Of a DNA stretch of 64,000 nucleotides, positions 1 through 64,000 are shown piece by piece. The notes beneath the pieces are model-generated. The model ran no database searches. It worked only from the letters and a program-made list of their open reading frames with translations, and had not been told where the DNA came from. The position numbers and the translations under genes are program-made. Origin of the DNA: Macrophomina tecta (Eukaryota > Ascomycota > Dothideomycetes > Botryosphaeriales > Botryosphaeriaceae); contig JAKSGN010000006.1 of the NCBI GenBank assembly GCA_024180945.1, positions 3,596,001 to 3,660,000 of the forward strand, given 5' to 3'. The first letter of the stretch is position 1, and every line of letters begins with the position of its first letter.

Positions 1-13
1 ATCGTCAGTCAAG

Positions 14-3000
14 ATGAGAACAAGCCCACCTTGCCTCTCATTGCTTTTAGTTCTCCTCGCAAAGATAGCAAATACTCAGGATGACCTGGCCGCCTACGTC
101 GACCCCATGATCGGTACCTCCGGCACTGTTCCCGGCACCGCCTACAACGCCGGGAACGTCTTCCCCGGCGCTGCCGTCCCCTTTGGCGCAGTGAAATGCG
201 GAATAGAGTAAGCGTGGTGTTCACCTTTCATCTCTCTCTCTCTCGCTCGCTCGCTTCAACAAAAAAGCCCCTCTAGGCAAGTACTAAAAATCTCACCAGC
301 ACAACCGTGTGAGTCTAACCAACCGCTCTTGTCTGAACCACCTCGACCACGCAGTTCAAGACAATTGACCGCAAAACGGGCACACCAGTTTCAACAACAG
401 CTTCAACGCCAACGGTGGCTACACGCCCGACGGCAACGTTACAGCCATCTCGCTTCTGCACGAGAGCGGCACCGGCGGTGCGGTCAAGTACGGCGTCGTG
501 GCGCAGATGCCGCTGGCGTCGCTGGCCGGCGTGAACGTACTCGATAACTTGACGTACGCGCAGCGGCGGGTCGGGCAGGATGAGGCGAGTCCGGGGTACT
601 TCAAGACGGAGCTGGGGAACGTGAGTAAATTTTCTTTCTTTTCTTTCCCTCTCTTGTTATGACGCATGGGTCCAAGATAATGAGTTTGCGGCGATTATAG
701 GGCGTGACGGCGGAGATGTCGGCAACGCAGCATGTGGGGATGATGAAATACAGCTACCAGACAGAGGGGGAGAAGTATGTGCTGGTGGATGTATCGCATT
801 ACCTCCCGACGAACGACGAGGTGGCGTTCGCGCAGTTCTACAGCAACGGACGGCTGGATCTGGAAGAGGATGGGTCGTACAGCGGGTACGGGGTGTGGAG
901 GTAAAGTTTTATCGTCCTGAAATACAAACACCTCCATTAACACGAAGACCCAGGGGCGGCTGGAACGGTGGTCAGCAATCCCATTCGCTCCACGATCCCA
1001 CGCGAGGGCAACATGCACCCTGACATTTCCTCAAACAGATCCCAACTACCAAGTCCACTTTTGCGGCCGCTTCGACACCGCCCCGACCACGGCCACCCTC
1101 TTCTCCGGCCCCTACACAGACCCCTTCTGGCCCAACAGCACCGCCAACGGCGACGCCGTTGTCCCCACTTGGCACAACGCTTCCACCTCCCTCGCCGGCG
1201 GCCCGCCCGGCTACAGCACCGCCAACCGCATCGGCGCGCTCTTCGCCTTCCCGCCCAACACCACCACGCTCACCTCCAAAGTCGGCGTTTCCTGGATCTC
1301 CGTCGCCAGAGCGTGCCAGTTTGCCGACGAGGAGGTCGTGTCCTGGGACCTCGGCGCGACCGCGCAAGCCGCGCGCGCGACGTGGAACGACGACGTGCTG
1401 GCGCGGATCAAGACGGGCGACAGGGCGAACGCGACGAGGCTGACGATGCTGTATTCGGCGCTTTACAAGGCGCATCTGATTCCGAGGTGAGTGAGGGGAT
1501 TCGTTTTGGTGGTGCCGGAGAGGGTTGCGAGGTCGGCGTTGACGGCGGAGTAGCGACCGCACCGGCGAGAATCCGCACTGGACGTCGGAGGAGCCGTATT
1601 ACGACGACTTCTACACGCTTTGGGATACTTTCAGGTGCTTGAATAGTCTGTGGTTGCTGCTCGAGCCGGCGAGGGCGGCGGGGATGGTGCGGTCGTTGGT
1701 GGATATTTGGAGACATGAGCGATTCATGCCGGATGGGCGCAGTAGTAACTACAACGGCAGGGTGAGTGTATCACTGCAGACAATTGGATGGACGTTAACG
1801 GGATTCCTTAGGTACAAGGGGGCAGCAACGCGGACAACGTCCTCGCGGACGCGTTCGTCAAAGGGCTCGAGTACGGAATCAACTGGATGGACGCGTATGC
1901 CGCCATGAAGACTGATGCAGAAGTGGTGCCGTATAACACGTTCGATACGGAGGACCCGACGCAGAGCACGAAGGAGGGCCGCGGTGCGCTGCGAGACTGG
2001 CTGGACTACGGTTTCGTGACGCCGAACTACGGACGCTCCGTCAGCAAGACGGTCGAGTACGCACTGAACGACTTTGCTCTCAGCCAGGTAGCAAAAGACC
2101 TCGCGCCAGACGACTACCCAAAGTACTTGCAGCGATCAGCGTAAGTTCCCTCCCAGCACCCAGGTCCGCTACATCATGGCGTTTTGTTAAATAACACAAC
2201 ACCCCATCGCAGCGGCTGGCAAAAGACCTGGTCCGCCAACACCACCTCCCTCAACCACACCGGGTTTCTTGCGCCACTCTTCCCCAACAACAGCATCCCC
2301 GCCTCCCTCCAACCCTACGACCCCACCACTTGCGGCGGCTGCGAATGGTCCTCCATCGCCTACGAAGCCACGCCGTGGGAATACAGCTGGACGATCCCGT
2401 TCGACATGCAGACGCTTATCACGCTCATGGGCGGCGCCGCCGCCGCCGAGGACCGGCTCGACACCATGTTCGTGCCGGGCTTGCGGCCGGGGTCGGTGGG
2501 GTCGGGCGGCTCAAACACGAACGGCGACGCGCTGTTCAACCCGGGCAACGAGCCGAGCTTCACCACGCCATTCTTGTACAACTACTTCGCACGGCGCCAG
2601 CACCGCAGCGTGTTGCGCGCGCGGCAGGTCGTCAACCAGTACTACGGCGTCTCGCCGTCGGGCCTGCCGGGGAATAGCGATGGCGGGGCGCTGGATAGCT
2701 GGTTGGTGTGGAATCTGCTCGGGCTGTATCCGGTGGTGACGCAGCCGGTGTACCTCATCTTGTCGCCGTGGTTTGCGGATCTGACGATTCGGATGCCGAG
2801 TCCGGAGGGGCCTGAGGGGGTGGACAGGTGGTTAAATGTGACGGCCGAGGGGCTGGGGGAGGAGAGTTTCTACGTGCAGAGCCTGAAGGTGAATGGGGTG
2901 AGTTGGGATAAGAGTTGGCTGAGCCACGAGGATATCAAGGCCGGGGCGACGCTGGAGTTCGTGCTGGGCGCAGAGCCGGTGGAATGGGACACGGGCGAGT

Positions 3001-3032
3001 TACCGCCCAGCCCGGGCCATGTCGAGCTGTGA
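14..3032 (+). CDS. Secreted GH92 family alpha-mannosidase, nine exons
   Basis: Exons are 14-207, 300-308, 389-620, 701-900, 954-970, 1039-1486, 1554-1761, 1812-2140 and 2213-3032; phases agree and give 818 aa, near the family's usual 750-800. An N-terminal hydrophobic signal peptide (about residues 1-20) is followed by the GH92 start block DLAAYVDPMIGT..NVFPGAAVPFGAVKCGI. The micro-exon at 300-308 supplies DTT, restoring the typical GIDTT-FN..GYTPDGN stretch. Later blocks include GGWNGDPNYQVHFCGRFD, PGNEPSFTTPF and GLPGNSDGGALDSW; in this family the conserved Glu and Asp of such blocks are the catalytic acid and base and hydrolysis is calcium-dependent. The likely role is trimming alpha-linked mannose from glycoproteins or fungal mannan outside the cell. 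The gene precedes the GH3 gene on the same strand. The family call is secure; linkage specificity cannot be told from sequence. Confidence 0.93.
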
Positions 3033-4591
3033 GCGCGGAACTGGATGGCTTTCGGTCGAGCAAGTTTTCTCAGCGGAAGGTAAAAGGCGTGGCTGAAGGG
3101 TGACGAGGCTCAGTTGAAGGCAGTTTCGATCTGTTGAGTTTGAGGCGTGGCGGCTTGGTTGCCCGTTGGTCACCCGATGGTTGTCCTGGAACAGAAACGA
3201 GAATAATTGTTTCTCCCGCTGTGAGCACGCAAGCTTCTGCATCCGCCAGAATGAAAGACATAATTTGGTGCAGCTGCAGCCGGTTTGGAATGGTGGTCGG
3301 CCACCTTGTACACAACAGCTGCATGTGCCTCGCCCAGGAGAGTGGAAAGGGCCTGCCGGAAAGGAGATCAGATTCGATGCACGTCATGGCATCCTGGGTA
3401 GCTGAAACGCAGGACGGCGAGCGACACGTGGACTGCGGCCTCAAAGCAGCAATCAGTCGACGGGTGCGAGTTTAACCTGGCGACCTCATTTCTCCAGTGG
3501 CGATCGTTCCGGTAGCGCGGCCGGGATGAACAAGGGCGGAGCTGATCCGCGAGCTTCATCAGCCTTGTCTTTCCTCGGGCCTGGCGACAGCTGCAGACGC
3601 GAGACGAAAGTGGTCGGCTGGAGATGTGTGCCACTCTGCTCCGGGGGTCAATGGTCAGACTGCGGTCTGTCTTTTGGCTCTGACGTCATGCCGCTTCTCT
3701 TGGCGATCCCGTGTCTTTTCGTCTCAATCTTCGCGAGCGCCAAAGGCCGACACCCCCGTGAGGAGCGGGGTGCCGAGGGCTGGCATGCGGGAGCGAGTGG
3801 TTTGGCACCAGGCTGGCTTTATCCTCTGTGCCAAGTAGAGAGACGCGACCTCAGTTTGGAGAGAGATTCGGCATGTTGAGAGCAGGGATCTGGGGCTCGG
3901 ACGCGCTCTTCAGGGCAAAGCCGCATGCGCCTGATTCACGCAGCTACTTGCCGGTTGGGCCGATTCTGCGCATTGTTTCGCCGGCTTTTCTTCTTCTTCT
4001 TCCTCTCGCATTGTTTCCCCCCCCCCTTTTCCTCAGCATCAGCGGCTTTGCGGCCACGGCTTCGCGGCCCAATCAGCCCTCAGAGCGGATTCTGAGCTGG
4101 CCTCGTGCTGCCGTCCGCGCGACCGTTTCCTAAAGTGCACCTGACGACTCCTAGAGCCTGGTCGCGTGGCCTCGTGCCCAAGAAAAATCCCCATGTAAAC
4201 AGTCGGGTAGGTGGGCATAGCGAGATTGCTGTCCGTCTATTGTGCTCCTTTGCGGCAGCATCTCCGAACCCACCTCCTGCACCCTATCCGTATTCGACAT
4301 CCCTGCCGCTCCTCGCTTAACATCAGCGTCTGCACCGGATTCGCTGGCTTCTCATCGATCTACAGGAGACGCTCTAACCGACCCTTCGACCTGCCCGGCC
4401 CGGCTCTCTGCAGCCGCCAGGTCCAAGCCTCCAAGCCGGCATTCCTTATACGCTTGTCGCTTGGCTGTGACCACCCGCTTTATGCTTTGGCCTGAGCCAT
4501 CGTATCTGCTATAAGGCCTCCGCCTTCGCCTGTGTCTCCAGTCCTTCTTACCAGTGCTGCGGTCTCTGTTCATGCCACCGTGCTCTTAGCC
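3033..4591. other. Intergenic region between GH92 and GH3 genes
   Basis: No ORF here resembles a protein or has splice signals that extend it. The right half is pyrimidine-rich with a run of C at about 4018-4026 and a TATA-like ctataagg at about 4508, so it is presumably the promoter and 5' leader of the GH3 gene. Confidence 0.5.
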
Positions 4592-7529
4592 ATGTCTGTC
4601 TCCCTGCTTTGCGCAGCGTCTGCGCAGCCTCTCTTTCTGTCTCTACTATCCGCTCCTTTATTTGCGAGAAGAGCGTCCGCTCAAGACTTGCCTAATGACC
4701 CCCGCTTTGAATTCATGTCCGCTGCTGCCGCGGACAATCAAACAACACCATCGACGAGACTAGCTGTGCCGGATGGATATGTTGCTGCTCCCGCCTACCC
4801 TGCGCCTTATGGCGGCTGGGTTGAAGAATGGAGCGCCAGTTACGCTAAGGCCGCCGAGCTCGTCTCCCAGATGACGCTCGCTGAAAAGACGAACATTACG
4901 TAAGTCACTATTCCCGGCCACGCTTCCGCGGATTTCCAAACTGACGGAGAGTCCTGTTCAGCACTGGAACTGGGTACTTTATGGGTATGTTTAATGCTTA
5001 AATGCCCCCCAACGGCCGATTTGCTAATCCAACCCCCGCACAGGCAGGTGTGTGGGCAACACTGGCAGCGCCCTTCGTCTGGGCTTCCCGCAATTGTGTT
5101 TGCAGGACTCAGCCCTTGGAGTCAAGGGCACTGACAACGTCACCGCCTTCCCTCCTGGTATCACCGTCGGTGCTACCTGGAACAAGGACTTGATGTATGC
5201 CCGCGGCGTAGCCATCGGCCAAGAATTCCGCGGCAAGGGCGTGAACATCTACCTTGGTCCTACTGTCGGCCCCCTGGGACGCAAGCCTCGTGGAGGCCGT
5301 AACTGGGAAGGCTTCGGGGCCGATCCCGTACTGCAAGCTGTTGGTGGCGCCTTGACTATCCAGGCCGTGCAAGAGCAGGGTGTGATGGCCACCATCAAGC
5401 ACTTCATTGGCAACGAGCAGGAGTCCTACCGCATGTAAGAAATGCACTCCCGCTATTATCCTCGAGCGCTGTTTTCCTAACTACCCCGCCAGGTACAACC
5501 CCTTCCAGCCCGGCATCAGCTCCAACATTGATGACCGGACCATGCACGAACTGTACCTGTGGCCCTTTGCGGAGGGCATCCGCGCAGGCGTGACTTCCGT
5601 CATGACTGCTTACAACGCCGTAAGTCTTTCGTCGTCAATCAAGGCACCCCTCCTGACTCTCGGCAGGTCAACGGCTCCGCATGCGCGCAAAACAGCTACA
5701 ATATCAACCACCTCCTAAAGGACGAGCTCGGCTTCCAGGGCTTCACCATGAGCGACTGGCTCTCCCAGATTTCGGGCGCGGCCTCCGCCCTCGCCGGCCT
5801 GGACATGACGATGCCGGGAGACCCCACGGTGCCCCTCTTCGGCGACGCATGGTGGGCATTCCACCTGACCGAGGCGGCGCTCAACGGCTCCGTGCCAATG
5901 GACCGCATCGACGACATGACGACGCGAATCGTGGCGGCCTGGTACCAGATGGGCCAGGACCAGGAGTACCCGGACCCCAACTTCTCGACCTGGACGACGG
6001 ACGCGACCGGCCTCCTTTACCCGGGCGCCCTCTTCTCCCCCTCCGGCGTCGTCAACGAGTTCGTCAACGTGCAGGCCGACCACGCTGCGGTCGCGCGCAC
6101 CGTCTCGATGGAAGCCGTCACCCTGCTCAAGAACGAGAACGGCACGCTGCCGCTCAGCGAGAGCACGCCGCTCAAGGTCTTCGGCAGCGCGGCGGAAGAG
6201 AACCCGGATGGCATCAACTCGTGCTCGGACAAGTCGTGCAACAAGGGCACGCTCGGCATGGGCTGGGGGTCCGGCACGGCCAACTACCCGTACATCGACT
6301 CGCCGATCGAAGCGCTGACGCGGCGCGCCCAGAACGTCACCTCCTACCTGACCGACAGCTTCCCGTCGAATGCCGTGGTCGCTGACGGCGACGTCGCGCT
6401 CGTCTTCATCACGTCCGACTCGGGCGAGAACTACCTGAGCGTCGAGGGCAACCCGGGCGACCGCACGGCGTCCGGGCTCAATGCGTGGCACAACGGTGAT
6501 AAACTCGTCCAAGACGCCGCCGCTAAATACGACACGGTTGTCGTGATCGTCCAGACCGTCGGCCCCATCCTGCTGGAGGAATGGATCGACCTGCCGTCTG
6601 TCAAGGCCGTCCTCTTCCAGCACCTCCCCGGCCAAGAGGCCGGCGAATCGCTCACCAGCGTCCTCTTCGGCGACGAGTCGCCCAGCGGACACCTGCCGTA
6701 CAGCATCCCGCGCGCCGAGGACGATCTCCCCGCCAGCGTCGGCATCGTGGGCTTTGAGCTCGGGCAGCCGCAGGACACCTTCTCCGAAGGGCTGTACATC
6801 GACTACCGCTACCTGAACGCGCACAACACCACGCCGCGCTACCCCTTCGGCCACGGCCTCTCCTATACGACCTTCAACTACTCCGCGACTATCACGCCCG
6901 GCATCGCCCTGACCAGCTCGCCTCCCGCGCGCCCTCCCAAGGGCGCCACGCCGGCCTACAACACCACCATCCCCGACCCCGCCGAGGCCGTCGGCCCGCC
7001 CGCCGGCTTCGACAAGATCTGGCGCTACATCTACTCGTGGCTGAGCGAGTCCGACGCCGAGGCTGCCTATGCCAAGCGCAACACCACAACCTACCCCTAC
7101 CCGGAAGGCTACAGCGAGACCCAGACGCCCGGCGTCCCCGCGGGCGGCGCGCAGGGCGGCAATCCGGCGCTGTGGGACACGGCCTTCAACGTTACCGCCA
7201 CCATCACCAACACCGGCGCCGCCCCGGGCAAGGCCGTCGCGCAGGCGTACGTGCAGTTCCCGAGCGGCATCGCGTGGGACACGCCCGTGATCCAGCTAAG
7301 GGATTTCGCCAAGACGGGGACGCTGCAGCCGGGCGAGAGCGCCGAGGTGGTGTTGACGATTACGCGCAAGGATCTGAGCGTGTGGGATGTCGTGAGCCAG
7401 AACTGGGTTGTTCCTGATGTGGAGGGCGAGTATAGGATTTGGGTTGGCGAGAGCTCGGGGACGTTGGAATTGGCGTGCTCGACGACGGGTTTGGAGTGTG
7501 AGAGCGGGCTGGAGAGTCCGGTTGCGTGA
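4592..7529 (+). CDS. Secreted GH3 beta-glucosidase, five exons
   Basis: Exons are 4592-4899, 4962-4984, 5044-5434, 5493-5619 and 5667-7529, giving 903 aa. The first in-frame ATG at 4592 opens a hydrophobic signal peptide (about residues 1-30). The GH3 N-terminal barrel is clear: [40 protein letters not shown] and GFTMSDW, where Asp313 of SDW is the expected catalytic nucleophile. The C-terminal alpha/beta sandwich ([12 protein letters not shown]) and fibronectin III-like tail ([29 protein letters not shown]) are intact. The enzyme should release glucose from cello-oligosaccharides or other beta-glucosides outside the cell or in the wall. Exon 2 is only 23 nt. A second acceptor one CAG unit downstream of the chosen exon 3 acceptor gives a worse reading. 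GH3 is certain; substrate preference is inferred. Confidence 0.95.
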
Positions 7530-9694
7530 TGAGGGATTGTGCGGAGAGCATTGATGACGATGTTAAGGGCGTTAATGTGGATGATGGGCTATATCTGCGA
7601 AAATCCTACCTCTTAGCGTTGGAACCCAACCGGCCGTCCGAAGCCTTTTCCTCCGGGAATGTTCTTGGTCCTCTTAGTAGAGCTTTGCAGAAGCGTAGTC
7701 CTGTGATACGGGTGCATCCAGTTAAGGTTTGGCTCAAGCTCTTCCAAGACTAACAACGCTACGTTCGATGTTGAATTAGTCCAGACGTCCGATCAAGGCA
7801 AGTGTCGCCGAATCAACGGAAAATTCTTCGCTCAAGGTCGAGGGGATGCTCTCGTTGCACATGACGAAGTTTCCGCATGACTGTGATTTATGGCCGGCAG
7901 GAAGGATGAGCTAAACGATCTTATCATTAGCCTCAGGGTATCATGAATCAATCAGGGACCGTTCCTGAGCACGAGAAGGGGTTGGCTGAGCGTGCCGGAA
8001 CAAGATGCTGACACGAGGTTACACTGAAACCGCCCTTGCGTGTCGACAAGCCCGGGGTCTACACAGCTGAGGGAGCAACGTTAGGAACGAAACAAGCTGC
8101 TGGAAACCTGCAATTTGAGGAGCGTAACCTCTGAGCACGAGGCGATTGATACTTTTAATCCGTCGACCATGTCGCAAAACTTACGTGTTAATGTCTGCTG
8201 TTTGAGGTGGCCTGGTTGTACTCAGGCCCATCCCTGCCAGCGATCAGCCCACGCGAGGGCCCGGCCGAGCTGAACAAAAGCCTTCACGATTACCGTCCGT
8301 CACACCCCAGCAGCTTGCCAGCCCAGCATCTTCTTCTTTTCATATCACAGTTGAGCTTCCCGAGACCGATTCACGAGAACGTTACCATGCGATGCGGCGT
8401 CATTAGCTCATCGTCAGCCGCCAACGCAGCACCCTCTACCCTGTGTCTCCCTAAACAACCGGACTCGCCTCCATCATTTCCTTCTTCGCTCCTGCAGCTT
8501 CATCGTTGCGACGTTACCCCGAACGAAAGAAGCAAGGGAGCTGCTCAGTCTGACCCTCTTTCGGATGGCGACACGCGGTATTGGTAACGCACGGAATTCA
8601 ATCCTGCAGCTTCCCACGTTCTGGAAGAGGCTGCAAGATCCGATGTGGCGGAAGCCTGCTGTTACTCGACATGCTTCCTCCCGCCTGCACTGCCTCCTCC
8701 AAAAGAAATCGCCCCGGCAGGACCGGCACTTGAGGAGCTTTCGCTGAGATCAAAGCATGAGAAGGTCCAAGTCCTGCCAGCAGAAAAAGAATGAGGTTGG
8801 GGAGAGAAGAAAGCGTGTGGCTGAGCTGCACGGCTGATCGTCGTCAGTTCCGAGTGGATCCGTCCAGCTAAGGCTGCTGTTAATTCGATAAGCTTGTCCC
8901 CGGTGAGACGAGCCATGCTATCTTTTTTATTCCCCGTTTTCTCCACGGCTGGCCCGGCGGTTGACGTGACCGTCCACCTGCACACCGCTTCAGGAGCTGG
9001 TGGGAGTTTGCATCACATCGCGTGTCCGCCGTTGAAGCCACCCTCTAAAAAGCATTTGGTCCCTAAACAACAGATGGTGGCGATGTCGATCCAAGCTTCC
9101 ACGGTTCCCGGATTCCGAACAGAAGCACCCGTCATGCTCACGTATGCTGCAGCAATGCCTGCGATCCGCGGACCCTCGTGTTGGTATCTCTTAGCGTGAC
9201 TGGACGTACCATCGCAGATGCACGAGCGTACACGGGCTCTTGGGCGGGAGTTGCATCGGTCGCGGTGAGCTGCAGCTGGCCGTGTCACCGCCGCTGCCGT
9301 CCGGCCTTGCCAGGAATGGACGGGTGGGCCTCGTATGCTGCGGAAACCTGCGGGAGTGGCGCACAACGGTCCTATTTTCGACCTCGTCAAGGATTTGAGC
9401 GGGCAATTGAGTGTCGTGACTAGCCCTCGGACAAGTTCGGTGGTGGGGTTGCATTTGAGGCAGCAGCAGCCAAGGGCAGCGCTTCCTCATCCGGTGCTCT
9501 TACGGACGCGCCCGTCCATGAGCCGTCTTTCTTAGCACCACGCCTCTCTCCGCACCTTATATAACCATCTTGTCCACGATACACCTTCCGCTTCTCACCT
9601 TTCACTGTACAATTACAGACCTCCACTTTACCCCTCACCAACACTCCATTTCACATCAACTCACCACACAACAACCCACGCCTCATCCGCTACC
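7530..9694. other. Intergenic region, no convincing gene
   Basis: Only short overlapping ORFs on both strands, none with recognisable domains or a consistent spliced model. The last 150 bases carry the promoter and pyrimidine-rich leader of the next gene. Confidence 0.45.
9558..9564 (+). promoter_or_regulatory. TATA box of the small secreted protein gene
   Basis: TATATAA lies 131 nt upstream of the ATG at 9695 and is followed by a CT-rich tract, the arrangement expected of strongly expressed fungal genes. Confidence 0.45.
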
Positions 9695-10334
9695 ATGCAG
9701 TACTCTGCGCTCCTGGCTATTGGCCTCAGCGCCCTCGCCTCTGGCGCCGCCATCCCTACCCTCACCAAACGTAGCGTCTCAGCCCAGGAGTACGACATAT
9801 CGACCCTCAAGACCCACTTCATGGGCAAGAACAGCGGTATAGGTGACGGCTCCTGGCCTCCGGGCAGCGAGTTCAACAGCACCATCGAGCTGGTCGTCAA
9901 CTACCCCGGCGATGACGACGCCACGGCCTCGACCACCTGCACCGGCACCTGGGTTAACGGCTCGCATCCCACCGGCTGGAACGCCTGCGACGACGCCGCC
10001 GTCGCCTGGAAGTTCGCTAAGTTTACCACAGAGGCCAAGTTCACTCTCGAGATCGGCCGCAATACTGGTGCTCAGTAAGTATTCTCTCCTCCTTCCAGAG
10101 CTCATCATATAGAATGTGGCATTGACTCCTTTTTTTTTTTTTTTTTTTAATAGGTCTTCCTCCACTGGCTCTGTCGACGTTACCTCCAACAACCTCGCTG
10201 ACGACAATTCTTGGCTCACCTGTCTGGCCGGACCTCCCCTTCAGGGCCTCAAGTGCAACCTCGACGGCGCTCTCAGCAAGCAGAAGGCTCCTATTCCAGT
10301 TGGCGTCACTTCTGGCCCGGCCATCTCTCCTTGA
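9695..10334 (+). CDS. Small secreted cysteine protein, Alt a 1-like candidate
   Basis: Two exons, 9695-10074 and 10154-10334, encode 186 aa. There is a clear signal peptide (MQYSALLAIGLSALASGAA) and a Lys-Arg dibasic site at residues 25-26 suggesting Kex2 processing. The mature part has only four cysteines (TTCTG, NACDD, LTCLA, KCNL), enough for two disulfides, plus alternating beta-type segments such as STIELVVNY and KFTLEIGRN. The overall pattern recalls the AA1-like (Alt a 1) beta-barrel family of secreted fungal proteins, but no diagnostic motif proves it. The 79-nt intron has a GTAAGT donor and carries a long poly-T run just before its TAG acceptor. The protein is probably exported or wall-associated; an effector or allergen-like role is inference only. 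Confidence 0.8.
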
Positions 10335-12708
10335 ATAAATTCCTTCTCGTCGTCTTTTTTTTTTCCTTCCCTGCCCAATTCTTTTTGGGGCGTTCAAGCC
10401 GGTTCAGGAAAAGATACCTTTGGTAATGCAGTTGGTAATGACAGGAGTTGAGGGATTAACGAAATATGATAGACGATGGACCGGTAACCGGCTTAACTAA
10501 TTGGCACCAAAACGGAGCGATTCAATGACTGGACGGGCGTGGCTTGCAGTACGAAAAGTAATTCGCGGACATGACTAATTGATGAGATCTTAATTCAGGA
10601 CCATGTGATTCCTTGCGGATTGGGCCAGCCGCTCCACGTTTTTGCCGAGGAGACGTGCTCACTGGCCTTCTTTTTGCTGTGGGAGACGCCGTTCTAAATG
10701 TGTCCAGACTCGCTCTTTCTTGCCGACATGGTGGTGTTCGCGTGGTGCGGACATGTGATGGAGACTTGTCATTGCGGCAATCACATCCGAAGACCGGGGC
10801 AGTAGACAGAACCACCAATATCCGCCGGCCCCACGTCATCTTTTATCATTCACCACTACTACTGCAAAAGTCAAATACACTGCCATCTCTCAAATTATTC
10901 CGAACCCCAGCCCATCTTCCCTTGCCAAAAAAAAATAAAATAAAAATAAACTGACACCTACGTAATCCACCCTTAGCGCTCCCTGTCCTCCCGTTAGCGT
11001 ACCAAGTAACTGCGATCTCATTCGCGTGGGATAAGGAAGCCAGGCGACGACCCTCTACCATGGTTCAGCTTCGCATCATCCGAACAGTCTAACGACGCGT
11101 AAGCTTTAAGCGAAAGGTGCTTGTTTTTTGGTCAGCTTTCCCTCATGAGGAAGGTTTTGGATGAGCTGATTTAGAGAGCGGTGGGGGCGCATGGGAAAAT
11201 GAACACCGCATTTTCCCCCCCTTTTTGTGCAATTGGAGATTGGGAGTGTGCGATGGTGTTCGAGGGGTTGTGGTTGTGGATTTTTCTTTTTGCATGATGT
11301 TGTTTTAGTGTGTGCGTGTTGGGTAGGCGGGCGGGGGGCCGCCTTGCAAGAAGGGGTATACGCATTCTGGCTCGCCCTGTCGTGGACGATGGCATTCCTG
11401 TCAGGTTTCCCCTTTCTCCGCGGCTATCTTGCTGCTCCTGTTTCCGGGGGAGCAGGCCACGCGAGAAGATGGACAGCTCCGCGCAAAGGAGGACAATGAC
11501 GTCGCCTCGAAACATCGCTGCACAGCCTCACCACCTAATGCGAGCACAACGCCCGTTATGCAAAGGACCAACCCCGCAGATCAGGCGCATGGAAAACAAA
11601 AAAATAAAAGAAAATAAAAGCAACACCCCCATCCAATCACGACAAACGGAACCCCCAGAAAAGAAAAAGGCAGAAACAAGGTCGATAAATAAGGGCGGGA
11701 CTATGAAACCGTCGGGCCGGGAGATTTCATGCTTTATCCTTCTCTATCTCTCGCTTTCTCTCTGTCTCTGCCGTCTCAACTTCCCGGGATGTCTTAAGTG
11801 TCGAATCGCCAATCGTCTTGCTTTCTCAATGCTGCCAATGCTGCTCCATGTATGCAAGACCGCTTGCTCCCTGCGCCCCCTGTCGCGCAGCTGCCGCAAG
11901 GCTCACGATCGAAGTCATGCTGGAGCAAACAATCGCTTTTGTTTTTTTTTTTTTTTTTTTTTTTTTGGCAGGAGCAGTTCCAGAAGCCCTGCGCACGGAG
12001 CGGGTGGGCGCAGCATCTGGCGGAGCCCGACCAGCATGGGGCGGCTCTTTCTCTTGGCTATGCGAACGATGAACGTGCGATGGAACACCAAGCACCGCGA
12101 GCAGCAGGCTCAACAACGGCGACGGAAATTGATCCAAAAGAAAATTTTGAGAAAGATCCAAGATGTATTAGGATTACGTCTCTCCCCCCTCCTACCACCT
12201 CTTCGAGAGACCAACCGATCGACTAAGCTAAACTACGACGACCACTACAAACTACTAAATACTAAGCTTGCCTGCTTTAGATGCCGATGCTATGCTGTGG
12301 TCTCCACAACAGGAGAGCGCTAATTATCGTGCAGGATGTTAAGACATGGAAATTGCCATCCATATACCGTTCATTCCAATGGTGTTAATCACCATGAGAA
12401 CCAACCCCCTCCAAAAAAAAAAAAAAAAAATACCAAATGATCGTGATAAGATCGTAATATCCCAAAATAAGATCTCTCTCGATGAGACCACCAACCTTTG
12501 TTTCCTTTTAAGACCCAATAGAAAAACCCCCCGCGGTAAAAATTTCGTGATTTGAAATATGGACATCGTGATCGTGATAGTCGTGCGCGACGATAAAGCA
12601 GTTTTTGCGTTCGGGACTCGGAAGCGCACCACATGCGGCGGGACCACTTAGGAGAAGCGAAAGACTCCCTCAGACTTTTCCTTAAACTACGACTCCTGCT
12701 CGGCACAT
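10335..12708. other. Intergenic region rich in homopolymer tracts
   Basis: Convergent 3' space between the small secreted protein gene (+) and the PIR-like gene (-). It holds poly-A/T tracts, including 25 T at 11942-11966 and a poly-A near 12413-12430. The long ORF at 11310-12323 is broken-looking low-complexity sequence read through the poly-T and is not accepted. Confidence 0.5.
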
Positions 12709-13865
12709 TTACAGCATGGCCATAGCGACGGCAGCCGCACCCACGAGGGCGACACCGCTGCCGACGCGGTAGCTGTTGGCAGCACCAGTGAAGGGCGAAG
12801 GAGTAGGCGAAGCAACGGGTGTGCTGACGGGAGTGCCGGCAGCAGAAGAGGCGGGGGTGCCTGCAGCAGTCGCAATCGGCTGGCCGTCCGAACGGATCGA
12901 CACGGGGGTGGGGGTTGAGGCGACGGGGGTGCCGGCGCCAGTTGCGATGGGCTGGCCGTCGGAGCGGATGGAGACGGGAGTTTGAGGGGGTGCGACGGGG
13001 GTGCCGATGGAACTGGCGATGGGCTGGCCGTCGCTGCGGACAGGGACGGGGGTCGCGATGGTGCTGGCAATGGGCTGGCCATCACTGCGGACCGGGACGG
13101 GAGTGCCAACGGTGCTGGCAATGGGTTGACCGTCACTGCGGACGGGGACAGGAGTAGCGGCACCGGTGGCTATGGGCTGGCCGTCGGAGCGGATGGAGAC
13201 GGCGGAGGTAGCGATGGGCTGGCCGTCGGAGCGGATGCTCACGGCGGAGGTGGCAGCGGGCTGGCCGTCGGACTTCTGGCTGGCGGCGGCGCTGCCGCTG
13301 CCGCCGTTCTGGATGATGTTGATGTAGATGGGCGAGCAGAGGGATCCCCAGTTGCGGTCGTAGAAATTGTAGAACTTGCTTGCACCCTCACCGCTCTGGC
13401 AGCCGTAGAAGATGGCAGAGCCGCCGAGAGCAAGGGAGCCGTTAGAGCAGGCGCTGAAGCCATCATTGTAGATGGTGCCGGCTTGCGGAGGCTTGTCGAA
13501 CTGCAGCTGGTAGTTGCTGGCGATATAGCCAGTGCGGCCTTGCTGGTCGGTCAACTTGCCATCGGCGAGGGTCAGCTCCAGGATAGTATCGGCGGGGCCA
13601 CCGGACTCGCTCTGGCGAGGCAACAGGTTGCGCTTGGCGACGCCCTGGTGGTTGGTGGCATTGAGGATGGTGATGGTGAATTTGCCAGGGTCTGGGTAAA
13701 AGTCAGTACGGTAGAGCAGAGCGAACTTCCCAATTGGTACGCACAGGTAGGCTGGCAGCCACTGGGGGCGGAGGCCGTAGGCTTCAGATCCTGAGTGACA
13801 CCCTGGGGCTGAGGCAAGGCCAGAGCGGTGCCGGCAAGGGCAGCGAATGCGAGGGCAAACTTCAT
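12709..13865 (-). CDS. PIR-repeat cell wall protein with GPI-type C-terminus
   Basis: Exons on the minus strand are 13865-13745 and 13691-12709, giving 367 aa. The order is: signal peptide (MKFALAFAALAGTALALPQP); a Lys-Arg site at 60-61; then a globular domain carrying LTDQQGRTGYIASNYQ, GFSACSNGSLALGGSAIFYGC and FYNFYDRNWGSLC, which is the cysteine domain found at the C-terminus of yeast Pir proteins. Next come eight PIR-like repeats with an SDGQP core (about residues 165-310), a Ser/Thr/Pro-rich stretch, and a hydrophobic tail ending GAAAVAMAML that fits a GPI signal. In yeast, PIR repeats are ester-linked to beta-1,3-glucan through glutamine. This protein is therefore probably a structural mannoprotein of the wall. 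The domain order is reversed relative to yeast Pir proteins. Confidence 0.9.
12850..13275 (-). repeat. Minisatellite encoding eight SDGQP repeats
   Basis: Within the wall-protein gene, eight related units each encode (S/P)(I/V)RSDGQPIA or a near variant; the first unit reads SQKSDGQPAA. Spacing is uneven because of inserted Thr/Pro/Ala linkers. Such coding repeats commonly vary in number between strains. Confidence 0.8.
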
Positions 13866-16800
13866 GGCTGGCGGATTAGATATTAGGTTGATTAACGATG
13901 GTGGAGCCGGCAAGCAGTGGGACAGCGAGGACTCTTCCACAGGTCTAGAGCGACAGTTTTTCTCCTTGGAGTAGAGGAAGTGGTGTCAGGGCTGGCTGTG
14001 GGAAGTAGAAGAATGGATGTGCGGCGGATGGGATATTTGTACACTGCAGGGCGGCAGGGTAGCAGATGGCTGGAGCCAGCACGGCGGTTGGCTGGTGCGC
14101 AGCAATGACACAGGCGTCAGGCGTCTGGCAGCCTCCACGCACAAGCTTGGCCGGATGCGCGTGAAGACGGCGTCCACTTTTTCGAGGGCGTCAAACCGCA
14201 AGCAGCAAGGCGTGTGCAGGCTGTGGGGAAGGGCCTCGCGATCGCCCCAGGCTAGCCGGGTGCAAGCCGCGCAACACCTGGAGCCAGCAGACAAAGAGAC
14301 ATTGTTTCTGAATTCCAGCCCCCTCGCGTCGCCCGCACAAATGGCACGGCGAGCTGTTGCCGGGGCGCTCGAGTCGTCGAACGCGCAGCAGCTGGAAGCA
14401 GCCGCGCCTCTTCCGCTCGCGCCCGTCACATGTCTCAAGCTCCGACGGGTGCAGGCAGGAAAGCAGGCGGGCAGACAGACAGACAGGCACGGCGACGTCC
14501 GCCCGGGGCGTGGCTTGCATGCGCGGGGAAACGAGGCGGCACAGCTGCCCGGTCTGCTCCTCCCTCTGATAATGACAACAATAGCGTTGGCTCGTCTAGC
14601 GGACCTTCGCGGCCCTTGCCCACTCGGGCAACCGGCGTGGACGAGAGCTCGGCGCCGCCGACGCTGGCGCCGATGTGCGGCTCCAAAAAATCACCGGCCA
14701 GCAGCAGGCGTTGCTTGGCTGGCTGGCCGCCGTGGGTGGTGGTGGTGGTGGTGGTGGTGCCGCCACGGCCCAGCACTCGCGCCAGGCACACGTCGAGCTC
14801 CAGCGGCCGACACCGTCATGTCCGCCGGCGCTGCGCTCGTATCCTGGCCGAAGCTGTCGCGTTTTTCAGCAGAGACAGCGAATGGAGGGGCCGGATGCGG
14901 CATCGGCAGCCGCGCCCCGGAGCAGCGCCGGGAGGCCCTGGTGACGGCGAGTGGTGGGCGAGGGGTGCACAGGCGGTGGCCGTGAGCTATGACGCCACGG
15001 GTGAGGGCGGCATCTCGCGATTCGGGGCGGCTTCGAGAGGGGCGTGGGTGGTGAGCGGCATTGAGGTGTCGTTGGGCTGGGCTGGGCTGGCGGCCGCCCG
15101 CCGCCCGCAGCCGGTCGACTCGACACACAGGCCGCGCCGGCAGCCCTGCGCGCCCGCTGTGAAACGCTTATCCAAACCTCTATCGTCATTGCACGCGCCG
15201 CCAGACATGCCGCCTCCTGCTTGCGCCTGCTGCCATGCGTCGACAATTCCTCTGCGAGAACAAGCTCCACAAGGCGCGCGGATGCGGTGCGCAGATCGCG
15301 CGCCTCGTGCGCGAACAGGGCACCCCCGCCCGCCCGCGATCGTCCACGCCGCGCCAGCCCGGCCGATTCCTCCTGCGTCCTGGCCGCCTGTCAGCGCTGC
15401 TCGTCGCCCTCCGTCGCCCTTCGCCGCACACCCTTCGCCAGCCGCCCGCTGTCGTACGCAGCGCACAGCCTCGCAGCCCGCGGCCCAGTTCCCAGCCTCC
15501 CGCACCTGGGCCTCTCCTCGCTCCGCCCTGGCACGCCTGCAGCCCGCCCACACTGTGTAGGCACGACCAACTACAAGCTCCGTGGCGCTCCGCCACTGCC
15601 GCCCTCCAAATCCACCAGCCCCGCTCGCTGACTCGCCGCTCAGACCACCAGCCACCGCTTTTTGTTGTCGTCATGTCCGTCTGTTGACGTCCAGACCGGC
15701 CGCGCCGAGGGCTGCCATTGCACCTCATCGCATTCACAATTGCCCTCCCGCGCTGGTGCCGGCTCCGGAAAGATTGCCTGCCAAAACAACGTGCATTGAG
15801 AAATCCGCCCCATTTGCCGACCACTTGCATTCTTCCATGGCGGATAAACTCGTGTGCGCTGGCTGCATGATCAAATGACTCCAAAACAACGTGCATTGAG
15901 AAATCCGCCCCATTTGCCGACCACTTGCATTCTTCCATGGCGGATAAACTCGTGTGCGCTGGCTGCATGATCAAATGACTGATCGTCCGCCATCCTTGTG
16001 CGCCCACCCCCATGCGGGGAGGGACGGCTCCCTGCACAATGCGCCGTTCAGCACTTGCCCGTCGAGCTTCTCTCCCCACACCCGACTTCCGGTGTGATGA
16101 AGACAGATCACTGCAGCCTGGCCCCAGCGCCTGCGGCGGTGAGTTGATCCCCCTCCCTCCCTCTCTCCATCCAAGTGCTTTTGCGGAGAGCGGCCACAAG
16201 GGATTGGGGCAAGCTACTCCCTCGGACGCACAGCATAGAGCCTCTCGCTTCTGCACGCAGTGCAACCAATCGAGACTAGTCGGCAGTCTGAAGAGCCTGT
16301 CTCGCGCGCATCTTGCAGCGCATCATCGGTTCCCTCGTAGCACAGTCCCCGCATCTCCTTATGCTGCTCACCAACAGTAGGCCTCCGCGACAATTGGTCC
16401 CTTCCCTGGTCAGTTCATGGGGGAATCGGCTCATTAACAGCCTGAACAAAGTTTCGTCGTGAACCCGGCTGCTCCATCTAGACGCCTCAGCTGACAACAG
16501 GATTGGGGGCTGCCGATACACCAACACCGTTGTGGTACGGCGTGGTGAGAGGCCACCTCTTCTCAGCTTTCGCGCGAATTAACTTTGAATGGCGGCTCCT
16601 TCCTGTTCCGGCAACTCCATCCGCCTCTGGTCTCAAGCCGTCGGATATCCGCTTTACCCGTCTCACCCCGATTCCCTGATCGGGGCGAATCCCACCCGTC
16701 AGAATGGCGTCTTTCTTACAGCCGCATATATTGAGAGTCCCGGCGAGACCGCTTGGCAACTTGCACAATCTGTACTTTTTGTTTCCACCACTCCCGTCTG

Positions 16801-19157
16801 CTGGCCTGTTTCTTTTCCCTGACCTCTACTCTTGGATCAAGAATTCACAATGACCTCGTATCATGGTTGAGGCGCTGTAGAGTATTGTGAAATCCTTAGC
16901 CGCGGAGTTATCATGGGACCTACGAGTCAATGAAGTCCTGTTGCGGAGTGTCGAAATTTCATCTGGCTGCCTCTGTAGTTTACAGCCATATAATTTTGAT
17001 GATCTAAATAATATCATTGTACACGTGGGCTTTGCTTCATAGCCAAGTATTGCAGCGTCGGTTCACTGCTGTCTGTTCAGTCGGATTCGTGTTTGCAAAT
17101 ACACTAAACCTCTTCCCCTCTTCTCAGGAGCCATTCCGCGGTGGGTCAACAAAGACTGTAAATTTCATTGGACTCGTGGGGTTGCCAAAGTATGTTTCAG
17201 TGTGTTATTGAGAGGTTGAATACACGTGCTAATATCTTAAATATACAGGTGTCTATTTTTTCGTCAGCGAGTACACGCCACTCCTAGATATTTATTCTCG
17301 AGCCATATCCCGCCAACCTCGAGGTTCTTCTTAAAAATTCCAAATGTAATATTCGGATGCTTTTAACACTCGATTTTCAGGGCTATCTCCGAGATTCCCA
17401 AGCCTAATATCAGTACATGGACAGGACGCTGTTCAACATCAAAAGCTGGATGATGACCGTAGTTCTGCTGGATTAGAGCTAGCTTTTCGTTGGGAAAGTC
17501 ATTGAATCTACCGTCGGGAGCCATCGTGCGCATATACGCAAAGTGTAGTCTTGTACGAGTGATCTGTAGTAGGAGAGCGAAGTTGTTGGACCGAAAAAAG
17601 CACGACGCCGCACTTAGATTCAGTGCGATTTGATTGATTTATGTTCCAATACTTCCGCCTAGTATTTGAAGATGGGTGAAAGAGTATCTCTACATACATG
17701 ACTTAAACAATTACCAATTTCCAGCATGGTAAAGAACATCATCAATCACTTGATAGGCTTTTAGACAGATATGTTTGTCTTAGTTTTTGACTCTATATGG
17801 ACGTTAAACGAGTCAGCCAATTAATCAATCATTATACGTGGCTTCAGACGGTGTAACCGAGGAAACCCAGCCATCCGAGCAAGCGCTAGACCGAGCGTGT
17901 TGGGCATGATGATGGCTTCGGCCTTGTGTTTATGAAAATTTTCGGAAGTTCCAGTATTTGGATTAACGCTCGGATTCGAGAAATTGCTAAAAATGAGCTC
18001 GAGCGTCAATTATCGGTTGTAGGCGTTCGCCGGCACTACTTCCTCCTCTAGTAAAGTTGTTTTTCTAGAACTTGGTTTAGAAACATCCAATTGAAAAATG
18101 AGCTTAACTATCTCCGTTCTGCTCCCTGTTAACGCGTTTTTGTTGGAAAATGACTAATTGGCAGCCTTGATTCAACTGATGAAGATGAGTTCCCATAGAT
18201 TGGCATATCTAGTAGAGGGAGGCCGTACGGGCTTCCCTTATACCTATTCTACCTACTAGGGTAAAACGGGTATGTAACTTGCTTACCTGCTGAGACAGGT
18301 GTGCAACGAGTATAAGACATAACTGAATCCAAAACACTACTGAATCAAATATTCCAACAGTTTTACTCGTGCGCTGCGCACAACGTTTTCCACCTAACAT
18401 CGTTAACGGGTGTATGAAGATGAGAATGAAGGATTCTTTCTTACTTTACGTCCGGGTAGGAAACGATTGTATCCTTTCCTAGAAGGCGACTCTCCTACAA
18501 CTAGTATCGAAGAAGCCTACCTAGAAGCGCAACCGAGCACAACTTTATTATATTTTTGACCTAGCGTGTTAGGTTCGTCCCTTCCGTGGGACGTGCGTAA
18601 GGTCTGCCAGAGCCGGCGTTGTCTATTAGTCCTTATCTAGTGTTCCTTTAACTCCGGATTGAATCATTATTTTTAATACGAGCAGGGCTTAATTAGGGGT
18701 TACCTCATTCATCGTTGCTACACTTCATTTACCCACCAGCCCCCCTTGGTGGATGAAATTACCGATTTGGTACACTAGAGACGCGGTGTTGTGCACCGAA
18801 CAGGGGTAATGACCTATGGCATGGAACGAGTTTGATTGAAGTCTACCAAAGAACTTTTGTAACTTGGAGGTTGTCAGTGAATATCTTGTTTCCTTTTTCG
18901 CTCCATCCGCCCCAGGATGGTGCATAGTTTAAAGCTTATTTCGTAGTCTCTGGTATCGAAATAATTACACCGTCGTTCCCTGAAGCTACAGAAGCAACGC
19001 CGTAATCTATAGCCCTTTCGATGGGCGTCTGCTTAGCCGGCTGGTTGCCCACCGTCTCGCCTTCCAGGAAAAGATCTCTTCTCTGCTTCCATACTGCCCG
19101 AAACAAGTCGCTGCTGCCGGCCTTGCGTCATCTTTTCTCCAACCGGAGTGACCTCAG
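13866..19157. other. Long gene-poor region
   Basis: About 5.3 kb without a supportable gene. The left part (to about 16 kb) is GC-rich with a (GGT)n tract near 14738-14760 and long overlapping ORFs on both strands that are compositional. The right part (about 16.8-19.1 kb) is clearly more AT-rich with many stops in all frames and may be decayed repeat sequence. It also holds the upstream region of the PIR-like gene. Confidence 0.5.
15781..15980. repeat. Perfect 100-bp tandem duplication
   Basis: Bases 15781-15880 are repeated without a single mismatch at 15881-15980, each copy beginning ccaaaacaacgtgcattg and ending tcaaatgact. Flanking bases differ, so the unit is exactly 100 bp. No coding sequence is involved. 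Perfect identity means the duplication is very recent or an assembly artefact. Confidence 0.97.
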
Positions 19158-20783
19158 TTAAGAAGCAGGGAAGTCCTTTTTGGCCTTGAGACCACTCTGC
19201 TCCAGAACCATTCTGTTCTTCTCAAGTTCTTTGCCAAGCAGGATGAGCCTCTCCTCAACTGGCAGATGTCTCAGCTCTTCAAGGCTCATCGTACCCTTCT
19301 TCGATTGAGCGTCTTGCGAAGGAGCCACCAAAGCCCCAGGATTTCCTTTCTCAGTGCTCTTCGGCTCCGCCTTCCCGGGCACATCCAGTCCAGTCCTTCC
19401 AGCACCATGGGCCATACGCCGCTCGATAAGGGTTGAGGAAGAGAGAGTTTCTGGGGCCTGTTTATGCTTGGTCTGGCGACCGGGCATCGAAGAGAGAGCA
19501 TCCATCGTCATCTGCCTTAGCAGGCGTTCACCAAACGTCGACTTTGTGAAATCCGTACGCCTGCGAAGCTCAGCAGCAGCAGCGCGATGTCTTTCCAGCT
19601 TCCTGCGCCACTCCGCCATCGACGGCTGAGTCGGAGCACCCGCAATCGCGCCACCCTTCCCACCCATCTCAGCGCGCTCCGCACCATCATCAACCTTCGC
19701 GCTCAACCTCGCCAACTGCGCCTTCAACTTCGCCATCTCCCTCTTCGTCTCCTCCAATTTCCTCGCCCTCTCCGCCTCCAACAACGTTCTCCTCTCCTCT
19801 CCCCTCTCCCTATCCCCCTTCACCGGGCGCTTCAATTCCTCCCTCTTCCGCACCAACTTCTCCCGATCATACTCCCCGTCGCCAAACAACATATCCCGAT
19901 CCCCTGTCAGCGGATACTCCAACACTTCGCCGCGCGCATGCCCGCGCAAGTCGCGCAGCACGAGGCTCTCACCCGCCTCTTCTGACGCGCGGAGACGCGC
20001 GGCCGCGTCGGCGTCGGCGTAGTGGTGGCGCTGCGGGCAACGGGACAATTTGTTGCTGTTGAAGACGGTGGTGCGCTTGGGCATCGGGATGGAGAGCGTC
20101 GGCGCGTAGCTGTAGGTTGGTGGAAGCGGCTGCTGGGCCGCTACACGCTGGCGGTTGTTGTAGGCGGGCGTGTAAGTGGGGACTGGGCCACTGATGGGCG
20201 GGAGCTGGGCATAGGGGTTGCCCGGGTCGAGGAGGGTAGACGGTGTGAAGGTGAGTGGGTGGTAGGTGCTGGTGCTCGCGGCCTCGGTATGGGTCGGCGG
20301 GTAGCCGGCGTTGTAGGCGGTCATGGGCGGGAAGGTGGATGTCGTGGGCGAGTGGTGAGGGCGCGCGCGCAGGTACTGCGGTGAGTTGGCGGCGGAGCCG
20401 GCGGGAGAGGTGTGGAGGGGCTGGAGTTGGTCCGCCGGAGGTGCTGGCATGCGCATGGTAGGGAGAGCCCGGGGTGGATGCGGCAGGGCAATGCTACTCG
20501 TGTCGGAGGATGTCATCTGTGGCGCTTTCGGTGGCTGACCGGCCATATCACCGTTGTTGGAGCACTTCTCCTCGTTGAGCTGCCTAAACTCGAAGAAGCG
20601 CTGACGGTTCTCCTTGACGGTCTTCCCCAGCTCCGACATCTTCTGCTGCAGTGCCATGAGTTCGGCGCCGGTGAAGGCTCTACTTGCAGGTGCAAGGGGC
20701 GGTTTGAAGTTGCGGTTGCGAGCCGCGAGCTCGGGGCCGGAGTGGTCTTCAGCAGGAGTAGGGCGGATAACGGGATCCATCAT
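19158..20783 (-). CDS. Conserved-looking hypothetical protein with coiled coil
   Basis: The open frame encodes 541 aa from the first in-frame ATG (20783). I do not recognise a family. The N-terminal part has a helical block (GAELMALQQKMSELGKTV..RQRFFEFRQLNEEK, about residues 40-70), followed by a long Pro/Ser/Tyr-rich disordered stretch. A charged segment (about 240-350) contains a strongly predicted coiled coil rich in Glu, Lys and Arg, and the C-terminal tail ends with LRHLPVEERLILLGKELEKN. The same frame stays open upstream of the ATG to about 20890, with coding-like sequence and a CAG that could be an intron acceptor, so a 5' exon may be missing from this model. It is probably cytosolic or nuclear; function unknown. 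Confidence 0.7.
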   Translation of the reverse strand: MMDPVIRPTPAEDHSGPELAARNRNFKPPLAPASRAFTGAELMALQQKMSELGKTVKENRQRFFEFRQLNEEKCSNNGDMAGQPPKAPQMTSSDTSSIALPHPPRALPTMRMPAPPADQLQPLHTSPAGSAANSPQYLRARPHHSPTTSTFPPMTAYNAGYPPTHTEAASTSTYHPLTFTPSTLLDPGNPYAQLPPISGPVPTYTPAYNNRQRVAAQQPLPPTYSYAPTLSIPMPKRTTVFNSNKLSRCPQRHHYADADAAARLRASEEAGESLVLRDLRGHARGEVLEYPLTGDRDMLFGDGEYDREKLVRKREELKRPVKGDRERGEERRTLLEAERARKLEETKREMAKLKAQLARLSAKVDDGAERAEMGGKGGAIAGAPTQPSMAEWRRKLERHRAAAAELRRRTDFTKSTFGERLLRQMTMDALSSMPGRQTKHKQAPETLSSSTLIERRMAHGAGRTGLDVPGKAEPKSTEKGNPGALVAPSQDAQSKKGTMSLEELRHLPVEERLILLGKELEKNRMVLEQSGLKAKKDFPAS

Positions 20784-21780
20784 CTTCTCCAGGGTGTCCA
20801 GGTCAGTGGAGCCGGTCAGAGCGGGGTGGGAACTGCGCGATGATGATAGCGTGAGGAAGGCAAGGTAGGGGAGGGAGTCGGTCGTATTCGCTGTCCCTCG
20901 GGACTTCCTGCGTCATTTATGAGCGTTTTGTTGCAAACTTAATGGTTTTGCGCTTATTTGGGTCAATCACGAGCAGAGGCGAAAAGGCTCCGAAGAAGGT
21001 TAGTTGAGGCTGAGGCAGATGTTGAGGAAGAAGGTACAGTGGCCGACAAGCTATTAGAGTTTTTATAGGCAGCGTAAAAGGTCTCGGAAGGGCTTCGGAA
21101 GAGCAAACAAGTGAGTTGGTGAGCAATTGTTTAGTAAAGTGGGCGGGCACGTGCTCTTGCAAGGTAGTTGCGCCTGATAATATTGCATCACTTCACCAAA
21201 TCATCGTTTCCTTTGCAACTTAACAATCAGGCGCCTATTTAATTTCACAAACATGGTCGGGAAAGTTACTGTCACAATTTATAGCAGAGAGTTCTGCCAC
21301 AGTAGGGGGAGTTTTTTTTTTTTTTTTTTTTTTTGTCATTAAATGGAGATGTCTTGAACACCAATTCGAATGTGACTCACCCTAAAAACCATTCGAGATA
21401 ACATGCTAAGCAGGAAAATATCATACCCAATACAGAAAATCGTCACGAAACCATCTCCCGTCATTTAGCGAGGGACCTCAATCGCATGCGGTCTTACGCC
21501 TATCCAGCGTGACTGGACAGCCTGCCTCCATTACCGCCGTTCAAAAGGCCCAAATAACACACCTTCCCTCTTCATTCACATACCCCTCCACTTCTCAACC
21601 TATAATACATCCCTGACCACCTCCCCGGTCCACTTCTGTCCCCACGCTGATCTGCCCGTGATCAAACACAGTACAAGCTACAGGCCACGTTTCCTTTTCT
21701 CCTTCCACCTCACCATCCTGATCCTCACTCCTCTCGTCGCCAGCAAATCTCCAACCTCTCTTCTTATGCAGCACGATCAT
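20784..21780. other. Intergenic region with a 23-T tract
   Basis: Presumed upstream region of the coiled-coil gene, with a run of 23 T at 21312-21334. No ORF is convincing. Confidence 0.4.
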
Positions 21781-21790
21781 CCTAACCAGT

Positions 21791-22790
21791 TTACCCAACC
21801 CCGCCAAATCCCCATCTTCCGTCTCTCCACTCTCGCTCCATCGTATTCCTCACCGTAGTAGTCCTCGCCATACTCTTCACCCCCGCCTCAAAATCCTTCG
21901 GATTCCACTCCGCCTCGCCCTCCCCATCTGCGCCTCCATATAATACCTCGCCATAGTCCTTATTCTCTTCAACAATAAGGTCATATGCATGGAATGAATT
22001 GCCCTCCTGCTGGTGGTGGTGGCGGCGGTACTGCGGTGGTCCATCTCCCATGAAAAGGCCACAATACCCGCCACCGAAGCCGCAATGCTGGTTAGCAAGG
22101 CCCTGACCGCCATAAATACGCGGTACAAAAGGCTGCGCGATAATTTGCTGCTACTGGTACGGGTCCCGCGCGTAGCGACCTCGGTAGCCAGACGCGAATA
22201 GCATACCCCTATGGGCTGTTGCTGGTACGGGACGAGTGTGGGTTCGAGCGGATAAGCGGTGCCTGCGAAACCCACACCAGGCACAAGTCATTGGCTGGGC
22301 GCGAAAGCTTCGCTGGATGTCGCCTGATACTTCTGCTGCTGGAGGTAGGGTCTCGAGGGCGGTGACAGGAACCCTCCTCTTCCTTGTCCTCTTCCTTTTC
22401 CCCATCCTCCTCATTTTTCACTTATTCCCCCCTTCGTCTTTCGCTTTCACTTTCCCTTCCCTCCCTCCTTCACTTCATCTTTCTCTACCATTGCCACGAC
22501 CCCTGCGACGATCGCCACGAGGAGCGCCACGGGGATAAACAAAGGAGCCGCGGCCTAGGACGAAAGTCAAACCGCGCTGGTAGCCGCGGCTGCGGGCCGA
22601 TGGGGGTTCTCTGAGGCCGCCCGCAGCCTTTGGTCAGTACGGCTGAGCCAGGCGTGGGGTAGGAACGCTGGCGGCTTGTCTGGTGCGCGGGCGTGGCCGG
22701 CGTGGGAAGCGGGAGCGCGGCAGTTGAGCAGACGCGGTGGAACCATGTTGCATTTGCTGCTGTACAGGTGTGGCAGAGGCAGAGGAAGAT
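21791..22790 (-). pseudogene. Degenerate low-complexity protein gene
   Basis: Coding-like minus-strand segments can be followed across about 1 kb but are interrupted. One frame reads GYRGRYARDPYQ, a TAG at 22151-22153, then QQIIAQPFVPRIYGGQG and on to HHHQQEGNSFHAYDL. Further upstream (towards 22800), coding-like segments such as GYQRGLTFVLGRGSFVYPRG and LVPGVGFAGTAYPLEP lie in other frames with further stops. No introns explain the breaks. The ancestral protein was Arg-, Gly- and Gln-rich; I do not recognise the family. It could instead be a real gene with poor sequence quality. Confidence 0.4.
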
Positions 22791-25700
22791 AGTACCGGGA
22801 AGCCCAGGCTTTATATTTTAACTTGGATAGTCTGATAGGCTTGCTCCTTGCTCCGAGGCTCGCCGCGGCGGAAGGAAGCGGGCTGATTCGAGACTAAGAT
22901 CTTCTGCAGCTTGGAGACGTGTTGCCCGCTCCATGTGGCAAAGGCATTGCCAGAGTTGGGAACGTAAGCGTATTACAGCATATGGATACCCTCGCTGATT
23001 CGTTGCAGCTTTTTCCCAGCCTTTCCAAGTGGCCCCAGAACGGTAGCCTCGCCGGAGATGCGCTTCAGGTGCATTTGCGTGCTTTCGATGTTGCTCTTCT
23101 CCCCAAGGGCTCTCTGGATGATGCCCGTCCGCACGTGGACCTCTCAAAGTTGTAGGCAGAATTGAATCCAATTGGCGCAACTTCCTAAAGGCTTTCGCGG
23201 ATGGCTTCAAGCAAGCTGGCAGTGTGCAAATGGCCAAGGTGGACAACAGGGGGTGTCATTGCATTGATCTGGTCCTCTCTACTCATTCGGTCTGGGTTCG
23301 GGAGTTCTGAAGGCATGTCCAACTTCAACTTTGGGAGAGCGTATTTGCGCGGTCCTACGAGCTGCTCATGGACGTGTTTCAAAATCCTACTCTTGATCGC
23401 GTGATCAGTCTCCGGTTCGCCTCACATGCCAAGAGGCCATTGCGCAGTCTCTGCGCGTTCCTCGTCTGCAGTAAATGGGATGACATATATATAATCCATC
23501 GGCTTGCGGTCTTGGTCTCGGACATCCATAGTTGCACTTTCTCTCTAGTCAACTCATTGCGCTCCAGCGACCATAACCATTGGTAGTCATCATCAACAAT
23601 GGGAATCTCCATATAGCTAGGTGTATATCAACGGTGGTATAGTGTCGGGAGGCATCTTGGTGGCTGGCATGAGGACACCATAGTACGTGAAGTTGTGCAG
23701 GCGGGTCGTGAGGAAGCAGAACATGAGATTGATACAGGAATATCTCCAAGGGTGTACGTGTCTAAGTCATTAGTGGTGGGTTCCAGGATATAATTCAATA
23801 AGATTGTGGCGGTCCGATCCCATCAACTTAGAGTTGGTTTCCATTCCAGGACAACCCCGTTTCCTGAAAAGTCCTTCTTCCCTCTTTCGGAGGCAGCTTT
23901 GAACCAACTCAGTATTGGCAGCATCCAGTCATCGTTCAACGTTATGCTAATGCATGTACTGTACTTGACGTTGGGGTGTGATTCCCTTCATGGCAACTTC
24001 AGCATGTCTATTTCTTTCTACCATTCACGTTGCTCATACACATCGCCCATGCTGAGCTCACGCCGAATATATGAAACGATTGTCATGATGTTTAGATGAC
24101 CGTATCTGCAAAAGCAAGCAATACCATTAGGATAATTAGCACGTTTGTGGAAGGGGTGGTCGAGATTGGCACCTAAGAAGGTAAAAGCGGGTGGCCTCTT
24201 CCCGCGGAAGAAGGAGCTGCCTAATTTGGATGTGGGCTCGATAGGAAGGGTGGTATTCCATGTTCGGTGTCTTTCATGATCTCCGGTCGCGGCGTTCCTT
24301 CATATATGTGAGCTACTTGAAATTGAATACCACACGCCGATCCAGTACAATGATTAGAACCGAGCACAGAGCTTCGTCACCACTGAGTGATTCTTTTCCT
24401 CACGCGATTTGGTAGCTACTGCGCTTTTACCATGCCGGGTACGCATATGCCGAAACTTAATGCCCCTGGCAACATATCATTTCAGAGTGCCTTTACCAGA
24501 AGAAGCTGAAGAGAGGTCCGCGTTGAAGGGGATCCTCTGCATCGGGCTATGTTTCAGTACTTCTGTCAAGATATCCACGGCCGGTTTGGTCTGTCTCTTC
24601 TTCAACACAATGACCAAAAGGGCAGAGAATACCGTTGAGCTCTACTCATGATCTGCCACTTGACTGGTAGAGAAAGGGTATTCGTTTCAGGATCGCCTGA
24701 GTACATAGAAGGTTCCGTATTCAAATGAGACAGAAGCCATACCATCAGACCTCACACTGGTTGTTCCCCCAAGAAGGGATGGAAGGCCAATCTAGTTGAA
24801 AAACTTGTCCTTTCTCATTGTAGGCATGGGGAATAAATTTATCAGGCCGTTTTGCACGTATTGTGGAGGCCAGTACGATCCAAAAGAGAAGAATTTACCA
24901 ACTGGAGGTGGAGCGGGAAATTACACACCACATCTGGTGACGAGTGCAGTGTGCCTACGTTTGGCATGTTAGTAACATGCTTATCTCAGCCTTGTTCTTC
25001 CAAATACCATGTTGCATTCATTCCATAAGTAGACCTGCTTTGCCGAGAGGTTGTCGCGGCGTACTGGAGCTATTCCACCATCATCTGAGCTCCTCGACCT
25101 CAAAGCTGTCCGATTACAGCCATGCCACTTAGCAGAGCCTTTGGCCCGTAGCATGAATTCAATCAAGTTAGAACCGGTCCTGCCCTAGATGAGGATGCGT
25201 ACGCACCACTAAGCAGGCGCACGCAATGCATTGGCCATTGGCCTGCATTGAGGACCACTTCTTCGCCACCGACCTCGCAAATTGTGCAATTTCGAAGGCA
25301 TTAGACGCTATGTTGAAGACCCCAATTATCGGTGCCTGGTCATCTGCCATATCAGGGTGGCACAGATAACAGAAAAGGAATTGATCAGATGGAGCCAGAG
25401 TGTTCGAAGTGCTTGTACGAAGTGGGCAGTAGATGATCTATATTGGTATAAGACCGCGGGAAATCGCGCAGGATCTGGTTCATAATCCGTATATTTTCAT
25501 CGGATCACCGGCGGCGTGACGGGCCAGGGCCAGTAGAGGGACCTGCCATCATGCGGGACTTCAGCAATGGCATAGAAGGAACCCGTCGAGGCTGCCATTA
25601 CCACGGTATGGTGGAAGTAGAAAATGTGAAGCTGAAAAAGTCAACGAGAAACACCAAAATAAATTTGTGCGTCATTGCAAGTCGAAATTGAAGAACAATA

Positions 25701-26100
25701 CAATGGAGTCGAGATGTCTGAACGCGTATGTCAATGCTCCACTGACAAACAAAGGGCAACCATGTTCGCTTGGGCAGACTATCTGTGAACATTGAGCACT
25801 CGTGACTCAGGCAGACATCGGATGCGGTTAAAGTGCATCCGGGAATAGATCCGCGAGGGCGGAAACCTGTATGTTCAATGGGGAGGTCAGTCTGGCGGTA
25901 GCAAGAGACAAAGAATCTTCTCGGCGTGAGAATAATATTGAAATGTATGAGGAGTTGATGACTCAACTGGTTGCTCATGCCAGCAGCCATCAATCAAAAA
26001 AGCGGAGTAACACATCCAGAGGCGGGCAGGGTCGGCGGCTTTTCTTGACATTGACCTTGAGCGAGCCTGGGTAGCAAGCCGGCAAGGGCGGTGCCTTCTA
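22791..26100 (-). pseudogene. Region of decayed minus-strand ORFs
   Basis: Several minus-strand stretches look protein-coding but are cut by stops and frame changes. Examples are near 25590-25350 (AIAEVPHDGRSLYWPWPVTP, then a TGA, then more open frame) and near 24090-23810 (SYIRRELSMGDVYEQREW and HPNVKYSTCISITLNDDW with in-frame stops between). Others are ELTREKVQLWMSETKTASRW near 23550 and LGPRKYALPKLKLDMPSEL-like sequence near 23340. No single spliced model joins them and I cannot name the families. They read as remnants of one or more genes. Confidence 0.35.
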
Positions 26101-26355
26101 GTGCGTTTTGTAGCCTTTTTTTCAGCTCCGGTTAATATTCGATCTTCCCCCCCCAGGCCCTGCCATCACCGGCTGGATTCAGACCGAGCGAGGATGAGAT
26201 GGAAGGGAGCGATGCATGGCTGAAGGCGGAAGAGCAGCGGTCAGGTGTTGCCGGTGTTTATCCGGTAGTTTGGGCAGCTTGACAACACGGTGCAGCCGCC
26301 CTCCGCAAAACCTCCGCCAGCCAACCCATCGATCTACGCCGCTCTCTTGCCCTAG

Positions 26356-27127
26356 ATGAGCGCTCAGAACGATCGGTCAGTCTCTTGTTCTGCCCGTCTC
26401 CTGTGGGCTCTGGCTAACCTGCACCTGCAGATGGCGGCGCCAATCGCCCCAGCGCAACCAGCGCCCGTCTCAGGCGCATTCACGCGATCGCTCCCTGGGC
26501 GGCAGTGGCTATAACACCCCGGCCTCCAAGCAGGACCCCGACCGCTCGAGCTACTCTGGAAACGCTTGGGGCTCTCAGAAGGGTCGCGGAGACCAGCGGC
26601 AGGCCCAGGCCCAGGCCCAGAGGCAGTCCGCTCAGCCCGCTGCTGCCCCCCAGGGTTACCAGGAGCAGGAGCACACGCCCGTGAACGGCTTCAACTCGAG
26701 GGAAGCCAAGGAGACAATGAAGAAGTGTGCGTAGCCTCTTGCGGCGTGGGATGTACCCCGTTCTGCTCTTTGCGTAGCGCCAGGGGGTTTGCTAGCGAGC
26801 ATCTTCGTGCTAACGCTGGGTTGCTGCAGGGTACCAAGAGGCAAATGCTGTCGGATCTGGTAAGCTATGGTGACCTTGGATGAAAACGATTGGAGCACCG
26901 GGATAACCTCTCATCTTTCCAGACGGCAAGTCGGCGTTGTACAAACCTAAGGGCGACGCTGCACCCCGCAGTGCCGGCCCCTGGGGCAGCAAACGTATGT
27001 TGACAATCCTACACATGCTTGGGACAATGGCTAACGGGCGCCAGCAAACACGATGGCGAACGGACAGGACTTCTGGGTGCAACTGCGAAAGCAGATTTCG
27101 GCGCTGGAGTCGGGCAAGTCGACCTGA
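26356..27127 (+). CDS. Small conserved fungal protein of unknown function, five exons
   Basis: Exons 26356-26375, 26431-26726, 26830-26859, 26923-26994 and 27045-27127 have agreeing phases and give 166 aa. The first coding exon is only 20 nt (MSAQND plus two bases of an Arg codon). The N-terminal half is basic, Gln/Ser/Arg-rich and disordered, starting WRRQSPQRNQRPSQ. The C-terminal half contains VNGFNSREAKETMKKWYQEA, the segment LYKPKGD..SAGPWGSKPNTM and a final helix GQDFWVQLRKQISALESG. The last block resembles the end of small uncharacterised proteins that I recall from other ascomycetes. There is no signal peptide or membrane segment. Function unknown; coding status is supported by five consistent splice junctions and by the well-formed C-terminal block. 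Confidence 0.75.
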
Positions 27128-27497
27128 AGCACGATACATGACTGTACAGCTGCTTGGCTGGCGAAGCATAGCGGGCGTTTGGATCATAGCGGGAGGAGCA
27201 CGGCGTTGGCATGGGTGCTGCATTTGGGTTATTCCGGGATACCAGTCTCCCCCAGCCCAGTTTGCTGCTGAGACTTTCCGGCGTCCAAATTCCCAGGCTG
27301 GCGTGTCCCTCTGTATGTAGCGGAACGATACCACGAGACAGCAACTGCATGACATGGAATCAGGAAAGCCGCTGTTGCAATTGTGAAAACACGGTGCCTT
27401 GTTGGGCGGCCGGTCGCGGGCCGACGTCATGGCGAACGAGGCAGAGCGCGCCTCTTCTCTCCGGCACGCGTCGTGACTCCCGCAAGCGCGCGAGAAA
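27128..27497. other. Short intergenic spacer
   Basis: Promoter and leader of the CMD-like gene; nothing else is visible. Confidence 0.5.
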
Positions 27498-28425
27498 ATG
27501 CCACCCGCACCCATCGCCTTGCAACCCCTCCTCACGCCGGCATTGCTGCATTCATTCCGCAGCCACCCGAAGCTGCCCGAACACGTCTGGTACTACGTTA
27601 CAGGCGTAGCGCTCTCCGCTCTCAACAGGCCTGACGAACTTTCTACTGTCCTCGCGTATGCTCTTGGAGATGGGCGCAATGCTAGTTCTTCGGCACCAGG
27701 TGCTTCCTCTGAAAAGCTAAGCATTGAACAACAACTCTACATCGTTAGACGCATGAGGGAAGGGCTGCTCAAATCTGCTGCGCTCGTCGGTGTGCCAAAG
27801 GTATGAAAATGGTATCGCGTCTTACTGTGCATTTATTCAGCATGCCTCTTACTGTTGCTAGGTCATCAACGCAATCCTGGCTCTCAAGAAGACCACGCCC
27901 GAACACCTACTCGATGGCCCAGACTCCCCATCTCCTTCTGGGCGAACAGCAGAGATCTACAGAACAACAGCGCCCGCCATCCTGGAACGTGGCCAGGCGT
28001 TCTTTGAGAAACTGTACGGAAAGATTTCCAGACGTGTAATGGGTCAGATGGACCGCTCGGGCACTGAGGATTTGGGACTCACTGCAAGGCTGATGTACGG
28101 TTACATCCTCAGCAATGAAAAAATCCTAGATGCCAAAGAGACGAGCTTTGTTGCAATTGCCGGTCTCATACCTCAAGACGTGCGTAAAAACCAGAGAAAT
28201 GGGTGTTCACACAATGCTAGCCAAGTATGGGAGGCTGACAGGCACCAGGTGAACCCACAGTTGAAGGGTCATCTTCGGGGAGCTCTCAACAACGGAGCCA
28301 CAGTTGCCGAAATCAAGGCAGTACGCGAGATCGTCATCATCATCTGCAAGGCGGCAGGAATGAGGAAACTCGATGATGATGCACCGGGCGGGTGGGGGTT
28401 TCGCGAGCAGATCGCAGACGTGTAG
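27498..28425 (+). CDS. AhpD/carboxymuconolactone decarboxylase-like protein
   Basis: Exons 27498-27800, 27862-28179 and 28249-28425 are all phase 0 and give 265 aa. The helical protein has EHVWYYVTGVALSALNRPDE near the start. The C-terminal CMD-like unit reads LDAKETSFVAIAGLIPQDVN.. then LKGHLRGALNNGATVAEIKA and VREIVIIICKAAGM, the usual pattern of a pre-helix followed by a helical hairpin. The Cys-x-x-Cys of true AhpD peroxidases is absent here, so redox activity is unlikely and the reaction is unknown. There is no signal peptide and no C-terminal SKL-type peroxisome signal (it ends ADV). The gene follows the previous small gene on the same strand, 370 nt downstream. Confidence 0.85.
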
Positions 28426-31400
28426 CTCAATGAAGCTCGTTCCTTTTGCGGAGCCCTTCGCGACACCAAACTAGACCTGGAAATACGGAGGCTGATCTAG
28501 CGCATGCGGTCCCCCTCGTGACAGCAGCGCCGTGTTTTCAATCTGATCGTCGTTGGCAAGAAGCAGCGTGTTGTTCATCGCATCCCCGAAGCGGCAGCCT
28601 TGTCTTGCGCCGCTGTCATTCCCGTCCGCTCGCCGAACGCACATGCTGGACGAGATGGCCGGATCTGTAAATTTAACTATTGCTTCCGTGCGTAGCAGTC
28701 GCACAGCCTATGGAACACTCACCGGCCACGAGTCGACGCCTTCGTGCCTGGTGCCTGGAATTCGATTACTACTACAATGCCATCACTCGCGCCCGTCTCC
28801 GATTGGCACATAACGACTGCTTTAGTTATGCTGACCGTTGCACCCATACGATTGTAGTCGCACACAATGAGCAAATTCCGCATTTGCGAAGCACATTGGC
28901 GATCTTTTCATGCCCGTTTGCCTCTTTTGAATGACCTCCCATGGCGCCCAACTACAGGTTAATTTCCCTTCTCAAGCGGGTTGAGTAACAGTGCGAAGAC
29001 CAGTGGAATGTTGATGCAGGAAGGCGAGGACCAGGCAGCCGCGCGACTCGGCCGAGCAGCGCATTGCTCGCCCGTCTTCTCACATGCCTCAAGGTCCTTG
29101 GCCGACCGTGGCACTATCTTCACGCCCTCCTCGATTGGAGCGGAAGCCAGGGGAGAGACAGCCATCACGTGCATGATCAACACGCACGCCAAACTCAAAG
29201 CGCACCCAAGAGCCATCTCGTCGGAAGCGGGTGGTTGCGTCAGACAGGAAATTTACCCAGTAGTACGGCCCCTCGCCCGCCCATCCGCATTCCTCGCATC
29301 CTCCTTGCTCCCTGTCCTGCCCCCTCCACCAGTGACCTTGTCGCGCGCGGTCCATACCAGTCAGCCATGCGCACCCCGCCTGCAGGACGCCTGCCGCTTC
29401 GCTGGCGAGCAGGCCCGGCTGGCAGATAGCGAGCGGATGCGCCGATCAGAAAGAGGTGGATGCCGTCTACATTGGGAGCAGATTCGCGAGCGAAGTACCA
29501 AATCGAGTGCAGGGCGCATGAATAGTTCGCCGGATCCCGATTACTGCACCGCGTTTGGCGAAGGATGGCGGACCGGGATGTCAAGAGAGGGGCGTCCCGC
29601 GGCGCCAGCACATAGGTTGACAGCTATCATTTTGCACGCGGCATATGAAATTGGCCAAATTGATCGCAAATCGCAATTGACTTGCCGTGCATTTGGACAG
29701 GGACCTAGCGCAACGAGCCGCACGGACAGGGACGAAGCGATGGCCACAAACGGGCAGTGAGATGAGAGGTGGCGTCCAGCAAACAGCAAGACAACAGAAC
29801 TTGGCAGATGAATCGGCATGAGCAGCAATCAATCAACCAATCAATCATGCGGGTAAGCGTAGCAGCGGCGACCTGGGTGTCTAATCAATCTTGCTTTTGG
29901 CTTCTGCTGCTAGAGCGCCCGGCTTCCAGTTCCCAGCTTCCGCGCGTGGACCCTGCTGCTGGCCGTGCTGGCGGGTGCAGATATGGGCGTGCGGGACTCT
30001 CTTTCTACCCGCAGAAGCAAGGTGAGACATGCATGGAGGAGCGCAGGGAATTGGGCGACGGGCAGCGATTTGACACGATGGATTTAGCAATCTCGCCAGC
30101 GACACTGTCACCAGAGCCTATCGAAAAACAGCGCCCGGCGGATTTGGAGATATCAGGCCACTGCACCCTCATTCACGAGCGCGAAGCGTATACAACAGCC
30201 CACGACTGCGTTTGCCTGGTTCGTGGCGTCTGGCTCCTCGACCGCCTTGCCAGACAGAACCGCCACACGCACGATCCAGGCGGCTGGTGGGTGGCCGTGT
30301 GGGCGGGTTATCCCATCAGCTTCTGGCTCTAGCTGCGGAGACGCCGTTACTCATGGCACGCTTGGGAGGTATGGCAGGCCTGAACGAGCACTGGCAGTGC
30401 GGGGATGCACCGACGCTCTCTAGGCGAAGCCGATCACCTTTCCGCATTGGGCGCGGCGCGTACGAGGGTCCTGGTCACTGGTGAGCGCCCCGCGAGTCAG
30501 AGTGTGCGCAGATCGTTGCGCCCAGTCACGGCCTCTCCGAACTCACGGGTTCCCGTGCGGCTTTGCGGCTTTGCGCACACTGCCCCCGCTGCGCCGCACA
30601 CTTCTGCCGATAAGAGAAGCGAAAAAAATTGCGAGTGATATCACGCGGCAGGGTGCATCCACCGACACGGCCCACGATGCTATCCGACCGCCGACGCCGC
30701 TGTTTGGGATCTCCTTGCGAGCACAGTCGTGTGGTCGAGTCCGCAGTTCGGAGTCGAGCTTCTCTCCCTGGTCGGCGACCCTCGGCAGGCGGCGTGTGGC
30801 ATCTCCGCAATGGCCAGTCCCGCTACTCTGGAGCGTAGTACAGGACTCATCATCCGTGGAAAGTGCCGCGCCTGCAAAGAAAATCTCCTCGGGACGGGGT
30901 TAGGAAAAAGCGGTCGGCCGGCCGGGGCCACCTGCCTGCGTGGCACAGGCTGAGATTTGTGTGGCTGTCGAAGCAGTAGTTTTACCCTCGTGCCTCGTGG
31001 CTTCGACGTGGCGCAACAACAGCACTTTTGCGCCTGCACGAGTGATGCCATGCACTCTTGATGCCATCCACTGCTGGGGGAAGCGAGATGGCGGACACCT
31101 GGGAGAGCCTCCTGGGTCCGATGACAGATCTGCTCTGACAATCCATCTGATTCTAGGCGACTGTTCTTTTCGCTCGTGCAGGCATCCGGGATGCACCGTG
31201 CATGGAGGAATGCTTGAAGCTCAAACTATCAGTCCATGCCAAGTGGCTCACGGCGAATGCCTCGAACCTCTCACTTGACAGCATGGAGAATGCCGCGGGG
31301 CCTGCCACTGCCGTGATGTACGGTACCGGAGCGGCCACCATTAACCGTTTGTCAACCACCGCTGCTCGAAGTCGGCTCTAGTGGCTGTCGAGCGGACTGA

Positions 31401-34315
31401 AAAGAAAAGGCGAGCGGCAATGTGGGATGTTCCCGCGGAGCCGCGTCAAGCACCCGCCAGCAGAAAGCCAAGTCGATGAGCTACCACTCTGGTGGAGCGC
31501 GGGCGGGCGGCAGTCGGCATACCTTGCACCGGATGTGTGGTTTTCCTTTACGAGGACGAACAGGCGAATGGCAATATCGGGAAGTTAATATGGGCAGGTG
31601 CTATATTCGGCGCCTTGGGGACAGCGGGGACCACAGCAGCACGCCTTTTGACTCAGGCAGCAGCACGGGCAAGCAGAGTTTGGCGGGCATGCGCTTTCAT
31701 GCCGGTAGAACTGTCAAGCGACGAGGCTGCCCTCTAGACGATTGCTAGCGAGCGTCCGAGTGCCCGCAAAGCTCCCTGTGGCGTCTTTTGGTCGGTCGAC
31801 TCTAGAGCGAAAGCGACCGACGCAGGTCGTTGCCAAGCATCGCCGGCCGCTGGGAGTCTAGATTGTCCGGCGCTTTAGAGTCTGCCTTAGCCTGCGAGCG
31901 CAAAACGTGCGACGGCGCGGTCAGCCTGCCTGTGCAAACTTCTGACGGTCTCACAGGCTACGGGGTGCTGGTGTGTCAGGCACCAGGGCAGCAAAGGAAC
32001 AAAAAAACAAAAGCGAAAGCGAGGCGAGTTGGGATCGTGCATAGGGGCGTGTGAAATGTAGGGAGGAAAAAGCAACACAGGCCCAGCCCAGCGATTATTC
32101 CACCATGCAACACAGGCGCACGTTTGGTTTTGAACACCTGTCTCGCGGCGGATGTTGCCGACCGCGAGCGAGGAGGGTCCTTGCTAGGCGATAGCATTGA
32201 GCGTCTCCCTAAATATTTGAGAGTTGGCAAAAGTCTTATGCAGTGGCGCCTATTTTTGGGGGGTGGGGGGTCTCGCCAGGCACGTCGACCCTCTCGACAC
32301 CCCAGTCCAGAGCCCTCATGATCATGCCGCATCCACATCGTAGCGAAACAAGGCAAACGGCCCCTCGCGGGGGTGCACAGGGCGGTCCAATTTTAGGGCC
32401 CCGCAGCGTCTGGCAAGTCCCGGGGCCAAATGGCAGTCGGCCAGTCGGCGGTGCGAAGGAGCCGGTGGTCGAGGTGACGGGCTGTCTGTCACGTCCGGCA
32501 AGGGCGCGACCCACGGATTGAAACGACGGGCTCTGAACACGGAGCCAGACGCACGGCCAGGGCAGGCGCACGCGACGGGTTTGCTTGGGAGCATCTCGCG
32601 GCCGGCCATCGTGCGGTGACGACAGCTCTCGCGCACGCAGGATCATCAACCAGCGCGTCGGAGGCCCGCTGCTGCTCTGCGGCCCCGGGGGGTGTTACAT
32701 GAGCACTCTGCTCCAGTGCGACGGCACAGCGCGCGGCGCGGCCAATCAGGCGCGGCCGGGGCAGCAGACGTGGGGGAGGGCGCTTGGGAGGCGGTCATGG
32801 AAGAGGGTGTGCGCCTGCCTGTCAGCCCTATCCAATGTGCTGGGCCTGCTCGGGTCATCTCGATCTGCTTCCGCTCGTTCCCCTGATGAGAAGGCGTCAG
32901 AAGGGCAGCACCCATCCCCGCGGGAGAGGCACCCACCGCAAGCGAGCGCTGCCCATCATCTCTCGTCGCCCGCCCGTAGGTCTGCCGTCTGCACGCGCGC
33001 AGGCATCCGCCCGCGCCCGCCCATTGGCCCGCACGCTCTCTGCGACCCGCGACCCGCACCAGCACCAACACCAGCGAGGGCAGGGCGTTCGTCCCCCAAG
33101 CCAGCACGGGCCTCGCGCTCACCGGCGCCGGCGCAGAACGGCGGCGGATGGGCGGGCGGCGACGAGAGGCGGAGCGGCGTAGTGCTGCGGTGCGGTGCGG
33201 TGCGGTGCGTCGCGGATGTGCGGGTGCCTGGCAACAGCGACAGTGACAGTGACAGCAACAGCACGGGTGTTGGTGATGATGATGGTCCATGACGCAGGGC
33301 GGTCGGATTAGGGCTCGGAAGAGGTCGATGCCAGGCACATCCCTCGCGCAGGGCCCTCTAAGGATAGCTCAGCATTCTCCCAAAGCAGCGCGGTGGGGGC
33401 GGTAAAGGCAGCATCAACGAGGGCACGAAGGCTGTGCGAGGTTCACAGCCACTTGGTGCAGCCAGCGGGCAGCGGGCTCGCCGGGCCCCCCGCCGCACCC
33501 CGGCGCCGCTGGGCCAATGGCGCGCGCGCTCTGCTCCCGGCGCGGTGGACGAGACAGGGGCGCGGGCAGGATTGGGGCAATGATCGCTTCCCGCTGCCAG
33601 ATGGGGAGCGCGGGCGCGCGGCGTGTGCAGATTGCGGCCACAGAGCGCGCGGACACACCGCATCTCCTGCGCGGCCCCCAAGCCACCAGCTCGCCCGGCG
33701 CGCGCCATCCACGAAGATGCTGCCTTTCTTCTGCGCGACCTGCTAGCGCCGCCGCACACACCGTCTGTCCACCTCATGCCATGGGCTGTAGAGCCGTAGG
33801 GCAGCAACCCGGGCGGGCCCCAGACTTGAGCCCTCATGCGCCGCCGCGCCGCGCTGCGCTGCGCTGTGCTGCTTATACATAGAGCGCGAGTCGCCCCCGA
33901 GAGCAGCAGCGCAGCACCTCGATCGCCGACCGCTTCAAGCTCAAGCCTTGCGTCCCTATTGATCCTTCCGCCGGATTCGCCTGCCCCAACGGGACCAACC
34001 CGGCTTAAGATTTTGTGTTTCTTCCGGCCAAGAAAAAGCAATCCTTCCGGGCGATCTCGCATCATCGGCATCTGCATTTGAGATACAGCCTGGCCCCCAA
34101 GCCCGCCTTCTCGACCGGGCCCCCGTCAGCCTGGAAGGTGAAACTTCCCTCCCCGTGCCCCATGCCTTTGCTGCCCGCGCTCGAGCTCTCCTCCATCCGC
34201 ACTCTTATATTTAGTCCCCGCGGCCCGCCCGCACTCCCACAGGATTCGCCAATGCTGACCATCCCCTCAGGCCCGTTCCTCTTAATACCTCAAGCTCGCT
34301 GACACCAGAGGTCCA
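28426..34315. other. Long non-coding stretch upstream of the zinc-finger gene
   Basis: About 5.9 kb with no supportable gene. GC-rich overlapping ORFs occur on both strands (for example 28981-29760, 32646-33338 minus, 33358-34077 minus), but they are compositional, without domains or consistent splice models. Short tandem repeats occur, such as a TGCGG pentamer near 33185-33209 and GACAGT units near 33238-33255. It probably includes a large promoter and a long 5' UTR, possibly with non-coding transcripts. Confidence 0.5.
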
Positions 34316-36392
34316 ATGGTCTCATACTCGACCACCGCCATGCCATCCAACGACTTCGACCTCTACCCCTCACAGGAGGAGGCCTACTCTGGCCTGCTCG
34401 CCCACAGCCAGTACCCAGCCGCGACATATCAATTCACCACCACCTTCGACGCGCAACCCAACATTCACGCCTTCAGCGCCCCCCACCACTCCAACATGTA
34501 TGCCTTCAAGCAGAACTACCTCCCCTACTCGCCCGCCGCGTCGCCCGCCTCGGGCTCCCAATCATTCGAGGTCTGCCCGCCGCACCTCTCCACCGCCTCC
34601 GAGTCGACGGCCTCTGCGCAGAGCACGTCGCCGTCGGCCGCCGGCTCGCCCTCCATGGGCCAGCACTTCGGCAGTGAGCCCTGGAGCGTGCTGGGCCACG
34701 GCCTCGGACTTGCTCCGGGGCTCGACGCTGCTGACTCGTTCACCACGTGCGGCTTTGAGTACGAGGGCATGGTGGCGACCGACAAGATCTCGGGATGTGT
34801 TGGTGAGTCTAAATTTTCTTCGCAGCCTTCCGCCTTGCATTCCGCGTCGCAGCCGCATGTCCGGCGCGCGCGTGCGTTCAGTTCTGCGAGTCAGTCCGCT
34901 TCGGCGCGTTCGTCGACGCCGATCAAAGATGAGGATGTGTTCAAGACGCCGACAACGCCAGCGTCCGCTATGGCTTCGTTTAGCCCAGCGTCTGCGCCCC
35001 TTCCCTATCAGACCACCCGTCGATCAGCGGCCGCCATGAGCGCACACCGGACGCGCCGAAGTTCCCTTTTGTCAAGCCAAATGCGGTCTAGCGGGACGCC
35101 AACCGAGCTTTCAGCTGGCTTCGTCCCCGCCGATGCTTCAGGCTCCCCAGTCTCCCTACTTCCTGCATCCCAGCAAGCCGCTCGCAACCCTTCGTCATCT
35201 CCAATGGACTCATCCTGTTGGTTTCCTTTATCTCTCTTTTCTCGCTGCAGTCCCGCGTTGGCGCTGGTTTCCTTTACTCGATTGCTTCACTTTTATCCAG
35301 CTGCCTTGGCCCGACACTAACCACCATGATGCTTGCAGACCCGACCCTGATTCAGCCCTTCTCGGAGACTCTCCCGTTCGGGGGGTCCCCGTACCCGACG
35401 GACTTTGCAACTCCGTCTCTGCAGTTCCAATCTTTTGTGGAGCAGCCTCCGTCCCCCGCCCCCTCCAACACCTCTTCCCACAACCTCGTCGACTCGAGGC
35501 GCTTCAAGCGCTCCGGCAGCCAGTCGCCCTACCTCCACCAGCAGTCATATCAGCCTTACCCCGCCTACAACTCCGCCCGCCGCCCTTCCGCCGCATCCGT
35601 CCAGTCTCGTCAGTCCCAAACGAGTGGGCGGAGCAACAGCTTCGAGTTGGACGAGGAGTCGAGGGAGAAGGGCATGTGCCCCATTGAGGGCTGTGGCCGT
35701 GTGTTCAAGGACCTCAAGGCCCACATGCTTACTCACCAGAGTGAGCGCCCCGAGAAGTGCCCCATTACGAGCTGCGTAAGTGATCAACCCTGCTATGCAA
35801 GCCATCGGCTCGCCCTGACTCGTCTCGACAGGAGTACCATCTCAAGGGCTTCGCCCGCAAGTACGACAAGAACAGGCACACCTTGACTCACTACAAAGGT
35901 ACAATGGTGTGTGGCTTCTGCCCCGGCTCCGGTTCTGCGGCCGAGAAGTCGTTCAACCGTGCCGATGTCTTCAAGCGCCACTTGACTTCTGTCCACGGCG
36001 TCGAACAAACCCCTCCCAACAGTCGGAAGAAGAGCCCGACCGCCAAGAAGGCCTACACTGGCACCAGCACAGCAGGCACTTGCTCGACCTGCTCTGTCAC
36101 CTTCGCCAATGCTCAGGAGTTCTACGAGCATCTCGACGACTGTGTGCTGCGCGTCGTGCAGCAGGCGGATCCGGCCGAGGCCGTCAACCAGAAGCTCCTC
36201 ACGAGCGTCGCGGATGATGACGATGTCAAGGAAACTCTGGAGAAGCACCACTTGTCCAACGAGATCTCCGAATACACGGGCACCTACGACGATGAGGATG
36301 ACGAGGAGGAGTACGACAACGATGACGCGAACGACGACACCTATGGTGTGCGCCGAACTAAGAAGGCACGGCGCGGAAACAGTTCGCATTGA
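34316..36392 (+). CDS. C2H2 zinc-finger transcription factor, short form
   Basis: Exons 34316-35216, 35339-35775 and 35832-36392 give 632 aa ending at TGA 36390-36392. A Ser/Pro/Tyr/Gln-rich N-terminal half (about 1-400) is typical of activation regions. It is followed by clustered zinc fingers: Cys414, Cys419, His429, His433; then Cys441, Cys446, His462, His466; then Cys473, Cys476, His496, His501; and a weaker Cys pair with a downstream His near 530-555. After an acidic stretch (DDEDDEEEYDNDDAND) comes a basic cluster, RRTKKARRG, that could be a nuclear localisation signal. The factor should bind DNA in the nucleus; its targets are unknown. The upstream gene-free 5.9 kb suggests complex control. 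The ATG at 34340 has a better context (GCCATGC) than 34316. The frame continues past the TGA (see the extension entry). Confidence 0.9.
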
Positions 36393-36398
36393 CAATTA
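36390..36398 (+). promoter_or_regulatory. Stop codon in a readthrough-type context (TGA CAA TTA)
   Basis: TGA followed by CAATTA fits the stop-CA(A/G)(C/T)(C/T)A consensus, which includes the tobacco mosaic virus site and efficient yeast readthrough sites. By chance a given stop would match these six positions rarely, and here it sits exactly at a long in-frame extension. Confidence 0.6.
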
Positions 36399-36857
36399 AC
36401 ACATCCCCGGGGTGTCGGCTCGCACGCCGGGGATGGTACTTCCTCCATCTCCCAAAAGCCCTCTGGTGAGAGAGGCAACACTCGCAGGGTCGGTCTGACC
36501 CTGTCAAAAGGCGGGGTCACACTTCCATCGGCCAGCTCGCGCAAGAAGCGCAAGAACTACCCCGTCTCGTGGGGTTGTCCTACCGAGCGCATGAAGATGA
36601 AGAAGCGCGTACTCTGCGTGTACGACGGCCCACGCCGTCTGTGGAAGGACGACATGATGCTTGACCAGGAGTTCGAGGTCCGCATGAAGCTACCTGGCGG
36701 CGACGGCAAGCAGTGGGTCACGGACCTCGACGTGCAAACACTCAAGCGCGCAGAAGCGTTGCACTCCATGCCCGAGGAAGATAAGGGCCAGCCCAAATGG
36801 GACAATGTTATTGGTGGCGCACCAATGTCTTATGACGCCTCCGACCTCGCGATATGA
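36390..36857 (+). CDS. In-frame C-terminal extension beyond TGA, candidate readthrough
   Basis: Directly after the TGA the same reading frame is open for 155 codons to TGA 36855-36857. The bases after the stop are CAA TTA, a match to the CARYYA readthrough context. The extension looks coding: a Ser/Arg/Lys-rich linker ending SSRKKRKNYPVSWGC, then a compact block, MKMKKRVLCVYDGPRRLW, MMLDQEFEVRMKLPGGDGKQ and VTDLDVQTLKRAEAL. I believe I have seen this block at the C-terminus of related fungal zinc-finger proteins, but cannot check. The long product would be 787 aa. Alternatives are an in-frame intron over the TGA, for example 36311-36487 (177 nt, GTACGA..CGCAG) or 36348-36458 (111 nt), a nonsense mutation, or a sequence error. 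Confidence 0.75.
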
Positions 36858-39800
36858 CCGCCAGATGACGGCCTCGTCTACCTTTTGTACTTCTAACTGG
36901 GTTCTCCCAATACTCAGGGGTCCTTGACCTCTATTTCCCTTACAAGCTTTTGCTCGCTATACCTCTTGTTCTTCGATGTTCGGCGTTGGGGAACAGCAGC
37001 GATCTGGGGGATACCATGTACACTCCGTACTTGCTTCTTGGCCTTGAAATTCTTCTACGCCAGTGTCTTGTCACTACTTGGCGCCAATGTTGGTTGGACG
37101 GCTGAAAGTCTATTCATTGACTCCGACTACCTCAACAACAACAAGCCTTCCCCCATTCGAAGCGCTCGCTGAGGGATGGAATACGCGTAATGTTGGTTTT
37201 CTCATGTATTCGCTCTTCCAGCGAATCTAATCTTTTTCTTGTCACTTGTCATTTTGCGGATCATCATCGTATACCAACACAAAAAAGCGATGCCCTAAGC
37301 TAGGGCGATGGGAGGGATTTTGTCTTTTTGTCTCACGAAAGAGAGAATAGGAGAAAGGCGGGATATTACTATGGTTCGGCTGGTCTGGACATTTTTTCTT
37401 ACTACTGCATCAAACCAAATACCACACAAACACACATGATGAATCTAGATAGCGCTTCTTCTACACATGTTTGAAGGCGGGGGGAACCGGAACGAGTAAC
37501 GTTGTAGTCACAGAGCAATGTCAAAGGAACTGCTATCAAAGCAAACGTACTAAATTCTCACTCACCCTCGCAAAATGTGACCTCTTTTGCTTATTGGTTC
37601 GCGGTTGCCTGAATCACACAAAACTCGGTCACGGCACAGTTCGTGTAGGGTTGCTTGGTGTTGGTTTGTCCCGATCATGAGGCCTTTTTTGTGTGTCATC
37701 ATCCCGTCCCGTCTCCACTCTGGCCTTCTTTCTTCCTGTTTGAAGCGTTCCGTGATCCATCTCGTTCCCCTGCCTCAAGATCCTTGTCGGTTTTTTTTCT
37801 TCTTGCTACGCCGCCAACCAGCATGAATCCTGCTGTTCTTGTCGGCCCCCAAACCCCCACTTTGAACGCGTCTTTTACTGTCCCTCCTTCCAACGCAAAA
37901 GGATCTGAGACACATGGACCCGAATTCTTTTTTGATTACTCGTTCTCACTTACACACGCACACACACTCTCTCTCTCTCATTCTCAGGAGTGGGGAGCAC
38001 ACGAGCAGCCCACGCGCGCTTGCAATCCTTCGAGACATTCACTGCCCGGCTGCTCTTTCCTTTCTTCCTCTCTTACATACCACCAGCCACTCAGCCTCCC
38101 CCTTGCCCCTGCTTTTGTTCGTGACTGGAAACAGCTGTTCGCGCGGGCCGGTAGGTTTTGGTAGAAGGAGCGGACGTGAAGTTTAATGTTTGACGCTAGA
38201 GGAGAGGAAGCGGCGGCGGCGCCCTGCTGCGGGGCGTTCGTCCGTCGCTCTTCACAGTACTTTCAATGCCCTTTTCGATGGGCGCTTGGTCTTTCGTGTT
38301 TGTTCTGGCCTAAGGTGTCTATTGCGAGACCATCTCCCCACTAAGATCCAAGCCATCGCACCCTTTTTTATTTTTTTTTTTCCCTCTCTTGAAGCCCGAG
38401 CGTTCGGACCGTGCTCTCACACCGGCTTTTCCGAGCAGGAACAAACCGCCTCTATCAATGACCGTTCGATAGTAGGTTTGCACTATAATTGCGCCGAATA
38501 GACAGAGTGCTTAAACGAATTGGCCTCGTTCCCACGTCGGGTAAGTACTGGCTTTTGAGCTAGAGGGGGCACGAGCCGATACCCTTTGCCACTTCAGGCA
38601 GTACGGCAGCTAGCTTCAGCGGAAGAGCAAAAAGGTTCGTTCGGCCGGGTAGCGGGGGCGCTCGCTTTCTCCCTCTCCCTCGCGCTCTCGGCCGGCCCCC
38701 TTTCGGCAGAGCGACAGCATGAAACGACGGACCGGTACGGGGAAGAGGGGAAGGCATTTTTGCGGCCGCCCGCCGTGGCCGTTCCCGGCTCATTACGCTC
38801 TTTCGGAACCGACGCACGGGGAGCACTGGCTGCTTCCGGTGTAGGGTACGGATGGACGAGGGCCGGACCGAACGCTGCTCTCTTTCTTACGTCCGGTCAG
38901 TCGGCCGGAATGGCGCCGCGAGGTGGTGTGCCGGGCAATGGCGTGAGTTCGTGGGCCTGTGGGATTAGCAGCCCGTGGTTGCTCCTCGCTCTCCTCACAC
39001 GCTCTCTTTCTTGTGACGCCCGTTTCCCCGGCTGAGACAGGACGAGTGCGATTCGGCGAAGAGGATGCGCACTATCCACAGCGCCGCCGCGGCGATCAAT
39101 GCGGGGAAGGGGAGGTGTTTCCGGGTCGTGGATAGCCCAGGCCGCCGGAGAGTGGCCCATCTCTGCTTGCGCCTAAATCGTCCCACAAATCGTCCGACAA
39201 ATTATGGGCGCTTTCGACTTTTCCCTGTCCGCGCGAGGGCCTAGATTGCCAGAGCGACGGAGGGGGAGCAAGCAGCAGCCAGAGAGAGTCGGCGAGCGAG
39301 CCAAGAGCGGGCGCACGAGGCTGGCTGAGCTTGGGCAGACGTGGCTCCAGGCTCCAGACCCTTTTCTCTGCTCACCACTCCCCGTGTAGCCAAAGGCACA
39401 TGGTCAAACGACGTTATACCATCTCCCGTATTTCCCTACATCTCGTGCTCGACGGCCTTGCACTGCGCGCGCCCGCCCACGCGCTCTGTGTGTCTCTCTC
39501 CTTCTCGTAACTCTAAAAATGGGAGTAGCGTTCTGACCGCATGCGCATGCACGCCGTAGGTATTCGTCTCCCGCGGCTTGCATTTCTTCAAAAAGCCCGC
39601 CCCTTATTCTCCTTTTCCCTCCTTTAGCTTCCGACAGCGACCAAAAAAAAAGGAGCAATGATAATGGCCCGCCTTGGTTAAGATAGACTAACTCGAAGAC
39701 GGCGTGGCGGTGCACAATCTCCACCGCCACCCTCTCAGTCACATAGAGGTACTGTCTCTCTTCACCTTACCCGCATAAACCCCATGCACCCTTGTCTTTT

Positions 39801-40867
39801 CCCCTCCCGTCGATCATATTGGCGGAGAAAAAAGGGGAGACAAGAGAAAAGCGAAAAGGAAAAAAAAAGGGAAGCTCGTATATGCGCGGCATCGGCGTAA
39901 CGAGCCGTACTTGCATTGCATCTCCGGAAGCCCAAGGAATTCTTAATTATGTAAACTTTCCAAAAATAAAAATTAATTTCTTCCCCAGCAAGACTTTCCC
40001 TCTTGCTTCGTCCCCGCTCTCCGCAAGAATGGGAGAGTGAAAGGAAAAAAAAAAAAAAAAAAGAAAGAGAAAAAGCTCCCGTCCCGATGAGCTGGCACTT
40101 GGGATTTTCGCTGTGGCTGGTACGGCGGTGAGAAAAAGCAAAAAAGCGAAACGAAAGCGATGCATGCAATGCATGTCAATGTCGTGCGATGATGCTTTAT
40201 TGAAACCAAGGGTTCGGGACTTTTCTTGTATGACTCTCCCTATTTCGCGTGAGCACTACGTATGCTCATGATCTGCGGCTCCTAATATGCGAGAGGGAAG
40301 GCCGTGGTTTTGGATCGAATTTGAATGCCCGTTCAAGCGCGCTGACTGCAGCGCGCTGAGTCGGACATTGCATCATCACGGACGGATGTATTGAAGCACT
40401 TGGACGGAACGCGACTGCGGTCCATGATATTCCGACATGCACTTCCGGACGGCTAATCCATCTCGCTACAGCTGCCGTTCCTTTTCTTCCCGCCATCCAT
40501 TTGTCGTAACCCTCCTGTTGAGTAGCATGATCAAGTAGAAGGGCGGTGTTACGAAAGTTAACCATACGGCTCGTGTGGCCAGCTCACGGTCCTGACATGG
40601 GTTTACATTCAATAGCAAAGTGCATCCTCACAGTTGTAGCAGGCGGCCACCCCTCGCCTGTCTCCATATCATCCCGTATAACCATGCAAAGGATAGAGAG
40701 TGATGATCTTACCAAACACAGCACTTGGAGCTCACTGGAAAATGAACCGGGACACAGTCTCAACGCAATGCCTCCCGGATGCACCAGTTTCAGCAGAGAG
40801 CAGGATAGCGGGCCCCGAGCTGCCCGTTTCTGTGATTGCTCCACGTGCGCATCTCTTGCGACGGAGG
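36858..40867. other. Intergenic region, no gene recognised
   Basis: Begins with the 3' UTR of the zinc-finger gene. Contains CA/CT microsatellite at about 37951-37982 and poly-A near 40043-40061. ORFs such as 37655-38164 and 38586-39035 have no domain or splice support. Confidence 0.45.
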
Positions 40868-41717
40868 TCAACGCGACTCCTGGGAATAGTAATCGAACAG
40901 TTTCTCCTGATCCGTGAACGCAACGATCTCACAACCCTTGCGCATAATATTGAAGACGGCCCTGATCCAATCAACCATCTTCATATGGATATATCCTTTG
41001 GCACTGTCGTGCTTTGTCTGCCTGTGGCAGATCTGATTACTGTTGCACTTACAGGGAATGGAACCCCCAGGTGAGGCTATTAAGCTGGATACAAGTGATG
41101 AACTGGGGAACGGCGCGCCTGATGATATGGCACAGGACCTGTTTGTCGACTTGTGTAGGCTCAGGGATGGAGTTCGGGTTGCGCCTGCTGTTAAGGAAGC
41201 TGAGATCGGGATCCATCCAGCTGAAGACCATGTCCGAACTCCAGCTGCTAATGACGAAACCACGAGAGCGCGCATCGGACAGCTTAAGCGCAATCATAAT
41301 AACAGCCTAGTCGAGGTAAGGCTTGCAGGACGACAGGTCGAAGATGTCAACGGGCATGTCCCTGGTGAGCCACATGCTCTCGACGTATATCATGTCCGCG
41401 CGGATAGCAGGGTGGATGCAGGACAGGCGGTGAAAGTCGGCATGCTTGCACACATCGGCCTTCGAGATCTCGAAGTGCTCTGGATTTGAGTTGACAACAT
41501 TGTCGACGAGTTTCGCAGAGAAGCGTATGATTCCGTGGCGCTCGGTCGGGTCTCTGGATAAGTGGGCTATGAGTTGAGCTGTCTCGCGGCGCAGGTTGCA
41601 AAACCCGGCGGCGTTCGGTAGAATCCTCTGCTTTATCTCCCGTGGCAAATCTAGGAAATTGGCCGGCTTCATGTTGAGGGCAGTGGTGGGCGAGACTCTG
41701 CTCACAGGGATATTCAT
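40868..41717 (-). pseudogene. F-box/2EXR-like gene with an in-frame TAG
   Basis: Read on the minus strand from ATG 41717, the protein starts with an F-box-like block, NFLDLPREIKQRIL, typical of a large family of short proteins in Dothideomycetes. After 136 codons a TAG (41309-41307) interrupts ..SSCKPYLD. The same frame then continues as VIMIALKLSDARSRGFVISS to 41053. A 49-nt GTAAGT..ACAG intron (41052-41004) leads to a last exon, 41003-40868, ending LFDYYSQESR. The conserved-looking sequence on both sides suggests a recent nonsense change (for example TAC to TAG) rather than an intron, since no donor lies near. If functional it would bind Skp1 or act as a small scaffold; here it is probably inactive or truncated. 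Confidence 0.55.
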
Positions 41718-42049
41718 TCCGCGAGGATCGGCGTCGTTAGAGACTCATTGGGAATAGAAGGTAATAACGAATATCGAGGGAAGATATTGATATTTATTCG
41801 TCGCCCAGTCACCACTTCACTTCAATAGTATTTATAAAGCATTCCACGTGAGATAATCGAGCTGGCGTCGACCTCACCTACGGTACTTCTACCCGACCCA
41901 TTTGAGGCAGTTGCTGGTTGTATGGCCCATAAAGTCGAAATTCCAGATAGAGCCGGTGAATTCTTTTATTTATTTATTTATTTATTTTTTTTTTAGGAGA
42001 GTGCCTTTCAACAGACGCCACGGAGGCGAACCAGTTGCGAGCCATCCAT
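41718..42049. other. Intergenic spacer with TTTA repeat
   Basis: Contains a (TTTA)n run followed by T at about 41965-41995; no gene seen. Confidence 0.5.
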
Positions 42050-42797
42050 TCATCGGCAATCTTCGCATATGGTGCCATCCGCATTACGCTTGATGTTTGA
42101 AGCCTCTAAGTTATTCTCACCCACTGGCTCGGTCTCGGCCACTGTTTGTGGTTGGTCAAGAGCTATGCCCGTCGACTTCTTCCCATGCTTTCCATGGACA
42201 TCCGAATGGCCGAGATTCCGCGAGGGTTCCAGATGATCCCGCACGCGCTGCTTGAGGACTTTGGTCTCTGTAGATGACCGTGAGAATCCAGGTGAAGTGA
42301 CATCCTTTGCATTCGTAGCTTTTGAGCAGGGCGAGGTGAGATTGAAGCTCACCTGGAAAACCACCTTCGGCCTTGCGATCCCACAATAACACGCTCTGTA
42401 CCTCTGCCGAAGCGTCTTCCTTGGCCCCAGCAACCTCCGAAGGCTTGTATGTCTGGTTAAATTAGCCGAGATGCGAATTTGAGACTGCCGAGGGGGCCTT
42501 GTTCGGTATAGGTCGTCTCACCACATTGACTGTGAAAATTCCACCAGTGGCGGGAATGAGAGATATCTCGCCGATAGTGGTGCCAAAAGTTGATAACAAC
42601 TCCTGACCGAACTGTGTTTCCAACCAGATCAGTATAAGCTCAGGCTTATGCACAGTCTACAGCAAAAGGAACAAGACAGGAAAAAATCCATTGCCCCTCT
42701 TATTGCTGGATGAAGTACTCACATATGCCGCGCGGAGCATCCACTTGCACTGTGTGCAGTATGCAATCGATACGCGGGGAAGCTTGACGTCAGCCAT
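42050..42797 (-). CDS. SelW-like Rdx family redox protein, four exons
   Basis: Minus-strand exons 42797-42723, 42611-42522, 42452-42353 and 42267-42050 fit in phase and give 160 aa. The Rdx fold is clear: PRVSIAYCTQCKWMLRAAY with the CxxC at Cys14/Cys17, then FGQELLSTFGTTIGEISLIP, TGGIFTV, VLLWDRKAEGGFPETKVLKQ and RVRDHLEPSRNLGHSD. In animal SelW and relatives the second Cys-position is selenocysteine; here both are Cys, as in other fungi. Members are small thioredoxin-like proteins thought to interact with glutathione or other thiols. A C-terminal extension after the domain ends ICEDCR, giving a second CxxC (Cys156/Cys159). No signal peptide; probably cytosolic. The exon 2 donor (GTGAGA) is slightly ambiguous by three bases. 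Confidence 0.88.
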
Positions 42798-43535
42798 AGC
42801 ACGGGAATGAGGAGTGAGATGGGGACAGCGGCGAAAGTCGAAGTGAAGTAAGGTGAAGGTCAACGTCATGCGATGCCCCGCTCGCTACCGGAGCACTTGC
42901 ACGATCGACGCAAGGATAAATATCTTGGCCATTCCTGTCCATGCATCACACCATGGCGACGGCTACGACTTTTCCAAGGGGCAGTATTCAGCGTAGATCC
43001 CGATGCTATGGTTTTCACAGAACTAGTTTGCGGGGTGATGGCATCCTTCTTTCTGGTGACGGGCTTGATTTCTGACTGCTGTCTACTGTCACTCGGGGCC
43101 TACCTTTAGCCTTGAGTATCATCAAAACCTCCCACATTAGCCCCTGCGAAAACGCAGCTACCTAGAGCGAAAATATCCCAAATTGTCTCCACCTGGAGCA
43201 TCTGGACAGTAACAACATCCACTGTGACGCCTTGCTCCTTGCTCAAACAGTTCCGCGCCCTGCATGATATTAGGTCAGCATTGAAAGTAGTGCGATCGCA
43301 AGCCAAAGATTGCTTGGCAGGTTGGAGCACCGCCCAGGTTTGACGTATCCAACACCGTCGAATACTCCCATCCGAGCGACTGCATCAACTGCTCACGCAT
43401 ATTGGCGCCTGCCGTTATTATCCCTTTCAGACCGATCTGGTAACCAATCACAGCCAAACAAAAGTAACGAGTGAAGAAAACGAGGGGTATAGGGGCCATG
43501 CGCTCATGAAGTCGTCCAACTCATGTATCCACTGA
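42798..43535. other. Spacer with an unresolved short ORF
   Basis: Upstream region of the SelW-like gene and 3' region of GPC1. A minus-strand ORF from 43499 (MAPIPLVFFTRYFCLAVIGY..) and a second one towards 43106 could be two exons of a small unknown gene, but the only fitting donor (GTCAAA) is weak, so no gene is called. Confidence 0.35.
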
Positions 43536-45309
43536 TTACTTTCGCTCCCTTAAATGCCCGTCTCCCCCGTGTGTCTGTGCACTACTCGACCCTTTCGCCT
43601 CATCCAAAAGAGGGATTGCCTCGATGCTACCGGCTCGGTCGGATTCAGGGACATTTAACCCTACAGCCGCGCCCATGCTGAGCTTCTGCGGACTGTTTTG
43701 CTCATCACCTACACCTTCGGCTTTCGGGACACCCTCTTGCTTCTCCTCACCCGGCGTTTTCAACCCGGCGCCAAGATCTGGGGTGTTCTGCCATTTGGCA
43801 ACATCACGTTTTAGTGCATCCAACTCTTTCTGGAAGCGTTTGCCAAACACCTCAATGTAGTAGTTGGCCCCGTTGTAAATGGACCAGACGAAAACAGTCA
43901 TGAGGAAAGCGGACGAAGCCCAGCGATACCAAAACCAAATGGGGCAAGGAACCATGGTAAGAACCGCATAACTGTACTGAATGAACATGAACGCCGGCTC
44001 CTGCCAGGATTCAGGAAGGCTCAAGACTGCCTTGCCAATCAAGGTTGGCGCATACGACTTGCGTAACCAGGTGAAAGACGTGGGGCGCCCTGCGGCAATC
44101 TTTTCGCGGCGCCTGACTGTGATCAGGAAGTGATAGGAGAGCTGCCAGATTGCGTAAGGCACGGTAGCCCAGATGACCATCTGACGCAGCGTATAGTGTT
44201 CCGGAGAATCGGGAGCCGAGTGGATGATGGTATGGACGGCTGGGAATTTCTCGAGCTGAAGAGAGGCTGGAATGAGATGCACCATGCAGTGAAGGGTAGC
44301 ACAGGGCATGATATGGATAAAGAGCCTGGTCACTGCGTCAGCAATCCGCAATTTCTGCTTGACCCGAGCCGTTGGGGACGTACGAGGTTACTTTGTCCAG
44401 AGAATGGAAAACTAGCGAATTTCGCCACATAGCAATGGCCACAGCATTGTTGCCGAATGCCAAACAGTAGGAACTGATGAACAAGCGTTTGCTGTTGGGG
44501 AAAATCCATATGCTGAGGAAGACGAGGAAGTTGGTAAAGTAGCACAAGTCAGCGAGGAAATAGTGATAGCCCCTCTTGTGGTAGGTGTAGTATCGGATAG
44601 GCATAAAGTAGAGCAGCTGTGCTGAGTACCAAGTATGGAACCACTCGGGGTGGGCGCCGATCAGGTAGCCACTGATAAAGATATTGAGAACACCAGCGAT
44701 AAACGAGAGTTTCTCACGCGCCGTGACCGCCTTAGAGTCATTCCACTTCTTCCCGAGGCGGTCTACAGACTGATGCATGCGTTTCTTGTACTTCTCGAGC
44801 CGTTCGTCTGCCGTTGGCACCCGCCGACGCCATTCGTCAATAACCTTGTCCTTGGCGCTCACACCTTGCGACTTCAGACGCTGCTGCTGGCGCTGGAACT
44901 TCATTTTTTGTTCGGAAAGCGAGCGCTGAAACTGCTCGATACGTTGCGGCAGGGCGAGATTCTCGATCATGTCGAAAATAGTGAGGCGATCTGGAGGAAC
45001 GAAGCTCTCATCCTCATCATCATCGTATTTGCTGCTGGCGGAGAAGGAACCGGAGCGGGAGAGACCAGGTGTCTCTGGGGACGAGGAAAAGTAGCCATCT
45101 GCGCTGAGTGCCGAGGAGGCGTGGGTTGAGTCACCAGTGGGAGGGACCTGAGAGGACTCAGCGGTCCCACCAAGGGCGGGCTCTGAACGAGAACTTGGAA
45201 CATTCAGTGGGTCAGACATGCTGAGCCCTTCTTCTACGAGCTGAAGGATGGAAATCCTGCGTGGGTGCGTACGGCGGTCGGGGGTCTGCGGTGGTCGATC
45301 TGGAGCCAT
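43536..45309 (-). CDS. GPC1: Glycerophosphocholine acyltransferase Gpc1
   Basis: Minus-strand exons 45309-44384 and 44325-43536 give 571 aa. The N-terminal third is Ser-rich and cytosolic. Next comes a helical segment (RIEQFQRSLSEQKMKFQRQQ). The rest is a multi-pass membrane domain with about eight hydrophobic helices and family blocks SGYLIGAHPEWFHTWYSAQ, HKRGYHYFLADLCYFTNFL, DKVTSLFIHIMPCATLHC and VWSIYNGANYYIEVFGKRF. This is the family formerly called DUF2838. The yeast member acylates glycerophosphocholine to lysophosphatidylcholine in phosphatidylcholine remodelling. The acidic/Ser-rich C-terminal tail is longer than in yeast (432 aa in total there). The acceptor at 44326/44325 was chosen because it restores the conserved TSLFIHIMP. 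The gene is divergent from SMC1 with a 519-bp shared promoter. Confidence 0.93.
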
Positions 45310-45828
45310 ATTGCTACCGTGTCAGTGCTGGAAGAGCCCATGGCAGGAAATAAAGGGCGCGGAGCGCGTGGAAGAATGTACGCGTGATATAGACGCGAGT
45401 ATTTATTAGCCCCGCGGCTTACTGCATGATGCGGTGGGGGAACGGGAAGGCGCAACGAGGTGGATTCGCAGGAGAAAAGGTGTGAGGACGTGGTCGAGGA
45501 GGCGGCTGTGATTGGAGTCGGCGGAAACTTGGCCTGGAGCTACGCGTGCTATGTCATTTGAAGCTTGGGCCAGACGCACAGGTCACACATCGCGGCCAGA
45601 CAGCGCCAAGCCGCCGAGGCCTGATAGGGTGCCTGGTGCCGCCGCAGCGCGTGCTGGACGCGTCGCTGCTCTCTCGACAACTTCACTGAGCGCCGCCCGC
45701 TCCAGTGCCCTTGCCGTCACCACGAAGCGTGATCCGCGTCTGGTCATGCGCTTCTGCGCACCCTCCCGTCCCCTCCACTCAATACACCCATCCGTCTGAC
45801 CGCGCAACTCTAGCGCACTGTCGCCGCC
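45310..45828. promoter_or_regulatory. Divergent promoter region of GPC1 and SMC1
   Basis: The 519 bp between the two start codons must hold both promoters. The SMC1 ATG sits in a strong context (gtcgccgccATGG). No specific factor site can be claimed. Confidence 0.5.
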
Positions 45829-48800
45829 ATGGGCAAGCTCATTCGGCTCGAACTCTTCAGTGCGCCCCTCTCCGCGCCGTACTACCGAGACGTGCTGTGT
45901 CGCTGACCTGCTGCCAGACTTCAAGTCTTATCGCGGCCACCATGTTCTGCTCTTTGGCGACTCGCATTTCACATCTATTATCGGTCCCAATGGTTCAGGC
46001 AAGTCCAATTCGTAGGTCGGCCCGCGCATGTGTAGCTGTGCGTCTACTGATGCACCTCTAGCATGGACGCCATCTCGTTCGTCCTCGGCATCAAGTCTTC
46101 GCACCTTCGCTCGACCCATCTGCGCGATCTAGTCTACCGCGGCCGCGTCCTCCGTACCTCTAAGATCAACGCAGACGGCACCGCCACCGAGCAAACGGGC
46201 GACACGCTGACCAATGGACACACCAACGGGGCTATAGCTTCGGATGATGAAGGAAGCACTCAGCGGAGCAGTCAGCGCAATGACCCGCAGACGGCCTGGG
46301 TTATGGCTGTTTACGAGGACGACGCTGGTGAAGAACAAAAATGGAAGCGCACAATTACCAGCAACGGCCAGAGCGAGTACAGAATCAACAACCGTATCGT
46401 CACCGCCAAGCAGTATAACGACGCTCTTGAGGCCGAAAATATCTTGATCAAGGCTCGCAATTTCTTGGTCTTCCAAGGCGATGTGGAGGCTATTGCATCG
46501 CAGTCGCCCAGGGACCTTACTCGCCTCATCGAACAGATTTCCGGGAGTCTCGAGTACAAGGCCGATTACGAACGCCTGAAAGTTGAGGCTGAGAAGGCTG
46601 CTGACGATCAAGGCTTCAAGCTTAACCAACGGCGCGCCATCAACTCGGAAATCAAGCAATATCAGGAGCAAAAGAGAGAAGCCGAGAATTACGCTCGGAA
46701 GGCCGAGGAGCGTGACCAGGCCGTGGTCAGGCACGTCCTCTGGAAGCTTTTCCATTTTCAAAGGGTAATTGAAGAGTCCGGGGCGGAGATTCAGAAACAT
46801 CAAGAGGAGTTGAAGGAACACCGCCGTAGCGTCGAGAAATATGAACAGAGGCTCGAGGAGGCGAAGCGCGCACAGGCAAAGGTCGGCCGGGATGTCTCCA
46901 AAGTCGAGCGGAGCATCAAGGATAAAGAGAAGGAGATCGAGGACAAGGAGAACAGCCTGGTGCCCATTGATGAGAAGATCGCCATCTCGAATCGAAATCT
47001 AAAGAGATACGAGGCAAGGATTGAGGAGATCACCAAGGAAAGCGACAGTCAATCCCACAATGTCGACCAATTGAAGAAGGGGCTCGCTACTGTCCAAAAG
47101 GCGCAGCAAAAATGGGAGGAAGACTTCCGTCAGACAACGCAAGGTGGCCAGCAACTGAGCGAGGCAGATTTGCAGGAGCACAGCCGGCTACGAAGCGAAC
47201 TCACAAAACTTACCGGTGCCAACCAGATCCGCGTCGATAATCTCACCCGTCAGCTGAAGACGGACGAAGAGACAGTCAACAGCCTTAAAAGCAAAGTTGA
47301 GAGCACACAGTCCCAGGCTCAGAAGCTGAAGGAGGAGCTACAGCAGCTCAGCAACCGCCGCGATACCACGAAGGCGCAGATTAAACAGACGCAAAAAGAG
47401 ATGGACACTAAGAAGAAGGAGTTCGCCAGGCTCGAATCAGAACGTCTTCGCGCCGCACAGAAGCGACTCGAGCTTGACGAGAAGATCCAGGATGTTTTGA
47501 ACAAGCTGCTCGAAGCAGACGATGGCCGACGTGAGAGTGAGAAGGAGCTGCGTGCGAAGGAGACCGTCGCTGCAATGAAGCGAATTTTTCCCGGTGTTCG
47601 TGGAAGAGTACATGAGCTCTGCAAGCCCAAGCAAAAGAAATTTGAAACAGCAGTCAGCACCGTTCTCGGACGCCACTTCGATGCTATCGTGGTCGACACC
47701 GAAAAGACTGCTAAAGACTGTATTCAATACCTTCGCGATCAAAGAGCTGGACAAGGGACGTTTATTCCTCTGGACACAATTCAAGTTAAGGCTGTCAATC
47801 CTAATCTGAAGGGCATGCACCGTGGCATGCGCCTCGCGATCGATACCATTGAGTACGACAATTCCGTTGAGCGAGCGATGTCCTATGCTTGCGGCAACTC
47901 GATTGTTTGCGACGACCTCAATGTTGCGAAGCACCTTGCCTATGAGAGAGGGGTTGATGCGAAGGCTGTTACCCTAGACGGCGTTGTTATCCACAAGGGA
48001 GGTCTAATGACCGGTGGACGAGGTCCACAAGATCGCAATGCCCGTCGTTGGGAGGACTCGGAAGTCGAGAATCTACGTCGCTTGAGGGACAAGTTGATAG
48101 CGGAGCACTCCGCTCTGCCGAAGGGCCACCATCGCAGCCCGGAAGAAGAGGCTCTTCACGGTGAATTGGCTGGCTTGGACCAGCGCCTTCGCTACATGCA
48201 GGAAGAGGTCAAGACCCTCGACCGCAACGTCGAGAGCAAGAAACGTGAGCACACGTTTGCCACGGAACAACTGGACGAGGCTCGTCCGAAGTACCAGGAG
48301 CAGTTGCAAGGCTTGAACGATCTGAAGACCAGCTTGCTAAAGTACCAGACCTCAATAAGTAAGGTCGAAGACGAGGTCTTTGCTACCTTCTGTCAGCGCC
48401 TAGGCTATGAAAACATCAGGGCCTTTGAAGCCCAGCAGGGCTCTCTGCAGCAAGAAGCGGCGCAAAAGAAGCTTGAGTTCAACATCCAGCGCAGCAAACT
48501 GGAGAACCAACTGAGCTTCGAGACCCAACGCCTGCAGGGTACTCGTGATCGCATCAAGGCTTTGGAGGACCACGCGGCTCGGGACCAACAGCTAATCGCG
48601 AACTTGGAATCCCAAAAGGAGACGATTCAGAACGAAATTGATGTGCTCAGCGCTGAGCTGGATCAACTCAAAGAACAACTTGCCGGCCTTCGCGACAAAT
48701 ATAATCAACGTGTCGAAGGTGTCAATGAGCATCGCCGCGAGCTGCAAAAACGCAACAAGAGCGTCGAGGGAACGCTTAAGGCCGTTTCCAGTCTCGAATC

Positions 48801-49807
48801 AGAGGTTCAACGCAATGCAGCTGATCGCTATGCGCTGCTTAGGAAATGCAAGATCGACGAAATCAAGATTCCTCTTGCACGAGGGTCACTTGACAAGCTC
48901 CCTTTGAACAATTTGATGAACAGCGCAGGGGACCCTGATGCGATGGATGTAGATGGTGAGGACCAGGATGCCACTCAGCTTGCTGGAGTCGAGGTTCAAA
49001 ACTATGGCATCGAGGTTGATTTCGCGTCCTTGGACGAGGATCTCAAGGAAGATGATTCTGGAAAGGCCGATGAGAAACTGCAAGAAACCATCAGCACTTT
49101 GACCTCTGAGCTCGACAAGATGGCTCCTAATATGCGTGCCAACGAACGTTTGGAGGGAGTCGAGTCCCGCCTCAAAACCACGGAGAAAGACTTTGAAAAT
49201 GCGCGCAAAGCGGCAAGCCGTGCCCGCAGAGAGTTTGAGGATGTCCGAGAGAAGCGCCTTGAACTCTTTAACAAGGCGTTTGAACACATCAGTGGACAGA
49301 TTGGGAAGGTCTACAAGGACTTGACAAGATCTGCGGCATTCCCGCTCGGCGGCCAAGCATACCTGGATCAAGAAGACAGCGAAGAGCCCTACCTCGCTGG
49401 ACTCAAGTACCACGCCATGCCTCCGCTCAAGCGTTTCCGAGATATGGAACATCTCAGTGGCGGCGAGAAGACGATTGCTGCCCTGGCTCTCTTGTTCAGT
49501 ATCCATTCATTCCAGCCCAGTCCCTTCTTCGTCCTCGACGAAGTTGACGCGGCTCTTGACAACATCAACGTTATGCGGGTCGCACAGTATGTGAAGGAGC
49601 ATGCTGGCCCAGGCATGCAGTTCATCGTCATCAGTCTCAAAACGGGCTTCTTTCAGGAGAGTGAGAGCTTGGTGGGCGTGATGAGAGATCAGGTCGCAAA
49701 TTCCTCGAGGACATTGACGCTGGATGTAAGTGCAAACCCTTCGGCACCGGATAATGCGGCAGATGCTAATGATAATATCACAGCTACGGAAGTATCAAGC
49801 GGCATAA
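45829..49807 (+). CDS. SMC1: Cohesin subunit SMC1
   Basis: Exons 45829-45859, 45918-46011, 46062-49725 and 49784-49807 give 1270 aa, a normal SMC1 length. It begins MGKLIRLELFNFKSYRGH, with Walker A GPNGSGKS at residues 33-40, interrupted by intron 2 just after it. A long coiled coil runs to the hinge (about 545-690, FPGVRGRVHELC to GGLMTGGRGP), and a second coiled coil follows. An acidic insert (DAMDVDGEDQDA) lies in it. The C-terminal ATPase lobe has the signature LSGGEKT near residue 1173 and Walker B FFVLDEVDAALDN near 1197-1209. With SMC3 and the kleisin it forms the cohesin ring that holds sister chromatids and shapes chromosomes. The last coding exon is only 24 nt (LRKYQAA and stop), which restores the expected end after TLTLD. 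Confidence 0.97.
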
Positions 49808-50691
49808 AGCAAGATCTTTCAGTCTTGTTGAGTATAGTTCATGTGCAGTGTTGTGTAGGTTTCCATTTCCGCATCCGGAAATTCATACTGCGGGATTCGA
49901 TCAAGTTACCCAGCGACAGTGTGGGGGCGTTCTGGATCGTTTAAGCGTGCTGTTTCTCCTTACAGGTCCGCGTGTCCTAGTCAATGAGAATTTCAATGAC
50001 ATGCATCCCCAAATATTTCGGACCGTATCTCAGATGCCGTAGCATCCCACATCATCTCAGAAGTATTCTCGTGAGTTGATTTAGCTTATGAAGTCTTTGC
50101 CGCATATGATCAGGAGTAAGAGTAAAGAGCCGCCCAAACAACATGGCTGCAATTCCCCCAAGTTAGGCTCTAAGGCGGTCTAGTATGCCAACAGCATAAG
50201 AATTACAGCCCTCGTGCGCAGTCGGGGTTAACTTGGCAAGCCACCCCCTTCTATGCCTAGTCTATCGTGGGAATAAACTTACTCCCCTCGCGTACGAGCT
50301 AAATATCGCATCAACCACGAGTATGGGCACCCAGATGCCAAAATGAGACTCGGGGAAGGCAATTATCAAGACTTGTTTTCCCTAATTAGCTCAAGAGAAC
50401 CTGATCTGGGCGATCTTCGCGAGAATCCGTAGGTGCAGCGATTGCGTGATGACGCCGAGAGCGGGGTCCGTCGCGGATGACCATGTTCCGAGCAGTGTTG
50501 TTGGCTTGCTACACTTATTGCATCATCAGCTCCTGCCTCCGCCTCATATCCAATAGACTGCTATATCAGGGCGCGATACCGTCCTGCAGACGCTCCTGCA
50601 TAGAATTCCTGTCCCGGGCACATTTGTGCAAGGACCTAAATCAACACCATAGTCCCGAACGGGAAACCACGGATAGGCTTCATCTCTCGAT
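49808..50691. other. Intergenic region between SMC1 and carbonic anhydrase
   Basis: 3' UTR of SMC1 and promoter of the next gene. Nothing else supported. Confidence 0.5.
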
Positions 50692-51341
50692 ATGGCGACT
50701 CCAAACCAACAGAACCTTGTCGAAAAGAACAAGCAATACGCTGCATCATTCGATAAAGGACACCTTCCGCTCCCGCCGGGCAAGAAATATGCTGTCTGTC
50801 AGTACCCCACAAAACGGCATCCCTCCTCAGACAATGCTGACCAACGCCTTCTAGTGACGTGCATGGATGCACGAATCGACCCGGCCGCTGCCTATGTAAG
50901 AGGACGCTTATCTCGTTGTGAATTTGAAGAGCACCCAGGTAGGAAAAAAAAAAAAAAAGCTACTCACACTCCCTCCAGGGAATCGATCTCGGAGATGCCC
51001 ACGTCATCCGGAACGCCGGGGCTTCGGCCAAGGACGCGCTGCGCAGCTTGATCATCTCAGAGCAGCTCCTGGGGACGCAGGAGATCCTGCTCATCAAGCA
51101 CACGGGCTGCGGCATGTTGACATTTGAGAACGAGCAGGCACGGGCTATTGTCGAGAAGAAGTTGGGAAAGGAGGCGGGCGAGCAGGTCAAGGGGCTCGAC
51201 TTCTTGCCATTTCCGGATTTGGAAGAAGAAGTTCGCAAGGACGTGGAGTGGTTGAGGGAGCAGAAGACGATCCCGGAGCACGTCACGGTCAGCGGCTGGG
51301 TGTACGAGGTAGAGACGGGCAAGGTCAGGAGGGTGGAGTAG
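50692..51341 (+). CDS. Beta-class carbonic anhydrase
   Basis: Exons 50692-50797, 50855-50895 and 50979-51341 give 169 aa, matching the short form of the family (about 160-220). Zinc ligands are visible: Cys38 in TCMDARIDP, with the Asp40-Arg42 dyad, and His90/Cys93 in IKHTGCGM. Other family blocks are DLGDAHVIRNAGASAKDALR and SLIISEQLLGTQEI, and the tail VSGWVYEVETGKVRRVE. It catalyses reversible hydration of CO2 to bicarbonate, probably in the cytosol since no targeting peptide is seen. The small class with KHTGCGML is close to bacterial-type short beta enzymes. Exon 2 is only 41 nt, and the second intron contains a poly-A tract. Confidence 0.94.
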
Positions 51342-51987
51342 GTGCCGGCGGCGCGGGCTATTTTAGGCAGCCTGGGCTGAAGGGGCTTGACGAGCGTACG
51401 AGGCGCATTGGTATCGAAGAGCACAGAATCAAAGCTGATGAGAGGCGTTCTTGTCGATCCCGAGGGTTGCGCTGAGGTGTGATCGCCCGAGGAAATTGGA
51501 TTGCCAAAAATGCGTGCAGCAGGCGATCAGATAAAAAGCCAGAGGCAGCCTCCAGCAGCGCACGAAAACTGGCTGCCTGCCTGGATCATCCTTGCCGCAG
51601 CCTCCGAACGCCGCATCTGCAGGGACGGGATTGGCGTGCTTGAACACTAGCCAGCCGCGTTCCGCTGAAAGCCCAACGCCTCGTCAACACCCTCGGACGC
51701 GGCCTTCAGGAGTCGCAGTCGTCGTTGTGCGCAAACAGCTCTGCACAGGGACACGCCAGTCTCTCGCTCCCGTCACGCGCCTGCATCCGTCCGCTTCTAC
51801 TTGAAACATTATCCAGGCACGCCCGCCTTATTCAGTCACCGCCCGCGCCCACCGACCACCGACCCAAGCCTCCGTACACGCCTCGCCATTCCACGCCGCT
51901 GACCACCCCAGGCCCGCGGCCCGGCCTCCACCACTCCACCACTGCTCCCACACTCCCTTACCAGCCCTCCTCTGTCCAACCCCAGCC
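51342..51987. other. Intergenic region
   Basis: Pyrimidine-rich promoter/leader of the following gene; no ORF is convincing. Confidence 0.45.
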
Positions 51988-53208
51988 ATGTCGTCCGCCG
52001 ACCAAGCCCGACCGGTCACCCCCGGCTCGCCGCAACACCGCCGTCGCACCTCTTCCCTTGATTTTACACGCTCTCCGCCGAGCCGTCGCTCATCCGCTGC
52101 ATACTCGCCCGTGCAGACTCGCCCGCCCCACAGCCTGCACCCTGCCGCCAGCTACGCCGACCTCAACGGCGACGCCGATGACTCCTTCAACGCCGGCGAG
52201 CTGGGCAACCTGGCCGATGAGCTGGCCGAGGCCGAGGAGGACGACTACGAGGACGGCGAGGGGGATGCTTCGATGATGCAGTCGCAGATGGTGGAGCAGA
52301 ACAACGCCCAGGAGCTGACCAACGGACACGCCCGCCATGTCTCCCGCGACGAGCACCTGCAAACCCCCAAGACAATCACCACTCTGAGCCCTGCTTCCAA
52401 GGCCAACCATCGCCGCAGCCGCTCCCGCTACGATGGCTCGGACTACGGCAGCGAGAGTGACCTCGAGGCCTCGGACAGCATCTCCGCAAGCTTGGAGGCC
52501 AAGATGGCTGCAATCGAACACCTGGCCCGCCGTGGAACTGAGGACAATGGAAGCGCCACTGACGGTGTCTTCATCCGCTTGACCGAGCAGCTGCGCGACC
52601 TGGGCAGTCAGGCCGGCGTTGAGAGTGGTGCTACGCGGTATGTGCTTGACATCTTTCAAGGCACCTTTCGGAGCACACGAAGACTAATCCACGCTTGCAG
52701 TCTAATCACCGCCCACACCGCCCTGACGACGCACCTCACGCATCAGACTCGACTTCTCACCTCGCTGACGTCGTCTCTCCTTTCCCCTCTCGCACCGCCT
52801 CTCTCCCCAGAGGCCATTGACAGCCTCCTGCCCCTCATTGCCGATGCACTGGCACACCTCCCAGCCGCTCCTCCCACTCCCCTCAATGCCCTTGCGAACC
52901 TGAGCAACCAGACCCACGATTTCCTTGACACGGTCAGCTACCTTTCCGACAGTCTGCACATGGGCCGCCAGACATCAAACTTGGCCCAACGGAGGTTGAA
53001 GGTGGTCAGGGAGGCCATGGGTGAATGGCGCCGGGAGAACGAGCTGCGCGAGGAGGGCATCCGGTGGATCGAGAAGGGCAGCTGGGACACCAAGTTGAAG
53101 GAGCGGGAGGCCGCTAGCGTCTGCGAGGATGTGGTTGGTGGCTTCGAGGAGGCTTGTAGGGGCTGGCGGGAGAGGTTGGTCGCCATGAGTGAAGTCCCCG
53201 CGGCTTGA
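51988..53208 (+). CDS. Hypothetical helical protein with disordered N-terminus
   Basis: Exons 51988-52637 and 52701-53208 give 385 aa. The 63-nt intron has GTATGT..CTAATCC..TTGCAG signals; being a multiple of three without a stop, it would also be readable if retained. The N-terminal 190 residues are Ser/Arg/Pro-rich with phosphorylation-type SP/TP sites and an acidic patch (LAEAEEDDYEDGEGD). The C-terminal half is helical: AKMAAIEHLARRGTEDN, a Leu/Thr/Ser-rich segment around LTHQTRLLTSLTSSLLSPL, and a final amphipathic region (RRLKVVREAMGEWRRENELR, EACRGWRERLVAMSE). No family recognised, no signal peptide, no membrane span. Likely a nuclear or cytosolic scaffold protein; function unknown. 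Confidence 0.85.
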   Translation: MSSADQARPVTPGSPQHRRRTSSLDFTRSPPSRRSSAAYSPVQTRPPHSLHPAASYADLNGDADDSFNAGELGNLADELAEAEEDDYEDGEGDASMMQSQMVEQNNAQELTNGHARHVSRDEHLQTPKTITTLSPASKANHRRSRSRYDGSDYGSESDLEASDSISASLEAKMAAIEHLARRGTEDNGSATDGVFIRLTEQLRDLGSQAGVESGATRYVLDIFQGTFRSTRRLIHACSLITAHTALTTHLTHQTRLLTSLTSSLLSPLAPPLSPEAIDSLLPLIADALAHLPAAPPTPLNALANLSNQTHDFLDTVSYLSDSLHMGRQTSNLAQRRLKVVREAMGEWRRENELREEGIRWIEKGSWDTKLKEREAASVCEDVVGGFEEACRGWRERLVAMSEVPAA

Positions 53209-54337
53209 GAGGACAAAAGCCTTTTTGGTACGGAGTTGATTGGATGGGTGGGGGAGAAGGAACATGACAGCAACAACACATTGATATCCACAGATAAGAG
53301 AAGGGAAGCATTTGCGCCAACGGTGCTTGGCTTGATGCGCCGGCACCACGACATGAGACTTGATACCGTTTCTTTTTCCCCTTTTATGTTTCCGAAGGAC
53401 ACAGCACACACATTGCCGAGCCTCTGGGGCGGAAGCGGAGAGACAGAATAGACTGGAAATACCTTTTTTCTCGAAAACCGAACTCGAGTGGGAGGTTAGA
53501 AGGAGTACATGGGAATTGGGGCATCTTATACGGCGTTAGGAAGATTGAAGGATACACTGGGAAAGGCGGAGCCTTTCCTCGCGGAAGAGAAAGGGAGTTG
53601 GCCGTAGCCCATTCCACTGGAGTTTATTCCCGCAGATTGTTTCAGTTCCTCCTCCGCGCACTTGAGATGCACCGGTTCGGCCCATAATCAGGGACGCGAG
53701 ATCAGCAAAAAAAGAAAAGAGACCAGCAGGCACATCAACATTCCTTCTCTGCACCGTTTCCTTTGTGAAGAATTTTATCTTCCTTTGTGTAGCGATTAGG
53801 TACATTGCATCCATCATTACCTTGGTAGAGATATGTATTTCCTTTTTCTTACGGGAGGCCAGGAGCATTGGGTAGTGTAGAAGATGGATACTGGCGTCGC
53901 ATTGTCTTTTCCCGAGTGTGTATGATACTGACTGATTGCCGAGGATCCACTGTAAAAAGACTATCATTAGGCAAGTATTGGCATTCAAGACATTTATAAC
54001 ATCTTTATGGCAGCTCGCAAACTGGTGCTTTTTTTTTTATTTTTTATTTTTTTTGGATAGTCCTCAGATGGCAGAGAGTCGATCACGTCAATGCCCAGTC
54101 AGGATGCTGCTCGACTGAAAAAGCTTACCAGAACGCTTAAGAAGAGCTCCATTTGATCAATTCACAGGTCCATGCACATGTTGGGCAAGGACAGATCTAT
54201 AATGCAAGGCAGTCGAGAACAGTTTCATTGCCTCTTCCCGGGTATTAGTCAATGGCGCCATACTCCTCTGCACCGCGTCTATATCCAACCAACTGAGCCA
54301 ACACACAAGTTTCTTATCATAAAACAACGCCGCACCC
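53209..54337. other. Convergent 3' region
   Basis: Shared downstream space of a plus- and a minus-strand gene, AT-richer, with T-tracts near 54029-54056. No gene seen. Confidence 0.5.
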
Positions 54338-54984
54338 TCAGAGCTTCGACCTCTGAATGCCCGTATTCACCTTCCCATGCTCACACGTATAGCACACCTC
54401 TCCGCCGGCGCCGTCCTCGCGCTCAGCGTTCCACTTCCTCATCACGCCGCGCGTCATGCCGTTCCGCTTGCCCAGCGCCGTCACCTCGCACTCGACGCGC
54501 GCGTACTCGCCCACCGTGATCGGCTTGAGGTACGTGCAGTTCAGCGTGCGCGACACGTTGTTGGCTTCCCACCCGGTGCCCTCGACGCCCTCGACGCAGC
54601 TGATCGTCGCCGACGTCAGCATGTCGAACAGCGTCGCCACCGCGCCGCCGTGCAGCGCGTGCCCCGCGTTCGTGAGTTCGACGGGCACGTAGACTTTCCA
54701 GGCGGTCCAGGCCAGGGGCTCTTCTTTCCACGGGGCGGACGGGTCGCGCGCCGTCGCGGAGAGGATCTCGCAGTTGCGCAGGGCCGTGGCGTCGAAGTGC
54801 TGGGAGTCGGGACACGGCGGTCAGGCTCGGGTTTGGCGGGTTGGGTGGATGGAGGGGACGGAGACGGGCTACTTGCCTTGTAGTCTGGGTTCTCGCGGAT
54901 GTACTTCGCGTACCGCGCGGCGCGCTCCTTGATCGGGAGTTTGCTGTCGAATTTTGGAGCTTTAGGATCGTATTCTTGCGCCAT
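54338..54984 (-). CDS. Hotdog-fold acyl-CoA thioesterase (PaaI/THEM-like)
   Basis: Minus-strand exons 54984-54877 and 54799-54338 give 189 aa. The intron uses a GC donor (AAG|GCAAGT) with a CCTGACC branch site and CCCAG acceptor; this joins ENPDYK to HFDATALRN in frame. The hotdog block is VPVELTNAGHALHGGAVATL followed by FDMLTSATISCVEG, where the Asn..His-Gly-Gly segment forms the CoA thioester active site in relatives, then NVSRTLNCTYLKPITVGEYA. It should hydrolyse acyl- or aryl-CoA thioesters; the substrate is unknown. No classical mitochondrial presequence or peroxisome signal is obvious (it ends RSKL, which is close to a PTS1 SKL tripeptide and could direct it to peroxisomes). The length suits human THEM2-like proteins with an added N-terminal helix. 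Confidence 0.9.
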
Positions 54985-55956
54985 TTTTTTTTTTTGGCTT
55001 CTTTATTCTTTTTTCTCCTTCGGGTATGCGGATTGGTAGAGAATGAATTTTTTGGTTTTTTTTTTTTTTTTTTTGGCTCTCCTCCAGCTGCCAGCTCGGC
55101 GGGCGCAAGAGGAGGCTACAAGTGGGTATTATATCATTGTGAATGAGAGATCCACTCACCTCATGATGATGGGAATACTGGGGGTGTTACGTCGGCCGAT
55201 ATCTTTTTCTACGGGCGTATCTTTGGAATTATCAGAGAAGCGTTGCGGGTCCACTGGTCACATCGGAGCACAGTGCTTGCGTGCACAGTTCGCGTTCAGG
55301 GCATTGAGTCGTCGAGGAAGGAGAGCGTGGGTGGACCCACGGAAGGTGAGAAGACGCGATTTCGGAGATCCGAGTTTTGCCTCGGCTCCTGCCCGGAGAA
55401 GCTTAGTGGGGTTTGGCGAGTCCCTTTTGAATAGTAGATCGAAGCACCGCCGCGTCTCAGGGTCGCGGCAGCGCAATGTAGAAATGGCCGGATTTCGGCG
55501 GCCTGGCGAGTACTTGTGCGAGTTGACGCGTTGTGTGAACAAGTTCAGGACTACTCTAAAATTCCCAAGAGACTCTTAGCAGTTCGCACCGCTCGGGGAG
55601 ATGTGAGGACATTCTTCTCGCCACACCAGTCTCACACCACTGATGGCAAGGAAGTACTCAACGGTTAGGGAGAGCCAGTCGAAATCTGTCTCATCTCTTA
55701 TTTCCGAGTGATCATGCAGTGTCCACCATGTTCTGGCCGCAGGCGCCGTGAAGCTCGCAGTGTGCTGCAGACGGTAATAAGAAGATGCCATTGCGTGAGC
55801 TACGGCATCATCCCGGAGTTTCAGCGTGCAGTATGATCCGAATGAAAGCTTCACTTGCATCAAGATCCGTAGGATTGCACTATCGAGAGTGAACAAACAA
55901 ACATGTGGCTGGTGGTGCCTTATCGATAATCCTCTGTGGCGCATGAGAGGCTGACG
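54985..55956. other. Divergent promoter region
   Basis: Between the thioesterase (-) and CSN1 (+). T-runs lie at 54985-54994 and 55058-55074. The ORF at 55043-55579 has no ATG start or domain and is not accepted. Confidence 0.45.
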
Positions 55957-57699
55957 ATGACGGCGGGCGGCGAAGCTGGAGCCTCCACCGCGGGCTGCCT
56001 CTCCACCAAACACTCCTCCTGCCGCTCAACATCCTTCTCGATGGCGCCCCCTAACGTTGAGGATTCCGCCTTCTTCGTCGAGGCAAAGGCCCAGGGCCGT
56101 ACCGTCGTCAAGGGTACGCATTGTAGCCTACGAAACACCACCAACGTACGCTGACGGAGCTCCTTCAGATCCGCCCAAGTTCGATTTCGAGTCGTACATC
56201 GCCAACTACCAAGGTTAGACCTTTTTTTGCTTCCCCCAGCTGAACTCGGACGTTGCTGACGTGTTTGCTTGCACCATAGGCAGGACCCGCTTGGAGCGCT
56301 TGTACCTCATCGGCACCACCTCCACCTACCTCAGCGTCGATGCCCTCCATGCTGCCATCGCCGAAGCGAAGCAGGGCAAGGATGTCAACTTTTACTCCCT
56401 CCTTACCGATCGTCTCCACCAGATTGTTCAAGATGACCCGCTCGGCATTCCCGACGTGCAGTGGTGCGAGCGCAAGACGAAGGAGGTGAAGGCTGAGCTG
56501 GAGAGCTTGGAGCAGCAGCTCAAGCAATACAAGAACAACTTGATAAAAGAAAGCATAAGGGTCAGTCAGCTCCAAAATGCCGTCGCATCCCAGTATTTGA
56601 CACTGTTGGGGACAGATGGGCCATGACGACTTGGGTCAATTCTACACGGACATCGGAGATCATGCTTCCGCCATGAAGTCGTACGCGCGCGAACGCGACT
56701 ACTGTAATACTACACAGAACGTCGCCGACATGTCCCTCAAGCTCATATACTCCGGAATTCTCCAACGCAGTTGGACTACTGTGAACTCCAACGTCTCTAA
56801 GATTCAACCGATGTCCTTGAAGCCCGAAGAGAAGGCCAGATTGGATCCCATCTGCAACGCCGTCCTGGGCCTTAGCCAATTGGCAAGCGGCAACTACAGA
56901 GAGGCCGCCAGGCAATTCCTCCTCGTCAACCCTAGTTTCATGACGAACGATAAGCAGGCGAACATTACATGGCAGAAGCAGGTCCTCACGGGCAACGATG
57001 TTGCCGTTTACGGTGGTCTTTGTGCTCTCGCATCCATGGACCGTTCTGAACTGCAGCGCTTGGTGCTCGACAACAATGACTTCCGCCAATTCCTCGAACT
57101 GGAACCCCACATCCGCCGTGCCATTTCACTTTTTTGCGGCAGCAAGTACACGCAGTGCTTGGAGATTCTCGAGGCATACCGCACAGACTACTTGCTGGAC
57201 ATTTACCTCAACCCTCACATCAAGGAGTTGTACGGCAGGGTTCGCAGCAAGAGCATAGTGCAGTACTTTATTCCCTTTAGCTGTGTCACTCTCCAGCAAA
57301 TGGACAAGGCATTCGCACCCGTCGGTGACGTGTCAATTGAGGATGATCTGACCGAGATGATACACCGCGGCGTTCTGGATGCCCGTATAGATCTCGTAGA
57401 CAAGGTATTTAGCCTCGGATTCGCTCAATCTGCAAAGAATAAGTCGTTGACCTGTTTCACAGCTCCTCGTCTCCCCACCCACAAACCCACGCACCCAGGT
57501 CCATGCCAATGCTATTAAGATGGCCCAAGACTACGAGCACACACTCCGCCTGCGCTTGGTCCGCCTGAACATGATGAACGAGGGCCTCGTCATCAAGGCT
57601 CCCAAGGGCCACCAGCAGAACCAGAGTCAGACGCTGGAGTCTGGATTCGATCCTGTGCAGGCGGCTCAGGTTGTCGGTGGCAAGAGCTGGGGTGGCTGA
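55957..57699 (+). CDS. CSN1: COP9 signalosome subunit 1
   Basis: Exons 55957-56113, 56169-56213, 56280-56560, 56616-57404 and 57463-57699 give 502 aa, close to Aspergillus CsnA. After a 28-residue N-terminal stretch comes PPKFDFESYIANYQGRTRLE and then RLYLIGTTSTYLSVDALHAA, the CSN1/Rpn7 N-terminal repeats (KESIRMGHDDLGQFYTDIGD). The PCI/winged-helix part (about 290-430) reads LFCGSKYTQCLEILEAYRTD, SKSIVQYFIPFSCVTLQQMD and IHRGVLDARIDLVDKLLVSP. The complex removes Nedd8 from cullins and in filamentous fungi controls development and light response. The ATG at 56041 (MAPPNVED) is an alternative start. CSN1 rather than Rpn7 is chosen for the DFESYIANYQGRTR motif and lack of the proteasome-specific N-terminus. 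Confidence 0.93.
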
Positions 57700-59297
57700 A
57701 GGGTGGAGGGATGCATGTCATGTGGACTGATGAGTGTTACGAACTTTTGAACAATCGTCGTTGCCGAGGAAGGAGTTTCCCGCGAGGTAGAACGGGCATT
57801 GGGCTCCAGGCGTTCTTTTTTTTTATTTTCTTTTTTTCTTAAAGTGGCAAGGGAAGATGGAGAAGGGCACGCATGCTGGGTACTTCCGTTCAATTAGCCA
57901 GAGTAGGCAGTTAGCGGTGTGCGAGGGAAGGGTCCAGTCAGCGTTAGGATTCTGTGCAAACTAAGATGGTCTGGCCAGAAGGTGATTTTGACTTTTTACA
58001 ACAGCTGCCGGACATTTGGGGGGGGGGGGGGACGCGGCCGCCTTGTTTTCCCCGCGCACCTTGTGTATTCTGGGCGTGTGTTGGGCTGGACTCTCCTTAG
58101 TTCGGCGTGCCTTGTCTGCGGCTGGCGGGACTGTTTTGCCTTTTTTTTTTTTTTTTTTCGCGCCTTTCGCCGTTGGTCCTGCAACGGCCGATAGTGCCGC
58201 CTCATTTTCACTCATCTTCGTCCATGTCCTCGACGAGAACGGAATTGGCAGCGGGGGAAGCCGGAGCGATCGAGCTGTCGGGACGGGATGGGTTAATGGG
58301 AGAGGAAAAAAAAAAAAAAAAAGGCAATAGAACGGATCGGGGCTCGGGAAAGTCGGGCTGCAGATCATCTAGTGCCTCCCTGCGTGTCAATCACCATTTC
58401 CACCGCCCCTGCGGGTGGTGGGAAGGGGCGGGTGTGTAGCCGAGCGAGGCGGTGCGATTGAGGGAGGAGTCTGACCAATCGGGCGAGGTTCTAGTGATGC
58501 GGCTCGCGGTATTTGAAATGGAGGTTTGATTTATTGCGTGCTGCTGGCGTTGGTCTGCTGCTTACTGTCATGCTGTTGCTGCTATTGTTGTCCAGCTCCG
58601 ATTGTGCGGTAAGCTTGTGGGTCCGTGGGGGTTCATGCAGGATATTCGGGTGTTTGGGTGTTGGATAGAGTGGATTTGACGTGTGGCTTGCTGCTTGCTG
58701 CTTGCTGCTTGCGCGCTTGCGTTCCGCGCGCCACGAGAGGAAGGGTCCCAGATAGTCTTCCAAGAGCGGAAATGATATGAGAGAAGTGCGTAAGTAGAGG
58801 GTCAGCAGCAGACTTCGAGTATAGTAGAGACGAAACAGCAAAGAGACTTCGTCTTTCGGTTTTGAAATGAGAATTTATGTAATTAGAGCAACTACATCAA
58901 CAGTTCTCCTCAGCCTTTTCCTGGATTCAGATACCACATGTCATTGAACCTTTTTCGATCACCGGTTTACCTCCGCTCAACTGTACTCCATTCATCTCCG
59001 ACACTACCCACTTTTCATCTCTTCTTCCCCCAATTACAGTTAGTCTTAATCCAAAATCCTGCGCGCGCAAAATACGCCCATCCACCATTCAGACACTGTT
59101 CTCGCTCGACAATCTCTTCCCTCCATAGTCATCCAAACTATATAAAGAAAAACATTAGGAAAAGGCTCAGAAAAAGGAAGGTGTGGTGGTATAGGGTATA
59201 TTGCACACAAAAAAATCAATGCGTCGAAAAACATAGCAACAAGTAGTATAAAAGGAAAAAGCGTGCGTAGTGGCTGCTCCATCCATCACTCCATCCA
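57700..59297. other. Convergent 3' region with G14 and heptamer repeats
   Basis: Holds a run of 14 G at 58018-58031, T- and A-tracts near 58140-58159 and 58307-58322, and a GCTTGCT heptamer repeat at about 58686-58711. The lysine-rich minus-strand ORF at 57961-58368 arises from poly-T and is not accepted. Confidence 0.5.
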
Positions 59298-62200
59298 TCA
59301 CTCCACCCGCAACTCCCCCGCCAACTCCTGATACATATTCACGACCTCCCTCCCACCCCTCCTCGCCATAACCGCCTCATCGCTGCCCAACCCAACACCA
59401 TGCGGCATACCCATCACGCGGCTGGCCTTTGAGTATTCGCTGCCCGCCGTACCGGGACGGCTGCCGATAGGCGAGACGGGCGAGGCGGCGGAGAAGTCGG
59501 CATCGGTCTGGATGGAGCTGGTCTCGTAGACACTACTTGTGCGTCGGGCAGAGTGCGCGTTGGTGCATTTGGTGTGGCATCTGCTGGAGCGGCGGTGGAG
59601 GGCGCTGCTGATATTGTCGGAGCGACGCAAGAGATGGTCGTGAGTGGCCTCGAGGTCAAGTTCGGCCATTAGCTGCTCGGTGCGGGAGAGCGCGTCCTCG
59701 ACGGTCGGTGGTGCCGCCTCTTCGTCACCGGCACAGGGCGACGGCGGGGTCGAGTTAATTGAGGTGGCGGTCGAGCCCGACTCGGCGGGGCTCCAGGCCG
59801 TGGCTGTGTCCGGGCAGGACTGTGCGGACTCGCAGCTCGTACTGCGGCGCATGAGGGCAGAACTGGTGGCTGTGGTGGAGGAGAGGGCTGTCTCGGCGCT
59901 AGTGTCACGCGTGTGGAAGTAGTTGCTCCGTCTGACGGGCACTACGGGCTGCGGAGCTGCGGAAGGCAGGGCGGAGGGCGGTGCGCTTTGGGCGGTAGCG
60001 ATGGGCGCGGTGACGCTTCTCCTAAAGTAAAAGGTGTCATCTGCAGACTCGATAGGGGGAGTCCGCTTCTCGTCTGTCTCGGCGATTGGTTCGGTAGAAG
60101 GAGAGAAAGCAGATGATTGCGACACAAAAGACGTCTTGACAGTTAGTTTCGCAGGGAGCGAAGTGCGACGCGTGGAGCTAAGCGCCGCGGGGGCGTCCTT
60201 GAGTGACGATGATGGTTCAGCAGATGCACTGCTTGGCGGATCGAGAATAGTCTTGTTGAGTCCGTTTCCATATCCAGGGACCTGGATTTCACACCAGGGC
60301 TGGGGTTGGATTCGGATGCTGTTCCTCCGAGAAGCGAACGGCGATAGCGAGCGGCCAAAAGAGTTTCTCCACGAGGCAGTCCTACTCAACGGCGGCACGC
60401 TCATGCTGTGACGCCTTGCTGACGGCCGCACAGGAGACGAAGTGCTTGAGCCTCCTACGCGGAGTGGCGCTGGCACCTCGACACCGGCTGACACGGATGG
60501 GCCACGGCTGAGTCTTGGCGCATCCTGGAAGTTGGTATGCGTGATGTAGTCTGACGCTTCGCAATCAGGCCGAATGGAGTACGAGACGTCGCTGGCAGGA
60601 GTAGTCGGGTGCGGCTTTTCAGAAGCATGGTTGCTCATGTCGGTTTCGGCCGACGAGTAACCCGAGTCGGATGCAGGCGACGAGTCCTCGGCCGGCTTGT
60701 TCCTCCACGGTGGTGTACCAGCTGTCAGACAGCATAGCGGGTAATGCGCACCGTCGGTGTCACGAACCTCGCGTGGAGCGCGCGTGACAGAGATTAGCAT
60801 CTGCAGTGTCGCATAGATCAGAATCCACCGCACTTTACGTGCGTCTGATATCGAGACCTTCTCCTTCTGTTTCTCAAGCGAATCTCGCTCGAAGATTTTG
60901 TACAGCCTGACCAGAGGAGCATTGGCGACAGTAGTCTTCTTCGAGTTGGTGGCCGCAGTGAGAGCAGCGAGTTGCATGAGCTGTTTGTCGGTCTTGCTCT
61001 GCCTGTTTCCCAGCTTCATGGCCACCAGGTTCTTCTGCGCCTGAATACGGCCGGTTGGGAGCTGCGTGGCCGGTAGAAGTGGCAGAGGGTGGGGCAATGG
61101 CGTGTACTTATGCCTCTGGTCAAAGGCTTGGAGGTTCTGTAGCACGCAGATGCCGCCATCTGCGGGTTTTTGAGCCTGGAGCGAATCCGACGAATCCGGA
61201 TCTACCAAGTAATCATAAAGCGCGCGGAAATCGTAGTACATGGAGCGGCAGAGATCCCGGGAGAAGCTCGTGCCTTTCGGCGGCGGCCAGTATCCGAACT
61301 TGTCGACATAGAAAGAGTGTAAGAACGAACGGAAACGCTCCAGATGGACGCGTGCTCCTTGCGGAAGGCCGAGGTTGGACGGAGACAGCTCGGCCTCCAA
61401 AAACGTGCTGACGGCCTTGGAAATACGGGTCAAATGCAAGTCCATCTCCAGATATGCTCGGGTAATGAGAGCCTTGCTGACTCTTGGGATCGGCTTTGAG
61501 GTGTCAGTAAAGTGTTTGAAAGAGGGAAAAAGTGTCCTGCTTACCTCGTGCTCACTGCTGAGGAACAGTGTCTCATTCATGCCGACGCAGTGCGCGTATG
61601 CGTCGATCCACAGGTCCTTGATCTCGTAATGCTCGGCATAATAGAGCATAGCAAGAGCGTTATCTGGCCGGTGGGTGAAGTTGAGGTAACCGACGTCCTC
61701 AGCGTACTCCAGGAAAACAGACCTGTTTTGCGCGGGCTGGGCAGAACGAAACAAATGCAGGCGCTCTTGCAAATCAATGAGTGCGCCACCGAGGTGCGTG
61801 CCAACCAAGGGCTTATTGAAGATAAAAGCGAAGAAATTGCGGGTGGTGAGATGCCATTGGAACGCTTCTTCTCGCATGAAATCTTCCGGTGCAGGAATGT
61901 ACAGCTCGTACATCTGGTCTGGGGGTTTTTTCAAAGCACCGAGCTGGCTGGGGGGCACCTGCGACCGCGAGACAGTGTGGGCAAAGCACAGCGTGAAGAG
62001 GTTTCCGCAGGTCGCGTGCTTGAGGGCGTCCATTGGGACACAGAAAGACGGGCCGCGGCGGGAGTGGCCACGCTCATACAGATGGACGAAGCAATCGCCG
62101 TCTGAGAACCAGAGCTCAGCATCCTGGAGGCGTGCTGGTCAGTATGGAGGATGTGCCTCTGAAAGGACGGGCCTTGCATGAACAGCAAGGCTACGACTTA

Positions 62201-62615
62201 CTCTTCGCAGGCCGTCCCACTGGGGAGACCGTCTCCCGCTGCCATCCCATCTCTTGACAGCCGGGACGGAGGCCGGCGAGGCAGCGGAGAGGATTGATGA
62301 CTGCCTTTGCTTCATGGCTCCTGACGCCTGACGCAGAGGAGAAGGAGCAGTGGTGGTCGCTGCAGAAGCGGAGGGATCGCAGTGAGGCTGCTTACGGCCG
62401 CGAACCCAAGGGCGCTTGCTTTGTATTTTCTCCTCGCAGCAGGCTGGGGTCGGGAGAGCTGCAGGCCGGGGGGATGCTTGGGAGGGCTGGCCCGGCGTGG
62501 TGGGACCAGCCAAGAAGAGAGCAGCAGAGGACCGAGACGCCACGCAGCTGTGCCTGCGGGGACGAGCAGAGCGCAGCGACGACGAGCGGCCGGGTATATG
62601 AATAGGTGCTGACAT
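59298..62615 (-). CDS. Large fungal protein, DUF8004-like
   Basis: Minus-strand exons 62615-62202, 62123-61545 and 61493-59298 give 1062 aa. The start at 62615 was chosen because the GTAAGT donor at 62201 and a CCAG acceptor at 62124 join KRWDGSGRRSPQWDGLRR to DAELWFSDGDCFVHLYERG in frame. A second, 51-nt intron (61544-61494, GTAAGC..AAAG) is a multiple of three and open, but removing it yields the better SSEHE-PIPRVSKALITRAYL join. The core domain (about 120-500) has RNFFAFIFNKPLVGTHLGGA, FRSFLHSFYVDKFGYWPPP and YDFRALYDYLVD. I take it as the fungal family lately named DUF8004, PH-like at its start, from memory. The C-terminal half is Ser-rich and disordered. Function unknown; no membrane segments. 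Confidence 0.85.
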
Positions 62616-64000
62616 GGTCGGCAGGCAGACCAGAGCTGGGATGGGCGGGGGACGACCCTGCCGGCGACAGGCGTACCTCAAGCCGTGTGCGATGCGAGGG
62701 CGGACGGACCGGGGATCTTGTAGACGGTGGATGATGCCACGACTGGCGGCGGCCGGCCGGTGACCGAGTGCAGCTGGAGCGCCGGCGGGCAGATGCAGTG
62801 GCTCGTCGCGCCGCAGCAGCAGCAGGAAGGGAGTGAGCAGACCTTTAGAAGACGCGAGGCCAGGCGTCTGGACTGCGCGGCTGCTGGCGGCGCCGGCAGC
62901 CAGCCAGCAGCTAGCACACGGCGCCTGCGCGGACGAGGCATGGCGGCGGCGTGCGTGGAGAAGTGAGAGCTGGCGACGGCCGCGGCTTCAGCTGTGGCGG
63001 GCGAGCAGATGGTGAGAGGCAGGCCAGGCGCCGGGGCCAGCCCTCTGCCTCTGCCTCTGCCTCTGCCTCTGCCTCTGCCTCTGCCGCTGCCGCTAGCCTC
63101 GTCCCCACGAGCCAGCCTGCGATCGCTGCCAGATCGCCGCGATACACTCCCAGCAAATCCTCCGCCGCATCAGCCCAAGCTCGCGCCCCTGCTGCTGAGA
63201 TTGCTCCCTGCTCCCTGCTCCCTGCTCCCTGCTCCTCGCACGCACGCGTCCACCGCCGCCTCTCGCACGAACCAGCTCCGACAGCCGCGCCGGCAGCTGC
63301 AACACACTGGATTCTTGCATCCACGACACCTGTGCCAGCCGCTTCCGGTCTCGCTGGCGGGCGGCATGCTCCCGGCCATGCATCCCGGCCTCAGATCCTC
63401 ATCTCGCCAAGCGCCTGATCCGCCGAAAGCATCCCCGTCCGACCAGGGCCGTTCCTGCTGTCTTTTTTCCCCCCCGTGCGGATGGGGCTCGTGTCGCTCG
63501 CCTGAAGAACACCCCCGCGCTGCGTCACGCTTCGTCCCAATTGCACGCGCATTTCGATCGTCGCCGGCCGTCGTGGACTCTAGCCCTGCTGCGTCATCCC
63601 GCGAGTGGCACTGGCGCCGGCCCCCCCGCTACCCGAGCCTCTGTGTGAGCCGCGTCGATCGCCTCCAACACCATCTCCACCATCCACTGACCTGCTGTGG
63701 ACCACCACCACGGATGCAGCTTACGCGCGCTTCGGGACTTTTGCTCCCCCAAGCGCGCCGCTGCCGTGGCCGCTGTCCGCCAGTGGCAAGCACTCCCGCG
63801 CCTCCCGTGCAGCACGTCGTGCCCGGCTCCACCGCCCACCTCTCCCTCCACCCATGGATATAGCCAACCGTTGGCCCATCTCCCTCCTACTTCACATGCT
63901 GCGCGTGTTTCAGCTCTCCCCTGCGCCCGCCGCTGCCGGCGAGTCATTGTGAGACTTTATAGCCCGCGCCATCCGGTCCTCTCTGCACTCGGTCTCCCCC
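62616..64000. other. Upstream region of the DUF8004-like gene, repeat-rich
   Basis: Contains a CTCTGC hexamer array at about 63044-63083 and a GCTCCCT heptamer array at about 63203-63233. The long ORFs at 62951-63863 are simple translations of these repeats. The region runs off the window edge; a neighbouring gene's 5' leader may begin here. Confidence 0.45.
63044..63083. repeat. CTCTGC hexanucleotide microsatellite
   Basis: About seven uninterrupted units of ctctgc, followed by related ctgccg units. Confidence 0.85.

Follow-up and report, generated by a model that had tools for sequence, protein, structure and literature searches.

Results

The gene and its two products

The window, by which we mean the whole stretch of 64,000 nucleotides that was analysed, lies in a genome of 54.1 Mb in 37 contigs. 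We found in it a C2H2 transcription factor gene (34316-36857, plus strand) in which a first TGA is followed in the same frame by a CARYYA hexamer, a predicted RNA hairpin, a linker and a conserved C-terminal domain (Table 1).

Table 1. Features of the transcription factor gene, in positions of the window.
Feature	Position	Strand	Basis
C2H2 transcription factor, product of ordinary termination	34316-36389	+	Gene model; P0074 100% identical over the aligned part
Intron with zinc-finger exons on either side, GTAAGT donor	35776-35831	+	Read across in frame by orthologues
Putative leaky stop codon, TGA	36390-36392	+	Sequence; aligned stop shared by the majority of 116 exon-3 frames that have no tail
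CAATTA, match to the CARYYA readthrough hexamer	36393-36398	+	Sequence; Gln-[Ser/Leu/Pro] after the Trp that some relatives have at the stop
Post-stop linker; blocks common to relatives THPRGV..HAGDG, KPSGERG, GLTLSKGG	36393-36521	+	Sequence comparison
Predicted RNA hairpin, starting 9 nt past the stop	36402-36435	+	Pair probabilities, window folding ranks
Conserved C-terminal domain, precomputed label PF28332	36522-36854	+	16 invariant columns in 60 aligned tails
Stop of the extended product, TGA	36855-36857	+	Sequence

Two alternatives exist for the intron of the first exon, 35217-35338 or 34803-35338. The products of 632 and 787 aa announced by an earlier, sequence-only reading of this DNA are obtained when 35217-35338 is removed together with 35776-35831; with 34803-35338, as in P0001, they become 494 and 649 aa. 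Both kinds of end are found among the models of Macrophomina phaseolina: P0074 (B0J12DRAFT_32997), with 100% identity over the aligned part, terminates at the first TGA (RRGNSSH), and the tail is present in P0001 (strain MS6), whose model drops the equivalent of 36346-36510. The last 107 residues of the extended product match a single place in the genome.

For its single acceptor at 35338, exon 1 offers a choice of two donors in the same phase, at 34803 (GTGAGT) and at 35217. The 138 codons that separate these donors look coding (STPIKDEDVFKTPTTPASA); this stretch is partly kept in P0074 and absent in P0001, and similar stretches occur in P0021, P0029, P0043 and P0109. The donor pair probably provides a second pair of isoforms, based on splicing.

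The stop, its context and the open frame

The window encodes GNSSH, the stop and then QLTHPRGVGSHAGDG, the codon before TGA being CAT. The stop, the six bases behind it and the frame continuing to the second TGA could all be read in the sequence as the sequence-only reading had them, except that the open stretch counts 154 sense codons, not 155. That CAATTA matches CARYYA and equals the six bases of tobacco mosaic virus agrees with the consensus in the passages cited from PMC3542737. Of the 3580 stop triplets that the window has when both strands are counted, 4 are followed by such a hexamer.

The long open tail had been taken as a sign of coding. Its length alone is weak evidence because a stretch this long has a chance of 1.4% (stop-triplet frequency of the window) to 2.8% (local frequency); the codon scores of the tail do favour the used frame (0.131, the other five frames reaching at most -0.109). 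In the post-stop linker this frame was the best of six yet negative, a weak signal (-0.211). A sequencing error as the source of the TGA was rejected: P0074, from a contig of a different length (3,636,994, against more than 3,660,000 for that of the window), ends at the same place, and the stop is also present in a near relative, P0241.

The tail as part of the protein in relatives

A protein search with the region from the zinc fingers to the end found 1721 proteins and one with the tail only found 260, the best 120 being listed in each case. Among the matches listed, zinc fingers and tail occur in one chain in Pezizomycotina orthologues from Dothideomycetes, Eurotiomycetes and lichen fungi, and lineages without the stop also have the tail fused to the zinc fingers. 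The listed Eurotiomycetes and Zasmidium-like proteins have another linker with no stop. The linker of P0102 is stop-free as well; this protein resembles Zasmidium P0101 by eye and, judged by its name, would derive from a transcript. The tail is strongly conserved, and the conserved C-terminal block proposed from the letters turned out to be a domain that is kept and fused in relatives, with 16 invariant columns in 60 tails.

Most of the 120 listed matches of the tail search are frames holding the tail only, and among the 360 listed proteins a recognisable tail is found without the pre-stop HLDDC anchor in 110 and together with it in 131. If the TGA were the true end of the gene, the tail would be a separate gene or a dead remnant, as the end of P0074 and the partial tail-only models of Bimuria, Cucurbitaria, Glonium and two Phaeosphaeriaceae (P0126, P0133, P0137, P0138, P0147) could suggest. 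However, many of the species listed have zinc fingers and tail in one protein, the first ATG within the tail (36591) comes only after conserved linker sequence, the listed tail-only frames start at many different places, and conservation of the tail is strong. We consider this explanation scarcely credible.

No solved structure for the tail was found by sequence or profile search, and Pfam and NCBIfam profile searches of the submitted sequences named no tail domain, PF28332 being a precomputed label only. The AlphaFold model of the tail (60 aligned tails, window included) had a mean pLDDT of 60.7 and a pTM of 0.29. One fungal tail protein, P0226, is recorded as belonging to the bacterium Terriglobus roseus (MAG) and looks like fungal contamination.

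Recurrence of a stop at one aligned place

A search with exon 3 only, which admits proteins of about 102-326 aa, gave 553 matches. The tail is present in 4 and absent in 116 of the best 120 listed, a ratio that is not a frequency because longer run-on frames are under-sampled. The 116 tail-less frames, which may include indistinguishable frames cut by contig ends, end 3-18 residues past a GKG-like basic anchor in 98 cases among these matches, and the other 18, in which the anchor is missing, mostly stop within the same basic linker when inspected by eye; clear exceptions that end elsewhere are P0321 and P0339, and P0294 is doubtful. Typical residues before the stop are KSTKSH, SIKNKSH, KQNQH and KAGNSS, the final one being Ser in 52 frames, His in 31, Asn in 10 and others in 23. 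In 44 of the 116 this residue is not encoded by any NNG codon, and a phase-2 GT donor is therefore not the shared stop in these frames; together with the CAT before the TGA of the window, this led us to reject a conserved donor of that kind as the origin of the shared stop.

We placed the frames by best match to 66 of the best 120 zinc-finger-to-end proteins and grouped them by the orders of these proteins, which gives a placement and not a tree. The larger groups were Mycosphaerellales (44), Pleosporales (43), Venturiales (14) and lichen classes (5), followed by Trypetheliales (3), Botryosphaeriales (2), Mytilinidiales (2), unplaced Dothideomycetes (2) and Eurotiomycetes (1), this last frame being P0355 with 68% identity only. 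The comparison of orthologues called for by the sequence-only reading thus shows the tail in one product and a recurrent aligned stop, present in many Dothideomycetes and in some of the lichen fungi, its conservation being judged by protein ends in the relatives and not by the letters of their stop triplets. Four scans of genome and viral contig collections gave no match to the DNA of relatives for this gene, and UGA with CAAUUA is known at the DNA level from this genome alone. Five pairs of a stop-ended and a tail frame have equal longest-contig sizes (1778, 183328, 4883, 2936, 62489), which suggests that the two frames of each pair lie on one contig.

Introns predicted around the stop

The stop could be removed by an intron, maybe spliced at times only, ordinary translation then giving the full-length protein. 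Stop-removing introns had already been named from the letters, and some annotations do predict them but differently from species to species. The in-frame GT-AG pairs around the stop are 36346-36510 (that of P0001), 36348-36458, 36311-36487 and 36382-36474. Two of these would give plausible linkers. Splicing of 36382-36474 would produce RRGNSNTRRVGLTLSKGG, equal in length to RKGNGSSRRVGLTLSKGG of Diplodia P0002, and splicing of 36348-36458 would produce TYGPSGERGN, like TYGPLGEKGN of Phyllosticta P0007; TTAAC at 36396 is a candidate branch point. The candidate donors are weak, however (GTTCGC, GTGTGC, GTGCGC and GTACGA, with no GTAAGT or GTGAGT), and the first AG past the stop is at 36458. Every candidate intron removes the post-stop block common to relatives and most also remove the basic block or GLTLSKGG. 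Gene models vary between species and even between Hortaea strains, and an intron leaves the recurrence of the stop at one aligned place unexplained. Splicing, for example of 36382-36474, is the chief alternative to readthrough, but an unlikely explanation in our view. A mini-intron ending before GGTGTC (about 36411), where the models of other species resume, was rejected, there being no AG and too little room.

The linker jumps differ among the models of Diplodia, Neofusicoccum, Phyllosticta and the Hortaea strains. P0241, which ends with RRGNNSH and the stop, is 99% identical over 123 aa to Lasiodiplodia P0003, whose model jumps there; a stop-ended frame and a jumping model are 98% identical in Stemphylium (P0284/P0037) and in Hortaea (P0303/P0047).

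Residues at and after the stop in relatives

Trp occupies the aligned stop place in P0025 (KNQQWQPTG), P0027 (KQNQHWQLTGG), P0145 (GNSSWQSTHPQGVSLHVGGG) and P0212 (SNWQSTHSQGVGETQHA), each time followed by Gln-[Ser/Leu/Pro], and Gly is found there in P0008 (QHGQSIGG). Since Trp-Gln-[Ser/Leu/Pro] is what TGG-CAR-YYA encodes, the context is maybe shared, protein letters being no proof. The in-frame peptide after the stop in the window is similar to those of P0145 (QSTHPQGVSLHVGGG) and P0071 (STHPRGVSNQHVGGG). P0145 is 96% identical over 132 aa to the tail frame P0158, which starts after the stop place, and this suggests that Trp and a stop occur in close relatives. The HVGGG-type block was kept in P0145, altered in P0212 and not seen by eye in P0008, P0025 and P0027.

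A predicted hairpin after the stop

Positions 36402-36410 were predicted to pair with 36427-36435 (probability 0.99-1.0), with an inner stem between 36412-36414 and 36423-36425. This hairpin was the most stable of the 2768 40-nt windows of the mRNA, and only 2 of 12792 40-mers sampled from the plus strand of the window folded at least as well. The z values against dinucleotide shuffles were -3.6 (36399-36450) and -3.25 (36390-36480). For the 54 nt after the stop, 59 of 10000 synonymous encodings folded as well, a result that we take as only suggestive because, among 41 control segments taken from the gene, 2 were more extreme; for the hairpin alone, chosen post hoc, the number was 11 of 10000. 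No significant folding bias was found in the post-stop peptides of relatives. The hexamer and the strong hairpin, the latter absent from the sequence-only reading, fit known readthrough signals as described in the cited part of PMC3542737. Selenocysteine redefinition is not supported: Rfam gave no match, SECIS elements included, in 34000-38000 with E up to 1.

With A-to-I editing, some of the mRNA would carry UGI in place of UGA and be decoded as if it had UGG (Trp), for instance in sexual development. Editing would accord with the Trp encoded at the stop place in P0025, P0027, P0145 and P0212 and with the AMD1 gene of Fusarium, in which an edited in-frame stop had been masked by a false intron prediction (PMC5496914, in the passages cited), the models here doing likewise. 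According to the cited portion of PMC11156358, editing in fungi has a strong preference for a U at -1 and for hairpin loops, which favours UAG and UAA. Here, in contrast, the A is preceded by G, and the fold prediction leaves the stop unpaired between stems and not in a hairpin loop; editing is disfavoured for these reasons and we regard it as very improbable.

Discussion

We propose that the UGA is subject to programmed readthrough, old and conserved, that would give two forms of the regulator, a reading to which we assign a probability of roughly 80% on computational grounds. Readthrough was the explanation offered by the sequence-only reading, and the computations support it through the orthologue tail, the recurring stop, the hexamer and the hairpin. 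The age would follow from its sharing by Dothideomycetes and lichen fungi. Most ribosomes would stop at the UGA at 36390 and release a form without the C-terminal domain. Some would insert an amino acid there, probably Trp via a near-cognate tRNA, and translate 154 further codons, so that the product gains the linker and the conserved domain. The leakiness would be set by the UGA with CAAUUA plus the hairpin 9 nt past the stop. We infer that relatives use UGA with such a context and hairpin, that ribosomes do read through here, what amino acid they would insert, and that the balance between the two forms is important. In the passages cited, UGA-C contexts are leaky, CARYYA acts on UGA too and readthrough structures typically start about 8 nt past the stop (PMC3542737), and CARYYA triggers readthrough in yeast (PMC3609751).

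It also seems rather probable that a single translational switch predates the split between Dothideomycetes and Lecanoromycetes. A cassette of UGA, CARYYA and hairpin would set the share of the form with the C-terminal domain; it would have been lost several times via Trp, Gly or deletion, the hairpin-coding block then often decaying, and the gene models would be wrong in many genomes.

Two of the closest known parallels are viral. Type I readthrough, as in tobacco mosaic virus (UAG-CAR-YYA; PMC3542737, in part), has the same six bases after the stop, whereas here the stop is UGA, the gene is a nuclear fungal one and there is an additional strong hairpin. Viral type II readthrough (UGA-CGG or UGA-CUA with an extended stem-loop about 8 nt downstream) resembles the present case by UGA-C and a similarly spaced stem-loop, but here CAAUUA replaces CGG or CUA and the gene encodes a cellular transcription factor.

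Insects and mammals have documented cases of conserved readthrough, and so do fungi among their peroxisomal enzymes (PMC4207609, in the part cited). The peroxisomal cases of fungi and animals, at UGA CU(A), likewise provide a functional C-terminus via UGA in fungi, as described there; they differ by their hexamer, by a short targeting signal instead of a 154-codon tail with a domain, and by concerning metabolic enzymes and not a transcription factor. The A-to-I stop correction of PUK1 and AMD1 in Fusarium shares with our case an in-frame stop, a conserved protein and a false intron (PMC5496914 and PMC11156358, both in part), although it acts on UAG with U at -1, here UGA with G at -1. The programmed frameshift of PaYIP3 in Podospora is also a recoding event of a filamentous ascomycete that yields a short and a long form (PMC3777964, in part), by frameshift there and by stop readthrough here.

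A literature search on readthrough and editing, most subscription journals lying outside it, gave among the top matches listed no report of readthrough for this factor or in Dothideomycetes; the one paper that combined readthrough, stop codon and Dothideomycetes describes a fission-yeast genome, and a search under a factor name gave no match. If our proposal is true, gene regulation in filamentous fungi would have a control knob in translation termination, and two large fungal classes would share a transcription factor whose readthrough tail is 154 codons long. It would also correct a gene model that predictors treat inconsistently across many genomes. The natural series of stop, Trp, Gly and deletion offers a test of why a leaky stop is kept.

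The annotated linkers of P0001-P0120 differ between genomes; public models of this family need care in that region.
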